Assembly (NCBI RefSeq): GCF_027938815.1
Contig: NZ_CP115913.1
Span: 1,832,001 to 1,896,000 of the forward strand
Length of the DNA: 64,000 nt
DNA from: Oceanirhabdus sp. W0125-5
Lineage (GTDB): Bacteria > Bacillota > Clostridia > Clostridiales > Clostridiaceae
Reading direction: 5' to 3'
Shown here: in pieces, positions 1 through 64,000 of the stretch
Position numbering within the stretch: position 1 is the first letter of the stretch
Layout: the number at the start of each line of letters is the position of its first letter
Made by a program: the position numbers and the translations under genes
Notes under the pieces: generated by a model
Told to the model about the DNA's origin: nothing
Seen by the model: the letters and a program-made list of their open reading frames with translations, nothing else
Database searches by the model: none

Positions 1-2061
1 GGGAGGCTGTTAAGAGTAATAGAAGAATGCCATATTCTTTATGATAAATATTATTATAGTGAAGTTATAATATATACAGAATTTAGGTGGGCGATATTAT
101 TTTTTGCTTCTGTAATTACTTTATGTATAGCAACACTTGCCTTTAATATAAAAAGGAATAGTCTGATTTATTTTGATATGATAATAGCTGTAGTGTTATG
201 GTATCAAAATGGTACACAAATAATAAAAAAATATTTAATAATATTTATAATGATTGGTACAATAATTTATATGGTAGATAAGTTGATTCCTGTACTTAAA
301 GATTTTAAGAGAAATAGAGATACATCATTAATGGCTTGGTCTATTATAATGGCAGTAATCATTGGAATAACTGTTCGACTTATACCAGCTAAAATTTATG
401 GTAATGATATATTTGGTTTAAGTGGTTTTGTGGATAATAAATATGCTCCTGTAAAAGGGAAATTTAAAATATCATATAGTGATGTATATAGATATTCCGA
501 TTCTATTAAAGATGGAAAAAATAAATTGGGTGGGAAAATAAATCAGGAAAGCAAGAAAATTATTCTGGTAAAAGGGGAAGATGTACAGTACCTTAAATCT
601 TTTAATAAGAGTTTATATGACGGAGCGTATTGGTTTAACACCTCAACTTCATATAAAAAATTAAAAGATAAAAAGATGGATTGGGATGACTTGAAGAATT
701 TTGAAAAAATAGAGTCTGAAATTATTGAGATAAAATATGAGGATGGATTTATAACAAGGAGTATATTTACACCAGGATTTTCAGAAGAGTTTTTTATTAA
801 TGATCGTATTTATTATGATGAAAATAGTACAAGTATACTTAAATCAGATGAGAAAGCAGATAAATATAAGGTAAAAAAAATACAATTAAAATCCAAAGCA
901 ACTGGTGTTATATTGGCGGAAAAATTCTCGGATTTAAAAAAGGAATCTATGGATGACTTTAAATATTCTATCCCTTGTGAGATTATAAGGAATAATAATA
1001 AGGATGCTGAGTTGAGTTATTTATATATGCAGATAGAAGGGTATAATGGTCTAGATGATAAAACAATGATAAATAATCTAACCATACTTAAAGAATATGA
1101 AGAGTATCTCGCACTCCCTCAAAGTATAAGTGATCGAGTTTATGATTTAACTTATGAGATTATTGATGGGGCGAATTCGTCGTATGAAAAAATAAATAGG
1201 ATTAGAAATTATTTAAAAGAAACTTTTCCGTATACATTGGATGTAAGTGAAGTTCCTGATGAACATGAATTTGTTGATTATTTCATATTTGAAGAGAAAA
1301 AAGGTTACTGCACATACTTTGCAACTGCTATGGCGGTAATGGGAAGAATAGCAGGAATTCCTACAAGATATTGTGAAGGGTTTAAGATTGATTATAGTAA
1401 TACTTTTTATATAGATGAAAATACTGAATCCCAGTCAAAGTTTTTTGTTAAGACAGATAATGCTCATGCATGGACTGAGGTGTTAGTTGATCCTGAAGAT
1501 GATATTTGGATAGTTGTAGAGGCTACAGCGAGTGAAGAGGCTGAAGTAGAAATTTCAAATATTGAGCGTGCTGAAGTTAATCCTGCCAAAGGTCGTGATA
1601 GATTAGAGGATTTCTTAAACTTTGGAGATATAAATGATGAGCTTGGTGAAAGAAATAATATAGTTCAGAAAAAAGATAAAGATAATAGTTTTATATTATA
1701 TCTTATATTAAGAATATTGTTAGCTTTAATACTTTTAAAGTTAATCTATGATACTTATAAACGATTATCTATAAAGAATAGTAAGAGTCCTTCAAAAATC
1801 TATTACTATGCATTAAAAAGGTTGAAAAGGGTCAAAATTAATAAAGATATTAGTGAATCAGAAATTGAGTTTTCTAAAAAGATAGCAAATCCTGAGTTAA
1901 GAAAAATAATGATGGAAATAGTTAGATTAGGATATGAAGAATCATATGGAATAGAGAATGAGTATTCATCTAAAGAACATTATAAAGGAATTAATAGATA
2001 TATCAGAGAGAGTTTAGGTGTATTTGTTGATACAATCATTAGAGTGGTATTGGGAGAATAA
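1..2061 (+). CDS. Transglutaminase-like membrane protein, 5' end missing
   Basis: Reading frame 1 is open from the first base, so the gene begins upstream; an internal ATG at 178 is probably not the start. Hydrophobic segments lie near the visible N-terminus, followed by a long soluble domain. The transglutaminase/protease-like core shows the catalytic cysteine in KKGYCTYFATAMAVM and the histidine in NAHAWTEV, followed by VVEATASE where the third catalytic acid normally sits. One more membrane helix (about residues 505-525 counted from the ATG) precedes a cytoplasmic tail. This layout is that of the TgpA/DUF3488-type membrane transglutaminases, which often sit beside a MoxR ATPase and a DUF58 gene; those would be outside the window. 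The substrate is unknown. Confidence 0.85.
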   Translation, partial: GRLLRVIEECHILYDKYYYSEVIIYTEFRWAILFFASVITLCIATLAFNIKRNSLIYFDMIIAVVLWYQNGTQIIKKYLIIFIMIGTIIYMVDKLIPVLKDFKRNRDTSLMAWSIIMAVIIGITVRLIPAKIYGNDIFGLSGFVDNKYAPVKGKFKISYSDVYRYSDSIKDGKNKLGGKINQESKKIILVKGEDVQYLKSFNKSLYDGAYWFNTSTSYKKLKDKKMDWDDLKNFEKIESEIIEIKYEDGFITRSIFTPGFSEEFFINDRIYYDENSTSILKSDEKADKYKVKKIQLKSKATGVILAEKFSDLKKESMDDFKYSIPCEIIRNNNKDAELSYLYMQIEGYNGLDDKTMINNLTILKEYEEYLALPQSISDRVYDLTYEIIDGANSSYEKINRIRNYLKETFPYTLDVSEVPDEHEFVDYFIFEEKKGYCTYFATAMAVMGRIAGIPTRYCEGFKIDYSNTFYIDENTESQSKFFVKTDNAHAWTEVLVDPEDDIWIVVEATASEEAEVEISNIERAEVNPAKGRDRLEDFLNFGDINDELGERNNIVQKKDKDNSFILYLILRILLALILLKLIYDTYKRLSIKNSKSPSKIYYYALKRLKRVKINKDISESEIEFSKKIANPELRKIMMEIVRLGYEESYGIENEYSSKEHYKGINRYIRESLGVFVDTIIRVVLGE

Positions 2062-2147
2062 AGAAACATAAAGAAAAAAACATTTTAAATTTTTGAGTCA
2101 ATTTATTTATGTATTACAATATCTATATTATAGTAGGGAGAAAAATA

Positions 2148-2969
2148 ATGAAGTACAAAATGATATGTCTTGATATGGATGGGACGCTGCTAACCAGTGA
2201 TAAAAGAATAAGTGAAAAAAACAAAGAATACTTAAGAAGGATAAAAGATAGGGGAGTAATAATTGCTGTATGTACTGGGCGGTTGTTGATATCTGCAAAG
2301 TATTTTGCGAATCTTATTGGTGAAGAGGTAGATGTTATAGCATCAAATGGAGCTTTGGTAATTGATAAGAATGATAATGAAATTTACGAGAGTCATCTAG
2401 GGTACGAAAATGGAATATGTGCTTTAGAAATAATGAAAAATAATAATATTTATCCTCACTTTTATTCAAGGGATACAGTTTATACTGAAAAAATGGCTTA
2501 TTCATCTATTTTTTATCAGAAATATAACGAAGCTGCAGGAAATGATAAGTATAAAGTTAAATTTAATATGGTTAAAAATTGGGATGAGACGTTAAGAGTA
2601 AATGAAAATAAGATTATGAAGGCTGTGGGAATGAGTGAAGATATTAATTTAATAAGAAAAATAAGAAGCCAGCTAAGTGAAAATTCAAATATGGAAGTAG
2701 TATATTCTCATAATAAAAATTTTGAAGTAATGAAGAAAGGGGTATCCAAAGGAAATTCCATAGGAATCTTAGCTGCACACTACGGAATTAGTAGAGATGA
2801 GATAGTTGCTTTTGGAGATAGTAATAATGATGTTTCAATGTTAAAGTACGCTGGATTAGGTGTAGCAATGGGAAATGGAACAAAAGAAATTAAAGAAAAC
2901 TCTGATTTTATTACTTTAAGTAATGATGAAGATGGAGTGGCACACGGGATTGAGAAGATCTTTTTATAA
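2148..2969 (+). CDS. Cof-type HAD-IIB family phosphatase
   Basis: A 273-residue haloacid dehalogenase-like phosphatase. Motif I is LDMDGTLL near the N-terminus and the C-terminal motif is GDSNNDVSMLKYAG, the pattern of the Cof/YidA subfamily with a C2B cap. These enzymes dephosphorylate small phosphosugars or cofactors; the substrate cannot be told from sequence. I chose the ATG at 2148 because TAGGGAG lies seven bases upstream; an in-frame ATG at 2109 has no ribosome site. The gene stands alone, with a repeat copy directly downstream. Confidence 0.85.
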   Translation: MKYKMICLDMDGTLLTSDKRISEKNKEYLRRIKDRGVIIAVCTGRLLISAKYFANLIGEEVDVIASNGALVIDKNDNEIYESHLGYENGICALEIMKNNNIYPHFYSRDTVYTEKMAYSSIFYQKYNEAAGNDKYKVKFNMVKNWDETLRVNENKIMKAVGMSEDINLIRKIRSQLSENSNMEVVYSHNKNFEVMKKGVSKGNSIGILAAHYGISRDEIVAFGDSNNDVSMLKYAGLGVAMGNGTKEIKENSDFITLSNDEDGVAHGIEKIFL

Positions 2970-2980
2970 GATAAAAAGAT

Positions 2981-3450
2981 AATTGAGAATGTAGAATGTA
3001 GAATGTAGAATGAATGACATTTCACTCTGTGAAAATTTTAATCTTATTGTTCCTTGGGTAATGGAATTTGACTCGTTTCACTTTCGATGAAACATTGTAG
3101 ATAAGTTTTAAAATATTTCTTTGGATTAAAATATTAAAAGATTTTTGTTTTAATACTTTATAAATAGAGAGTTTAAGTGCATTTTATAAAATACAAGAAA
3201 CTGATTATAGATTGAAACTATAATCAGTTTTTGTTTATAAGAATAAAGTAATAACTAATAAAATATAAATTAGGAGTCAGGTGTATTTATTAAATTAAAT
3301 ATAGTTTTCGTTTTTAATAAAACCTTGTATTTCATATTTAATATCTTATCAAGATAAAATTTAAAAAAAGCAAAACAATAAGATGTAGTTTCTGCTATAA
3401 AGCAGAAGCGCCCTTCATTATACATTCTCCATTATCAATTATACATTCGC
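2981..3450. repeat. Dispersed intergenic hairpin repeat, copy A
   Basis: Starts with GAGAATGTAGAATG units, then a small hairpin, ATCTTATTGTTCCTTGGG, CGTTTC/GAAAC hairpin arms, and ends in a GTAGTTTCTGC...GCAGAAG hairpin followed by the reverse complement of the starting units. The same modules recur at 12955-14000, 19242-19490, 31843-32092, 43609-43843 and partly at 45150-45255. The middle of this copy (about 3150-3330) is not shared and holds a separate strong hairpin. No gene is visible in this 720-base gap. Confidence 0.65.
3198..3232 (+). terminator. Strong hairpin with T-run
   Basis: AAACTGATTATAG pairs perfectly with CTATAATCAGTTT around a short loop, followed by TTG and more T. It looks like an intrinsic terminator but lies 230 bases after the HAD gene, so it may end a short untranslated transcript within repeat copy A. 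Confidence 0.6.
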
Positions 3451-3581
3451 TTTATAAAGTTTATAATTTATCAATTCAATCGAATGTTTTGAAAATAGTA
3501 TTTAATATAAGTTACTTTAAGTATATAATTATTAGGTAAAGTCAAATATCTAAATAAAACCATTATGCAAATGAATTAATT

Positions 3582-3668
3582 GATGAATAAACAAAGAATT
3601 ATATCAAAGTGGAGTTGTTTAATTTAAATATTAACTATATTTGTTCTTTGTTCTTTATTCATTGTTGT
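3582..3668. repeat. Palindromic AAAGAAC-type repeat
   Basis: TGAATAAACAAAGAA near 3582 pairs with TTCTTTGTTCTTTATTCA near 3650. A second member of the same kind of palindrome lies at about 44993-45128. It sits just upstream of trmL and leaves the trmL ribosome site free. Confidence 0.5.
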
Positions 3669-3692
3669 TTGTATATATTATAGGAGGAGAAA

Positions 3693-4160
3693 ATGAATAT
3701 TAATATAGTATTATTTCAACCGGAGATACCACATAACACAGGGGCAATAGGAAGAACTTGTGTTTTAACAGATTGTACACTGCATCTTATCAAGCCTTTA
3801 GGTTTTAATCTAGATGAGAAAGCTGTTAAAAGAGCAGGTCTTGATTATTGGAAAGATGTAAAGATTGAAGAACATGATAGTTATGAAGATTTAAGAGCAA
3901 AATATCCAGAATCTACTTTTTATTTCTGTACAACTAAAGGAGAGAAGGATTATACGCAGGTTAACTATAAAAAAGGAGACTTTTTGGTTTTCGGAAGAGA
4001 GTCAAGTGGATTACCTGACTATATAAGAGAGGAAAATAAGAAAACTTGTATAAGAGTTCCTATGGTTGAAACTACAACAAGATCATTAAATTTAGCTAAC
4101 ACTGCAAATATTATTACATATGAGGCGCTAAGACAATTAGGTTTTCCGGGAATGAAATAG
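3693..4160 (+). CDS. trmL: tRNA (cytidine/uridine-34 2'-O)-methyltransferase TrmL
   Basis: A 155-residue SPOUT methyltransferase, the usual length of TrmL. It uses S-adenosylmethionine to methylate the 2'-O of the wobble nucleotide of tRNA-Leu isoacceptors. Seen in the sequence: the N-terminal PEIPHNTGAIGRTC, which binds the cofactor, LIKPLGF, the FGRESSGLP loop, and the C-terminal trefoil-knot segment TRSLNLANT. The start has AGGAGGAGAAA directly before it. Transcribed alone; the glycine reductase leader follows after about 500 bases. Confidence 0.92.
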   Translation: MNINIVLFQPEIPHNTGAIGRTCVLTDCTLHLIKPLGFNLDEKAVKRAGLDYWKDVKIEEHDSYEDLRAKYPESTFYFCTTKGEKDYTQVNYKKGDFLVFGRESSGLPDYIREENKKTCIRVPMVETTTRSLNLANTANIITYEALRQLGFPGMK

Positions 4161-4660
4161 AAAAAATAGTAAATAAATAAAAATAATAGGGAAAATGATA
4201 ATTTGAAAACTAAGTAAAATACAAAAAAAGATAAAAGGTGCCTAAAAATGACAAAAAATATTTTTTTAATAAATAAGCAATTATATTAAAAAAAAGAATG
4301 AAATACGAATTTAGATGAAAATGGAAATTTGTGTTGAAAAAAATCAAAATTAGGTACCTTTTTATGAATTAAGATTGTTAAGAGTTTAACAAAAGCAAGG
4401 TTTTAAAAATTTAAGAATAAATATCAAATGGTTTTATAGTATGTGCTGTGAGTGTATTATACGATTAAAATAAAGAATTCTCTTGAGAAGGTTCGTGTTT
4501 TGTTGTCGTAATTCATGTATAAATTTTAAAATGAATGCTATAGAAAAAATAAATTCAAAAATTGAAAAAAAAATGTAGAAAAAATTGTTACGATACTGTA
4601 TAATACGAATTGTAAAACAATTGAGACAACAATTGCACATGAAAAATAAAATGAATGTTA
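4161..4660. other. Non-coding AT-rich leader region before the glycine riboswitch
   Basis: No gene is visible. A long-range inverted repeat, AAAGGTGCCTAA (about 4215) against TTAGGTACCTTT (about 4348), brackets 120 bases. A good -10 hexamer TATAAT lies at 4599-4604 without a clear -35; it is the best candidate for the riboswitch promoter. ORFs on the minus strand here overlap the riboswitch and are not genes. Confidence 0.4.
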
Positions 4661-4665
4661 TGGAT

Positions 4666-4866
4666 GATATATGTGGGAGATAACCAGTGAAAGACTGGTA
4701 GCCGAAGGAACAAATGTAAGTTTTGCCGAACATACATGAAAATCTCAGGCAAAAGAACCACGTATTGACATATCTCTGGAAAGCTGTAAAACAGCACCGA
4801 AGGAGTAAATCTCTCAGGTACCAAGACAGGGCAAAAGGCAAATGATCTTTTGTAATGTCTTTTTTT
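4666..4866 (+). promoter_or_regulatory. Tandem glycine riboswitch with terminator
   Basis: Two aptamers in a row show the conserved glycine riboswitch pieces. Aptamer 1 has GTGGGAGA, AGCCGAAGGAACAAAT, ATCTCAGGCAAAAGAACC, closed by TATGTGG with CCACGTA. Aptamer 2 has ATCTCTGGA, CACCGAAGGAGTAAAT, CTCTCAGGTACCAAGAC. Directly after it, GACAGGGCAAAAG (4825-4837) can pair with CTTTTGTAATGTC (4847-4859) before seven or more T, an intrinsic terminator. Since GACAT at 4768 could instead pair with ATGTC at 4855-4859, glycine binding probably prevents termination (an ON switch). It sits 70 bases before grdX and should control the glycine reductase operon. The mechanism is inferred; the aptamer identity is well supported. 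Confidence 0.93.
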
Positions 4867-4937
4867 AATGCAAAAAAACATAAAAACATAGAATATAAGT
4901 CATAATAATATTTAAAAAAATTAAATGGGAGTTAAAA

Positions 4938-5315
4938 ATGATTGAAAAACTAATAATTGTAACAAATAACCCGTTGAGTTTTAAAAATTTTAAGAAAAGT
5001 CATGAAACTATCTATATTGAAGGGCATGTTAGGGAAGTATATAAAAAGGTGAGAGATATGATTCACTTAGGACATAGACTGTTAACACATCCTTTAATGA
5101 GTAGTATAAAACCAAATATGACACCATATAGAACTATAGTTATTTCTTATAATAAGGAAGCAAGATGTGATATGGAGTCATTAACGTTAATTGAAGGCAG
5201 TATTGCCACTTTGGAAAAGTTCTTAAGTATTAAGCCTATTCCAGAGCATAATGAAGCTGTGAAATATGATTTTCAAGTTATAGATTATGATTTAATTAAT
5301 CATGCATTGAATTAA
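4938..5315 (+). CDS. grdX: GrdX family protein
   Basis: A 125-residue protein of the GrdX family, found at the head of glycine reductase operons. Its biochemical role is not known. Visible features are an N-terminal IIVTNNPLSFKNF, GHRLLTHPLMSSIKPNMTPYRT, and LIEGSIATLEKF. A GGGAG ribosome site precedes the ATG. It is the first gene after the glycine riboswitch and is followed after 16 bases by trxB, so it is the first operon gene. The family assignment rests on motif and context. Confidence 0.88.
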   Translation: MIEKLIIVTNNPLSFKNFKKSHETIYIEGHVREVYKKVRDMIHLGHRLLTHPLMSSIKPNMTPYRTIVISYNKEARCDMESLTLIEGSIATLEKFLSIKPIPEHNEAVKYDFQVIDYDLINHALN

Positions 5316-5331
5316 AAAGGAGGCAAAAACC

Positions 5332-6252
5332 ATGTCACAAATTTTTGATACTATTATAATTGGTGGTGGACCAGCTGGATTAGCTGCTGCTCTATACGGT
5401 GGAAGAGCTAGAATGAAGACTTTAATCTTAGAAAGAGCTAAGTACGGCGGACAAGCAGCGACTACTGAGGAAATGGAAAACTACCCAGGAGCTGTTGAAG
5501 GTGGAACTAAAGAGCTTATCGAAAGAATGAGAAGCCAAGCAGAAGAGTTCGGAGCAGAATTTATTAAAGATGAAGTTGTTGATATGAAGCTTGAAGGTGA
5601 TGTTAAAACTTTAGTTGGAAGAAGTGGTGAATACCAAGGTAAAACTATCATAATTGCAACTGGAGCTAACCCAAGATTAGGTGGATTCACTAATGAGATT
5701 GAACTTAGAGGTAAGGGAATATCTTACTGTGCTACTTGTGACGCTGATTTCTTCACAGAGTTAGATGTTGCAGTTGTAGGTGGAGGAGATTCTGCATTAG
5801 ATGAAGCGTTATACTTAACTAAGTTCGCTGAAAAAGTAACTGTAATTCACAGAAGAGATGAGTTCAGAGCTAACAAAGCAGTTCAAGAGAGAGTATTCGC
5901 AAACGATAAGATAGAAGTTATTTGGGATACTGTTGTTGAAGAAGCTATTGATGATGATGGAATCCTTGGTGGATTAAAATTAAAGAATAAGAAAACTGGT
6001 GAAGAGTCTGAGTTAGACGTTCAAGGATGCTTCGTATTTGTTGGATTTGTTCCAAATTCAAAGTTATTCGAAGGAAAAGTTGAAATGAACGAAAAAGGAG
6101 AAATCCTATCAGATACTGAAATGAGAACTAACATCCCAGGAGTATTTGTTGCTGGTGACGTAAGAGAAAAGAGCTTAAGACAAGTAATAACTGCATGTGC
6201 AGATGGTGCAATTGCCGCTACTCAAGCAGAACATTATGTAGTTAGTCACTAA
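5332..6252 (+). CDS. trxB: NADPH-thioredoxin reductase of the glycine reductase system
   Basis: A 306-residue flavoprotein that moves electrons from NADPH through FAD and a redox disulfide to thioredoxin, which then reduces selenoprotein A of glycine reductase. The FAD site is IIGGGPAGLAAALYGGRA near residue 8; the active-site disulfide is YCATCDADFF near residue 135; the NADPH site is VVGGGDSALDEA near residue 152 with HRRDEFRA; the second FAD motif is GVFVAGDVREK. A canonical HRRxxxR motif argues for NADPH rather than ferredoxin. The AAGGAGG ribosome site is ideal. It is the second gene of the grd operon and directly precedes its partner thioredoxin. Confidence 0.95.
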   Translation: MSQIFDTIIIGGGPAGLAAALYGGRARMKTLILERAKYGGQAATTEEMENYPGAVEGGTKELIERMRSQAEEFGAEFIKDEVVDMKLEGDVKTLVGRSGEYQGKTIIIATGANPRLGGFTNEIELRGKGISYCATCDADFFTELDVAVVGGGDSALDEALYLTKFAEKVTVIHRRDEFRANKAVQERVFANDKIEVIWDTVVEEAIDDDGILGGLKLKNKKTGEESELDVQGCFVFVGFVPNSKLFEGKVEMNEKGEILSDTEMRTNIPGVFVAGDVREKSLRQVITACADGAIAATQAEHYVVSH

Positions 6253-6316
6253 TCAAGAGTAAGAATATTAAAAATGTTAATAATAAAATAACATAATATA
6301 TTAGGAGGTAGTAATC

Positions 6317-6655
6317 ATGTTAGAAATCGGAAAAGAGAATCAAGAAATATTTGCAACAGAAGTTTTAGAAGCGGAAATGCCTGTATTCGTTGACTTCTGG
6401 GGAGATAAGTGTGAGATTTGTAAGCAACTTATGCCTGGAGTACACGGATTAGAAGAGAAATACGGTGACAAAATCAAATTTGCAAGCTTAAACATTTCAG
6501 GAGCTAGAAGACTTGCTATAAAGCAAAAAGTTTTAGGTCTTCCAACAATGATCATATACAAAAATGGAGAAAGAGATGCAGTTATAACTCCAGATAAAAT
6601 AACAAACTTAGCTGATGTTGAAACATTCATCAAAGAGTACTACGAAAAACTATAG
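6317..6655 (+). CDS. trxA: Atypical thioredoxin of the glycine reductase system
   Basis: A 112-residue thioredoxin fold protein. It should pass electrons from TrxB to glycine reductase protein A. The active site reads DKCEICKQL in place of the usual WCGPCK: both cysteines are kept but the two residues between them are Glu-Ile, and the residue before the first cysteine is Lys, not Trp. Variant active sites are known in thioredoxins of glycine-reducing clostridia. The cis-proline segment GLPTMIIYKNGE is present. An AGGAGG site precedes the ATG. Neighbours are trxB and grdE; a tandem 22-base duplication lies just downstream. Confidence 0.93.
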   Translation: MLEIGKENQEIFATEVLEAEMPVFVDFWGDKCEICKQLMPGVHGLEEKYGDKIKFASLNISGARRLAIKQKVLGLPTMIIYKNGERDAVITPDKITNLADVETFIKEYYEKL

Positions 6656-6668
6656 TTAAATTTTCAAG

Positions 6669-6716
6669 AGGCACTGTCTTTTGGATTTAACGAAAGGCAC
6701 TGTCTTTTGGATTTAA
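6669..6716. repeat. Tandem 22-base direct duplication upstream of grdE
   Basis: AGGCACTGTCTTTTGGATTT occurs at 6669 and again at 6695 with only a few bases between. The two copies are identical. They lie in the 187-base gap between trxA and grdE. A hairpin with ATTTGAAAT/ATTTCAAAT arms follows at about 6746-6774. This may be a protein-binding site or a chance duplication; function unknown. Confidence 0.7.
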
Positions 6717-6842
6717 AATATAAACAAATTTTAAAAATGAGCAACATTTGAAATAAGAGCAAATTTCAAATAAGCTCAATAATTTGAAATTTGGAAGTTA
6801 AAATGAGCAAACAATGAGTATAATTCTAGGAGGTGGACCTTT

Positions 6843-8129
6843 ATGCGTCTAGAGATTGGTAATATATTTATTCAAGATATTCAGTTTGGCGCTGAAACAA
6901 AGGTTGAAAATGGAGTTCTTTATGTAAACAAAGAAGAACTTTTAGCTGAAATCGGTGGAGATGAAAGAGTCGCAAGCATAGATTTCGATATTGCTAGACC
7001 AGGTGAAAGTGTAAGAATCATACCTGTTAAGGATGTTGTAGAGCCAAGAGTTAAAGTTGAAGGAAACGGTGGAATATTCCCTGGATTCATCAGCAAAGTT
7101 GATACAGTAGGTTCTGGTAGAACGCACGTTCTTAAAGGGGCAGCAGTAGTAACAACAGGAAAAATCGTTGGTTTCCAAGAAGGTATCATTGATATGACAG
7201 GAGAAGGAGCTAAATACACACCTTTCTCAAAAACTAATAACTTAGTTATCATAGCTGAACCTAAAGAAGGAATCGACCAACACAATCATGAAGATGCAGT
7301 TAGAATGATTGGTTTTAAAGCAGCTACATACCTTGGAAAAGCTGGTAAGAATGTTGAGCCTAATGAAGTTAAAACATTCGAAACATTACCTCTTTTACAA
7401 CAAGTTGCACAGTATCCAGAATTACCTAAGGTAGTTTATGTATACATGATTCAAACACAAGGTCTTTTACATGACACATATGTTTATGGTGTTGATGGTA
7501 AGAAGATTATACCAACAATTATGTACCCAACAGAAGCATTTGATGGTGCTGTTGTAAGTGGTAACTGTGTATCAGCATGTGATAAGAACCCAACATACGT
7601 ACACATGAATCACCCAGTAATCGAAGAGTTATACGAGAGACACGGAAAAGATATCAACTTTATCGGATGCATTGTTACTAATGAAAACGTATACCTTGCT
7701 GATAAGCAAAGATCATCTGACTGGGTAGCTAAAACTCTTGAGTACTTAGGTGCTGACGCTGCAGTAGTTTCTGAGGAAGGATTTGGTAACCCAGATGCTG
7801 ACTTAGTTATGAACTGTAACAAAATCACTGATAAGGGAATCAAGACTGTATTACTTACTGATGAGTATGCAGGTCAAGATGGAAGTTCTCAATCATTAGC
7901 AGATTCTACTCCAAAAGCTGACGCTGTTGTAACAAACGGTAATGCTAACGAGGTAATAGTACTACCTAAACTTGATAGAGTTATTGGTCATCCAGAAGCT
8001 GCAAATGTTATTGCTGGTGCAAACCATGAGTCTTTAAGAGAAGATGGTTCAATTGAAGCTGAAATTCAAGTTATTACAGGTGCTACAAGTGAAGTAGGAT
8101 TCCACTACTTAACTGCAAAAGGTTACTAA
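6843..8129 (+). CDS. grdE: Glycine reductase protein B, proprotein GrdE
   Basis: A 428-residue precursor of the two small subunits of substrate-specific protein B. In the family the chain splits itself at an Asn-Cys bond, and the new N-terminal cysteine becomes the pyruvoyl group that binds the amino group of glycine as a Schiff base. Here the expected bond is Asn241-Cys242 in VVSGNCVSACDKN, giving fragments of about 241 and 187 residues. The start has AGGAGGTGG upstream. It lies before grdA and grdB; all three are needed to turn glycine plus reductant and phosphate into acetyl phosphate and ammonia. The cleavage is inferred from the family. Confidence 0.95.
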   Translation: MRLEIGNIFIQDIQFGAETKVENGVLYVNKEELLAEIGGDERVASIDFDIARPGESVRIIPVKDVVEPRVKVEGNGGIFPGFISKVDTVGSGRTHVLKGAAVVTTGKIVGFQEGIIDMTGEGAKYTPFSKTNNLVIIAEPKEGIDQHNHEDAVRMIGFKAATYLGKAGKNVEPNEVKTFETLPLLQQVAQYPELPKVVYVYMIQTQGLLHDTYVYGVDGKKIIPTIMYPTEAFDGAVVSGNCVSACDKNPTYVHMNHPVIEELYERHGKDINFIGCIVTNENVYLADKQRSSDWVAKTLEYLGADAAVVSEEGFGNPDADLVMNCNKITDKGIKTVLLTDEYAGQDGSSQSLADSTPKADAVVTNGNANEVIVLPKLDRVIGHPEAANVIAGANHESLREDGSIEAEIQVITGATSEVGFHYLTAKGY

Positions 8130-8194
8130 AATTAAAAAATCAGAAATTAAAACTGTAAAATAAATTAGAAAATTTTTAAATGGAGGTTTTATCG

Positions 8195-8665
8195 ATGTTA
8201 AAAGATAAGAAAATTATTGCAATCGGAGATAGAGATGGTATACCAGGACCAGCTATTCAAGCTGTATGTGAGTCAGCTGGAGCTGAAGTTTTATTCGCAT
8301 CAACAGAGTGTTTTGTCTGAACAGCTGCAGGTGCAATGGATCTGGAGATCCAACAAAGAGTAAAAGACTTAGCTGAGAAGCATGGTGCAGAAAACGTAGT
8401 AGTAGTTATAGGTGGAGCAGAAGGTGAGTCAGCTGGATTATCTGCTGAGACAGTTACTGCTGGAGACCCAACTTTCGCAGGACCTTTAGCTGGTGTTGCT
8501 TTAGGTTTAGCTTGTTATCATGTTGTTGAAGATGAAATCAAAAACGAAGCTGATGCTGCTGTTTACGATGAGCAATGTGGAATGATGGAAATGGTATTAG
8601 ATATTGACGATATAGTTAACGAACTTCAAGGTGTAAGAAAAGAGTTCGGGAAATATTCACTATAA
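8195..8665 (+). CDS. grdA: Glycine reductase selenoprotein A (UGA read as selenocysteine)
   Basis: A 156-residue selenoprotein. The frame runs from the ATG at 8195, after TGGAGG, to the stop at 8663-8665, with an in-frame TGA at 8318-8320 as codon 42, in the motif CFVU. A conventional ORF call would start late, at 8336, and lose the active site. Protein A carries the carboxymethyl group from protein B as a Se-carboxymethyl selenocysteine and passes it to protein C; the selenide-sulfide bond formed is reset by thioredoxin. A short hairpin (GGATC/GATCC, 8338-8351) stands about 18 bases after the TGA, where a bacterial SECIS element belongs. Confidence 0.97.
8338..8351 (+). promoter_or_regulatory. 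Candidate SECIS hairpin of grdA
   Basis: GGATC and GATCC pair around a TGGA loop, 18 bases after the selenocysteine TGA. Position and G-containing apical loop fit a bacterial SELB-binding element. The lower stem is not resolved by eye. Confidence 0.55.
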
Positions 8666-8700
8666 TACAATAAACACGTTCCAAGATAGGAGGAATAGCT

Positions 8701-10008
8701 ATGATTAAGGTAGTTCATTATATAAATCAATTCTACGCTGGTATCGGTGGAGAAGAGATGGCTCACATTGAACCAGAGGTAAGAGAAGGATTCGTTGGTC
8801 CTGGTATGGGATTAAACGGTGCTTTCAAAGCTTCAGGGGAAGAAATGGAAATTGTTGCTACAGTAATATGTGGAGACTCTTACTTCGGTGAGAATATGGA
8901 AGAAGCTCTTCCAAGAGTATTAGATTTAATTAAAGGGTGCGAGCCTGATATGGTAATCGCTGGTCCTGCATTTAACGCTGGTAGATACGGTGTTGCATGT
9001 GGTGCTGTATGTAAAGCAGTTCAGGAAGTTCTAGGAATTCCTGCAATGACTGCAATGTACAAAGAGAACCCAGGTTCAGACATGTACAAGAAATTTACTT
9101 ATGTTTACGAAACTAGCAATAGTGCTGCTGGTATGAGAAAAGCTCTTCCTGGAATGGCTAAATTAGCTGTTAAGTTAGCTAAAGGTGAAGCTGTTACTCC
9201 AGAAGAAGATGGATATATTGCTAGAGGAATCAGAAAGAACTTCTTTGCTACTGAAAGAGGAGCTAAGAGAGCAGTAAATATGCTTGTTAAAAAGCTTAAA
9301 GGTGAAGAATTCACTACTGAGTTCCCAATGCCTGACTTTGATAGAGTTGAGCCATGTGCTGCAATCAAAGACATTACAAAAGCTAAGATTGCTATTGTAA
9401 CTTCAGGAGGAATTGTTCCAGCTGGAAACCCTGATCACATAGAATCTTCAAGTGCTTCTAAAATTGGTAAATATGACATCGAAGGTGTTATGGACTTAAA
9501 AGAAGGAGAATTTGAAACAGCTCACGGTGGTCACGACCCTGTATATGCTAATCAAGATCCTGATAGAGTTATCCCTGTAGATGTATTAAGAAACATGGAG
9601 AAAGAAGGAAAAATCGGATCACTTCACAGATACTTCTATTCAACTGTTGGTAACGGTACTGCTGTTGCTTCAACTAAGAAATTCGGTGAAGACACAGCTA
9701 AGGAATTATTAGCTGATGGTGTTGATGCTGTAATCCTAACTTCTACGTGAGGAACTTGTACACGTTGCGGAGCAACGTTAGTTAAAGAAATCGAGAGAGC
9801 AGGAATCCCTGTTACACACATGTGTACTATTACTCCAGTATCTCTTACTGTTGGAGCTAACAGAATCATTCCAACAATTGCGATTCCTTACCCATTAGGA
9901 GATCCTTCATTATCTGAGAAAGAAGAATACTCTTTAAGAGAAAAGTTAGTTGAAAACGCTCTTAAATCATTAACTACTGAAGTAGATGGTCAGGTAGTAT
10001 TCGAGTAA
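8701..10008 (+). CDS. grdB: Glycine reductase protein B selenoprotein subunit (UGA as Sec)
   Basis: A 435-residue selenoprotein, the catalytic large subunit of protein B. It takes the glycine carbon bound to the GrdE pyruvoyl group and moves it to the selenol of GrdA. An in-frame TGA at 9748-9750 is codon 350, in the motif UGTCTRC, which matches the family UxxCxxC site. Without recoding the gene looks like a 349-residue ORF plus a 62-residue leftover. AGGAGGAATAGCT precedes the ATG. A perfect hairpin 12 bases after the TGA is a candidate SECIS. It follows grdA by 35 bases, and a hairpin and 177 bases separate it from grdC. Confidence 0.97.
9762..9778 (+). promoter_or_regulatory. Candidate SECIS hairpin of grdB
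   Basis: ACGTTGC and GCAACGT pair perfectly around a GGA loop, starting 12 bases after the selenocysteine TGA. This spacing and the G-rich loop fit a bacterial SECIS element. Confidence 0.65.
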
Positions 10009-10038
10009 AATAAAATTGGAAGACGTTCCGTATAATAT

Positions 10039-10062
10039 GTGAGAGGGAGACGTCCCTCTCAC
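10039..10062 (+). promoter_or_regulatory. Hairpin between grdB and grdC without a T-run
   Basis: GTGAGAGGGA and TCCCTCTCAC pair perfectly around GACG. AATTATATAA follows instead of a run of T, so a weak terminator, a 3'-end stabiliser or an RNA processing site is more likely than full termination. It could set the ratio of proteins A and B to protein C. Confidence 0.6.
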
Positions 10063-10185
10063 AATTATATAATAGTAATTTATATAACAGTAATTTGCGT
10101 AAAGGGGATAAATCAAATAGAGTTATCTTTTTTACATAAACTACTAAAAATTTTAAAGTATTAAGATTTTAAGGAGGAAGTAAAT

Positions 10186-11721
10186 ATGAGTTACGCAGTA
10201 ATAAAGAAATCTTCTTATGTTCTTGTGAATACTCCAGATATGATAATCCATAATGGAACTACACAAATGACAGAGAGAATAACAAACCCAGATTCAGAGT
10301 ACTTAAAGACTCTTAAGGATCACATTAAAGATTACGAAGGTGTTGTTGGATACGCTCCAAACCAAGTTTACATTGGTAACATGACTCCTGATGAATTAGC
10401 AGCTACACCAAAGCCTTGGTTTGACAAAAATGTAGAAGGTGCTAAAAGATTCGGTAAATTTGGTGAAATAATGCCACAAGACGAATTCTATGGATTAATG
10501 AAGATATGTGACGTATTTGACTTAGTTCTTTTAGAAAATGATTACTTAAATGCTGTAAAAGCTAAGTTAGAAGAGCACAAAATCTTCAAAGGAAATGTTG
10601 CTCAATTAGGTGAAGGTGAAGAAATCGCTAAAATCAAAGACTTAGTTGAAAACAAAGGTGCTGAAGGATTATACAACAATGGTGAATTAATCGGTTGTGT
10701 TAGAAAAGCACACGATATAGATGAAAACTTAAACGCTGAATTTATCTTAGAGAACATAGCTTGTAAAGCTTCAGGAGTACTTGCTGCTGCTCACTTATTA
10801 GATGGATTAGATGTACCAGTTGAAGAAATTGGATACGTTATAGAGTGTTCTGAAACAGCTATTGGTGATATGAACCAAAGAGGTGGAGGAAACATGGCTA
10901 AAGCTATCGCAGAGGTTGTTGGATTAACAGCTGCTAATGGTAGTGACGTAAGAGGATTCTGTGCTGCTCCAGCTCACGCATTATTAAATGCTGCAAGTTT
11001 AGTAAAAGCTGGAACATTCAAGCACGTATTGGTAGTTGCAGGTGGATGTACTGCTAAATTAGGAATGAATGGTAAGTCTCACATTGCTAAAGAAATGCCA
11101 GTTATGGAAGATGTTCTTGGTGGATTTGCATTATTAGTATCTGAGAATGACGGTGTTAGCCCAATAGTTAGAACTGATGCAGTTGGAAGACACACAGTTG
11201 GACATGGTTCTTCACCACAAGCAGTTTTAGAAGCGCTTGTATTAAATCCATTAAACCAAATGGATATGAAGATTACTGATGTTAATAAATACTCACCAGA
11301 AATGCAAACTTCTGAAATTACAGCACCAGCTGGAGCTGGGGATGTACCAACTCAAAACTACAAAATGATCGGTGCATTAGCTGTTAAAAACGGACAATTA
11401 GATAGAAAAGAATTAAAAGACTTTATCGGTAAGCACGGATATGAAGGATTTGCTCCTACACAAGGGCATATTCCATCAGGAGTACCTATCTGTGGACACG
11501 GTAATGATAAAATAATGTCAGGTGAATTAGAAAACTACATGATAGTTGGTAAAGGAAGTTTATTCTTAGGAAGAATGACAAATCTTTTCGATGGAGTTTC
11601 TATACTAGTTCAGAAGAACCCTGGAACTGTATCTGAGGAAGCTGGAATAAGCAAAGAAGAAGTTAAATCTATGGTTGCAGATGCAATGAAAGACTTTGCT
11701 AGTTTTCTTATGAATAACTAA
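10186..11721 (+). CDS. grdC: Glycine reductase protein C, beta subunit GrdC
   Basis: A 511-residue subunit of protein C, related to FabH-type ketoacyl synthases. With GrdD it accepts the carboxymethyl group from selenoprotein A and forms a protein-bound acetyl thioester that phosphate releases as acetyl phosphate. Seen: the likely thioester-forming cysteine region DVRGFCAAPAHALL, preceded by YVIECSETAIGDMNQRGGGN, and the histidine-containing APTQGHIPSGVPICGHG. AAGGAGGAAGTAAAT precedes the ATG. grdD follows after 26 bases. Confidence 0.95.
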   Translation: MSYAVIKKSSYVLVNTPDMIIHNGTTQMTERITNPDSEYLKTLKDHIKDYEGVVGYAPNQVYIGNMTPDELAATPKPWFDKNVEGAKRFGKFGEIMPQDEFYGLMKICDVFDLVLLENDYLNAVKAKLEEHKIFKGNVAQLGEGEEIAKIKDLVENKGAEGLYNNGELIGCVRKAHDIDENLNAEFILENIACKASGVLAAAHLLDGLDVPVEEIGYVIECSETAIGDMNQRGGGNMAKAIAEVVGLTAANGSDVRGFCAAPAHALLNAASLVKAGTFKHVLVVAGGCTAKLGMNGKSHIAKEMPVMEDVLGGFALLVSENDGVSPIVRTDAVGRHTVGHGSSPQAVLEALVLNPLNQMDMKITDVNKYSPEMQTSEITAPAGAGDVPTQNYKMIGALAVKNGQLDRKELKDFIGKHGYEGFAPTQGHIPSGVPICGHGNDKIMSGELENYMIVGKGSLFLGRMTNLFDGVSILVQKNPGTVSEEAGISKEEVKSMVADAMKDFASFLMNN

Positions 11722-11747
11722 TAAAGCTGTGAAAAGAGGTGTATAGC

Positions 11748-12914
11748 ATGAGCCAAGAAAAAACTAAAGCAATGATTGCAGAAGTTTTCAGTGAGATAGC
11801 TGAAGGTGTAAAAAGCGGATCATTCGGAAAAAAAGTTAAAATCGGTTTAACAATATTAGGTTCAGAGCACGGAATTGAAGAAATGGTTAATGCAGCTGAA
11901 TTAGCAGCATCTAAATACAAGGATTTCAATATCGTGTTAATCGGTTCAAAAGTTGAAACAGACTTAGAACTAATAGAAGTAGAAAGTGCAGAAGAAGGTC
12001 ATAAACTAATGACTTCTATGCTTGAAAATGGAGAAATTCAAGGATGTGTTACTCAACACTTTGATTTCCCAATTGGAGTTTCTACAGTAGGTAAAGTTGT
12101 AACTCCTGCAAGAGGTAAAGAAATGATCTTAGCTACTACTACTGGAACTGCTTCAGTTAACAGAGTAGAAGGTATGGTTATGAATGCTATTTCTGGTTTA
12201 GCAGTAGCTAAATCAAATGGTATTAAGAACCCTAAAATTGGTATCTTAAATATTGAAGGTGCTAGACAAGTTGAGAGAATTCTTAAAGACCTTAAAGATG
12301 GTGGATATGAGATTGATTTCGCAGAATCATTAAGAGCAGATGGTGGATGTGTATTAAGAGGAAATGACTTATTATTCGGAACTCCAGATGTAATGGTTTG
12401 TGATTCATTAACAGGAAACTTAATAGTTAAAATGTTATCTTCATTCTCAACAGGTGGAAGTTACGAAACAGTTGGTGCTGGATATGGACCAGGTGTTGGT
12501 AAGGACTACGATAAGCTTGTAAACATCGTTTCTAGAGCATCAGGAGCACCATTAATAGCAGAAGCTATTAAATACTGTGCTGATTGTGCAAAAGGTAATG
12601 TTTTAGATCTTGCAAGAGATGAGTTTAAGAAAGCTAAAAAAGCTGGATTAGACACTTTAATTGAAAAGCTTATGGCTAAGCAAAAACCAGCAGCTACAGA
12701 AGAGGAAGTTAAAATGCCTCCTAAGGAAGTTGTAACATTCTCTATAGCTGGTGTAGATATTCTAGATTTAGAAGATGCTTGTAAAGCTCTTTGGAAGAAA
12801 GATATCTACTCTGAGAGTGGAATGGGATGTACTGGTCCTGTAATACTTGTAAGTGAAGCTAATGGTGAAAAAGCTATTGAAGCTTTAAAAGAAGCTGAAT
12901 TTATTCAAGGATAG
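11748..12914 (+). CDS. grdD: Glycine reductase protein C, alpha subunit GrdD
   Basis: A 388-residue subunit, distantly like PlsX and phosphotransacetylases, that completes acetyl phosphate release. Motifs include TILGSEHGIEEMVNAAELAA, TGTASVNRVEGMVMNA, and a C-terminal Cys-containing SGMGCTGPVIL, equivalent to the reactive cysteine reported near the end of the family. I chose the ATG at 11748, six bases after AGAGGTG; the GTG at 11739 is part of that ribosome site. It is the last gene of the operon and is followed by a clear terminator. Confidence 0.94.
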   Translation: MSQEKTKAMIAEVFSEIAEGVKSGSFGKKVKIGLTILGSEHGIEEMVNAAELAASKYKDFNIVLIGSKVETDLELIEVESAEEGHKLMTSMLENGEIQGCVTQHFDFPIGVSTVGKVVTPARGKEMILATTTGTASVNRVEGMVMNAISGLAVAKSNGIKNPKIGILNIEGARQVERILKDLKDGGYEIDFAESLRADGGCVLRGNDLLFGTPDVMVCDSLTGNLIVKMLSSFSTGGSYETVGAGYGPGVGKDYDKLVNIVSRASGAPLIAEAIKYCADCAKGNVLDLARDEFKKAKKAGLDTLIEKLMAKQKPAATEEEVKMPPKEVVTFSIAGVDILDLEDACKALWKKDIYSESGMGCTGPVILVSEANGEKAIEALKEAEFIQG

Positions 12915-12923
12915 TATATAAAG

Positions 12924-12953
12924 CGCACAAGGGGAACCTTGTGTGCTTTTTTA
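12924..12953 (+). terminator. Terminator of the grd operon
   Basis: GCACAAGG pairs with CCTTGTGTGC around GGAA and is followed by seven T. It lies 10 bases after the grdD stop. Confidence 0.9.
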
Positions 12954-12954
12954 A

Positions 12955-13125
12955 TGGAGAATTGAGAATGTAGAATGGAGAATGATGGATGTTTCTGCTG
13001 CTGCAGAAACTACATCTTATTGTTCTTTAGGACAAGGGGATTTTACTTATTTTATCTTTAGATAAAATATTTTATTTATACACAAGGTTTAAAAGTTCAT
13101 TATGTATTACATTTCATTGATTATC
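12955..13125. repeat. Dispersed hairpin repeat, copy B, left half
   Basis: Begins with GGAGAATTGAGAATGTAG units, then the TTTCTGC...GCAGAAACTACAT hairpin, TTATTGTTCTTTAGG, TTTATCTTTAGATAAAAT, and ACAAGGTTT. This is the left half of the element. The right half is found 760 bases later, beyond two small membrane genes. Confidence 0.65.
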
Positions 13126-13136
13126 TAAAATAAATA

Positions 13137-13385
13137 TTATATTGGGAGTAAGATATAGATGACTAGCAGAATTAAAAAAATCCCACATGAAATAAAGAGT
13201 ATTTTATTGAATTTATCTTCTGAGTATGAGTAAAAGAATAATCCCTTAAATAATTGTTGGCACACTAAGGTTGTAATCATTATTGGGGGAGTGATTTGAT
13301 GGTGAATATAACCTGTAAAATGAAAGATGCAAAGTAAAAGTACTATTAATGAAAATAATATATTTATAATTTTTTCACTATTCAA
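13137..13385 (-). CDS. Small membrane protein, paralog of the next gene
   Basis: An 82-residue protein with three hydrophobic stretches and the central pattern PPIMITTLVCQQLFKGLFFY. The neighbouring gene has PIMVTCIGCQQLYNGLFYY at the same place, so the two are paralogs. The start is TTG at 13385, supported by GAGGTG seven bases upstream on the minus strand. The family resembles small uncharacterised clostridial and bacillar membrane proteins; no function can be given. The pair lies inside a split repeat copy. Confidence 0.7.
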   Translation of the reverse strand: MNSEKIINILFSLIVLLLCIFHFTGYIHHQITPPIMITTLVCQQLFKGLFFYSYSEDKFNKILFISCGIFLILLVIYILLPI

Positions 13386-13456
13386 TTGAAATCACCTCAT
13401 AAAAAAAATCACATTCTTAAATTTTCACGTAGTTAAATGTCATTCGTTCTTAACTC

Positions 13457-13732
13457 TCAACTATTATGTATATTGGTTATATAAATGAAAAAAAATGAAT
13501 TGATTAAAAGATAAAGTGAGAACAAAATATGAAATGTACCAACTGAAATCAATAATCTTTTATTTAATTTATTTTCAGTGTAGTAAAATAATCCGTTATA
13601 TAATTGTTGACATCCAATGCAGGTAACCATTATTGGAACTATAACTTTTTGAGAAATACAACCGAATAAATAACTGACACAAAGGATGAGTATTATTACT
13701 AAAAATATATCTATTCTTTTTTTATTATTCAT
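13457..13732 (-). CDS. Small membrane protein, paralog of the previous gene
   Basis: A 91-residue protein with three hydrophobic segments and the QQLYNGLFYY motif shared with its downstream neighbour. ATG at 13732 follows GGGGTGAT on the minus strand. It ends in a short hydrophobic tail absent from the paralog. About 70 bases of repeat-like sequence separate the two genes. Function unknown. Confidence 0.7.
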   Translation of the reverse strand: MNNKKRIDIFLVIILILCVSYLFGCISQKVIVPIMVTCIGCQQLYNGLFYYTENKLNKRLLISVGTFHILFSLYLLINSFFFIYITNIHNS

Positions 13733-13887
13733 TTATATCACCCCATCTAAAATACCTTTTTCAAAAAATATCTTGTCTTTGCATTGAATATATGACCTAT
13801 CAATGTTAATTATTCTATAAACTTCCTTTAACGATCTTCTAAAATAGGAAAAATAGAATACAAAATCCATACTACAATGTTTTATAT

Positions 13888-13992
13888 TTATGAAACGAGT
13901 AAACAAAATTATTTAAAATACAATAAAATTAAAAGTTCTCGGAGAGAAATATCAATCGTTTTCCGTTTTCCACTTTCAATTTTTAGTTATGT
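13888..13992. repeat. Dispersed hairpin repeat, copy B, right half
   Basis: Holds ATGAAACGAGTAA, AATAAAATTAAAAGTTCTCGGAGAGAAATATC and TTTTCCGTTTTCCACTTTCAATTTT, the closing modules of the repeat as seen intact at 43740-43843. The intact element is 240 bases; here 760 bases with two genes sit in the middle. From 13993 to 14345 there is no gene; a direct repeat TGCCATCGTTATT occurs at 14040 and 14062. Confidence 0.6.
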
Positions 13993-14345
13993 TTTTAAGA
14001 TAAGTTGTGTTTATTGTTAAGTATGTTAAATTTTAAATGTGCCATCGTTATTTTAATATTATGCCATCGTTATTATAAAAAACTGCACTTTTTGTAATAA
14101 AATCGCAAAAAAACATTGGTATAAAAAATAAATATGTTATATAATTTAACTGTCGCGATAAAAATATAGTGATATATGTATAATAATGAAGAAATGTGTT
14201 GCATTGTACTGAAAATTCATAAACTAGATTTAATAACAAAAATTAAAATTATTAATAAAAATTTAAAAATAAAGAAGGATTTTATTAGTTTTTATAGAAT
14301 ATTAATTTAGTGTGGTAAAGATTATAAAAATCAGGAGGGAAAAAC

Positions 14346-15461
14346 ATGTTTAATAAAAAACTTGTTGCAATGACTTTAGCTGTCACTATGGTAGCTGCAG
14401 GATTCGTTGGATGTGGAAAGAAAGAAAACAACAATGCTGCTAAGAATAATAACAAAAAGGTAGTAGAAAAAGGTGAAGAGGTTAAAGTTGGTCTTGTTAC
14501 TGACGAAGGTGGAGTAAATGATAAATCATTTAACCAATCTGCTGATACTGGAATTAAAGAAGCAGGAAAATCTCTTAACGTGAAGTATAACTTCATCGAG
14601 TCTCAAAGTAAAGAAGACTACGCTGAGAACTTAGAAGCTTTAATCGATGATGGTAAAGATGTTGTATTCGCAGTAGGATTCCAAATGGGAGATGCTGTTG
14701 CTAATATGTCTGCAAAGTATGAAAATGCTAAAATTGCTATAATCGACTTCGCTTACGAAGATCCTACAACTGAAGAGAAAGAGCAACCTGCTAACGTTCA
14801 CTCAATTGTGTTCAAAGAGCACGAAGGTTCATTCTTAGTAGGAGTTATCGCTGGTTTAACTACAACTACAAATAGAGTTGGATTTATTGGTGGAAAAGAC
14901 TTCCCACTAATCAATAGATTTGAATATGGTTTCGCTGCAGGTGTTATGAGTGTTAACCCAGAAGCTGGTAAGCCATTAGTTAGTAGAGAAGCTGTTAAAT
15001 ATGCAGATAGCTTTAGTGAAGTAAACAAAGGTTATGAGATTGCAAAAGCTCTTTATGATGAAGGATGCGATGTTATTTATCATGCTGCTGGTGGAGTAGG
15101 AATTGGATTATTCAAAGCTACTGCTGAGTTAAGAGAAGCTGGTAAAGAAGTATGGGCTATCGGAGTTGATATGGACCAAGCTGTTACATTACCTGAGTAT
15201 AAAGACGTTATCTTATCTTCTATGATTAAAAGAGTTGACACTGCTACTAACTCTGTAGTTAATGATATAGCTAAAGGTGAGTTCAAAGGTGGAGAAGTTA
15301 CAGCTCTTGGATTAAAAGAAGAGGGTGTTGGAATTTCTGAGTCAAGCAAAGAGCACGTTTCTGAAGAGACTTTAGCTAAGGTTGAAGAAGCTAAGAAAGC
15401 TATTATCGCAGGTGAAATAGTTGTACCATCAACTGAAGAAGAATTAAAAGCATTCAAATAA
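14346..15461 (+). CDS. BMP-family substrate-binding lipoprotein
   Basis: A 371-residue lipoprotein. The signal peptide ends in AAGFVGC, so Cys23 should carry the lipid. The mature part starts with a lysine/asparagine-rich linker and then VKVGLVTDEGGVNDKSFNQ, the hallmark of the BmpA/Med/TmpC family, and continues with IGGKDFPLINRFEYGFAAG. Such proteins bind purine nucleosides and feed YufOPQ/NupABC-type ABC importers, whose genes follow here. AGGAGGGAAAAAC precedes the start. An attenuator-like hairpin separates it from the ATPase gene, which would give more binding protein than membrane complex. Ligand inferred. Confidence 0.92.
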   Translation: MFNKKLVAMTLAVTMVAAGFVGCGKKENNNAAKNNNKKVVEKGEEVKVGLVTDEGGVNDKSFNQSADTGIKEAGKSLNVKYNFIESQSKEDYAENLEALIDDGKDVVFAVGFQMGDAVANMSAKYENAKIAIIDFAYEDPTTEEKEQPANVHSIVFKEHEGSFLVGVIAGLTTTTNRVGFIGGKDFPLINRFEYGFAAGVMSVNPEAGKPLVSREAVKYADSFSEVNKGYEIAKALYDEGCDVIYHAAGGVGIGLFKATAELREAGKEVWAIGVDMDQAVTLPEYKDVILSSMIKRVDTATNSVVNDIAKGEFKGGEVTALGLKEEGVGISESSKEHVSEETLAKVEEAKKAIIAGEIVVPSTEEELKAFK

Positions 15462-15548
15462 AATTAAATAAAAGTTATAAACTTTCTAAAAATTTACTTA
15501 ATTAAAAAAAATTTATCATTGTTTCATTAAATATGAAAGGGTATAATA

Positions 15549-15584
15549 ATAGCTAGATGTATATAATACATCTGGCTATTTCTT
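15549..15584 (+). terminator. Attenuator hairpin between binding protein and ABC genes
   Basis: ATAGCTAGATGTA pairs with TACATCTGGCTAT (one G-T pair), followed by TTCTTC. The imperfect T-run suggests partial termination. Confidence 0.7.
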
Positions 15585-15623
15585 CACTATGCAAGTTATC
15601 ACATATAATGAGGAGGAAATAAA

Positions 15624-17162
15624 ATGGAAAAAGTCATTGAAATGATTGGCATTACAAAACTATTCCCTGGGACAATTGCCAACGATAACGTAAACTTTGA
15701 CTTGCGCAAGAGTGAAACCCATGTTTTGCTTGGAGAGAATGGTGCGGGTAAGACAACGTTAATGAACGTTTTATATGGGTTATATCAGCCTGAAAAAGGT
15801 ACGATTAAAATTAAAGGTCAAGAAGTTAAGTTAAATAGTCCTAATGATGCTATTAAGTTAGGAGTAGGAATGGTACATCAGCATTTCATGTTGGTACATA
15901 ATTTTACTGTAACTGAAAATATCATACTTGGAAGCGAAGTTAAATCTGGTATTAAATTAGATTTAGATAAAGCTAGGGAAGAAGTTAAAGCTATTGCAGA
16001 TAAGTATGGATTTAAAATTGATCCTGATGCTATCATAGAAGATATATCAGTTGGTCAACAACAGAAGGTTGAGATATTAAAAGCTCTATACAGGGGGGCA
16101 GAGATTTTAATTCTTGATGAACCTACAGCGGTATTAACACCTCAAGAAATTGAAGAGTTAGGGCAAATCATAAAAAATCTTGAGGCTGAAGGAAAATCAG
16201 TAATATTAATTACACATAAGCTTAAAGAAGTAATGAGCATGAGTGATAGAGTTACTATTATCAGAAGAGGTAAAGTAACTGGTACAGTTAATACTAAAGA
16301 AACTAATATTGATGAACTTGCAGAATTGATGGTAGGAAGAAAAGTAAACTTAGTTGTTGAGAAGGAAGAAGCAAAAGTTGGAGATACTATTTTAAAGATC
16401 AAAGATGTTACTGCTAATGACCACAGAGGAATAGCAGCTGTAGAAAAACTAAGTTTAGAAGTACGTAGTGGAGAAATACTTGGAATAGCAGGTGTTGATG
16501 GAAATGGACAGTCTGAATTAATTGAAGTTCTTACAGGACTTAGAAAACCAGTAAGTGGTGAAATAACTTTAAGTGGTAAAGATATTTTTGGTAAGACACC
16601 TAGAGAGATATCTGATTCAGGATTGGCTCATATTCCAGAAGATAGACATAAGAGAGGGCTTATACTTAAGTTTTCTTTGTTTGAGAATTCTGTATTAGGT
16701 AAATATCATCATAAACAATTCTCAAAGGGAATCAAAATGAAGTATGAAGCTATTAAAGATCATTGTAGAAAATTAGTTGAAGAGTTTGATGTTAGAACAC
16801 CAGGTATTGATGTTCATGTTGGTGCACTATCAGGAGGAAATCAACAAAAACTTATAGCAGCTAGAGAAATTAGTAAAAATCCAGATCTAGTAATTGCAGC
16901 ACAGCCTACAAGAGGTCTTGATGTTGGTGCTATTGAATATATCCATAAGAGATTAGTTCAAGAAAGAGATAATGGAAAAGGTGTACTATTAGTTTCTTTA
17001 GAATTGGATGAAGTATTAGCATTATCTGATAGAATTGCTGTTATGTATGATGGAAAAGTAGTAGGTATTCTTGATAGAAAAGATGCAGACGAGCAAAAAC
17101 TAGGAATACTTATGGCTGGTGGAACACTAGAAGAAACGGAAGGAGTGGAATCAAATGAGTAA
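15624..17162 (+). CDS. ABC importer ATPase with two nucleotide-binding domains
   Basis: A 512-residue double ATPase of the sugar/nucleoside (CUT2-like, YufO) type. The first domain has Walker A GENGAGKTT near residue 38, signature SVGQQQKVEI and Walker B LILDEPTAVLTP. The second has the degenerate Walker A GVDGNGQSE, signature LSGGNQQK and the altered Walker B DLVIAAQPTRGLD, the asymmetry typical of this subfamily. It energises uptake of the ligand captured by the upstream lipoprotein. Its end overlaps the next gene by 8 bases, so the two are translationally coupled. Confidence 0.94.
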   Translation: MEKVIEMIGITKLFPGTIANDNVNFDLRKSETHVLLGENGAGKTTLMNVLYGLYQPEKGTIKIKGQEVKLNSPNDAIKLGVGMVHQHFMLVHNFTVTENIILGSEVKSGIKLDLDKAREEVKAIADKYGFKIDPDAIIEDISVGQQQKVEILKALYRGAEILILDEPTAVLTPQEIEELGQIIKNLEAEGKSVILITHKLKEVMSMSDRVTIIRRGKVTGTVNTKETNIDELAELMVGRKVNLVVEKEEAKVGDTILKIKDVTANDHRGIAAVEKLSLEVRSGEILGIAGVDGNGQSELIEVLTGLRKPVSGEITLSGKDIFGKTPREISDSGLAHIPEDRHKRGLILKFSLFENSVLGKYHHKQFSKGIKMKYEAIKDHCRKLVEEFDVRTPGIDVHVGALSGGNQQKLIAAREISKNPDLVIAAQPTRGLDVGAIEYIHKRLVQERDNGKGVLLVSLELDEVLALSDRIAVMYDGKVVGILDRKDADEQKLGILMAGGTLEETEGVESNE

Positions 17163-18261
17163 TAAGAAAAATGAAGCAAAACAATCTCCTTTAATGAATA
17201 ATGTTAAAGCTTTAGCGTTTCCGCTATTATCAATTCTTATTTCGATTTTCGTTGCGGTATTCTTCGTAATATGGGCAAAGCCTGAATTTACACTTTTAGA
17301 TTACCCAAAGGCTTTTGTTGATTTATTTGAGAATATTTGGAGTGGTGCTTTTGGTAAAACTAAGAAGACTCTAGATACATTAATATATGTAACACCATTA
17401 TTATTTACTGGTATAGCCCATTCGTTAGCATTTAGAACTGGATTATTCAATATTGGAGTTGAAGGTCAATTTGTTCTAGGTATGCTTGGAGCTGCACTTG
17501 TAGGAATGATTCCTGGATTACCAATGTTCATTCATATACCATTAATGATATTAGCAGGTATTGTGTTTGGTGGACTTTGGGCTGCGATTCCAGGTTACTT
17601 AAAAGCTAAGATTGGTGCTAATGAAGTTGTTAACACCATAATGATGAACTATATAGCCTTGTATTTGATTAACTATGTTGTTTTAAGAACAGCATTCGGT
17701 ATCCCTAATGCTGCAAAAACTTATAATATTGCAGCGAGTGCTCAAGTGCCAAAAATTATGGCGGACTTAAGTAGAGGAAGTTGGGCAATAGCTATAGCTG
17801 TTTTATTTGCAATACTTGCTTATATCCTTCTATGGAAAACTACAATTGGATATGAATTAAGAGCTGTTGGTATTAATCCACATGGTGCTGAGTACGGTGG
17901 AATAAATATTGCTAAGAATACTGTTCTTTCAATGGTTATTTCAGGAGCGATTGCTGGTATAGGTGGTGCAATGCAGGTTGCGGGTACAGCTCATAATGTG
18001 ACTGACTATGTTAGTTTGCCTGGATATGGATTTGATGGTATTGCCGTTGCGTTACTTGCAAAAAATAATCCAATAGCATGTATAGCTTCAGCTATATTAT
18101 TTGGTGCATTAAGAGCAAGTTCAAGAACTTTACAGATAAATGGAATTCCAAAGGAGATTATTTCTTTAATCCAAGCAATCATTATAATCTTCGTAGCGAT
18201 TGATTTCGTTTATAGATGGCTTGGGAAAAGAAAGAAAAAGGGGGCAATAGTAAATGGATAG
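17155..18261 (+). CDS. ABC importer permease, YufP-like
   Basis: A 368-residue membrane protein with about ten hydrophobic helices. The family pattern FRTGLFNIGVEGQFVLG and the EAA-like loop GANEVVNTIMMNYIALYL are visible, as is AVGINPHGAEYGGINIAK. It forms half of the transmembrane channel with the next gene. It overlaps its neighbours by 8 bases on both sides. Confidence 0.92.
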   Translation: MSNKKNEAKQSPLMNNVKALAFPLLSILISIFVAVFFVIWAKPEFTLLDYPKAFVDLFENIWSGAFGKTKKTLDTLIYVTPLLFTGIAHSLAFRTGLFNIGVEGQFVLGMLGAALVGMIPGLPMFIHIPLMILAGIVFGGLWAAIPGYLKAKIGANEVVNTIMMNYIALYLINYVVLRTAFGIPNAAKTYNIAASAQVPKIMADLSRGSWAIAIAVLFAILAYILLWKTTIGYELRAVGINPHGAEYGGINIAKNTVLSMVISGAIAGIGGAMQVAGTAHNVTDYVSLPGYGFDGIAVALLAKNNPIACIASAILFGALRASSRTLQINGIPKEIISLIQAIIIIFVAIDFVYRWLGKRKKKGAIVNG

Positions 18262-19210
18262 TATTTTAATATTTGTCGTTGCTCTATTAGCTGCTACAAT
18301 GAGAATGGCAACTCCTTTAATATTTGCAGGTTTAGGAGGAGTTTTCTCAGAAAGATCAGGTGTAGTTAATATAGGTCTTGAAGGTATGATGACAATTGGT
18401 GCATTCTTTGCTGTTTGGGTAACTTTTAAAACAGGAAGCCCATGGATTGGATTATTAGGTGCTATAGTTGCTGGTGCAATTTTATCATTATTACATGCTT
18501 TCTTGAGTATAACTTTAAAAGCAGACCAAGTTATATCTGGTACAGCTATTAACTTATTTGCAGCTGCTCTTTGTGCTTTCTTAATTCAAACTTTATTCCA
18601 TAAGGGAGGGCAAACAGATAGTGTTGCTACTCTTCCTGGTTTGCCAAATTGGTTAATTGATGGTTTAGATAAAATACCTTTAATAGGAAAATATTTAAGT
18701 GACTTTATTGGTGGTTTGAACTGGTTTGTTGTTTTCGCACTTATTTTAGTTGCAGCATCTACATTCATAATATACAAAACACCATTAGGATTAAGAATCA
18801 GATCAGTTGGTGAACATCCAAAAGCTGCTGATACTTTAGGAATCAACGTTTATACAATGAGATATTTATGTGTTGCTATCTCTGGTGCTTTAGCTGGATT
18901 TGGTGGGGCAGCACTTTCAATTGGTATTGCTGGTATATACAGTAATGGAATGGTTGCAGGTAAAGGATTTATCGCTCTTGCTGCAATGATATTCGGTAAC
19001 TGGAAGCCAAAAGGAACAATGCTTGCTTGTTTATTATTTGGTTTTGCTGAAGCATTCCAAATTAAAGCTCAAGGTTTCGGATGGAACTTACCTACTGAAA
19101 TATACTCAAGCTTACCATATGTACTTACAATGTTAGCATTATCAGGTCTTGTTGGTAAAACAACACCACCTCGTGCAGATGGTGTTCCTTACGAGAAAGG
19201 ATCAAGATAA
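18254..19210 (+). CDS. ABC importer permease, YufQ-like
   Basis: A 318-residue permease, the second channel half. The pattern ERSGVVNIGLEGMMTIGA near the N-terminus and RSVGEHPKAADTLGINVY match the family. It is the last gene of the importer operon, followed directly by a terminator. Confidence 0.92.
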   Translation: MDSILIFVVALLAATMRMATPLIFAGLGGVFSERSGVVNIGLEGMMTIGAFFAVWVTFKTGSPWIGLLGAIVAGAILSLLHAFLSITLKADQVISGTAINLFAAALCAFLIQTLFHKGGQTDSVATLPGLPNWLIDGLDKIPLIGKYLSDFIGGLNWFVVFALILVAASTFIIYKTPLGLRIRSVGEHPKAADTLGINVYTMRYLCVAISGALAGFGGAALSIGIAGIYSNGMVAGKGFIALAAMIFGNWKPKGTMLACLLFGFAEAFQIKAQGFGWNLPTEIYSSLPYVLTMLALSGLVGKTTPPRADGVPYEKGSR

Positions 19211-19212
19211 TA

Positions 19213-19242
19213 AAAAGCTCAGCGGATGCTGAGCTTTTTTTA
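19213..19242 (+). terminator. Terminator of the BMP/ABC operon
   Basis: AAAAAGCTCAGC pairs with GCTGAGCTTTTT around GGAT, followed by T. Confidence 0.92.
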
Positions 19243-19490
19243 ATGGAAAATGGAAAATGGAAAATGGAGAATGGAGAATGAATGACATTTCTCTTCGAGA
19301 AATTTTAATCTTATTGTTCCTTGGGCAATAAGATTTTACTTGTTTCATCTAGATGAAACAAGTATTTAGAGTGCAATAATTTATCTTAAGATAAAATGAG
19401 TTCAACTTATTTAATCTTTAGAACAATAAAATGTAGTTTCTGTGTAAGCAGAAGCATCCTTCATTATACATTATCAATTCTACATTATGC
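19242..19490. repeat. Dispersed hairpin repeat, copy C
   Basis: Starts with repeated GGAAAATGGAAAATGGAGAATG units, then the TTTCTCTTCGAGAAATTTTAATC hairpin, TTATTGTTCCTTGGG, GTTTCATCTAGATGAAAC, TTTATCTTAAGATAAAAT, TTTAGAACAATAAAATGTAGTTTCTG and closing arms. It is the inverted orientation of copy E (43609-43843), module for module. Confidence 0.75.
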
Positions 19491-19569
19491 ATTTGGTTTT
19501 AATTTTCATTCTAAGGGTTATCTATGTGATTAAAAAATATATAGTGTTGAGTAAATTGAATTCAGTGTT

Positions 19570-19580
19570 TATGCTATAAT
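19570..19580 (+). promoter_or_regulatory. Extended -10 promoter of rpoN
   Basis: TGCTATAAT is an extended -10 element about 50 bases before the rpoN start. No well-spaced -35 is visible. Confidence 0.5.
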
Positions 19581-19628
19581 AAGATGTGTGTTTCAAATGA
19601 TAAATCATAAGGTATGGGTGGTGCTTTA

Positions 19629-20978
19629 ATGGATTTGAATGTTAATTTAAATATTTCTCAGGAACAAAAGTTGGTGTTAACTCAACAAATGAAATTATCT
19701 ATAGATATATTACAGTTTTCTTCTTTGGAGCTAACTGAGTTTATTGAAGAGAAAATTCAAGAGAATCCTTTGTTGGAAAAGGGTAGTGGTGATTCTGATG
19801 ATATGATTGAGTTTGTGAAGGAACTTGGGAAGTATGATAAGGATAAGTACGAAAGAGTAGAATACAATAATGATTATGTATCTCCTTTGAATTTTGTAAT
19901 CGAGGAAGAAGGGTTGTATGAGTATTTATTAAAGCAGCTTAAAAATTTAAATCTCTCCAAAGAATATTCTGAAATTTTAGAGTACTTAATACATAACATA
20001 GATGAAAAAGGATACTTGAATGTTGAGGAAGAAACTGTGCTAAAAGATTTTAACATAAGCTTAAATGAATATGAAGCATGTGTAAACATACTGCAAAATA
20101 TGGAGCCAACAGGAATAGGTGCAAGAGGTTTAAAAGAATGTTTACACATACAATTGAAGAAGAAGGAATATACTAATGAGGTCTTGTATGAAATAGTAAA
20201 TGAACATTTGGATTTAATTGCTAGCAATAAATATAAAGAAATATCACAAATATATGGAATTAAAATAAATGAAGCTCAAGATTTAGGAGATATTATAAAA
20301 AAACTTGAACCTAAACCAGCTAGAGGATTTAACACTGGCGAAAAGATAATATATATTACTCCTGATGTATTCGTAAGAAATGTAAATGGAGAGTTAATAG
20401 TTTTATTGAACGAAAGAAATGCACCAAATCTTCAAATAAATAATTTATATATGAATATTATTAAAAATGAGAATGCGAATGATGAAGAAAAGAAATATGT
20501 TAAGGAAAAAATTAGTGAAGCTCTTAACATAATTAAGGGAATAGATCAAAGAAAAAGCACGCTATATAAAGTAAGTGAGAAAATAGTTGAAAAACAAAAA
20601 GAATATTTCTTAAAAGGAGATGTATATCTTAAGCCGATGATTTTAAAGGAAATTGCATCAGAATTGGATTTGCATGAGTCGACAATTAGTAGGGCGATTA
20701 AAAATAAGTACTTAGAAGGGCCAAAAGGAATAGTTGCAATAAAAGAATTATTTAGTGCTTCTTTAAAAGGGGATTATAATAAAGAAGAAAGTTCGGCAAA
20801 ATCGATAAAAAGTATAATAAAAAATATTATTAATGGTGAAAATAAAAAGAAGCCTTATTCAGATAATGTAATTTCTAATATGTTATTAGAGCAAGGAATT
20901 AAGATATCAAGGAGGACTGTAGCTAAGTACAGAGAGGAGTTGGGTATACTTAGCACAAGTAAAAGAAAAAGGTTTTAG
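19629..20978 (+). CDS. rpoN: RNA polymerase sigma-54 factor
   Basis: A 449-residue sigma-54. Region I starts MDLNVNLNISQEQKLVLTQQ, glutamine-rich and followed by an acidic region II. The core-binding domain is in the middle (NMEPTGIGARGLKECL). The C-terminal helix-turn-helix (LDLHESTISRAIKNKY) is followed by the RpoN box SRRTVAKYREELGI. I chose the ATG at 19629 because GGGTGG lies just upstream; the ATG at 19614 would swallow that site. It stands before cggR, as in several clostridia. No enhancer-binding activator is visible in the window. Confidence 0.95.
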   Translation: MDLNVNLNISQEQKLVLTQQMKLSIDILQFSSLELTEFIEEKIQENPLLEKGSGDSDDMIEFVKELGKYDKDKYERVEYNNDYVSPLNFVIEEEGLYEYLLKQLKNLNLSKEYSEILEYLIHNIDEKGYLNVEEETVLKDFNISLNEYEACVNILQNMEPTGIGARGLKECLHIQLKKKEYTNEVLYEIVNEHLDLIASNKYKEISQIYGIKINEAQDLGDIIKKLEPKPARGFNTGEKIIYITPDVFVRNVNGELIVLLNERNAPNLQINNLYMNIIKNENANDEEKKYVKEKISEALNIIKGIDQRKSTLYKVSEKIVEKQKEYFLKGDVYLKPMILKEIASELDLHESTISRAIKNKYLEGPKGIVAIKELFSASLKGDYNKEESSAKSIKSIIKNIINGENKKKPYSDNVISNMLLEQGIKISRRTVAKYREELGILSTSKRKRF

Positions 20979-20998
20979 AGGAATTTTGCAAAAAAACG

Positions 20999-21026
20999 TT
21001 GAAAAAAATTTAAAATGTATTATAAT
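20999..21026 (+). promoter_or_regulatory. Promoter of the cggR-gap operon
   Basis: TTGAAA at 20999 and TATAAT at 21021 are separated by 16 bases, a good sigma-A-type promoter, 59 bases before the cggR start. Confidence 0.75.
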
Positions 21027-21030
21027 ATAA

Positions 21031-21069
21031 GTGGGAACAATAATTATAGAGAGGGACAAAAGAAGTCCC
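21031..21069 (+). promoter_or_regulatory. Candidate CggR operator
   Basis: GTGGGAAC is followed by GGGAC-N7-GTCCC at 21053-21069, just downstream of the -10 box. CggR of Bacillus binds repeated GGGAC half-sites at this position and is released by fructose-1,6-bisphosphate. This suggests autoregulation by a roadblock; inferred from family and position. Confidence 0.6.
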
Positions 21070-21084
21070 AGAAGGTGTTACATT

Positions 21085-22128
21085 ATGAATCTACAAGATT
21101 TAGCTAATAAGATATTGCCAGAGTTACCTGAATTACTCCATAGAAGGTATAATATTTTAAAAACTATAAACTTCTATGAGCCTATTGGAAGAAGGATGTT
21201 AGCTCAAGAAACTAATCTTGGAGAGAGAACCATAAGAAATGAAGTGGAACAATTAAAAAATTCAAATTTTATTTCTGTTAAAAATAGTGGAATGTGTCTC
21301 ACTCAAGAAGGTAAAGGCATTTTAAATGAATTGAAAAATTTGTTAAAAGATATTGAAGGGTTAAGTGAAACAGAAGAAATAATCCAGAAATATTTAAATA
21401 TAAAAAAAGTCATAATAGTTCCTGGTGATTGTGATGAAGATCCATCTGTTATTGGTGAGATGGGAAGAGCAACTGCTGGTTATATTAAGACTATTATGCA
21501 TGATAACATTAGCATAGCCCTTACAGGGGGAAATAGTATCAAAGCTTTTGTTGATAATTTTGATGAATATCATAAATACAGAGACATTCTTGTTTTGCCT
21601 GCAAGAGGTGGTATGGGAAAGAAGGTTGAAATTCAATCCAATACTTTAGCAGCAGAATTAAGTAAAAAGCTTGATGGTAACTATAAGTTATTATATGCCC
21701 CTGATAATATGAGTGATATAGCTCTTGAAACTATGTTAAAAGAAAAAAGTATATTTGAAACAGTCAAAAAGATTAGAGAAACAAATATTCTGGTTTATGG
21801 AATTGGTAGAGCAGATGAAATGGCAGCAAGAAGAGAATTAGAACCGCAAATAATTGAACAATTACATAATTTAGGTGCTGTAGGAGAAGCTTTTGGAATT
21901 TACTTTAATAAAGAGGGCAGCACGGTATATTGCACACCTACAATAGGTATTCAAGGGGAAGATCTTGAAAAGATAGATCATCTGATTGCTATAGCTGGTG
22001 GAAAACATAAAAGTGAAGCTATTATAGCAGTAGAACGAGGAAGAAAGAAAAGTGTTCTAGTGATAGATCAAGGTTGTGCTAACGAAATAATGAATATAAT
22101 TTCTACTAGTGAAGAAAATTATATTTAG
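21085..22128 (+). CDS. cggR: Central glycolytic genes regulator CggR
   Basis: A 347-residue SorC/DeoR-type repressor. The N-terminal winged helix (MLAQETNLGERTIRNEVEQL) is followed by the sugar-phosphate binding domain with ALTGGNSIKAFVDNF and LPARGGMGKKVEIQSN. It should repress the gap operon until fructose-1,6-bisphosphate accumulates. The start is the ATG at 21085 after AGAAGGTG; the longer ORF would run through the operator. gap follows after 62 bases. Confidence 0.93.
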   Translation: MNLQDLANKILPELPELLHRRYNILKTINFYEPIGRRMLAQETNLGERTIRNEVEQLKNSNFISVKNSGMCLTQEGKGILNELKNLLKDIEGLSETEEIIQKYLNIKKVIIVPGDCDEDPSVIGEMGRATAGYIKTIMHDNISIALTGGNSIKAFVDNFDEYHKYRDILVLPARGGMGKKVEIQSNTLAAELSKKLDGNYKLLYAPDNMSDIALETMLKEKSIFETVKKIRETNILVYGIGRADEMAARRELEPQIIEQLHNLGAVGEAFGIYFNKEGSTVYCTPTIGIQGEDLEKIDHLIAIAGGKHKSEAIIAVERGRKKSVLVIDQGCANEIMNIISTSEENYI

Positions 22129-22160
22129 AAACATAATTTGTTTAAATGAAATTAAAATAA

Positions 22161-23192
<1,032 letters not shown>

Positions 23193-23209
23193 ACTATAGT
23201 TGAAAACTA

Positions 23210-23251
23210 AAAGTCTGGCCATAGAGTTTTCTATAGTGCCAGACTTTTTCT
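23210..23251 (+). terminator. Terminator after gap
   Basis: AAGTCTGGC pairs with GCCAGACTT with an inner CATAGA/TCTATAG pairing, followed by TTTTTC. Confidence 0.85.
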
Positions 23252-23428
23252 AAATGAGAGAATTCATAGTGAAACTTGATTTATGCATATCTCAAAATCG
23301 CAGTGTTTCTATGAGTTTTGAGTATGTATAAATTTAGTTTTCACTTGGAATCTCTATAGAGAGAGTTTAAGATAAAAAGAACAATTAAAGAAAACTTATG
23401 GGATTATGCAGTGAAAGGAGTAGAGATT

Positions 23429-24625
23429 ATGAAACTTAATAAAAAAACAATTGAAGATATTTCAGTTAAAGGTAAAAAAGTATTAGTTAGATGTGATTTT
23501 AACGTACCTCTTAAAGATGGTAAAATTACAGATGAAAATAGATTAGTAGGAGCTCTTCCTACAATAAAGTATCTTATGGAGAACGGTGCAAAAGTTATTC
23601 TTTGTTCACACCTTGGTAAGCCAAAGGGAGAGGCGAAGCCAGAGTTATCTTTAGTTCCGGTTGCTAAAAGATTAAGTGAAATGCTAGAGAAAGAAGTAGT
23701 TTTTGCAGACGATGCTAATGTAGTTGGAGAAAATGCTAAAAAAGCTGTAGAAGCAATGAAAGACGGGGAAGTAGTATTACTTCAAAACACTAGATACAGA
23801 AAAGAAGAAACAAAGAATGGTGAAGAGTTCTCTAAAGAGTTAGCTTCACTAGCTGAAATCTTTGTTAATGATGCATTCGGTACTGCGCATAGAGCACACT
23901 GCTCAACAGTTGGTGCTGGTGAGTTCTTAGAAGAGAGAGTTTGTGGATACCTTATTCAGAAGGAAATCAAATTCTTAAGTGGTGCTATTGAAGCTCCTAA
24001 GAAGCCATTTGCTGCAATTTTAGGAGGAGCAAAAGTATCTGATAAGATTAATGTTATCAATAATCTTCTTGATAAAGTAGATACATTAATTATTGGTGGA
24101 GGAATGGCATATACTTTCCTTAAAGCACAAGGATATGAAGTAGGAACATCTTTATTAGAAGCTGATAAAATGGATTACTCTTTAGAAATGATTAAGAAAG
24201 CTGAAGAGAAAGGTGTTAAATTCTTACTACCTGTTGATCACGTTTGTGGTGCAGAATTTAATGCTGAAACTGAGCCTGTAATTACAGAAGATCAAAATAT
24301 TCCTGAAGGATTTATGGGATTAGATATCGGACCAAAAACTGCTAAATTATATGAAGATGCTGTTAAAGAAGCTAAAACAGTTGTTTGGAATGGACCAATG
24401 GGAGTATTTGAATTCAAAAACTTTGCAAAAGGAACAATGGCTGTTGCAGAAGCTATGGCAGAAAGTGATGCTGACACTATAATAGGTGGAGGAGACAGTG
24501 CTGCAGCTGTTAATATTTTAGGATTCGGAGATAAGATGACTCACATTTCAACTGGTGGTGGAGCTTCTTTAGAATTACTAGAAGGAAAAGAACTTCCTGG
24601 AATAGTTGCATTAGACGATAAATAA
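23429..24625 (+). CDS. pgk: Phosphoglycerate kinase
   Basis: A 398-residue kinase that makes ATP and 3-phosphoglycerate from 1,3-bisphosphoglycerate. Seen: [35 protein letters not shown], the C-terminal nucleotide loop GGGDSAAAV and [13 protein letters not shown]. Start at the ATG 23429, eight bases after AAAGGAG; the earlier ATG at 23411 would include that site. tpi follows after 25 bases. Confidence 0.97.
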
Positions 24626-24650
24626 AAAGTTTAATTTAGAGGTGATTTTA

Positions 24651-25400
24651 ATGAGAAGACCTATTATATCTGGAAACTGGAAAATGAATAAAACTCCAGA
24701 AGAAACAGTTGCTTATATTAATGAATTTAAAAATAACGTTAAAGATGCTGAGGCTGAAGTAATACTTTGTCCACCAGCAATATGTTTAACAGAAGCTGTT
24801 AAAGCTGCTGAAGGAACTAATATTAAAATAGCAGCACAAAACATGCACTACAAAGAGAATGGAGCATTCACAGGGGAATTATCTCCATTAATGCTTAAAT
24901 CAGTAGGTATTGAGCATGTTGTAATAGGACACAGTGAAAGAAGACAATACTTCAATGAAACTGATGAAACAGTTAATCTTAAATTAAAAGCTGCTTTTGA
25001 AAATGGTATAGTACCTATCCTTTGCATAGGTGAAACTCTTGAAGAAAGAGAAAGTGGAAGAACTGAGAGTGTTCTTGAAACTCAATTAAAAGAAGATTTA
25101 GCTGGGTTAACTAATGAAAACATAAAAACTTTAGTTATTGCATATGAGCCAATTTGGGCAATTGGTACTGGTAAAACTGCTAGTGCTGAAGATGCAAATG
25201 AAACTATTAAGTTCATAAGAAATAAAACTGCTGAATTATTTGATACTGAAAGTGCTGAGGCAATGAGAATACTTTATGGTGGTTCTGTAAAGCCTAATAC
25301 TATAAAAGGTCAAATGGAGATGAGTGATATAGATGGTGGTTTAGTTGGTGGAGCTAGCCTTCAAGTAGAGGATTTTTCTGCTATTGTTAATTATAAATAA
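24651..25400 (+). CDS. tpiA: Triosephosphate isomerase
   Basis: A 249-residue TIM barrel that interconverts dihydroxyacetone phosphate and glyceraldehyde 3-phosphate. Catalytic residues are visible in [10 protein letters not shown] (Lys), [11 protein letters not shown] (His) and [17 protein letters not shown] (Glu and flexible loop). The start ATG 24651 follows GAGGTGAT. It is followed by a 259-base gap with no gene that holds the gpmI leader. Confidence 0.97.
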
Positions 25401-25659
25401 TTCCATTGAAAAAATAAGATATATGAGATAAAATAGTTACAGAAACCTTTTTGAGTGGTTGTAATTAACTCTTATATTGTCTTTAGAATGTGATTCACTT
25501 AATTAATCAACACAAGAAGAATTATAAAGGATTTTAGTTCAACTATAAATTTATACAGGTCCCAAAATCGTAAAAGCATCGATATTTGACTTGTACAAAT
25601 TAAGTTTTGCTAGGAAAATCCGAAGGGTGAACATAATAATTAATAATGGAGGAAAGATG

Positions 25660-27189
25660 ATGGCTAAAAAACCAGTATTGTTAATGATTCTAGATGGATT
25701 TGGTTTAGATAATCCAGGAGATGGTAACGCTATAGCTTTAGCTAACACGCCTAACTATGATGAATATGTTAAGAAATATCCAATGACAAAAGTTGGAGCT
25801 AGTGGATTAGATGTTGGTCTACCAGAAGGTCAGATGGGTAACTCAGAAGTTGGTCATTTGAATATAGGTGCTGGTAGAGTTATTTATCAAGCATTAACAA
25901 AAATAACAAAAGAAATAAAAGAAGAAAAGTTTTTCGAAAATAAAGCAATTTGTGGTGCGTTTGAAAATGCAATTGAGAAGAATAGTAGTGTACATCTATT
26001 AGGATTATTATCTGATGGAGGAGTTCACTCTCATATTGAGCATTTAAAAGGATTAATTTTAGGTGCGAAAAAGAAGGGTGTAACTAAATTATATCTACAT
26101 GCTTTTCTTGATGGAAGAGATGTTGCCCCTAAGTCTGCACTAACTTATATTGAAGAAATTGAATCATATATGAGAGAAGTAGGTTTAGGAGAAATTGCTA
26201 CTGTAAGTGGTAGATACTATGCTATGGACAGAGATAAGAGATGGGAAAGAGTTAATCTTGCATATAATGCTCTTGTTCTTGGTGAAGGTGAAAAGTTCAA
26301 TTCGGCTACTGATGCTGTTGAACAATCATACCATGACAATAAAACTGATGAGTTTGTTCTTCCAAGTGTAATCTTAAATGAAGACAGACCAGTAGCAAAA
26401 ATAAAAGATGAAGACTCTGTTGTATTCTTTAACTTCAGACCAGATAGAGCTAGAGAAATAACTAGAGCTATCAATGATGTTGAATTCAGTGGATTTGAAA
26501 GAGGCAGATTAAATCTTTATTATGTTTGTATGACTCAATATGATAGTACTATTGAGAATGTACACGTTGCTTATCCGCCAGAAACTTATGTTAATACATT
26601 TGGTGAATATCTAAGCAAGAAAGGTTTAAATCAACTTAGAATAGCTGAGACAGAGAAATATGCACACGTTACTTTCTTCTTTAATGGTGGGGTAGAAGAG
26701 CCTAATAATAATGAAGAAAGAGTTCTAATAAATTCACCAAAGGTTGCAACTTATGATTTACAACCTGAGATGAGTGCTGCAGAAGTTACAGAAGCTTTAT
26801 TAGCTGAATTAGATAAAGATAAATTTGATGTTATAGTATTGAATTATGCTAACCCAGATATGGTTGGTCATACTGGAGACATTGAAGCTACAATAAAGGC
26901 TGTTGAAACAGTTGATACTGAAATGAAGAAAGTTATTGATAAAGTTCTTGAAAAAGATGGTAGTGTATTTATGACAGCAGACCATGGAAATGCTGAAACA
27001 ATGATTGAATACTCTACAGGTAAACCAATGACTGCTCATACTACACATGAAGTTCCTTTCCTATATGTTTCTAATAATGCAAAGGAATTAAGACAAGGTG
27101 GTATTTTAGCAGATATTGCACCTACAATGCTTCAAGAATTAAACCTTGAAATACCAGAAGAAATGACTGGTAAAACACTATTCAAATAA
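25660..27189 (+). CDS. gpmI: 2,3-bisphosphoglycerate-independent phosphoglycerate mutase
   Basis: A 509-residue manganese-dependent mutase that interconverts 3- and 2-phosphoglycerate. The alkaline-phosphatase-type metal sites are seen in LMILDGFGL, the phosphoserine loop in GNSEVGHLNIGAGR, and FMTADHGNAETM. The ATG at 25660 is seven bases after GGAGG; the one at 25657 is too close, and the frame extends upstream without a site. It is the fourth glycolytic gene in a row. Confidence 0.97.
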   Translation: MAKKPVLLMILDGFGLDNPGDGNAIALANTPNYDEYVKKYPMTKVGASGLDVGLPEGQMGNSEVGHLNIGAGRVIYQALTKITKEIKEEKFFENKAICGAFENAIEKNSSVHLLGLLSDGGVHSHIEHLKGLILGAKKKGVTKLYLHAFLDGRDVAPKSALTYIEEIESYMREVGLGEIATVSGRYYAMDRDKRWERVNLAYNALVLGEGEKFNSATDAVEQSYHDNKTDEFVLPSVILNEDRPVAKIKDEDSVVFFNFRPDRAREITRAINDVEFSGFERGRLNLYYVCMTQYDSTIENVHVAYPPETYVNTFGEYLSKKGLNQLRIAETEKYAHVTFFFNGGVEEPNNNEERVLINSPKVATYDLQPEMSAAEVTEALLAELDKDKFDVIVLNYANPDMVGHTGDIEATIKAVETVDTEMKKVIDKVLEKDGSVFMTADHGNAETMIEYSTGKPMTAHTTHEVPFLYVSNNAKELRQGGILADIAPTMLQELNLEIPEEMTGKTLFK

Positions 27190-27207
27190 TAAAAAATGAT
27201 AAATTTT

Positions 27208-27272
27208 TTCTTTGGAACGGGCAAGAGATTCAAGTTTAACTAAGTGAATCCCAGTAACTGTTCCAAAGAGAA
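27208..27272 (+). promoter_or_regulatory. Structured leader upstream of enolase
   Basis: CTTTGGAAC (27210-27218) pairs with GTTCCAAAG (27260-27268); inside it GATTCA pairs with TGAATC. This gives a two-stage hairpin of about 60 bases ending 29 bases before the eno start. It has no T-run. The GGAAC half-sites resemble CggR operator halves only weakly. Function unknown. Confidence 0.55.
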
Positions 27273-27297
27273 AGTACATATAATGGAGGTAATTTAA

Positions 27298-28599
<1,302 letters not shown>

Positions 28600-28629
28600 T
28601 AAATTCTTAAATAGTATGTAATAAATGTA

Positions 28630-28664
28630 AAATAGGGAAACCTAAATATGGTTTCCCTATTAAT
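28630..28664 (+). terminator. Terminator after eno
   Basis: AATAGGGAAACC pairs with GGTTTCCCTATT around TAAATAT, with T-rich sequence after it. Confidence 0.85.
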
Positions 28665-28710
28665 TTGTATATTATATTTACTTTTTGAATCAAGTATGGT
28701 AGTATATATA

Positions 28711-28790
28711 TGTTATAATTGGACAAACTAAAAGAGAAAATTTAGCAGCAAGGATAGAGTTTACATATGTAGACATTTATGTTGTAAACT
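28711..28790 (+). promoter_or_regulatory. Promoter and leader of secG
   Basis: TGTTATAAT at 28711-28719 is an extended -10 box. Downstream, AGTTTACA (28758) and TGTAAACT (28783-28790) can form a hairpin in the leader. The role of the hairpin is unknown. Confidence 0.45.
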
Positions 28791-28846
28791 TTAATTTATT
28801 GTGCTAAAATATTGTTGTTGTTATATCTTTTTTTAGGAGGTGCAAT

Positions 28847-29080
28847 ATGGAAAACGTTTTAAGAGTTTTACTAGTAATAGTTTCAGTAGCTATAGTTGGA
28901 CTAGTAATGATACAACCAAGTAAAAGTCAGGGACTTGCAGGATTAATCACTGGAGGATCTAACGAAAACTTTTTTGCCAAGAACAAAGTAAAGACAAAAG
29001 AGAAAGTTATGGCTAGAATGACTGTTGTATTATCTGTGGCATTTGTAGGTATTGTTATTGCTTTAAATTTAATTAAATAA
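28847..29080 (+). CDS. secG: Preprotein translocase subunit SecG
   Basis: A 77-residue membrane protein with two hydrophobic helices around a short loop, QPSKSQGLAGLITGGSNENFF, which is the SecG signature. It supports SecYE during protein export. TTAGGAGGTG precedes the ATG. secG after eno is a common clostridial order, but here the usual rnr and smpB genes are missing and a pyrophosphatase follows. Confidence 0.92.
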   Translation: MENVLRVLLVIVSVAIVGLVMIQPSKSQGLAGLITGGSNENFFAKNKVKTKEKVMARMTVVLSVAFVGIVIALNLIK

Positions 29081-29121
29081 ATAAAATTTAATATTTATGC
29101 TTGAAAGGGGCGCATGACTTA

Positions 29122-31158
29122 ATGAACTATCTATTATGTGGTTTAGTAGGTGTTTTTGCGTTGATTTTTGCCTTTGTATTAGGTAAAGGAATCAATAGTA
29201 AAAGTGCTGGAAATGAAAAAATGAAAGAATTAGCTGGATATATCCAAGATGGAGCTATGGCTTTCTTAAAGAGAGAATACTTCTATCTAGCTATATTCGT
29301 AGGAGCTGTATGTTTACTTATCCTAGTTGCTTTAGGATGGCAGACAGCAATAGCATTTGTTGTGGGAGCAATCTTCTCTATCTTTGCTGGTTACTTTGGT
29401 ATGAGAATTGCTACAAGTGCTAACGTAAGAACTGCTGAGGCAGCAAGACATGATCAGAAAGGTGCTTTAGAAGTTGCTTTCTCTGGTGGTGCTGTTATGG
29501 GAATGAGTGTTGTTGGTTTAGGTATTTTAGGTGTATCTATACTTTACACTGCATTCGGTGGAGAAGTTGTTTACTTAACTGGATTTGGATTAGGTGCTTC
29601 TTCAATCGCTTTATTTGCTAGAGTTGGTGGAGGAATCTACACTAAAGCTGCAGACGTTGGAGCTGACCTAGTTGGTAAGGTTGAAGCTGGAATTCCAGAG
29701 GACGATCCAAGAAACCCAGCAGTTATCGCTGATAACGTTGGAGATAATGTTGGAGACGTTGCTGGTATGGGAGCTGACTTATTTGAGTCATATGTTGGAT
29801 CATTAATATCTGCAATTACTCTTGGAACAGCTGCTATGGCTGCTGGATTTGAGTCTGTTATGGATAAAGCTGCAATTTTATTCCCATTCTACTTATTAGC
29901 AGCAGGTATTATTGCTTCTGTAGTAGGTATCTTAATTGCTAGAAAGAGCAATGCTGATAATCCTCAAAAAGCCTTAGATAGCGGAACTTATATAGGTGGA
30001 ATTATTGTTGTTATTGTTTCTGCTGTTCTAAGTAACATGTTATTTGGAAGATTTGATGCATTTATAGCTGTATTCGTTGGTTTAGTAGTTGGTATGTTAA
30101 TTGGAAAAATTACAGAGGTTTATACTTCTGCTGATTACAAGCACGTTACAAACATAGCTGAACAGTCTCAGACTGGTGCTGCTACAAACATTATTTCAGG
30201 ATTAGCTGTTGGTATGAAATCAACGATGATTCCTATAGTATTAATCGCTGTTGGTGTATTAGTTTCTTTCTACGTAATGGGAGGAAACACAAATGCTACA
30301 TTTGGTCTTTACGGTATAGCATTATCTGCTATCGGAATGCTTTCAATAACTGGATTAACAGTTGCTGTTGATGCATACGGACCAATCGCTGATAACGCTG
30401 GTGGTATTGCTGAGATGGCTGGACTTCCTAAAGAAGTTAGACAAATTACTGACAAGCTAGACTCTGTTGGTAACACTACTGCTGCTATCGGTAAAGGATT
30501 CGCTATCGGATCTGCTGCTTTAACTTCATTAGCATTATTTGCTGCATTCGCACAAGCTGCTAATATTACTGGAATTGATTTACTTAACCCAATTACTCTT
30601 GTTGGATTGTTAATCGGTGCAATGTTACCATTCATATTTGGTGCATTAACTATGGAATCTGTTTCTAAAGCTGCTAACGAGATGATCGAAGAAGTTAGAA
30701 GACAGTTCAAAACTATCCCTGGTATCATGGAAGGTAAAGGTAAGCCAGACTACGCTAAGTGTGTTGATATTTCAACAACTGCTGCATTAAAAGAAATGAT
30801 GCTACCTGGTATCATAGCTATCGTATGCCCAATCGGTATCGGTCTTCTTTTAGGAGCTGAAGCGTTAGGTGGATTCTTAGGTGGAGCTGTTGCTTCTGGA
30901 GTTCTTGTGGCTATATTCATGGCTAACTCTGGTGGAGCTTGGGATAACGCTAAGAAGTACATCGAACTAGGTAACTTTGGTGGTAAAGGATCTGAAACTC
31001 ATAAAGCTGGTGTTGTTGGAGATACAGTTGGAGATCCATTTAAGGATACTTCAGGACCTGCAATGAACATCTTAATCAAGCTTATGACTATCGTTTCACT
31101 TGTATTTGCTCCATTAATTGCTGAGTACGGTGGAATCTTATTAAACTTAATAAAGTAA
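29122..31158 (+). CDS. hppA: Membrane ion-pumping pyrophosphatase, K+-dependent type
   Basis: A 678-residue membrane protein with about sixteen helices. It hydrolyses pyrophosphate and pumps H+ and/or Na+. The substrate site motif [13 protein letters not shown] is followed by [21 protein letters not shown], and the second site is near the C-terminus ([19 protein letters not shown]). The segment [10 protein letters not shown] carries Ala where K+-independent enzymes have Lys, so this is the K+-dependent subclass. Whether Na+ or H+ is pumped cannot be decided by eye. I prefer the ATG at 29122 (GAAAGGGG upstream); a TTG at 29101 is in frame. A terminator follows. Confidence 0.93.
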
Positions 31159-31178
31159 TTTATTGTTTTTAATATATG

Positions 31179-31213
31179 AAAAGACTATCTAAATTTTAGA
31201 TAGTCTTTTTTTC
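31179..31213 (+). terminator. Terminator after hppA
   Basis: AAAGACTATCTAAA and TTTAGATAGTCTTT pair perfectly, followed by T. Confidence 0.92.
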
Positions 31214-31369
31214 TGCAGAAATTATGTCATAATAAATATTAAATCAAAATCAAATAATGTTTGTTATAACAATAAAAGGTAAAAAATTGAACAATAACCT
31301 TTAAAAAATCTTAATATTGAAGGAAAACTTTCATCAAAAAATAAAATGCAATATTTTATCGAAATTTAG

Positions 31370-31398
31370 TTACAAATATTAGTGTTTTATAGTATAAT
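31370..31398 (+). promoter_or_regulatory. Promoter of the TrpR-like gene
   Basis: TTACAA at 31370 and TATAAT at 31393 with a 17-base spacer, 39 bases before the start codon. Confidence 0.65.
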
Positions 31399-31436
31399 GA
31401 AATAAAGTGTTAAATTTATATACGGGGTGTAATAGC

Positions 31437-31847
31437 ATGAATGATTATAATAGTAAATTAAAGAGTGAAGAGATGGATTTTTTGTTTAAAGTGATCTTAT
31501 CTTTAGAGACACTGGAGGAGTGCTATAGCTTTTTTGAAGATATCTGCACTGTAAATGAAATTAATGCTATGAAGCAAAGATTGCATGTTGCAAAATTATT
31601 GATGGAAAGACGTACATATTTGGACATAGCTGCCACAACGGGAGCAAGTACGGCTACTATCAGTAGAGTAAACAGAGCGTTAAACTATGGAACAAAGGGC
31701 TATAAGACATTATTCGAGAGAGTAAGTGAAAGAGAAAAAATGGAAAAGATGAAATTTAAAGAACCGACGCTTAGTTGGTTCTCTTTTTATGGAGATTTGT
31801 TAATTCGTATGAAGAATTTAAATGTAGGAAAGGTTAAAAGAAGTTGA
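31437..31847 (+). CDS. YerC/YecD family TrpR-like transcriptional regulator
   Basis: A 136-residue DNA-binding protein of the TrpR superfamily. The helix-turn-helix region is visible in VNEINAMKQRLHVAKLL and YLDIAATTGASTATISRVNRAL, which is the YerC/YecD signature. ATG at 31437 follows GGGGTG; earlier in-frame codons lack a site. The stop codon lies inside the left end of repeat copy D. It is convergent with tryptophanase, but no evidence links it to tryptophan. Confidence 0.88.
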   Translation: MNDYNSKLKSEEMDFLFKVILSLETLEECYSFFEDICTVNEINAMKQRLHVAKLLMERRTYLDIAATTGASTATISRVNRALNYGTKGYKTLFERVSEREKMEKMKFKEPTLSWFSFYGDLLIRMKNLNVGKVKRS

Positions 31848-32092
31848 AAATTGAAAGTTGAAAGTTGAAAACGAAGGAGGTTTCTGCATTCGCAGAAACT
31901 ACATTATATTGTTCTTTAGGGTAAGTGGTTTTAACTCATTTTAACTTTAGATAAAATATTGTATTTAAAGTACAAGGTTTCACAAAAGGGAAACGAGTAA
32001 AGTTTTATTGCTTATTTAACAATAAAATGTAGGTTCTGACCTTTGGGAAGAACCATCCATCGTTTTCCGTTTTCAATTTTCAGTTGTCAACT
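31843..32092. repeat. Dispersed hairpin repeat, copy D
   Basis: Starts with GTTGAAAATTGAAAGTTG, holds the TTTCTGCATTCGCAGAAACTAC hairpin, TTATATTGTTCTTTAGGG, TTTAACTTTAGATAAAAT and GAAACGAGTAAA, and ends CGTTTTCCGTTTTC...GTTGTCAAC. Its right inner arm (AATGTAGGTTCTGACC...AAGAACC) is of the left-arm type, so both inner arms match one arm of other copies. It overlaps the stop codon of the upstream gene. Confidence 0.7.
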
Positions 32093-32118
32093 AAAAAAAG
32101 CCCATCAGGGCTTTTTTT
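32093..32118. terminator. Bidirectional terminator
   Basis: AAAAAAAGCCC, ATCA, GGGCTTTTTTT. It can end transcription of tryptophanase on the minus strand (right after its stop) and of the plus-strand gene. Confidence 0.92.
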
Positions 32119-33496
32119 ACTCTATTGGTTTAAGTCTAGCAGTAAAGTGTCTTAAGATTTTTGGTTCATAAGTAAAGTCTAATCCTTTAAGAGTGTGAGC
32201 TCTATCTTTAATTCTTATAAGAGCATCTGCAATGATATCCATATGAGCTTGAGTGTAAACTCTTCTTGGAATAGTTAATCTTAATAATTCTAATGGAGAT
32301 TCAACTTGTTCTCCTGTTTCAGGATCTCTACCTAGTAGGAATGATCCGATTTCAACTCCTCTAACTCCTGATTCTATATATAGTTCATTAGCTAATGCTT
32401 GAGCAGGGAATTGATCTGCTGGTATATGAGGAAGAATTTTTTTAGCATCAACGAAAACTGCGTGTCCACCAGTTGGCCACTGAATAGGAATACCACCGTC
32501 CATTAATTTTCTTCCAAGGTATTCAACTTGGCTAATTCTATATTCTAAGTAGTCCTCATCTACACCTTCTCTAAGTCCTCTTGCAAGGCACTCCATATCT
32601 CTTCCAGAAAGTCCGCCATAAGTAACGAATCCTTCCATAGGAACAACTCTTGAACGAGCAGCTCTGAATAATTCTTCATCTTCCTTGATTCCTATCATAC
32701 CACCCATGTTTACAATGGCATCTTTTTTAGCACTCATTGTGAAGGCGTCACCATAAGAGAATGTTTCTCTTACTATTTCAACGATAGATTTATCTTCATA
32801 ACCTTTTTCTCTTTTCTTGATGAAATATGCATTCTCTGCAAATCTTGCAGCATCAATAACAATCTTTAATCCATATTTATCAGCAATTTCTCTAACCCCA
32901 CGGATATTCTCCATAGAAACTGGCTGACCTCCAGAACTATTACAAGTAACTGTAACAATTATAAATGCGATGTTTTCAACGCCTTTTTCAACGATGAAGC
33001 TTTCCATTTTTTCAAGATCAAAATTACCTTTCCAATCGTAGTACTCAGTAGTATTGAATGCTTTTTCAGTTACAAAGTTCATAGCTCTTCCGCCGCTAAT
33101 CTCAACATGAGCTTTTGTTGTATCAAAATGCATATTAGAAAGTACATATTGACCTTTTTCTTTTATCAAGCAAGGGAATAATACTTGTTCAGCTCCTCTT
33201 CCTTGGTGAGTAGGTATCATTAAAGGGTATCCGATTATTTCTTTTACTGAATCCTCTAAGTTATAAAAGTTCTTACTACCTGCATAGGACTCATCTCCAA
33301 GCATAAGACCTGCCCATTGATTATCACTCATAGCACCAGTTCCACTATCAGTTAGTAAGTCTATATATACTTCTTCAGATTTTAGAGCGAATGGATTATA
33401 ACCAGCATTTTCTAATGCCACTATTCTCTCTTCTCTAGAAATCATTTTCATAGGTTCTACCATTTTAATTCTAAAAGGTTCTGCAACGTATTTCAT
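32117..33496 (-). CDS. tnaA: Tryptophanase
   Basis: A 459-residue PLP enzyme of the beta-eliminating lyase family. It splits tryptophan to indole, pyruvate and ammonia. The internal-aldimine lysine is in MSAKKDA. Three positions separate tryptophanase from tyrosine phenol-lyase and all fit tryptophanase: Asp in MHFDTTKAH (lyase has Thr), Ile in [10 protein letters not shown] (lyase has Arg), and His in LRHFTARL (lyase has Phe). The GAGGAGGAACAAAT site precedes the start. No TnaC-like leader peptide is evident. A CodY-like box lies 100 bases upstream. Confidence 0.93.
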
Positions 33497-33596
33497 ATTT
33501 GTTCCTCCTCGTGAAAATTATAAAGAATATTAAGAAAATTATCTCTATTTAATATATTCAATGTAAGATCTTAATATCCTTCTAAATACGAAAGAA

Positions 33597-33611
33597 ATTT
33601 GTCAGAAAATT
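33597..33611 (-). promoter_or_regulatory. Candidate CodY box upstream of tnaA
   Basis: On the minus strand AATTTTCTGACAAAT differs from the CodY consensus AATTTTCWGAAAATT at two of 15 positions. CodY commonly represses amino-acid catabolism when branched-chain amino acids and GTP are high. In an AT-rich genome such matches can arise by chance. Confidence 0.4.
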
Positions 33612-33721
33612 TTAAAATTGAATTTAATGATTCACTCTGATATAGTAGTAAAGAAATAAAATTGAATAAAACAATAAATTTAGAACTAATGTTTGTAATA
33701 TGGTTACAATATATACTTTTG

Positions 33722-33730
33722 TGGTATAAT
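33722..33730 (+). promoter_or_regulatory. Extended -10 promoter of pcrA
   Basis: TGGTATAAT is an extended -10 element, 84 bases before the pcrA start, with TTACAA 15 bases upstream of the hexamer. Confidence 0.5.
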
Positions 33731-33813
33731 TATAGTTATTGAAAAGAGATAGATTGATTAAAGAAAAACTATATTTGGATTTTAGAATTTAAGAAGTATA
33801 GGAGGGGTTCAAT

Positions 33814-38051
<4,238 letters not shown>

Positions 38052-38088
38052 AAAACAAAGAATAAAGAATGATTTGATGTATGTAAAT

Positions 38089-38124
38089 AACTGGTGATAT
38101 AATAAATATCACCAGTTATTTTTC
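38089..38124 (+). terminator. Terminator after ligA
   Basis: AACTGGTGATAT pairs with ATATCACCAGTT, followed by ATTTTTC. Confidence 0.88.
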
Positions 38125-38152
38125 TTTAGGAGAATGAATTAAGGAGGGCTAT

Positions 38153-39124
38153 ATGGGGAATAAAAATGTTAGGTTATATGAGCATATAAATATTGATAAA
38201 GAGGAAGTACAAGAAATATTTTATAAATATGACAGTAAGCTTGAAGTGATAAATTATATTTTAATACCAGAAGGGTTGAGTACCAGCAATTATATTATAG
38301 AAATTAAAAACAGCTCTAAAAAGTTTTTACTGAAAATTTATCCTGAAGGTAGAGGTAACAGTGAAATTGAAGTAGCGTCCTACAATTATATAAAAGAATA
38401 TGTTAATGTTCCTAATATATATTTATTTGATGAGAGTAAAACAATTTATAATAAACCATATGTAATAATGGAGTATATAAATGGTATTACTCTAAAAGAA
38501 TATATAATTAATAATAAAAAATTCCCTGATAATATTGCATATGATATTGGTAGGATATTAGCGCTAATTCATAAGCGTGAATATAAGGAGATGGGATTAT
38601 TAGATAAAAATTTAGACATTGCTAAGAGTTTAATTCCTGTTGCTAACTTGCATGAATATTATTTGAATGGGGTTGCAGGGACGCATATTGATAGTAAAAT
38701 AAAAAATGAAATTCTTGAATTTATTGATGAAAGCACCGAAATGTTAAAGGAGTTAGAAAGAACCTATGTATATTCACATGGGGATTTTTATCCTTCAAAC
38801 ATTTTAATAGAAAATAAAGGAAACAGCCTTTGGGTTATAGATTTTGAATATAGTTTATCTGCACCTATATATTATGATATAGGGAAGTTCTTTAGACAAA
38901 GAGAGGAGATAGATAAATATATAGAAAAAAGTACATATGAGAATTTTATTAATGGATATAATACATATGGAAAAAATAAAGTATCTAAGGAGTGGTTTAA
39001 GCTTGCCAAACTTTTAGATATGACTGGAATGTTAGCTTTGATAAATAAAAAAAATCCACCTATTGAATGGGTAAAAGCAATAGAAAATGTACTGGTTAAT
39101 TCATTAAAGATATTAAAAAATTAA
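38153..39124 (+). CDS. Aminoglycoside/choline-kinase-like phosphotransferase
   Basis: A 323-residue kinase-like protein of the APH/ChoK superfamily. The catalytic loop is HGDFYPSNILI and the metal-binding motif is VIDFEYSLSAPIYYDIGKFF, with an N-terminal lobe Lys in FLLKIYPEG. The hinge is VIMEYINGITLKEY. Members phosphorylate small alcohols, sugars or drugs; nothing here picks a substrate, so an antibiotic-resistance call is not justified. Ribosome site AAGGAGGG. It stands alone before the tRNA cluster. Confidence 0.8.
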   Translation: MGNKNVRLYEHINIDKEEVQEIFYKYDSKLEVINYILIPEGLSTSNYIIEIKNSSKKFLLKIYPEGRGNSEIEVASYNYIKEYVNVPNIYLFDESKTIYNKPYVIMEYINGITLKEYIINNKKFPDNIAYDIGRILALIHKREYKEMGLLDKNLDIAKSLIPVANLHEYYLNGVAGTHIDSKIKNEILEFIDESTEMLKELERTYVYSHGDFYPSNILIENKGNSLWVIDFEYSLSAPIYYDIGKFFRQREEIDKYIEKSTYENFINGYNTYGKNKVSKEWFKLAKLLDMTGMLALINKKNPPIEWVKAIENVLVNSLKILKN

Positions 39125-39229
39125 GTTCTTTTTGTAAATAGAATGTGCTAATATATGAAGTTGTTTGTCTAAATGATTAATTTTGTGTGTTTTCACAATA
39201 TTTTTAATATATCTACTTTGAAAAAAAGC

Positions 39230-39258
39230 TTGAAAGTTGTTTTTAGCTATGATATATT
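39230..39258 (+). promoter_or_regulatory. Promoter of tRNA cluster 1
   Basis: TTGAAA at 39230 and TATATT at 39253 with a 17-base spacer, ending 14 bases before the first tRNA. Confidence 0.6.
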
Positions 39259-39272
39259 ATTACATGTGGCAA

Positions 39273-39347
39273 GGCCCATTGGTCAAGCGGTTAAGACACC
39301 GCCCTTTCACGGCGGTAACAGGGGTTCGATTCCCCTATGGGTCACCA
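39273..39347 (+). tRNA. tRNA-Glu (TTC), cassette 1
   Basis: A 75-base cloverleaf with encoded CCA, anticodon TTC. First gene of a four-tRNA cassette present three times. Confidence 0.97.
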
Positions 39348-39352
39348 AATGT

Positions 39353-39428
39353 GGGAGCATAGCTCAGCTGGGAGAGCACCTGCCTTACAAGCAGGGGGTC
39401 ACAGGTTCGATCCCTGTTGTTCCCACCA
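39353..39428 (+). tRNA. tRNA-Val (TAC), cassette 1
   Basis: 76 bases, acceptor GGGAGCA/TGTTCCC, anticodon TAC, encoded CCA. Confidence 0.97.
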
Positions 39429-39448
39429 CATTTTTTATAAAACAATAT

Positions 39449-39525
39449 GGCCCAGTGGCTCAGTTGGTTAGAGTGCCGGCCTGTCACGCCGGAGGTCGAG
39501 GGTTCGAGTCCCTTCTGGGTCGCCA
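39449..39525 (+). tRNA. tRNA-Asp (GTC), cassette 1
   Basis: 77 bases, anticodon GTC, encoded CCA. Confidence 0.97.
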
Positions 39526-39530
39526 TATAT

Positions 39531-39606
39531 GCTGGCATGGCTCAATTGGTAGAGCAGCTGACTTGTAATCAGCAGGTTGTAGGTTCAAGTCCTATTGCCA
39601 GCTCCA
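39531..39606 (+). tRNA. tRNA-Thr (TGT), cassette 1
   Basis: 76 bases, anticodon TGT in the loop CTTGTAA, encoded CCA. Confidence 0.97.
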
Positions 39607-39623
39607 TTTTCAAAATTTAACAA

Positions 39624-39698
39624 GGCCCATTGGTCAAGCGGTTAAGACACCGCCCTTTCACGGCGGTAACAGGGGTTCGATTCCCCTATGGGTCACCA
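39624..39698 (+). tRNA. tRNA-Glu (TTC), cassette 2
   Basis: Identical to the first cassette copy, 351 bases downstream. Confidence 0.97.
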
Positions 39699-39703
39699 AA
39701 TGT

Positions 39704-39779
39704 GGGAGCATAGCTCAGCTGGGAGAGCACCTGCCTTACAAGCAGGGGGTCACAGGTTCGATCCCTGTTGTTCCCACCA
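39704..39779 (+). tRNA. tRNA-Val (TAC), cassette 2
   Basis: Identical to the first cassette copy. Confidence 0.97.
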
Positions 39780-39800
39780 CATTTTTTTATAAAACAATAT

Positions 39801-39877
39801 GGCCCAGTGGCTCAGTTGGTTAGAGTGCCGGCCTGTCACGCCGGAGGTCGAGGGTTCGAGTCCCTTCTGGGTCGCCA
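39801..39877 (+). tRNA. tRNA-Asp (GTC), cassette 2
   Basis: Identical to the first copy; the spacer before it is one T longer. Confidence 0.97.
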
Positions 39878-39882
39878 TATAT

Positions 39883-39958
39883 GCTGGCATGGCTCAATTG
39901 GTAGAGCAGCTGACTTGTAATCAGCAGGTTGTAGGTTCAAGTCCTATTGCCAGCTCCA
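39883..39958 (+). tRNA. tRNA-Thr (TGT), cassette 2
   Basis: Identical to the first cassette copy. Confidence 0.97.
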
Positions 39959-39975
39959 TTTTCAAAATTTAACAA

Positions 39976-40050
39976 GGCCCATTGGTCAAGCGGTTAAGAC
40001 ACCGCCCTTTCACGGCGGTAACAGGGGTTCGATTCCCCTATGGGTCACCA
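39976..40050 (+). tRNA. tRNA-Glu (TTC), cassette 3
   Basis: Identical to the first cassette copy, 352 bases after the second. Confidence 0.97.
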
Positions 40051-40055
40051 AATGT

Positions 40056-40131
40056 GGGAGCATAGCTCAGCTGGGAGAGCACCTGCCTTACAAGCAGGGG
40101 GTCACAGGTTCGATCCCTGTTGTTCCCACCA
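40056..40131 (+). tRNA. tRNA-Val (TAC), cassette 3
   Basis: Identical to the first cassette copy. Confidence 0.97.
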
Positions 40132-40152
40132 CATTTTTTTATAAAACAATAT

Positions 40153-40229
40153 GGCCCAGTGGCTCAGTTGGTTAGAGTGCCGGCCTGTCACGCCGGAGGT
40201 CAAGGGTTCGAGTCCCTTCTGGGTCGCCA
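40153..40229 (+). tRNA. tRNA-Asp (GTC), cassette 3, one base variant
   Basis: Differs from copies 1 and 2 by one base in the T-stem (GGTCAAGGG in place of GGTCGAGGG), which turns a G-T pair into A-T. Confidence 0.97.
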
Positions 40230-40234
40230 TGTAT

Positions 40235-40310
40235 GCTGGCATGGCTCAATTGGTAGAGCAGCTGACTTGTAATCAGCAGGTTGTAGGTTCAAGTCCTATT
40301 GCCAGCTCCA
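40235..40310 (+). tRNA. tRNA-Thr (TGT), cassette 3
   Basis: Identical to the first cassette copy; last gene of the cluster. Confidence 0.97.
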
Positions 40311-40312
40311 TA

Positions 40313-40343
40313 AAAAACCACGATATTAATATCGTGGTTTTTT
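40313..40343. terminator. Bidirectional terminator after tRNA cluster 1
   Basis: AAAACCACGAT and ATCGTGGTTTT pair around ATTAAT, with A-run before and T-run after. It also serves the converging minus-strand gene. Confidence 0.92.
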
Positions 40344-41749
40344 TATTCTTTATTTTCTTTTTCAATATCTAAATATTTTTCAAGCATTATGAAAAGATAG
40401 AAAAGGTGCATGTTCTTTGTGCTATCAAAAGTTGTCTTGCTTTGTTTGAACATATCTTTTTTCTTAACATATGTGATTTTCTTTGTGAAAACTGAAGCAA
40501 GCTCTAATGTTTTAGGGGTTCCTATAGAAGGAAGTTTAAAGTGTTGTTCATCTAAGAGGTCTTCAGCTTTACAAGAGAAGTCTTTATATCTCTCAGGATC
40601 ATCTAGACTAGGAGAATCAGGCCAACTAAGGATAATACCAGAGTTTACAAAACTGTTCTTATATAGACCTATACACATTCTGTTAATGTCGTCATCATCT
40701 TGATTGTGTACTGATGTTAAATAAGTCATTATAAAGTAGAGTATTATCTCATTTGATGAATAACTCACCTCTTTATTATCAGGGTCTTTAAAGAGATTCT
40801 GAATATCGCTGTTATAATGTTTGCTTAGTTTATAAAATAATTTATCACAATCATCCTTATACTTTGTTATGCTTGTATTTTTATACATAAGGTAATAGTT
40901 CAAGTATAGCATTAGATCCACATCCAATTTTTTTCCTGATGTAGATTGGGAATACTCGTCATGACTATCTCTTAACAGATCATTCAAATCCATAAGTAAA
41001 GTCTTAACTTCAAACTCTCTGCTATAAATATAGAAGATATTTAATGCTAAACATAATTTGACTATTTCGCTGTAAGGTAATGAGTAGAGTTCTTCTCTGT
41101 GTGTCATGAACATCTTAAGAATATCATAAGCAAATAATTTGAAGGATTTACCTTCTTCCTCTTCAAGTGTAAGAGAGCACTTGTAGTATGCGCACATCAT
41201 GAAAGCTTGGTGAGAGAATTTAAAAGTTCTTGCCTTATCTTCAAATTTATAATCACCCATAAGAGGATCAGCTACATCTAACATATTTACAAATAGTCCC
41301 TCTTGATTTCTTAAATGATTACCGTAAAATTCTAGTTGTTTTTTTGCTAGTTCTTTGTAAATCTGAGCTAGTTTATACTTATTGTTTTTTATGTTCTCAA
41401 ATTGTATATAATACTCGCTTAACTCTAGAAGTGACAGTGTTAAGAAAGCATTACTTGGAATATCAACTTCCTTCTTGAATTTACTCTCATTCCATAACAT
41501 TTTATCGTGTTTGAACGTTATTTTAGGGCTAGCTTTTTTGTATAAGCAGAGCAGTGGATAAAAGCTAGATTTTGTGTTATTATCAAAATTAGGTATATTC
41601 TTGGTGAAATCCTTAAAGGATACTTGAATACCGCATTTTGAATTTAAAGCTAGTGTTTTTATTGTCTCCTTTGAGAGATGAAATATCTGGGTTTTGATAT
41701 TGTCTAACGTAAGAGAATTTAATCTTAAAAAAGGTCCTATATATTTCAA
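40343..41749 (-). CDS. Conserved-looking protein of unknown function, 468 residues
   Basis: A soluble, mostly helical-looking protein of 468 residues without signal peptide or membrane segments. I recognise no family motif. The start is TTG, preceded by GGTGGTG on the minus strand; the first residues are MKYIGPFLRLNSLTLDNIK. Repeated pairs of helix-like stretches such as LTLSLLELSEYYIQFENIK and MFMTHREELYSLPYSEIVK give an alpha-helical repeat impression. It is divergent from the PurM-like gene, with about 95 bases between the starts, so the two may share control. Function unknown. Confidence 0.75.
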   Translation of the reverse strand: MKYIGPFLRLNSLTLDNIKTQIFHLSKETIKTLALNSKCGIQVSFKDFTKNIPNFDNNTKSSFYPLLCLYKKASPKITFKHDKMLWNESKFKKEVDIPSNAFLTLSLLELSEYYIQFENIKNNKYKLAQIYKELAKKQLEFYGNHLRNQEGLFVNMLDVADPLMGDYKFEDKARTFKFSHQAFMMCAYYKCSLTLEEEEGKSFKLFAYDILKMFMTHREELYSLPYSEIVKLCLALNIFYIYSREFEVKTLLMDLNDLLRDSHDEYSQSTSGKKLDVDLMLYLNYYLMYKNTSITKYKDDCDKLFYKLSKHYNSDIQNLFKDPDNKEVSYSSNEIILYFIMTYLTSVHNQDDDDINRMCIGLYKNSFVNSGIILSWPDSPSLDDPERYKDFSCKAEDLLDEQHFKLPSIGTPKTLELASVFTKKITYVKKKDMFKQSKTTFDSTKNMHLFYLFIMLEKYLDIEKENKE

Positions 41750-41844
41750 AAATCACACCACCATATAATAATCCTTATAAGAATAATATGAAAGATAAAT
41801 CAAAAAAGTGCTTGTCCACGCAAAAAAAACGGAGGGAATTTATA

Positions 41845-42837
41845 ATGAATGAGGGAAAATTGAATTGGGATGACCTTACGGAGCTCATTTCTCAAAATAG
41901 AGGGTACCAAAGGGAAGAAGTGAGAGTTAAAAGTGGAGTAGGTGAAGATTGTACCGTTATAACTTTTGGAGATGAAGAGTGTGTACTATCTACTGATCCA
42001 ATAACAGGAGCAGAAGAGGGGATAGGAAAACTTGCTTTTAATATAAATATGAATGATATAGCATCAAGCGGCGCTGAACCAGTTGGGATTATGGTAACAA
42101 TATTGGCTCCTGTTGGAACAAATTATGACAAAATAATAAAGGTTATGAATGAAATACATACTGAAGCAGTTGAACATAAAGTTGAGATTATTGGTGGTCA
42201 TACTGAAATAACATCAGCAGTAAATAGAATGGTGGTATCATGTACAGCTGTTGGTAAAAATAAAAAAGGCCAGTCTGTAGCGACTAAAGGATGTGAAGTT
42301 GGGGACTCTATAGTTGTAACAAAAGAACTTTGTCTTGAAGGAACGGCAATACTTGCTTTTGATTATAAGGAAAAGATAAAAGATATTATTCATGAGAATA
42401 AAATAAAAGAAGCTCAGGGTTATGCAGATCAATTGAGTGTTCTAAGAGAAGGTAGGATTGCAAGGGACTTTGGAGTTAGTTCAATGCATGATATAACTGA
42501 AGGTGGATTGCTTGGAGCTTTATGGGAAGTAATTGAGGCATCAGGTAAAGGATTTAGAGTACATAAAGAAACTCTTCCAATAACTGATGTTACAAAGGAA
42601 TTCTGTAAAGTTTTTAATATTGACCCTCTGAAGTTTATCTCATCAGGGAGCATGCTCATAACATGTAAAGATGGAGAAGGGCTTGTGGAGAGGTTAAAAG
42701 AAAATGGAATAAAGGGAACAGTTATTGGTGAAGTAACTGAAGAAGAGGCAATATTGATTGATAATGATAAAGAGGTTTATGTTGAGGCTCCAGAAAGAGA
42801 TGAGCTTTTCAAAATTGAACTAAATGATACTATATAG
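41845..42837 (+). CDS. AIR synthase-related (PurM/HypE superfamily) protein
   Basis: A 330-residue protein of the PurM-like ATP-binding superfamily. The first half has [46 protein letters not shown], and [18 protein letters not shown], the nucleotide-binding core; the second half has [22 protein letters not shown]. It is closest to the HypE-like AIR synthase-related group. No hydrogenase genes lie nearby, and it lacks the Cys/Sec-containing N-terminus of SelD. Start ATG 41845 follows GGAGGG. It is 11 bases before rph. Confidence 0.82.
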
Positions 42838-42848
42838 GAGGAAAAAGT

Positions 42849-43556
42849 ATGAGAAATAATAGAAGTAACAGTGATATAAGAGAGGTAAGCATTCAGACGA
42901 ACTATACAAAACACGCTGAAGGTTCTGTACTAATAGCGTTTGGAGATACAAAGGTATTATGTACAGCGATGATAGAGGATAAAGTTCCACCATTTTTAAA
43001 AGGATCTGGAGAGGGATGGATAACTTGTGAATACAGAATGTTACCAAGTTCAACTATTACAAGAAAGCCAAGAGCTTCCTCAAAGGGAAAAGTTGATGGA
43101 AGAACAATGGAGATTCAAAGATTGATAGGAAGATCTCTTAGATCAGTAGTTGATCTTTCAGCATTAGGTGAGAGAACTATATGGATTGATTGTGATGTTT
43201 TACAAGCTGATGGAGGTACTAGAACAACTTCAATCAATGGAGCGTACATAGCATTATGTCATGCAGTAAATAAATTAATAGAAGATGGAAGTCTTAAAAA
43301 GTCACCAATCAATGGTCAAGTTGCAGCAATCAGTGTTGGTATAGTTGATGGAGAACCATTAAGTGATTTATGTTATGAAGAAGATAGCAGCGCTACAGTT
43401 GATATGAATCTTGTAATGACTTCTAAAGGTGAATTTATAGAAATCCAAGGAACTGGTGAAGAAAGACCGTTTACTAAAGATGAGCTTAGTCAGCTTATGA
43501 GTATTGGTGAAGAGAGCATTAAAAAGGTTATTGATATACAGAACGAGTATATATAG
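42849..43556 (+). CDS. rph: Ribonuclease PH
   Basis: A 235-residue phosphorolytic exoribonuclease that trims tRNA 3' ends. Seen: [32 protein letters not shown], phosphate-site arginines in [33 protein letters not shown], and [17 protein letters not shown] precedes the ATG. In an operon with the PurM-like gene; a repeat copy separates it from the XTP pyrophosphatase gene, which often follows rph. Confidence 0.95.
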
Positions 43557-43608
43557 ATTCTGTTGATTTGTAATAGAGAATCATTATGACATAAAACATA
43601 ACTGAACA

Positions 43609-43843
43609 GTTGAAAATGGAAAGTGGAAAACGATGGAGGTTTTGCTCCGCAAAACTGCATTTTATTGTGCTTTAGAACAAGAGGGGTTTACTCATTTTAT
43701 CTATAGATAAAATATTGTAATTTAGAATACAAGGTTTCATCAAGATGAAACGAGTAAGTTATTCATGTCCGAAGAACAATATGATTAAAATTTCTCGAAG
43801 AGAAATATCCTACGTTTTCAACTTTCAATTTTCCACTTTCAAC
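43609..43843. repeat. Dispersed hairpin repeat, copy E (most complete)
   Basis: Outer arms GTTGAAAATGGAAAGTGGAA and its near reverse complement at the right end close the element. Inner modules: GGTTTTGCTCCGCAAAACTG hairpin, TTATTGTGCTTTAGAAC, TTTATCTATAGATAAAAT, GGTTTCATCAAGATGAAACG, GAACAATATGATTAAAATTTC, TCTCGAAGAGA. The whole can fold as a multi-branched structure of about 235 bases. It lies between rph and the XTP pyrophosphatase gene. Confidence 0.75.
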
Positions 43844-43925
43844 TTGCTTTTCTAAAGCACAATGGTTTCTTATTATGATATAAAAACTAAATAGAGTTGA
43901 TAAATTTAAATAGTAGGTGGATAAG

Positions 43926-44522
43926 ATGAAAAGATTAATAGTGGCGAGTAATAATGCTCATAAAATTGAGGAAATAAAGGATATATTAAGTAAATTTTCA
44001 TTTGATGTTGTTTCAATTAAAGAGGCAGGGGTAGATATTGATATAGTGGAAGATGGAGAAACTTTCATTGATAATGCTGTAATAAAAGCAAAAGCTATTA
44101 AGGAAATATTTAATGATGATTTTGTTTTATCGGATGATTCAGGGTTAATGGTGGATGCGCTTGGTGGTGCGCCAGGTGTTTTCTCAGCAAGATATGCAGG
44201 TGAACATGGGAATTCAGAGAAGAACAATGAGAAATTGTTAAGAGAAATGAATGGTGTTCCAGAAGAGGAGAGAGGGGCACAATTTGTGTGCGCTATGTGC
44301 TTTATTGATGATAAAGGCGAGGTTATAAATGTTCAAGGGGAAGTAAGAGGAAGAATTATAGAGGAGTATAGAGGGGGAAGTGGATTTGGTTATGACCCAT
44401 TATTCTTTGTTCCAGAGAAGGGGATGACCTTTGCTGAAATGGGAGCTGAAGAGAAGAATAGTATGAGTCATAGAAGTAGAGCCCTTGAAAAACTTTCAAA
44501 TGTTTTAATGGAGAAGAAGTAA
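43926..44522 (+). CDS. rdgB: XTP/dITP diphosphatase (RdgB/HAM1 family)
   Basis: A 198-residue pyrophosphatase that removes XTP, ITP and dITP from the nucleotide pool. Family motifs: VASNNAHKIEEIKDIL, DDSGLMVDALGGAPGVFSARYAGE, GSGFGYDPLFF, and the closing SHRSRALEKL. I chose the ATG at 43926 after TAGGTGG; the GTG at 43917 belongs to that site. Its stop codon shares one base with the start of the next gene. Confidence 0.95.
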   Translation: MKRLIVASNNAHKIEEIKDILSKFSFDVVSIKEAGVDIDIVEDGETFIDNAVIKAKAIKEIFNDDFVLSDDSGLMVDALGGAPGVFSARYAGEHGNSEKNNEKLLREMNGVPEEERGAQFVCAMCFIDDKGEVINVQGEVRGRIIEEYRGGSGFGYDPLFFVPEKGMTFAEMGAEEKNSMSHRSRALEKLSNVLMEKK

Positions 44523-44992
44523 TGAAAATAGCTGTTTTAAGTGATACTCACGGTAATAGAACCATGATGAAGTGTGCAGTGGAAAAAATTCTACATTGTG
44601 ATGTGGTGATTCATCTTGGGGATAATGATAGAGACGTGGAATATTTAAAAAAATATATTAACGTTCCTTTCTACGTGGTGAAAGGGAACTGTGATTTTGG
44701 ATCTAAGGAACCTAGTGAGCTATTTCAGCATATTGGCGGTAAAAAGGTATTAATGACTCATGGACACAAATACAACGTAAAATACAGCCTTATGAGCCTT
44801 ATGTACAGAGGATTAGAGAATGAGGTTGATATTATACTTTTTGGTCATACTCATGTACCTGTAAAGGTGTATAATCAAAATGTATTAATAATGAATCCAG
44901 GAAGTGTAGGAAATCCAAGAATGGGTCCAGCAACTATAGGGATAATTGAAATTATAGATGACGTTATTTATCCATCTATAGTAGAGATATAA
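44522..44992 (+). CDS. YfcE/MJ0936 family metallophosphodiesterase
   Basis: A 156-residue calcineurin-like phosphoesterase. Metal ligands are visible in VLSDTHGN, IHLGDNDRD, VVKGNCDFG, LMTHGHKYN and LFGHTHVPV, ending NPGSVGNPR. Small members act on cyclic or phosphodiester model substrates; the natural one is unknown. Translationally coupled to rdgB (TAATG). Confidence 0.92.
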   Translation: MKIAVLSDTHGNRTMMKCAVEKILHCDVVIHLGDNDRDVEYLKKYINVPFYVVKGNCDFGSKEPSELFQHIGGKKVLMTHGHKYNVKYSLMSLMYRGLENEVDIILFGHTHVPVKVYNQNVLIMNPGSVGNPRMGPATIGIIEIIDDVIYPSIVEI

Positions 44993-45128
44993 AAAAAATA
45001 AAGAACAAATATCAAAGAACAGAGAACAAATCATGATATCTTTCAGTGAACTAAAAGCTTTTAGATTGATAAAAGCGTAGGGTTAAAGAAAATATTTAGA
45101 GTTTTTCTTTGTTCTTTTTATTTTTAAT
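44993..45128. repeat. Palindromic AAAGAAC-type repeat, second copy
   Basis: AAAAAAATAAAGAACAAA at the left pairs with TTTGTTCTTTTTATTTTT at the right, with further A/T arms inside. It is like the palindrome at 3582-3668. Confidence 0.5.
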
Positions 45129-45149
45129 GAAAATTACACTTGAAATACG

Positions 45150-45255
45150 ATATTTTATCATAAAGAAAATAAGCTAAAAGTTAATGTTCTATAGAATAAT
45201 AATTTGTAGTTTCTGCGAATGCAGAAATATCCAACATTCTCAAATCTCAATTTGT
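45150..45255. repeat. Dispersed hairpin repeat, copy F (partial)
   Basis: Has TTTTATCATAAAGAAAAT, TGTTCTATAGAATAATAATTTG, the TAGTTTCTGCGAATGCAGAAA hairpin and CATTCTCAAATCTCAAT, the right half of the dispersed element in the orientation of copies A and C. Confidence 0.5.
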
Positions 45256-45380
45256 TTTTAAGCACGCTTGCGTGCTGCTATATGGGGTGTGCGTAAGGGT
45301 TTGGACATTTTATTTATAAAATGCTTATTTTTAAATGAATAAAATCCTTATTTTTGCTATAAAAAAGTTCTCAAAAAGTG

Positions 45381-45409
45381 TTGACTTATTTTTTTGAATG
45401 GTGTACAAT
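45381..45409 (+). promoter_or_regulatory. Promoter of tRNA cluster 2
   Basis: TTGACT at 45381 and TACAAT at 45404 with a 17-base spacer, 44 bases before the first tRNA. Confidence 0.75.
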
Positions 45410-45452
45410 AATCCTTGTCGTCGGGAAAGAGTTTCCGAAAAGAAAGAGTCAA

Positions 45453-45529
45453 CGGGGTGTGGCGCAGATTGGGAGCGCGCGTGCTTTGGGAGCATGAGGC
45501 CGCAGGTTCGAGCCCTGTCACCCCGACCA
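45453..45529 (+). tRNA. tRNA-Pro (TGG)
   Basis: 77 bases, acceptor CGGGGTG/CACCCCG, anticodon TGG, encoded CCA. Confidence 0.97.
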
Positions 45530-45536
45530 CTTTCTT

Positions 45537-45610
45537 GCGGGTGTAGTTCAATGGTAGAACTCCAGCCTTCCAAGCTGGTAGCGTGGGTTCGATTCCCATC
45601 ACCCGCTCCA
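45537..45610 (+). tRNA. tRNA-Gly (TCC), copy 1
   Basis: 74 bases, anticodon TCC, encoded CCA. Identical to the copy at 46063. Confidence 0.97.
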
Positions 45611-45614
45611 TATG

Positions 45615-45690
45615 GTGGACGTAGTTCAGTTGGTAGAGCGCCAGATTGTGGTTCTGGTTGTCGTGGGTTCGAGTCCCATCGTCCACCCCA
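45615..45690 (+). tRNA. tRNA-His (GTG), copy 1
   Basis: 76 bases, anticodon GTG, C73 discriminator; the G at 45614 can serve as the extra G-1. Acceptor GTGGACG/CGTCCAC. Confidence 0.97.
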
Positions 45691-45696
45691 TATATG

Positions 45697-45772
45697 GTGA
45701 ATGTAGTTCAGTTGGTAGAGCGCCAGATTGTGGTTCTGGTTGTCGTGGGTTCGAGTCCCATCATTCACCCCA
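45697..45772 (+). tRNA. tRNA-His (GTG), copy 2, variant acceptor stem
   Basis: Same body as copy 1, but acceptor GTGAATG/CATTCAC, with changes on both arms that keep pairing. G-1 at 45696. Confidence 0.97.
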
Positions 45773-45777
45773 CATAT

Positions 45778-45852
45778 TGGGATATCGCCAAGCGGTAAGG
45801 CAACGGACTTTGACTCCGTCATGCGCAGGTTCGAATCCTGCTATCCCAGCCA
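45778..45852 (+). tRNA. tRNA-Gln (TTG)
   Basis: 75 bases, acceptor TGGGATA/TATCCCA, anticodon TTG, encoded CCA. Confidence 0.97.
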
Positions 45853-45885
45853 TTTTACTTAATAAAGTAAAATAACTTATGACGT

Positions 45886-45970
45886 GCAGGTGTGGCGGAA
45901 TTGGCAGACGCACTAGACTTAGGATCTAGCGCCTTCGGGTGTAAGGGTTCGACTCCCTTCACCTGCACCA
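45886..45970 (+). tRNA. tRNA-Leu (TAG)
   Basis: 85 bases with a long variable arm (CGCCTTCGGGTG), anticodon TAG, encoded CCA. Confidence 0.97.
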
Positions 45971-45978
45971 TACATAAT

Positions 45979-46054
45979 GCGGTAATAGCTCAGTTGGTAG
46001 AGCGCCACCTTGCCAAGGTGGAGGTCGCGAGTTCGAGCCTCGTTTACCGCTCCA
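45979..46054 (+). tRNA. tRNA-Gly (GCC)
   Basis: 76 bases, anticodon GCC, encoded CCA. Confidence 0.97.
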
Positions 46055-46062
46055 TAAAAAAT

Positions 46063-46136
46063 GCGGGTGTAGTTCAATGGTAGAACTCCAGCCTTCCAAG
46101 CTGGTAGCGTGGGTTCGATTCCCATCACCCGCTCCA
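46063..46136 (+). tRNA. tRNA-Gly (TCC), copy 2
   Basis: Identical to the tRNA at 45537, last gene of the cluster. No strong terminator is evident behind it beyond a short T-run. Confidence 0.97.
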
Positions 46137-46289
46137 TTTTTTTATTTAAAACTATTTTTAAATAATATAGATACTAAGTTTGTACCAAGATTATTCCTGG
46201 TACATAATTTATACTTAAATACTGTAAATATAATGCTCTACATGATTATGTTGACAATAATATGATAATTAAATAGTAAGGTTTTGATA

Positions 46290-46416
46290 TACTTTAGAGT
46301 GTTTATTTTGATTTAAGGTGGTTAGATCAAGGCGTGCGCCGAACGAGCAGGGTCATACATAAATAATGATACTCGAGCAGCGCAGAGAGGTGCAACAACG
46401 CAGATATAAAGAATTA
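46290..46416 (+). repeat. Structured repeat unit 1 before tRNA-Arg
   Basis: Reads TTTAAGGTGGTTAGATCAAG, then GAACGAGCAG, a central hairpin (TCATAC...AATGATA), GAGCAGCGCAGAGAG and CAACGCAG. It aligns along its whole length with unit 2, 140 bases downstream. GC-richer than the surroundings. Nothing here codes for protein. Confidence 0.6.
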
Positions 46417-46429
46417 ATAAAAAAATATT

Positions 46430-46570
46430 GTACTTTAGTATGTTTATGTTAATTTAAGCTGATTAGTTCAAGGCGCAAGATGAACGAGCAGCGGAGTGTA
46501 CAGAGGTAGTACATGAGCAGCGCAGAGAATCGCAGTAACGCCGAAATAAGTAGTTTAAATTAACATAAAC
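46430..46570 (+). ncRNA. Structured repeat unit 2, candidate non-coding RNA
   Basis: Closed by a perfect 15-base inverted repeat, GTTTATGTTAATTTA (46442) with TAAATTAACATAAAC (46556-46570). Inside are CAAGGCG, GAACGAGCAGCGG, a TGTAC...GTACA hairpin, TGAGCAGCGCAGAGAATCGC and TAACGCCG; GGCG and CGCC can close an inner domain. It ends two bases before tRNA-Arg. Similar GAGCA...GCAG blocks occur, as I recall, in intergenic regions of other clostridia; whether it is transcribed is unknown. Confidence 0.45.
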
Positions 46571-46572
46571 AA

Positions 46573-46649
46573 GCACCTATAGCTCAGCTGGATAGAGTTA
46601 CGGACTTCGAATCCGGGGGTCGCAGGTTCGAATCCTGTTAGGTGTACCA
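46573..46649 (+). tRNA. tRNA-Arg (TCG), integration target
   Basis: 77 bases, acceptor GCACCTA/TAGGTGT, anticodon TCG in the loop CTTCGAA, encoded CCA. The anticodon stem has an A27-G43 mismatch. The integrase of the adjacent element points at its 3' end, so its 3' half is the probable attachment core (attL). Confidence 0.95.
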
Positions 46650-46663
46650 TAAAACATTGATAC

Positions 46664-46699
46664 AGGCGGGTTCTCACAATAGTGGGAATCCGCTTTTTT
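46664..46699. terminator. Terminator at the left element edge
   Basis: GCGGGTTCTCAC pairs with GTGGGAATCCGC (two G-T pairs) around AATA, followed by six T. It ends tRNA-Arg transcription. Confidence 0.75.
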
Positions 46700-46713
46700 G
46701 TGATTTTTTGCGT

Positions 46714-46735
46714 TTTTCCCGCACTTTTCCCGCAC
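46714..46735. repeat. Tandem 11-base repeat next to the attachment site
   Basis: TTTTCCCGCAC occurs twice without a gap, between the tRNA-Arg and the integrase gene. The position fits arm-type integrase sites. Confidence 0.55.
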
Positions 46736-46758
46736 TAGTTTTTAATAAGGAATAAAAA

Positions 46759-47928
46759 CTAGACAAACAATCGGTTCAATTTCTCCACTGCTGTAATCCG
46801 CTCCTTAGGCATAACGTGGGTGTATATATTGGCTGTCATTGTTATGTCAGAATGTCCAAGCAATGTTTGTATTGTTTTGAGCGGTATTTTTGCTTCAAAC
46901 AATTTTGTTGCATATGTATGCCTGTAAGTATGGAATTTTCGGTAGGAAACTCCAGCTCTATTTAACAGTCTTTCATGTGCTCTAATTATGTTCCTTTGGT
47001 TGATGAAGTTGCCTGTTTGAGTACAGAAAACTAGATTCTTATTGGTATATGATGAACCTGCTTTTAACTTTTCTTCAAGCTGCATGGTCCTGTGGCGTTT
47101 TATAACAGGAATAAGGCTTGATGGTATTGGAACTGTTCTATTTGAACTTTTGGACTTTGGAGGAATAAGAACAAAAGTATGACTCTTCTTCATATCTTCA
47201 TCAAAAACTGGCTGCCTCTTCAGTGTCTTGTTAACATGTAGTTCCATTCTTTTAAGATCTATATCATCCCATGAAAGAGCTAGAAGTTCACCTTGTCTTA
47301 ATCCTGTGCCAAGGGCAAGAAGAATAAGGCACTCAAGTCTATCTTCTTTGAGAGTTTCCTTTACTAGTTTTATTTCATTTTCAGAGAAAACTTCAACACT
47401 TTCCTTTTTTAGCTCAGATCTGCCTGGGATAACTAGTTTTTTACTAGAGCAGGGATTTCTATTGATATAACCCTCATCAAGAGCATAATTTAAAAATGCC
47501 TTAAGTATCTTGTTGAGAGTTCTAATGGATGATGATGTTTTTCCGCTGCAGTAAATACGGTTGTAGTATCTCTGAATCTGTATGGATTTAAGTTCGCTTA
47601 GATTAACAAAATAAAGTTCACTGTTCTTTATGTAGTTTCGGTATACACCTTCATAACGTTCAAATGTTGAGGGTTTTATCCTATCGGAGACATACATAAT
47701 CTCATATAACCAAAGATGCATTAGCTCTCCAAGGGTAACGTTCTTATAATCCATTGGGGCTCCACTGTTGATCATATTCATGTATTCATCACGGAGTTTT
47801 TCTGCTTCTTTTTTACTCTCTGCATAAAAATCTTTTCTAATAAGTTTTCCTTCTGCAGTTCTACCTAGAGTAACAGTTAATCTATAATAGTTCTTTCCGT
47901 TTTTCTCACAATTAGTTTTGCGTGCCAT
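46759..47928 (-). CDS. int: Tyrosine recombinase / phage integrase
   Basis: A 389-residue site-specific recombinase. The N-terminal arm-binding part (NYYRLTVTLGRTAEGKLIRKDF) is followed by the SAM-like core-binding domain (residues about 65-165) and the catalytic domain with Arg in GTGLRQGELLAL, His-x-x-Arg in HTYRHTYATKL, LLGHSDITMT and the nucleophile Tyr in ANIYTHV. It should integrate and excise the element at the tRNA-Arg. Start after AAGGAGG on the minus strand. Its 5' end overlaps the small gene upstream by 17 bases. Confidence 0.95.
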   Translation of the reverse strand: MARKTNCEKNGKNYYRLTVTLGRTAEGKLIRKDFYAESKKEAEKLRDEYMNMINSGAPMDYKNVTLGELMHLWLYEIMYVSDRIKPSTFERYEGVYRNYIKNSELYFVNLSELKSIQIQRYYNRIYCSGKTSSSIRTLNKILKAFLNYALDEGYINRNPCSSKKLVIPGRSELKKESVEVFSENEIKLVKETLKEDRLECLILLALGTGLRQGELLALSWDDIDLKRMELHVNKTLKRQPVFDEDMKKSHTFVLIPPKSKSSNRTVPIPSSLIPVIKRHRTMQLEEKLKAGSSYTNKNLVFCTQTGNFINQRNIIRAHERLLNRAGVSYRKFHTYRHTYATKLFEAKIPLKTIQTLLGHSDITMTANIYTHVMPKERITAVEKLNRLFV

Positions 47929-48103
47929 AATGATGCCTCCTTAAAGTGGTTTTGTCACGAAAAACTTTTATGAGAAATAATGCAAGGAATTCTTGTACAC
48001 TTTTATTTATTAAATTTATTCTGTTAATTGGTGATTTGCTTTTTAAATAATCAATAGTTATGTTAGTTTTAAAGCAAAATCTACCAGATGTATTCTCTTT
48101 CAT
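47912..48103 (-). CDS. Small protein upstream of the integrase
   Basis: A 63-residue basic protein, MKENTSGRFCFKTNITIDYL and so on, ending RRHHYGTQN. ATG at 48103 follows CAGGAGG by eight bases. It overlaps int by 17 bases and is probably cotranslated with it, as are directionality factors in some elements, but no DNA-binding motif is clear. Function unknown. Confidence 0.55.
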   Translation of the reverse strand: MKENTSGRFCFKTNITIDYLKSKSPINRINLINKSVQEFLALFLIKVFRDKTTLRRHHYGTQN

Positions 48104-48153
48104 TATTAGCAACCTCCTGTACTTTTATACATAAGAGCAAACTAAAGTTTGCA

Positions 48154-48178
48154 TAAAAAAAGCCGGTCTTTAACCGAA
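48154..48178 (-). terminator. Terminator of the repressor gene
   Basis: On the minus strand CGGT-TAAAG-ACCG followed by GCTTTTTTT. A second hairpin, GCAAACT/AGTTTGC, follows it. Confidence 0.5.
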
Positions 48179-48236
48179 CAGGACCAGGAGTATTAAGCAT
48201 GATAAGAATAGATAAGCAATGAACATAAATTTAAGA

Positions 48237-48623
48237 TCACTGCTTTTCTTTTGAAACCTCTTCCTCTATGTCTTTAAGTAAATAAGACACATCAAACCCA
48301 ACAGATTTTAGCTTGTCCATAAGTTTAGAGAGTACTTCAGGATTTATATTATGAGACTCGTTTTCGTCAACAATAATTGAATATGAACCATCAGTATCTG
48401 AATACTTATAGGCTTTTGGGTTATTAGTGAGCCCAAAAAGATAATCAGTGGACACGCTGTAAAATTCCGCTAGTTTAAACAGCATGCTTGTATTAGGAAT
48501 TCTGCTGCCTTTCTCCCAGTTTGAAACGGTTTGTTTTGAAACATCCATGATTTTTGCTAATTCAGTTTGGTTAATACCGTGTGATAATCGGCATTCTTTT
48601 AATCTCAAGTTTAAATTGTTCAT
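48237..48623 (-). CDS. XRE-family repressor
   Basis: A 128-residue repressor-like protein. The N-terminal helix-turn-helix reads LKECRLSHGINQTELAKIMDVSKQTVSNWEKGSRIPN; the C-terminal half (from about residue 70) is acidic and probably dimerises. ATG at 48623 follows AGGAGGGTG; the GTG at 48632 is part of that site. It is divergent from the Cro-like gene, the classic layout of a lysogeny switch. Confidence 0.9.
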   Translation of the reverse strand: MNNLNLRLKECRLSHGINQTELAKIMDVSKQTVSNWEKGSRIPNTSMLFKLAEFYSVSTDYLFGLTNNPKAYKYSDTDGSYSIIVDENESHNINPEVLSKLMDKLKSVGFDVSYLLKDIEEEVSKEKQ

Positions 48624-48721
48624 ATTACACACCCTCCTATGAACATTATAAACTATTAGCTGATATTAAAGAATACTTTATGACAAAAAAACAAAAATTT
48701 AGGATAATAGTAAATTTATTG

Positions 48722-48750
48722 TTGACAGTATACCATATTTTAACTACAAT
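48722..48750 (+). promoter_or_regulatory. Early promoter of the element
   Basis: TTGACA at 48722 and TACAAT at 48745 with a 17-base spacer, 54 bases before the Cro-like gene. A near-consensus promoter and a likely target of the divergent repressor. Confidence 0.8.
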
Positions 48751-48803
48751 GTAAATATATTAAATAAGCTTAAAGTTTACAGAAAGGAAAGGTGATTTAA
48801 AAA

Positions 48804-49016
48804 ATGAATGCACCGTATAAAAAATTAAAAGCATACAGACAATTGGCAGGGATGAACCAATCAGAGTTCGGTAAAATCCTTGGTATAAGCTTGAGTAACT
48901 ATAATTCTAAGGAAAATGGAAAGGCTCCTTTTACTCTTCAAGAGGCAAAAAAGATTTCGGAATATTTCCAGACTACCATTGATGAGGTGTTTTTTAAAGA
49001 TGATGTAAACTTTTAG
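48804..49016 (+). CDS. Cro-like XRE regulator
   Basis: A 70-residue protein consisting almost only of a helix-turn-helix: LKAYRQLAGMNQSEFGKILGISLSNYNSKENGK, then FTLQEAKKISEYFQTTIDEVFF. Length and position opposite the repressor fit a Cro-type regulator. AAAGGAAAGGTG precedes the ATG. Confidence 0.85.
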   Translation: MNAPYKKLKAYRQLAGMNQSEFGKILGISLSNYNSKENGKAPFTLQEAKKISEYFQTTIDEVFFKDDVNF

Positions 49017-49119
49017 ATTACACAAAATGTCAGCTACAAGTTTACAAAATGGATTATTTTAGTGTCATATAGATGAATATAGTTTGATACAGAATGTTGA
49101 ATTAAGGGGGAGTTTACTG

Positions 49120-49368
49120 ATGGAATTTACATTACAGGAATTAAAAGATAGTGTAAGAGAGGTTATCGAAGGGATTGAAGATAAAGCAACCCTTACAATA
49201 CAGGAGTGTAATAAGTACACAGGGATAGGTCGGGATAAACTTATGGAACTAGCACACAGCAAGGAATCGGATTTTCCATGCTTCAGAGTAGGGAACAGGT
49301 TCCTGATAAACAAGGAGATGCTAATTGCATGGCTGAAGAAGGTAACAGTAGAGGGGAGAGTTCTATAG
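49120..49368 (+). CDS. Excisionase-like helix-turn-helix protein
   Basis: An 82-residue protein with a MerR/excisionase-type winged helix: LTIQECNKYTGIGRDKLMELA, then FPCFRVGNRFLINKEMLIAWL. This matches helix-turn-helix domain 17 excisionases. ATG at 49120 has AGGGGG upstream; the longer ORF start at 49084 has no site. It could drive excision together with the integrase. Confidence 0.8.
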   Translation: MEFTLQELKDSVREVIEGIEDKATLTIQECNKYTGIGRDKLMELAHSKESDFPCFRVGNRFLINKEMLIAWLKKVTVEGRVL

Positions 49369-49398
49369 TTTTATAAAAAGATAATGGGGGTAAGTATT

Positions 49399-50103
49399 AT
49401 GATTGAAGCTATTAATGTAATTGAGAATAAAGGAATGTTGGTTGTTAGCAGCAGAGAAGTTGCAGAGAATTTTGAGAAGAGACATGATCATATCATCAGG
49501 GATATTGAGAACCTGAAAAATGGGTTTCCCCAAAATTGGGGAGACCTGGAAAAGTACTTTATAGAAGGTCAGTACCAGAATCAGCAGAACAAACAGTTCT
49601 ATAAAGAATACTTTCTAACAAGGGATGGGTTCACCCTTTTAGTTATGGGATTCACCGGTGCAAAGGCAGTAACATGGAAGATGAAGTATATCGATGCCTT
49701 TAATAAGATGGAAGAGGAACTTAGGGATCCATTTAAACATCTAAGTACGGAACTGAAAGCTATATTTGTAATAGATAAGAAAAGTCAGGAGATTGAGGGC
49801 AGGGTTGAGGTACTAGAGAACAGGATGACCATAGATTATGGACAGCAGCTGGTTCTTCAGGAACTTGCAAAGGAGAATGCAGTTAGGAGTATGAATGGTA
49901 TAGAAAGTAATGCATATAAAAACAGAAAGCTCAGGAGGAAGGTGTTCTCCAAAGTGTGGAAGGATTACAAGGATTATTTCGAAATGAACAGCTATAGGAA
50001 CACAGCCAAGAAGGATTTTGATAAGGCGAAGGAGTATCTCAAGGGTTGGAAACCACAGGGGAAACTTCTGAGGGATATAGAACAGTGCATGAGTGTAATA
50101 TAG
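49399..50103 (+). CDS. Rha-family phage regulator with ORF6C domain
   Basis: A 234-residue protein. The N-terminal Rha domain reads VSSREVAENFEKRHDHIIRDIENL and continues YFLTRDGFTLLVMGFTGAKAVTWKMKYIDAFNKME. The C-terminal ORF6C-type domain holds GQQLVLQELAKENAV and KVFSKVWKDYKDYFEMNSYR. Such proteins act as phage antirepressors or lytic regulators. ATG at 49399 lies eight bases after GGGGGT; the ATG at 49384 overlaps that site. Confidence 0.88.
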   Translation: MIEAINVIENKGMLVVSSREVAENFEKRHDHIIRDIENLKNGFPQNWGDLEKYFIEGQYQNQQNKQFYKEYFLTRDGFTLLVMGFTGAKAVTWKMKYIDAFNKMEEELRDPFKHLSTELKAIFVIDKKSQEIEGRVEVLENRMTIDYGQQLVLQELAKENAVRSMNGIESNAYKNRKLRRKVFSKVWKDYKDYFEMNSYRNTAKKDFDKAKEYLKGWKPQGKLLRDIEQCMSVI

Positions 50104-50121
50104 AGGATAGGAGATGGGAAC

Positions 50122-50769
50122 ATGGCTACCTATAGGGTTATTAAGGATAGAGAAAATCCCTATGTGATGATGAACAAACATGGAATCTATGACAGTAGGC
50201 TGAGCTGGAAAGCCAAAGGTCTCCTAATGTATTTCATGAGCAGGCCTGATAATTGGGAATTCCATGAGATTGAGATCAAGAAACATGCTAGAGACGGAAG
50301 GGATGGGACAAGGGCTGGGATAAAAGAACTGATTGAGAAGAAATATATAAAGAGGCATAGGGAGAGGGACACGAAAGGAAAGTTCGTTGGTTGGATGTAT
50401 GAAGTTTTTGAGGTTCCTTTTGATATTCTCAGTATGGGAGAAGATTCACAAGACAGCGCTCCTGAAGATAAAGCATCAGAAGAGAATGGTAAAAAAGAAG
50501 AAAAGTGCAAGTTGGAAAAACCACCTTTGAAGAATCCAATACCGGAAAAATCGAAGTCGGAAAATACCACACTAATAATTAATGAATCTAATAATAATGA
50601 TTTTATTAATAAAAGAATTTCAGTAAATAATAATGAAGATATAGGCACGGAGAAAATCAGAAGCGAAGGAGAGGGGAATCATGGGGATAATAGAAACTGT
50701 GGAGAGGATAAGAGAACAATCTCTGGAAAATCAGAAAAGACAGCAACCAGTGAAGATGACATCATATAG
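50122..50769 (+). CDS. DnaD-like replication initiation protein
   Basis: A 215-residue protein. The first 90 residues form a winged helix (YDSRLSWKAKGLLMYFMSRPDNWEFHEIEIKKHARDGRDGTRAGIKELIEKKYIKR) typical of phage replisome organisers. The rest is charged and low-complexity, Asn-, Glu- and Lys-rich. It probably binds the element's origin. Its last 89 bases overlap the next gene in another frame. The family name rests on the N-terminus and the DnaC neighbour. Confidence 0.8.
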   Translation: MATYRVIKDRENPYVMMNKHGIYDSRLSWKAKGLLMYFMSRPDNWEFHEIEIKKHARDGRDGTRAGIKELIEKKYIKRHRERDTKGKFVGWMYEVFEVPFDILSMGEDSQDSAPEDKASEENGKKEEKCKLEKPPLKNPIPEKSKSENTTLIINESNNNDFINKRISVNNNEDIGTEKIRSEGEGNHGDNRNCGEDKRTISGKSEKTATSEDDII

Positions 50770-51439
50770 ATGTAGTAAATGTCGCGACACAACCTGGATT
50801 ATTGTTGATGATAAAGCCAGAAGATGCCAGTGTTATAAGATAGACAAAACAAAGAAGCTTTGGGAAGCATCAGGAGTAAGTATAGAACAGCAGGATAAGA
50901 CATTTAAATCATATATACCTTATAGTTATGATACTAAAAGGGCAAGAGAATGTGGGATTGAGTATTTTAGAAACTATAATGAACGGAAGAATACAAGATA
51001 TAACTCAATAGCTTTTTTAGGACAAGTTGGCAGCGGAAAAACACATCTCAGTATTGCCCTTGCTGTAAACTTTCTTAACAGAGAAATTCCTGTTGTATAT
51101 ATGCCTTTCAGAGATACCATGATGAATATAAAGATGAATATTCTGGACCATGAGTATTATCAAAAGAGCTTAGAGAAATATCAGAAAGCAGAGATTCTTC
51201 TAATTGATGATCTCTATAAGGGTAAGATAACAGCCAGTGATCTTAACATTATGTTTGAGATAATAAATTATAGATACATCAACCAGATGCCTATTATAAT
51301 AAGTTCAGAGAAGGGAATAGATGATATATTAAAGATGGATGAAGCAATAGGCAGCAGAATTTATGAGATGTGTAAGGGCATGATTGTAGAGATAAAGGGG
51401 AAGGAGAATAATTATAGAATTAGAGGATGTAGAAACTGA
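50681..51439 (+). CDS. DnaC/DnaI-type helicase loader ATPase
   Basis: A 252-residue AAA+ protein that should load the host replicative helicase on the element's origin. An N-terminal zinc-binding pattern (YRCSKCRDT...RRCQCYK) is followed by Walker A LGQVGSGKTHLS near residue 115, Walker B ILLIDDLYKG near 172 and sensor I PIIISSEKG. AGGAGAGGGG precedes the ATG. It overlaps the DnaD-like gene, so the two are coupled. Confidence 0.9.
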   Translation: MGIIETVERIREQSLENQKRQQPVKMTSYRCSKCRDTTWIIVDDKARRCQCYKIDKTKKLWEASGVSIEQQDKTFKSYIPYSYDTKRARECGIEYFRNYNERKNTRYNSIAFLGQVGSGKTHLSIALAVNFLNREIPVVYMPFRDTMMNIKMNILDHEYYQKSLEKYQKAEILLIDDLYKGKITASDLNIMFEIINYRYINQMPIIISSEKGIDDILKMDEAIGSRIYEMCKGMIVEIKGKENNYRIRGCRN

Positions 51440-51450
51440 GAAGAGGAAGA

Positions 51451-51490
51451 GAAAAGCTATTAAATCGGTGTGGGATTTGATAGCTTTTTC
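51451..51490 (+). terminator. Terminator of the replication operon
   Basis: GAAAAGCTA pairs with TAGCTTTTT and AAATC with GATTT inside, followed by C and T-rich sequence. Confidence 0.75.
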
Positions 51491-52429
51491 TTGATTATTA
51501 AGTCTAAATTTTTTTATATGAAATTTTCAATAATGTATCGAATCTAATTTAAGAAACAGAACTGAAGATATTGAAAAGTAAAGGTTTATAATATACTTCT
51601 ATTAATCTTATCCCAAAATAAATAAAAAAATGAAAGTTTATAAAGGAAATTGTATATAATATATGAAAAAATTGAAACAAGTAACAATATTAAGTATAAT
51701 TAATTAGATATAACTTTGAATAATTTTAAATAGTTCTATTTACATATTTGTATGTGTTTTAATAGGTATAATAAATTTTGATATTGTGATTAAAATGTCT
51801 ATAATGGAAAGTTGAGATTAGTAATAAAGTAGTAAAGATTATGAGTATATTGTTTTTAAGTACGCTATAAAAACAACTTAATATATAAACTAATGGTTAA
51901 GAGTAAGAAAAGATTCTTAAATCAACCATATGTTAATGAAATACGAATTGGGTTCAAGAAAAAAAGTGGTTGGTGAAATTGATTATTAGTAATTATAAAT
52001 GTTCATATCCTTATAAAGTCAATTATTCATTGAGGTTAGTTATGAATGTTTATGAGAAGAAAGTAAGAAATATGGTTGTTGATGACATAGTACTTAAGTA
52101 TTTGGTAATTGGAAAAAACAGACAAGGTTATCGTTAGGATGAACTCATCTGTATATAAGACTACATTCTTTAACGTGTATTTTGATTTGATAGATTCCTA
52201 TTGTACCATCGAATATAGACCAAAAATCGTAGAGTTATTTGGTAGGTATGGAATAAATAAAGGCTAGAATTATAAAAATGTAATGCTGTATTAAAGGTTA
52301 ACTATAGTAATAACCTGATTATAGAAGGTTTCTCTTTCATAAAGAAAAATATCCGATAAATCTTATAGATAAAAACACAGACAAGACTATTTAATATAAA
52401 ATTTTGTGAATAAAGAAGGGATTTTAACA
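51491..52429. other. Gene-free AT-rich stretch before the FRG gene
   Basis: About 940 bases with no convincing gene. A 32-codon ORF from 52042 to 52137 is too short to call. The rest is AT-rich with stops in all frames. It may hold the element's origin or decayed genes, but no iterated sites are clear by eye. Confidence 0.5.
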
Positions 52430-53398
52430 ATGAAAATTGAGAATATAAAGTATAGTAGTTTTTTTGATTTTTTTGAAGATATCTTGCCAACAGGAAAACT
52501 GAGTGATAAATTGAATGGATTTGTTTTTAGAGGTGAGCCAACTAATAAATATAAACTATTGCCATCGGCTTTACGTTTGGAAAATAAAGATAGACTGTGG
52601 AGAGGGAATAAGCCGATAGATGATCAATCAGAATGGGAATCATGGCAAATTCATGCAGAGTATATACTGTTGAGAGATTTCTACAAAATAGCCAACAATA
52701 ATGGTTTGAAAGTGCCATATATAGAATCGATTAGAGATAATTTTGTGGATTGTTTTCCAACTGAAAAATTAATGCAAATGAGTAATTATAAATGGATATC
52801 AAAAGAAATTGAAGAATTAGCAGCATTAGCACAGCATTATGGAATATTAACTAGATTGTTAGATTGGACGTGGGATATTAATATAGCTTTCTATTTTGCA
52901 GCTATTGGGGCAATTAAACAGTGCGTGAAAAATGAGTTTATAAATAATGATACAATTGTAATTTGGGCATTAAATGCCCAGCATATACAGTTTTTACAGC
53001 CAACAGTGGATATGATTCCTCTGAAATTTGTTGTCCCATCGTATTATAGTAATCCAAATTTAAATGCTCAAAAAGGGGTGCTTTCATATTGGGAAATTGA
53101 AATGAATAGTAATATAGAAGAAATAAGGGGAATGTACTCTGGCAAAGGTCCGAAGCTTGTAGATAGAACACCTTTGGATGAGGTACTTGCTAAATATTGT
53201 TCTGATAATAAAGATGATAATATTACTTTGCTATATAAATTTGAATTCCCCAAAAGTGACTGTATTAAAGTATTTGAAAGTATTAGTAAATTTGGATATG
53301 AGGCTTCAAGAATATTTCCAGGTTATAGTGGAGTTACAAGACAAATTGAAGAACAAGTTTTGTTAAATGAATTACAAAAAAGTAGAAAGATTGTTTAA
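52430..53398 (+). CDS. FRG domain-containing protein
   Basis: A 322-residue protein with the FRG domain: GFVFRGEPTNKYKLLPSALR near residue 32 and LAQHYGILTRLLDWTWDINIAFYFA near residue 135, the two conserved blocks with Phe-Arg-Gly and Leu-Leu-Asp-Trp-Thr. FRG proteins are often found beside phage-defence genes; their activity is not settled. ATG at 52430 follows GAAGGGA; the GTG at 52406 lacks a site. It is the first cargo gene, with over 500 free bases on each side, so it is probably expressed alone. Confidence 0.85.
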   Translation: MKIENIKYSSFFDFFEDILPTGKLSDKLNGFVFRGEPTNKYKLLPSALRLENKDRLWRGNKPIDDQSEWESWQIHAEYILLRDFYKIANNNGLKVPYIESIRDNFVDCFPTEKLMQMSNYKWISKEIEELAALAQHYGILTRLLDWTWDINIAFYFAAIGAIKQCVKNEFINNDTIVIWALNAQHIQFLQPTVDMIPLKFVVPSYYSNPNLNAQKGVLSYWEIEMNSNIEEIRGMYSGKGPKLVDRTPLDEVLAKYCSDNKDDNITLLYKFEFPKSDCIKVFESISKFGYEASRIFPGYSGVTRQIEEQVLLNELQKSRKIV

Positions 53399-53951
53399 AT
53401 GAACTTTTTAATAAAATTCATATATAAATTTATGTTTATAACTTAACATTATCCATATACCCATTAGGCTAATAATCTGAAGTTGGTTATAGGGAATAAT
53501 ATGTATTAGGAGAAGTTCAAATGTGAGTTTATTAGTTAAAAATGTGAAACATATAAATAAATTAAATAATTCTAGAGGATTAAATATTCTAATATTTTAC
53601 ATGATATGAGCTGCATATTGCAAATTAGTAAAAAGGACGTTTTTGTAGCTTTCTTCTTGCTAAATGCTGTTTATTATAGTTATCTTAATCAACATCAATT
53701 TGATCGTGACAATAAGGTTCTTTAGTGGAATTATTGAGGGAGTAATGAAAAGTATTTGATATTTGTAAATGTATTTATGATAGCCATTTCTAGATTTAAA
53801 TAAACATTTAGGCATAAACTTATGCTGTTAGTACCTTTCATTACTTTGGGATATCTATTATTTATATAGAGTATCGTAGATAGTATAATTTAGAAGTGAT
53901 GAAAATTTGATAAAGTTTTGAGAGTTATTTTTAAATAGTAAAGGGAGTTTG
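53399..53951. other. Gene-free stretch between cargo genes
   Basis: About 550 AT-rich bases without a gene, recognisable repeat or strong terminator. It contains the promoter region of the following nuclease-like gene but no near-consensus boxes. Confidence 0.5.
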
Positions 53952-56306
53952 ATGAAAATGGATAATATAAAAAAACATGAAGAATTTATGAAGTTAATAG
54001 ACGAAACGTCAAGAGTATTAGATGAAAAGCTTATAAATGGTGAGATTACCCAGTATGAATATGATGAATTAAAATCATTAGACATTGAATACGATGAAGA
54101 AAAAGACCCAATTGAGCTATTTAAAGAGCTTTATACAGAAAGAAAACCAATAAAATGTAGTAAATTGTTACTTGCTATTTATGACAAACATAAGAATAGC
54201 TTTAGAAAAGCTGTCTTATTAAGTGAGTGTTTCCCAGATCCTTTGGGTTTCATGTATAATCAAGAAATCCATGGATTCACTATATTAATTATTGAAAGGG
54301 CTTTTAAGTTATCAATTTCAAAAGAGTATCCAGAGGAATTTATAAGCGAATTGCGACAGTTATATTTAGCTTTCATGTTTTTTAATCATAATAATTTAAG
54401 AAATACTGAAAAACTTGATAAGTGTGAATTTATGGATTTCTCATTGTCAGAGCAGATAAGGATGATAGGTATTTTTCTTCAAGACCAAAATAGACTTGTA
54501 CAACAGTTGAAGGAAAATGAGATAAAAAGACAGGAGTTTTTTACTGGAATGGAATCTGCTATTTCAAACAGAATCCCTGATAGGAATCCAAATATGTTAG
54601 TTTCATTTGAAGATAATCTTGAGGGGCTACTAGAGGCTTTTGATATTATAATACGATATCTGTATTTTAAGAAGAGTAAAGATTACAAAAAGAAAACAAT
54701 ACCAGAACATGGAGACATAACTCATATTAAAATTCCTTCATTAGAGTTAATAATACATTTATCAATTCAAAGAAATCTTCTAATAAAAACATGGGAAAAG
54801 TTTAAGTATTCACAATGGAATGTAGGTCTGCAGAATAATGATGGGGAAGAAACTTATATATTTATGCCAAAGTTAGAGGAGGAATATAGAGAACATATTA
54901 TTGGAGCCAATAGAAGGCAATACTTTTTAATGAGTAATCTATTTAAGAATAAATATATTGAAAGTGAATTAAAAAACAGAGAGATAATTTCTAAAATTTC
55001 TGGTGAAATCAATAAGGATGAAATTAAAACATTGTTTTCAATCAATAAGGAAGATTATTTTTGTGCAATAAAAACCTATCAATCAATGATAAATGCATAC
55101 AAATTAAATATGCATCCATACTACTTAGAGCTAAATCTAGATGGAGTGATGATTGAAGATACCTTTAGAGTATTTGAGTTATTGCATGTTTTAGCGGAAT
55201 GTTACAAACAAGCAATTTACAAGGATTTTGATCAAGAAGATAACTCTTGGTATAAATACTTATGTCCAATTATTCCTATTGAATATTTCACTGAAAGTTT
55301 AACCAATTATTACGGTTTCACTAAAGAATATTCTTTAAAACTAATTAATTGTTTTACTTTCAAGAAAGGAATCCAAGGGGAAAGTGATGTCTTTTCTAGA
55401 CCGTTAATATTAGTAAATTCAGCTAATATAATTTTCTGCCCCATCCTAATGCAACAGATGAATTTAGAAAGAATAATTGAAATGCTGCTTAGTAATTTCA
55501 AAGTAAATATCGCCCGAATTGGAACTGATTTTGAGAATCGTATCAAATTAATTTTATCTTATGTTAATGGAATAAAAGTCAACACAAGCAAAATTGAGTT
55601 TTTTGCATCAGATGGAAGGGATATTGAATTCGATTTTATTGGAACATTTGATGATCATTTATTACTGTGGGAATTTAAAGCAATGACAGTACCCTATAGT
55701 GCAAAAAAACATTTAGAGTGTAAGAAAACTATTATGGAAGGTGTAGACCAGATTGAAAGAAGAAGTAGAATAATAAAAACCGATTGGAAAAAGATAAAAG
55801 AATTGGCGAACATCGAATTGCCCGAGGAACCTTTTAGTGATGACAAAATAATTAAGTTAGTTGGTACTAATATTTTTGATTTCACAACATTGGTTTACGG
55901 AGATGATATTAGAATAGTAGATGAGTCTACTCTATTAAAATTTTTTGTTAATCCAGAAGTGAAAGTGATGAGTATTAATGATAAAAAGGTATTAAATTCA
56001 AAAAAATTGTGGAAAAGTTCAGTACCAACCACAAATGAGTTTAAACAATATTTAGAAAATCCAATAACAACATCACCATATAACGAGTGTATAGAAGCTT
56101 TTCCTAAAGCTTTTGATGTTTTTGAAGATGATTATCCTTTTGCTATAATCGATCAGATATTGACTAAGGATCCTTATGGTCAAGAAATTGAAAGTGTTAT
56201 TAAATTTAAAAAAGAAACTTTGAATAATAAAAAGCATAAAAGAAAAAAGTCTTCAAATAAAAAAACAAAAAGTCCAAAGAAAAAACGAAAGAAAAAAAAG
56301 AAATAG
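53952..56306 (+). CDS. Large protein with PD-(D/E)XK nuclease-like motif and lysine-rich tail
   Basis: A 784-residue protein I cannot assign to a named family. Residues 1-500 look helical and have no clear motif. A nuclease-like block follows: IGTDFENRI with Glu528, DIEFDFIGTFDD with Asp561, and LWEFKAM with Glu574 and Lys576. This E-D-ExK series with beta-strand-like surroundings fits the PD-(D/E)XK fold. The last 30 residues are almost all Lys, Arg and Ser, a likely nucleic-acid-binding tail. ATG at 53952 lies after AAGGGAG; the TTG at 53949 overlaps the spacer. A terminator follows directly. Confidence 0.75.
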   Translation: MKMDNIKKHEEFMKLIDETSRVLDEKLINGEITQYEYDELKSLDIEYDEEKDPIELFKELYTERKPIKCSKLLLAIYDKHKNSFRKAVLLSECFPDPLGFMYNQEIHGFTILIIERAFKLSISKEYPEEFISELRQLYLAFMFFNHNNLRNTEKLDKCEFMDFSLSEQIRMIGIFLQDQNRLVQQLKENEIKRQEFFTGMESAISNRIPDRNPNMLVSFEDNLEGLLEAFDIIIRYLYFKKSKDYKKKTIPEHGDITHIKIPSLELIIHLSIQRNLLIKTWEKFKYSQWNVGLQNNDGEETYIFMPKLEEEYREHIIGANRRQYFLMSNLFKNKYIESELKNREIISKISGEINKDEIKTLFSINKEDYFCAIKTYQSMINAYKLNMHPYYLELNLDGVMIEDTFRVFELLHVLAECYKQAIYKDFDQEDNSWYKYLCPIIPIEYFTESLTNYYGFTKEYSLKLINCFTFKKGIQGESDVFSRPLILVNSANIIFCPILMQQMNLERIIEMLLSNFKVNIARIGTDFENRIKLILSYVNGIKVNTSKIEFFASDGRDIEFDFIGTFDDHLLLWEFKAMTVPYSAKKHLECKKTIMEGVDQIERRSRIIKTDWKKIKELANIELPEEPFSDDKIIKLVGTNIFDFTTLVYGDDIRIVDESTLLKFFVNPEVKVMSINDKKVLNSKKLWKSSVPTTNEFKQYLENPITTSPYNECIEAFPKAFDVFEDDYPFAIIDQILTKDPYGQEIESVIKFKKETLNNKKHKRKKSSNKKTKSPKKKRKKKKK

Positions 56307-56318
56307 TTTTTGTACCTT

Positions 56319-56341
56319 GCCTCATCAAGTGAGGCTTTTTC
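56319..56341 (+). terminator. Terminator after the nuclease-like gene
   Basis: GCCTCA and TGAGGC pair around TCAAG, followed by TTTTT. Confidence 0.88.
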
Positions 56342-56379
56342 ATGCAAAAATTAAAGGGGAACAAAAATAAAAACTATTA

Positions 56380-56520
56380 AGAAATTGTAGCATCGTAATG
56401 GTGGTTTGTATCACACTACCCCTCATTAGAAGGCGAGGAGAGTAAGAAAACTATCCTCGAAAGGTATCTGGTGTGCGTAGAATGTTGCATGTAATCAGCT
56501 TCTAATTATCCATATAACTG
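56380..56520 (+). other. GC-richer structured non-coding segment
   Basis: CGAGGAGAGT (56433) pairs with ACTATCCTCG around AAGAAA with one mismatch. It is flanked by TGGTGGTTTGTATCACACTACC and GGTATCTGGTGTGCGTAG, which can form further stems. Clearly GC-richer than its neighbours and without a reading frame. It could be a non-coding RNA or the remnant of an intron; identity unknown. Confidence 0.45.
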
Positions 56521-56587
56521 GACAGGTTATGTCTAAAACGGGAAGTTTAATTTACAAATTGATACTAGCGAAAGGAGTTGCTTTTAG

Positions 56588-57259
56588 TTGAAATCTTTAA
56601 TTATGGAGAATAGGTGTAAAGAACGGTGGTACCCAACGGCAATAGATAGATATAGAACATATATCAAGCTAGATATGACAATTGACGGAAGTGAACAACT
56701 TAGAAATAACATAGCATACAACTTACAATACTTAGAATATATTCAAAAACAGCAAAATGAATTGAACTTATCATCAGTTATATATGTAATGTTGTGTAAA
56801 TCATATATTATCTCAGGCATGGGAATAATAGAGGGATTATTCAGCAATCTTTTGAAATCTAAAGGTCTATGGAATTCGACTGTTTGGGAGAGTAAGAGGA
56901 GAATAAAATCAAACGAAAGTGTAATTGATGGAAAAAAAATTAAGATTGAAACTGAAATATTTGAGAAAGTTGATGCTTATGAAATGAGAATGGATTTGGA
57001 TTCTATGATTAAAAAGATTGAATCTAAGAAACTATTATCAATAGAACATAAAAATTTTCCAATTATAAAGAAATTACGAGGTTTACGTAATAGAGTACAT
57101 TTACAACAGGCCAATAATAGATTTGATACAGATTATCATAACTTTAGTTATGAAGAAAAAAATGAAATGGGAGAAATTTTATACACTATTTTAACGGATG
57201 AGATTTTTTGTACAATGCCACAATATCCAGAAATATTTGAGTTTTTAAAAAATAAATAA
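56588..57259 (+). CDS. HEPN-like protein of unknown function
   Basis: A 223-residue, mostly helical protein. Near its end KKLRGLRNRVHLQQ resembles the HEPN ribonuclease motif, with Arg167, Asn168 and His171; but the usual R-x4-6-H spacing is R-x3-H here (or R164-x6-H171), so activity is uncertain. Start TTG 56588, about ten bases after AAAGGAG; an ATG at 56603 is possible. It lies between the nuclease-like gene and the NACHT gene. Family identity is tentative. Confidence 0.6.
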   Translation: MKSLIMENRCKERWYPTAIDRYRTYIKLDMTIDGSEQLRNNIAYNLQYLEYIQKQQNELNLSSVIYVMLCKSYIISGMGIIEGLFSNLLKSKGLWNSTVWESKRRIKSNESVIDGKKIKIETEIFEKVDAYEMRMDLDSMIKKIESKKLLSIEHKNFPIIKKLRGLRNRVHLQQANNRFDTDYHNFSYEEKNEMGEILYTILTDEIFCTMPQYPEIFEFLKNK

Positions 57260-57392
57260 TATCTCTTAATAGACATTATTTTGAAATATTATATGAATGT
57301 TAAGAAAAAGTATTAGCTTAAGAATATCATAAATAGAAGTTGATGATAGTATCCAAATTTATTACAAAGTACTATGCTGCTATTATACATTT

Positions 57393-57426
57393 TATATCTC
57401 CCATTATCTATATAATGGGAGATATA
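57393..57426. terminator. Perfect 15-base hairpin after the HEPN-like gene
   Basis: TATATCTCCCATTAT and ATAATGGGAGATATA pair perfectly around CTAT. AAATTGAG follows on the plus strand and the minus-strand side has AAAATG before it, so it lacks a strict T-run on the plus side. Confidence 0.6.
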
Positions 57427-57459
57427 AATTGAGAAAAAATAATAATTATTGAAATGAAA

Positions 57460-58310
57460 CTTTGGACAATCTCCAAAAGTGCTCAAAACTCAAGCTACAA
57501 AGTATTTCCAACGTATCTTTCAAAAAACCCCATGTCCTCACAACAAGTACAAACCACTGAAGTGTACCTGTTCTGACTCCTTATATTTTCGAAAGATAAG
57601 TGATTTACGCAACAATAAAGCTCTAAAGCTTTGTGAAGTACCGCACCTTTGGAACTTGTCCAAAGCAGTTGATTATATTCACCCCCGGCCCCTCAAAGGG
57701 GAGGGCGAAAAGGAGAGAGTGAACCTCAAGCATGAAGTTCACTCTCTCCTTTTCGCATATATTTTCTTACCAATAGGAAGTTATATTATATACTGAACAG
57801 TAAAGAAGTAAGTGTATTTAAGACAAAATGATATTTAGGAAATGTTTAAATCATAAACACATATGAATTAAATTAAATAATATAAGTTTTTATGTTGGTT
57901 GTATGTAATGCCATTGTTGTTATCCATATACTTAAACCATATATAAAGGGAAATCAATACCGCACCCGGAGGACATGCGGATTCATCAAGAATTTCTACA
58001 ATTTAAGAGTTTTCCACTTCTCTCCAACCTCTGAAATTGAAGAAATACTAGGATTCATCCAAGCATTTCCACCAGGTACCCGCTGGACTAGCCAAGGATA
58101 TAAAAGTTTATTACAATATATATTTTGATTTATGAAATAGGAATGAGAACGAAAAAGAGAACAGGGCTGTTCCATTGATTTCTTCGGGTATTTCTCTGGG
58201 GTCTTTATAGCGTATGGCTCCGTGGGTCATTCTTATTAGGAAAATAAAATGAAGTCCAATTACTTGAAGCACTCTAGGGGTTCTTAATTTTTTACTATAC
58301 ATTATATATA
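57460..58310. other. GC-richer non-coding patch, probably mobile remnants
   Basis: About 850 bases between the HEPN-like and NACHT genes with composition unlike the surroundings. Frames at 57479-57796 (+), 57892-58128 (+) and 58111-58302 (-) lack ribosome sites and family motifs. It contains CTTTGGACAA...TTGTCCAAAG ends (57460-57666), CCCCTCAAAGGGG, and a perfect 20-base hairpin at 57705-57756. No intact gene is called. Confidence 0.5.
57705..57756. repeat. Perfect 20-base inverted repeat
   Basis: GCGAAAAGGAGAGAGTGAAC and its exact reverse complement, separated by 12 bases. No T-run follows, so it is not a normal terminator. Confidence 0.9.
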
Positions 58311-58788
58311 CAGAAAAAACAAGTGCACATCTTGCTTGTCTAAAATATGATATTCAACTACATTTATTATTTAAAGTTTTATTTTGATTAGTGTCTTATT
58401 AATTAAATTGAAATTAGAATTAGATGCGTGAAAATTTAGGCCATTAGTAATAAATGTTTATGTTATTAGAAATCGCAATTAAAATATTTAGTATATAAAA
58501 AACTAATTAAATCATGCAAAAACTATTAATGGGTAGTGATTCTATTTTATTTATGATATATTAAAATATGTTATTACCAACAATATATTACATAAAAGTT
58601 TCCGCTATAATCAATACTGAAACTTGAGTATTATAGTTTTAGTACATAAACTTACTTGAATAAGATAGTAAGTTTATATTTAACATATGAAATTGCATTA
58701 CATATTTTTAAGGTGCAGTAATAATTGAAATAATTTTCGCTTAATTAATAGATTCATGTACAAATAGTAAAGTATTAGGAGGGATTAC
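58311..58788. other. AT-rich upstream region of the NACHT gene
   Basis: About 480 bases with no gene. No repeat array is seen and no close promoter match was found by eye. Confidence 0.45.
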
Positions 58789-61700
58789 ATGATCTTAGCT
58801 GAAATGCTAGTTAAATATATAGGGGTTCCAATTTCAAAAGCATTACTAAATATTTGGTTAAAAGATAATCCAATATTAAATAGTACTAGTAATAATATAA
58901 TGGATATATTAAAAACTAAAACAGATGATTTTATATCTGCTAGAAAAGTCTCACGCGAGTTTGAAAATATTGCGGATAAAGTTGGTGCTAGCTTAATACC
59001 TGTATTTGAGGTTTATAGGTTAGAGCAAATATCTATGGAGGCAGTTGCAATAGCAGTATCAAATACAATATTTGATGCGCATATATCTGCTAAACTATTA
59101 GCAGAATTATCATATAATCATAAAAGACTTAATGATTATATTTTAAGTGTAAAGAAAAAAAGAGATAGGGATTTTTCTGAACCTGAAAGAGAATTGTACA
59201 AACGATCAATTGACTTATCAGCACAATATATAATTGATCTTGCTCCACAACTACCAGATTACACTGCTAATAATTTTAATGAAATATTAAAGAGATTTGA
59301 CAATTTAATGGAACTTGTTCGACAAGTTGCAGATGATCTTGAATCAATTACAACTAAAACCTATAGTGAAAATAATAATAGTAAATTTGCGGATTTTGAA
59401 AGAGATTATCGAACTGCTATAATAAGAAAGTTTGATAGACTAAATTTGTTTGGTGTTGATTTGTCTAAAATACATAAGAGATACCAACTTTCAGTAGCAT
59501 ATGTTTCATTAGATGTTACTACAGAAGAAGAGTATTTTGAAACTGATAAGCATAGAATGAGTGTAGAAAATGCGTTGTGTGATGAACAATTTATTGCAAT
59601 AATTGGAGAAGCAGGTACAGGGAAAACAACATTATTAAAATGGTTAGCTGTTAATTCAGCAAGAGAATGTTTACAATCTTATATATCAGATTGGAAAGAA
59701 ACTATTCCGTTTATTATAGAACTTAGGCGATATACAGATAAGCTTCCAACACCTGAAGATTTTATAAAACAAGTAACTCCTGAGATTTCACAAAAAATAC
59801 CTGATGATTGGATTTCTAAAGTATTAGAAAGTGGAAAAGCATTATTACTAGTTGATGGCTTAGATGAAGTACCATTATCAAAGCGAGAAAAGGTGGTAGA
59901 GTGGTTAGAGGATTATATTTATACTTATAATTTGCGTGTTGTTTTTACTTCTCGACCAGCTGCAAAAGAATGGCAGGAAGTGGTTAATAGATTAGATTTT
60001 AAAAAATTAAATCTTACTCCAATGTCTTTCGAGAATATACAAATGTTTATACAACATTGGCATACTGCAGTTTTAGGTGAACAAGAAAAGGAACAAAAAT
60101 ATAAAATTCAATTATTAGTACAGAAACTTTTATATAAAATTCAAAATAGCAAACCATTAATGAGATTATCAACTAATCCATTATTATGTGCGATGATATG
60201 TTCGTTACATTATGAAAGAAATATGCAATTACCTTCTGATAGAAGCGAATTGTATGAGGCATGTTGTTCTATGCTACTTGAGCGTAGAGATGCTGAACGT
60301 GAAATAGCTGTAGATTCAATTTTTAATCTTACATATAAACAAAAAAGAATTTTACTTGATGACATAGCTTATTGGATGCTAAGAAATGGAAAGTCAAGTG
60401 TATCAAAAGATGAAGCAATTGAAAGAATGAATTCAAAAATAAAAAATATGTCTGAGAATATATGTGAATATGGAGCTGAAAAAATACTAAATAATTTTAT
60501 TGAAAGAAGTGGCATAATACGTGAACCAACTTGTGGTGTTATTGATTTTATCCATCGTACTTTCCAAGAATATATGGCTGCTAGTGCAGCAAGTTCTGAA
60601 GGGGATTGGGGATTGTTGGCTAGGAATTCACAAGATGATCAATGGCATGAAACAATAATATTAGCAGCAGGTTTTGCAAATCTTAAATATGCCGATCAAC
60701 TACTAACATGTTTGCTTGAAGCAGGAAGAAAAGAAAGTAATATGAATCATGATTTACTTGCAATGTGCTGTCTAGAAACAATAGCTGAATCATCTTATGA
60801 AATAAGAGAAGAAGTTAAAAAGCGAATAAATTATTCAATTCCACCCAAGATTTTAGCTCAGTGTAAATCATTAGCTGCAACAGGTGATCTAGCGGTACCA
60901 TTTCTTGCGTATAAAAAGGATTATAATGAAGAAGAGGTATTAAGTTGTATTAAAACTTTAGGAATGATTACTTCTACAGCAGCTTTGGCACAGTTATCTT
61001 CGTATTTTTCAATAAATATGAAGCCAAAAGTATTTGATGCAATTAAGTATATTCTTGCAATTGTAACGCCAAAAGAAGTTTTTTTAAGTAAGTTGTATAA
61101 ATCATTGTTAGAATATATTGAGAATAATATAGAAAATAAAAAATTGGAGTTAGATGGAGTTATTATCCAAGCCATATCTCATTCATCTTCCGAAGAATTA
61201 AATAATCTGTTTTCTTCAGAAATTAATAGTTTAACTATAACTGAATGTAAAGAACAATCTTTGAACATATTATCTTATTTTAGTGATTTAAGAATGTTAG
61301 ATATAGAGGGGAATATATATAGTTTAGAAGAATTAACAAAATTTGATTCTTTACAATTACTTAGATTAAAAAATAACGGAAAACAATGGGCAGAATTAGA
61401 TCATTTTAATTATTTAAAGGCTCTTAAGTCATTAATAATTATATCTGAAAATAATGATAGTTTACCGAATTTCAGAATGTTAGAATCTTTAAATAAATTA
61501 CGAAAACTAGTTTTAATTTCTATTAATGGTCCAATGATAGACGCGTCGATATTTGAAGAAATCTCTTTTTTAAATAAAATTGAACATTTGCATATTGGAA
61601 GTACAGACTTGCTTGATTTTAATTTTGCTCCGCTATCAGAGTTAAGAAATCTTAAGGTATTAGAGCTTTCAATTCGAGCAGAGTACATTTCATCCAATAT

Positions 61701-61863
61701 TATAACACTGGAAGTGTTAGAAAATTTACAAGAAATTATAATTAATACTGATTTACATGATGAAAATCTCGAAAACTTTATTCAAAATGTAGATTTTTGT
61801 GTTCCGAATTGTAAAGTTAAGTATAAAATTGATTCTTTATTTAATGATATTAACAATATTTAA
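58789..61863 (+). CDS. NACHT NTPase with leucine-rich C-terminus (bacterial NLR-like)
   Basis: A 1024-residue STAND ATPase. Residues 1-250 are helical (an N-terminal effector or adaptor like the NNH regions of bacterial NACHT proteins). The NACHT domain has Walker A IIGEAGTGKTTLLKW (Gly273 to Thr281), Walker B LLLVDGLDEVP (Asp356 on) and VVFTSRP near 387, then a winged-helix part with RLSTNPLLCAMICSLHYER and FIHRTFQEYMAASAA. Residues about 820-1010 are leucine-rich strands such as LRMLDIEGNIYSLEEL and LRNLKVLELSI, a sensor-type LRR. Bacterial NACHT proteins defend against phage; the trigger and effector here are unknown. TTAGGAGGG precedes the ATG. Confidence 0.9.
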   Translation: MILAEMLVKYIGVPISKALLNIWLKDNPILNSTSNNIMDILKTKTDDFISARKVSREFENIADKVGASLIPVFEVYRLEQISMEAVAIAVSNTIFDAHISAKLLAELSYNHKRLNDYILSVKKKRDRDFSEPERELYKRSIDLSAQYIIDLAPQLPDYTANNFNEILKRFDNLMELVRQVADDLESITTKTYSENNNSKFADFERDYRTAIIRKFDRLNLFGVDLSKIHKRYQLSVAYVSLDVTTEEEYFETDKHRMSVENALCDEQFIAIIGEAGTGKTTLLKWLAVNSARECLQSYISDWKETIPFIIELRRYTDKLPTPEDFIKQVTPEISQKIPDDWISKVLESGKALLLVDGLDEVPLSKREKVVEWLEDYIYTYNLRVVFTSRPAAKEWQEVVNRLDFKKLNLTPMSFENIQMFIQHWHTAVLGEQEKEQKYKIQLLVQKLLYKIQNSKPLMRLSTNPLLCAMICSLHYERNMQLPSDRSELYEACCSMLLERRDAEREIAVDSIFNLTYKQKRILLDDIAYWMLRNGKSSVSKDEAIERMNSKIKNMSENICEYGAEKILNNFIERSGIIREPTCGVIDFIHRTFQEYMAASAASSEGDWGLLARNSQDDQWHETIILAAGFANLKYADQLLTCLLEAGRKESNMNHDLLAMCCLETIAESSYEIREEVKKRINYSIPPKILAQCKSLAATGDLAVPFLAYKKDYNEEEVLSCIKTLGMITSTAALAQLSSYFSINMKPKVFDAIKYILAIVTPKEVFLSKLYKSLLEYIENNIENKKLELDGVIIQAISHSSSEELNNLFSSEINSLTITECKEQSLNILSYFSDLRMLDIEGNIYSLEELTKFDSLQLLRLKNNGKQWAELDHFNYLKALKSLIIISENNDSLPNFRMLESLNKLRKLVLISINGPMIDASIFEEISFLNKIEHLHIGSTDLLDFNFAPLSELRNLKVLELSIRAEYISSNIITLEVLENLQEIIINTDLHDENLENFIQNVDFCVPNCKVKYKIDSLFNDINNI

Positions 61864-62546
61864 AATTATATTTTAAAATAATATTTAAGTAATGAAATGA
61901 AAATTTTTTTACCATCTGAGTTTAATTTTTATGTATTTAATGTAGTTTTGCTTTTAAAATTTTCTTATTAAGGTATTTTAAAAGATATTGAGTAAAAATT
62001 TTTTATATAATACATTTATAAGTTCATTTTAGGAGTGAAAAGCTGTGTACTTTTATGTATAATGAGGATTTGTAGAACTTTTAAAAGAGCTCATCTTTCT
62101 CTTATATCCTTGTATTTTCATTTCAATATATATTCATTCAAAGTTATGTTACTGTTACAGGAATTAATTATAAATTAGAATATCACATCTCAAGCATATA
62201 TGTATAGTTTTAGTTATATAAAAGATAAAATATTATAGAGATTCAAATAGATATATGTATAAGTAGTATAACTAATTCTTAAATGAATGATTTAATCTTA
62301 TTGGATAAATTATATTGATAAGGGGTTAGATATAATAAAAGGCTTTGGACCAGTTCAAGTGCTGCTGATGATTTATTGTTGCTTTAGAGTTATGTGTAGA
62401 GGGGATGAAAAGAAATCTCTAAAGTTAATGCAGCTGTTGAGTTTGTCCAAAGCAACTTTATGGTTAAATTGACAGTGTAGATTAGAAAACATTCTGTCTA
62501 TGGGGATACATAATTTTGTTGCAAACATGCTGGAGATATCAGTTGT
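61864..62546. other. Gene-free stretch after the NACHT gene
   Basis: AT-rich, no gene. Positions 62341-62456 hold CTTTGGAC...GTCCAAAG ends around GC-richer sequence, similar in layout to the segment at 57460-57666 in the opposite orientation. Confidence 0.45.
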
Positions 62547-63257
62547 CTAATCATCTCTGACAATTTGAAATAAATACGTATTGTAGTTGAGGATTATTTT
62601 TGTTAGCACTAGAATTTCCTCTTCGCCTGAAAAACTATCATCTAAGCAGCAGATTTCCCTAAAATGTTTTATAGAGCTTCTTGTTTTTGGACCAAGTATT
62701 CCGTCCGTAGCAAGGGGCTTATTTTCATAATCAGGTATCTTTAATTTGTTGAGGTTAATCTGGAGGATTAAAATAGGGTTAGCGTTTTTAATTTCTTCAG
62801 TAGTTTTTACAGGGTCATATTTGAAAAGTTCATTTTCTTCAATGATACTGATAAGCTTCTTTGGATACTGAGGATCAGTACAGTAACCACCTCTATAAAG
62901 TTCATTGCATGCGGTTTTATAATTACCAGCTGAAACCACAGGATCATATCTCCTTAAAGAAGTCAATAGATTTCCATAATCATTAAAGCTCTCAGAATAA
63001 TTCTTATACTTTCTAAAAAGACATATCTTTGGAGTTTTAACTCCATCAATCCACTCATATGTATGAATCTCATTGAAATCATAACCGCAGTTTCTGGTCC
63101 ATTTTATTCCGAAGATGTTGTTACCGGAGCAGTGACGTAGCCATCCAGTCTCAAGGATTGCTTGGGCAATACATACTGATGGAAGAAGATTAAACTTCTT
63201 CTGAACCTCTTCAGCATATGGAAGAAGCGTTTCTATAATTTTTGGTTTGTTTAACAT
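62547..63257 (-). CDS. Endolysin-type N-acetylglucosaminidase
   Basis: A 236-residue cell-wall hydrolase. The glucosaminidase (LYZ2/FlgJ-like) domain covers residues about 10-150: LPSVCIAQAILETGWLRHCSGNNIFGIKW has the catalytic Glu, and NDYGNLLTSLRRY and ELYRGGYCTDPQYPKKL follow. The C-terminal part (PLATDGILGPKTRSSIKHF) is a peptidoglycan-binding repeat. No signal peptide, as in phage endolysins that use a holin. AAGGCAGGTG precedes the ATG. Its strand is opposite to the cargo genes. Confidence 0.9.
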   Translation of the reverse strand: MLNKPKIIETLLPYAEEVQKKFNLLPSVCIAQAILETGWLRHCSGNNIFGIKWTRNCGYDFNEIHTYEWIDGVKTPKICLFRKYKNYSESFNDYGNLLTSLRRYDPVVSAGNYKTACNELYRGGYCTDPQYPKKLISIIEENELFKYDPVKTTEEIKNANPILILQINLNKLKIPDYENKPLATDGILGPKTRSSIKHFREICCLDDSFSGEEEILVLTKIILNYNTYLFQIVRDD

Positions 63258-63511
63258 AAATACACCTGCCTTTCTTATTTGTATATATGTAAGGTCTATT
63301 AAAAATTAATAGATAAAATTCATTTTATTAACCTGAATAGTGTTCTGAAATAATTGTTAATAGATTAGAAGAAATACCTGAGGTAGAATTAGAAATCAAT
63401 AGGGTAAAAAACGATAAAAATCATTCAATTAATAGAAAAAAATTGTAAAAAAATATATAATAAGGATAGTAGAAAAAATAATAAGAAAAATTTATTACTA
63501 AGGAGTCCTAA
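63258..63511. other. Divergent intergenic region
   Basis: Contains the ribosome sites of the two divergent genes and AT-rich sequence; no repeats or hairpins worth calling. Confidence 0.4.
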
Positions 63512-64000
63512 ATGGTTGATGAAATTTTAAAAGCAAAAAAAATATTTTCATTTAATCCTCAAACAACTGGAGGAAAATATGCGTTTGTTGAGTTAGATAA
63601 GGAGTTAACAGATAAATTTTGTAATTGCTTAAGTATGGTAAATGAGAATGAAGATTATTTTATTGTTTTTAGGGGAGACCAAAAGGAAAAAAAATTTATC
63701 TGTGAGGATTTAAATGACTATTTCGTAGTTGGACAAAAAAGCAGTTTCTTTTATCACAGTGTTTGCCGAAATGTTTACAATGAAAATTTCAAAGATTCTA
63801 ACTCCTTGAAATTAGAAATAAAACAAAATATTATTGAAATCAACAAAATTATAAAAAAGAAAAAAATTAAAACAACATAGTATTTCTGGAGAGATTGAAG
63901 ATAAAATTTCTGATGAAATAGAGAAATTAGATATTTCTAAATTAAGATATTTAAAAGTAATACTAACATCTGTGTTACATAATATTGGGAATGCATGGTG
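63512..64000 (+). pseudogene. Unknown gene, possibly frameshifted and cut by the window edge
   Basis: ATG at 63512 after AAGGAGTCC opens a 122-codon frame (MVDEILKAKKIFSFNPQTTG...) that stops at 63880. Just before the stop lies A6GA7 (63853-63866). The +1 frame, open from 63855, continues to the window edge with gene-like sequence SISGEIEDKISDEIEKLDIS and LRYLKVILTSVLHNIGNAW. A one-base indel in the A-run would join both parts, so the gene may be frameshifted, use programmed shifting, or carry a sequencing error; alternatively two genes overlap. No family recognised. Confidence 0.5.

Follow-up and report, generated by a model that had tools for sequence, protein, structure and literature searches.

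A gene of 784 codons in the genome of Oceanirhabdus sp. W0125-5 probably encodes a stand-alone PD-(D/E)XK nuclease, metal-dependent by prediction, which belongs to an unnamed NERD-like family and is carried by mobile elements as anti-phage (or anti-plasmid) cargo. This reading was reached from sequence comparisons and structure models of the protein encoded in the window, that is, the whole stretch of 64,000 nucleotides analysed here, and of its relatives in several phyla.

The nuclease gene lies in an element integrated at tRNA-Arg

We recovered the open reading frame with the coordinates and the length claimed in the first-pass annotation, intact on the forward strand and ending in a stop codon (Table 1). 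A TTG start at 53949 would give a protein of 785 amino acids, and the ATG at 53958, at which the Anaerobacterium relative begins, is an equally possible start. An intrinsic terminator begins 13 bases past the stop codon; because of this terminator of its own and of the gap of about 550 bp from the end of the upstream gene, the nuclease gene is probably monocistronic.

The gene is part of an element of about 30 kb that is integrated at tRNA-Arg. The left end repeat of the element is the 3' end of the tRNA gene, and the right repeat was found outside the window, at genome position 1908687 (window-equivalent 76687), about 30.08 kb from the left one. The element continues past the end of the window, where genes for a Schlafen-group-3 helicase (PDC-S41), an HNH mREase_IV-like protein and an MBL protein add to those listed in Table 1.

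Table 1. Features of the nuclease gene and of the element that carries it (window coordinates; residue numbers refer to the 784-residue protein).
Feature	Position	Strand	Basis
3' end of tRNA-Arg, left end repeat of the element	46611..46649	+	Repeat matched downstream
Tyrosine integrase of the element, adjoining tRNA-Arg	46759..47928	-	Sequence
Element core genes: Xis-like, Rha/ORF6C, DnaC/IstB-like ATPase	49084..51439	+	
FRG-domain protein, candidate defence family PDC-S15, upstream neighbour	52406..53398	+	
Promoter-like TTTATA-17-TATAAT	53861..53889	+	Consensus match alone; site count not above shuffles
Ribosome-binding-like GGGAG	53943..53947	+	Sequence
PD-(D/E)XK (NERD-like) nuclease gene, 784 aa	53952..56306	+	ORF and relatives
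N-terminal region, residues 1-452, putative sensor/regulatory half	53952..55307	+	Mostly helical in low-confidence model; no known family
SHOCT-like helical motif, residues 22-41, sub-threshold	54015..54074	+	Pfam PF09851, E 0.03
Family-specific lead-in to core, residues 453-523; F470, D479 and P484 invariant	55308..55520	+	Alignments
Nuclease core, residues 524-690	55521..56021	+	Domain model, Foldseek, profile comparison
E528 (core helix 1), invariant	55533..55535	+	Alignment
D561 (metal-binding Asp by prediction), invariant	55632..55634	+	Alignment
E574-x-K576 (ExK motif), invariant	55671..55679	+	Alignment
Q600 (14/15) and R603 (15/15), helix after ExK strand	55749..55760	+	15-sequence alignment
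Lys-rich tail, residues 748-784	56193..56303	+	SEC-C motif at this place in L004, L005 and L006
Intrinsic terminator GCCTCATCAAGTGAGGC-TTTTT	56319..56340	+	Directly 3' of nuclease gene
223-aa ORF, no family, downstream neighbour	56588..57259	+	
NNH1-NACHT-LRR (STAND) protein	58789..61863	+	

Several other features of the element and its surroundings were recorded. The 223-aa ORF contains RNRVH, close to a HEPN-type motif but inexact. The NNH1-NACHT protein is an NLR-like protein of 1024 aa with an LRR-like C-terminus and a weak match to the antiphage protein EruA, and a glucosaminidase-family lysin gene lies inside the element as well (62547-63257, reverse strand). Past the end of the window (L021 9978-14310, genome 1903978-1908310), an MBL-fold protein matched the LmuA, RTasMBL and Avs1a models; its gene is followed after 8 bp by that of a 1113-aa protein with a trypsin-like N-terminus and a P-loop, and by sequence the pair is a candidate Avs1- or Lamassu-like system. 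Next to the right repeat lies the 26-residue C-terminal end of an integrase, with 96% identity to the element's own (L021 14687-14924), which points to a second related element arranged in tandem, now or in the past. Just past this repeat, a ThsB-like TIR protein is encoded (L021 15332-16201; PADLOC E 9e-63), and no ThsA gene was noticed close to it. On the other side of the element, the window holds a Glu-Val-Asp-Thr tRNA cassette in three tandem copies (39270-40311; 352-bp unit, 99% match).

The catalytic residues of a PD-(D/E)XK nuclease are invariant in distant relatives

The first-pass annotation had assigned Glu528, Asp561, Glu574 and Lys576 to the catalytic series of restriction-like nucleases, and all four were found exactly at these positions. 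They are unchanged in six close relatives (28-80% identity) and also in 11 sequences from several phyla. In the C-terminal region of a 15-sequence alignment that spans Clostridia, Bacilli, Fusobacteriota and Pseudomonadota, the only invariant columns are F470, D479, P484, G524, E528, D561, E574, K576, R603 and D657, so that the conservation of the four residues is strict across very distant members. The chance that four random residues would all fall in this invariant set is 1.6e-8, or 2.6e-7 when only D, E and K are drawn, both values being simple counts that ignore that residues of the D/E/K type are favoured in any enzyme.

The fold was predicted with AlphaFold2 from seven sequences for residues 453-713. 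The first 73 residues of this domain model are unreliable, and pLDDT is about 84-92 for the greater part of residues 523-600. The modelled elements are a helix (526-536), strands through 569-576, a second helix (584-610) and a further strand (633-639), an order that matches that of the PD-(D/E)XK core. E528 was placed in the first helix and D561 between two strands; the strand that comes after carries E574 and K576, and Q600 and R603 lie in the second helix. A full-length model from three close sequences was discarded (mean pLDDT of 40.6).

When the domain model was compared with the PDB by Foldseek, the best matches were nearly all PD-(D/E)XK enzymes, headed by Shedu SduA (8ps5 and 8ps4); the top match, 8ps5_A, had an E of 2.2e-3 and a probability of 0.98, with a TM-score of 0.35 for a query that includes the 73 poorly modelled residues. 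Later matches were Bax1, the small subunit of BspD6I (R.BspD6I2), AF1548, Can2, the R2 endonuclease, XisH and AddAB. With a best E of about 2e-3 and low TM-scores, this list supports the fold and not the belonging to one family.

Thus, the structure prediction gave a core of the type proposed at first reading and no confident fold of another type, and the nuclease reading is supported together by the invariant residues, the topology of the model, the Foldseek list and the profile match to NERD described below. We regard the PD-(D/E)XK nuclease fold of this protein, as predicted from sequence and model, as almost certain. That it might instead be an inactive remnant, or a chance resemblance in which the PD-(D/E)XK-like residues form no active site, would agree with the poor full-length model and with the lack of a Pfam nuclease match for the window protein, but it is highly improbable given the strict conservation of the four residues in 15 distant sequences, the intact ORFs in every member and the dominance of active PD-(D/E)XK nucleases among the fold matches.

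NERD and YraN-type domains are nearest to the core by sequence

In profile-profile comparisons with hhalign, the 15-sequence core matched a profile of 11 NERD loci with an E of 3.7e-4 and a profile of YraN-type loci with an E of 2.3e-4, the catalytic columns being in register in both cases (GE...D...ExK in the former, the D-ExK strands in the latter); reversed or unrelated profiles used as decoys gave E values of 0.23 or worse. The comparison with Shedu was negative (E of 0.14), in a weak test with two Shedu sequences. Pfam NERD (PF08378) was matched by 7 of 11 members, all below the gathering cut-off of 22.1 bits (the best, P0005, reached 18.7 bits), and RefSeq names the E. coli prophage relative (WP_126633472.1) a NERD domain-containing protein. 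The window protein itself gave no NERD match at E<=1 and no nuclease match of any kind in Pfam, and no match in PADLOC-DB 2.0.0. Among distant members, the generic PADLOC CARF_PDDEXK models matched the core of two (E 1e-4 to 1e-3), in addition to one weak PDC-M29B match and a weak RusA-like PHROG match. A PDB sequence search with A2 returned nothing beyond chance matches to cGMP-kinase.

NERD and YraN-type domains are the nearest to the family by sequence, and it differs from each known group. It shares with NERD the order of the catalytic residues and the in-register profile match, but its members score under the Pfam threshold, its core lacks a fused helicase or kinase, and it has the F470/D479/P484 lead-in and a large N-terminal half of its own. 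YraN (UPF0102) and XisH, which resemble the core through the profile match over the D-ExK strands and through the fold list, respectively, are proteins of about 120-130 aa that lack the N-terminal half, and YraN is a housekeeping chromosomal protein. Shedu (SduA, DUF4263/PF14082), the best match among solved structures, is likewise a single gene with an N-terminal regulatory part (putative here) and a C-terminal PD-(D/E)XK core; however, its N-terminus is unrelated, neither PF14082 nor the PADLOC SduA model matched any member, and PF14082 (SduA_C/DUF4263) had no match in the genome of the window. CARF-PDDEXK proteins (Can2/Card1) are similar in the core of distant members and in the presence of Can2 in the fold list, whereas no CARF domain was found in the family and no CRISPR type III locus was seen nearby.

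The N-terminal half diverges between branches

The first 500 or so residues had been described as matching nothing, and in our searches of Pfam, NCBIfam, PHROGs, PADLOC and the PDB no family covered the first 450 residues beyond a weak SHOCT-like motif. This motif (residues 16-41 at its widest) had its best E, 6e-4, in the L003 relative, below the Pfam cut-off. Between 283 and 452 residues precede the core in all members. The N-terminal half is conserved inside the Bacillota branch; at this depth, no relationship between its Bacillota and Pseudomonadota versions was detectable. This arrangement recalls, without proving it, a single constant core fitted with different sensors, a scheme that has been used to classify Shedu (PMC12137116).

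A lysine-rich tail takes the place of a SEC-C motif

The final 37 residues, noted at first reading as a tail of mostly Lys/Arg/Ser, comprise 19 Lys and 2 Arg. The tails of the relatives of 79% and 69% identity have 14 K and 4 R of 33 residues and 11 K and 3 R of 29 residues, respectively, and since these two nearest relatives keep a similar tail, it is no oddity of one genome. At the same position, more distant Bacillota relatives (L004, L005 and L006) have a SEC-C zinc motif that scores above the Pfam cut-off, whereas the Cys-x-Cys...CC zinc motif is absent from the C-termini of the window, L002 and L003 proteins. In a tree of the core domain, the Lys-tail proteins group together in a single supported clade (97/98) beside the SEC-C-bearing relatives, and the simplest reading of this adjacency is that the Lys tail replaced SEC-C once. 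The idea that the tail is a decayed SEC-C motif was rejected: its scores were no better than those of shuffled tails, a likeness at the level of composition alone.

SEC-C is known from SecA, where it contacts the ribosome and SecB. From the conservation of the tail and the SEC-C motif at the same position in relatives, we infer that the tail may bind nucleic acid, as the first-pass annotation had suggested. A zinc SEC-C motif and a Lys/Arg tail at one place would be a simple case of two different tethers for one job.

These C-termini also bear on the substrate. The SEC-C motif of the relatives, the very basic tail of the window protein and the CARF-PDDEXK and Can2-type nucleases among the matches, which cut RNA or DNA, would all suit an RNA- or ribosome-directed nuclease that acts by abortive infection, arresting the growth of infected cells, instead of restricting DNA. 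We consider this unlikely, as DNA nucleases make up most of the top fold matches, and DNA is the presumed target of both NERD and YraN. For the proposed enzyme, DNA is the likelier substrate and RNA the less probable one, given that most of the fold relatives are DNA-cutting enzymes.

Members are rare and carried by unrelated mobile elements

The closest relatives were found on GTDB contigs of Anaerobacterium chartisolvens (79% identity) and of an uncultured Clostridia bacterium (69%), followed by L006 of the same class (42-43%) and by plasmid-borne relatives in the Bacilli Cytobacillus kochii (34%) and Lysinibacillus capsici (28%). A search with the full L004 protein returned hundreds of matches through SEC-C alone, which were discarded, and later queries were trimmed. 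The trimmed Lysinibacillus query yielded members on plasmids of Agrobacterium, Erwinia and Klebsiella michiganensis, the trimmed window protein a member in Fusobacterium vincentii (a weak match, confirmed by alignment), and the Agrobacterium protein a member on an Exiguobacterium plasmid; further members were found on IMG/VR contigs and in three E. coli genomes.

The family is rare, being present in 3 of 5426 E. coli genomes, and in one of 148 genomes of relatives and one of 398 genomes of the phylum, in both cases the window's own genome. With three members as queries, no relatives were found among INPHARED phage records. Our literature search found no paper linking SEC-C with NERD, none describing this nuclease family, and no family member with a tested function.

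Most copies whose context could be read are carried by plasmids, prophages or integrated elements. The neighbouring genes change from locus to locus, with no conserved partner gene. An RHH gene downstream in the L004 and L006 relatives was rejected as a partner, the two RHH genes being unrelated. At L003, a 553-aa protein with a weak DUF4209 match is encoded 39 bp upstream of the nuclease gene (4216-5877) and is a possible local partner; an IetS-like protease and a PIN-like protein are encoded nearby.

Distant relatives in E. coli EC-JS426 (L062) and in two IMG/VR P2-like prophages (L057 and L060) are located, in all three, between the tail-fibre-assembly and sheath genes, two of them inverted and one co-directional. 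We take this interval to be the place of the fun/Z locus in P2. Fun/Z is an abortive-infection defence system (PMC8594841), and defence genes are reported to abound in P2-like prophages (PMC9122126; PMC9519451). The likeness to Fun/Z and other cargo defence genes of P2 prophages is one of location, through the interval shared with the distant relatives, and the gene of the window lies on another kind of element.

PD-(D/E)XK proteins such as YraN, XisH and RusA-like resolvases act in DNA processing, and this family might likewise serve the mobile element itself, in the resolution of recombination intermediates, the control of excision or replication. Such a role would fit the preference for mobile elements, the YraN-type profile match, as good as that of NERD, the XisH excision factors among the fold matches and the weak RusA-like match. 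Nevertheless, we hold it to be quite improbable: the carriers are unrelated (P2-like, lambdoid, phage-plasmid, Bacilli plasmids and the tRNA-Arg element) and most elements of these kinds do not have the gene, the P2-like prophages carry it among tail genes, sometimes inverted, as cargo, and the tRNA-Arg element comes with an integrase and an Xis of its own.

A putative single-gene defence nuclease

The context of the family is of the defence type, with defence-type neighbours and prophage cargo sites. Since the window's gene has defence-type neighbours on a mobile element and its distant E. coli cousins occupy a prophage accessory-gene site, protection against phage is its probable function; as neighbours differ at every locus, this role rests on the kind of neighbourhood and not on a conserved operon. 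In the proposed mechanism, the N-terminal half (about 450 residues, fast-diverging between branches) would recognise a trigger or substrate specific to phage or damage, upon which the C-terminal core would cut nucleic acid, with E528, D561 and E574 holding the metal and K576 acting as general base. The basic tail, or SEC-C in relatives, would keep the enzyme bound to nucleic acid or to a nucleoprotein such as the ribosome, and the benefit to the host would be the exclusion of phages or plasmids. Such a design would be Shedu-like, with one core and diverse N-terminal regulators.

We propose tentatively, as a possibility somewhat short of probable, that the family is a single-gene anti-phage system not previously described, in which a NERD-like core is combined with lineage-specific N-terminal sensors and interchangeable tethers (poly-lysine or SEC-C), and which has spread through several phyla on mobile elements of unrelated kinds, settling in P2-like prophages between the tail-fibre and sheath genes. 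The family is missed by Pfam, where it falls under the NERD cut-off, and by PADLOC; stand-alone defence-type nucleases as such are already known, and it is no new category. If the proposed role is true, it would add one more stand-alone nuclease defence family beyond current profile libraries, and its E. coli members, being in prophages, would be easy to test.
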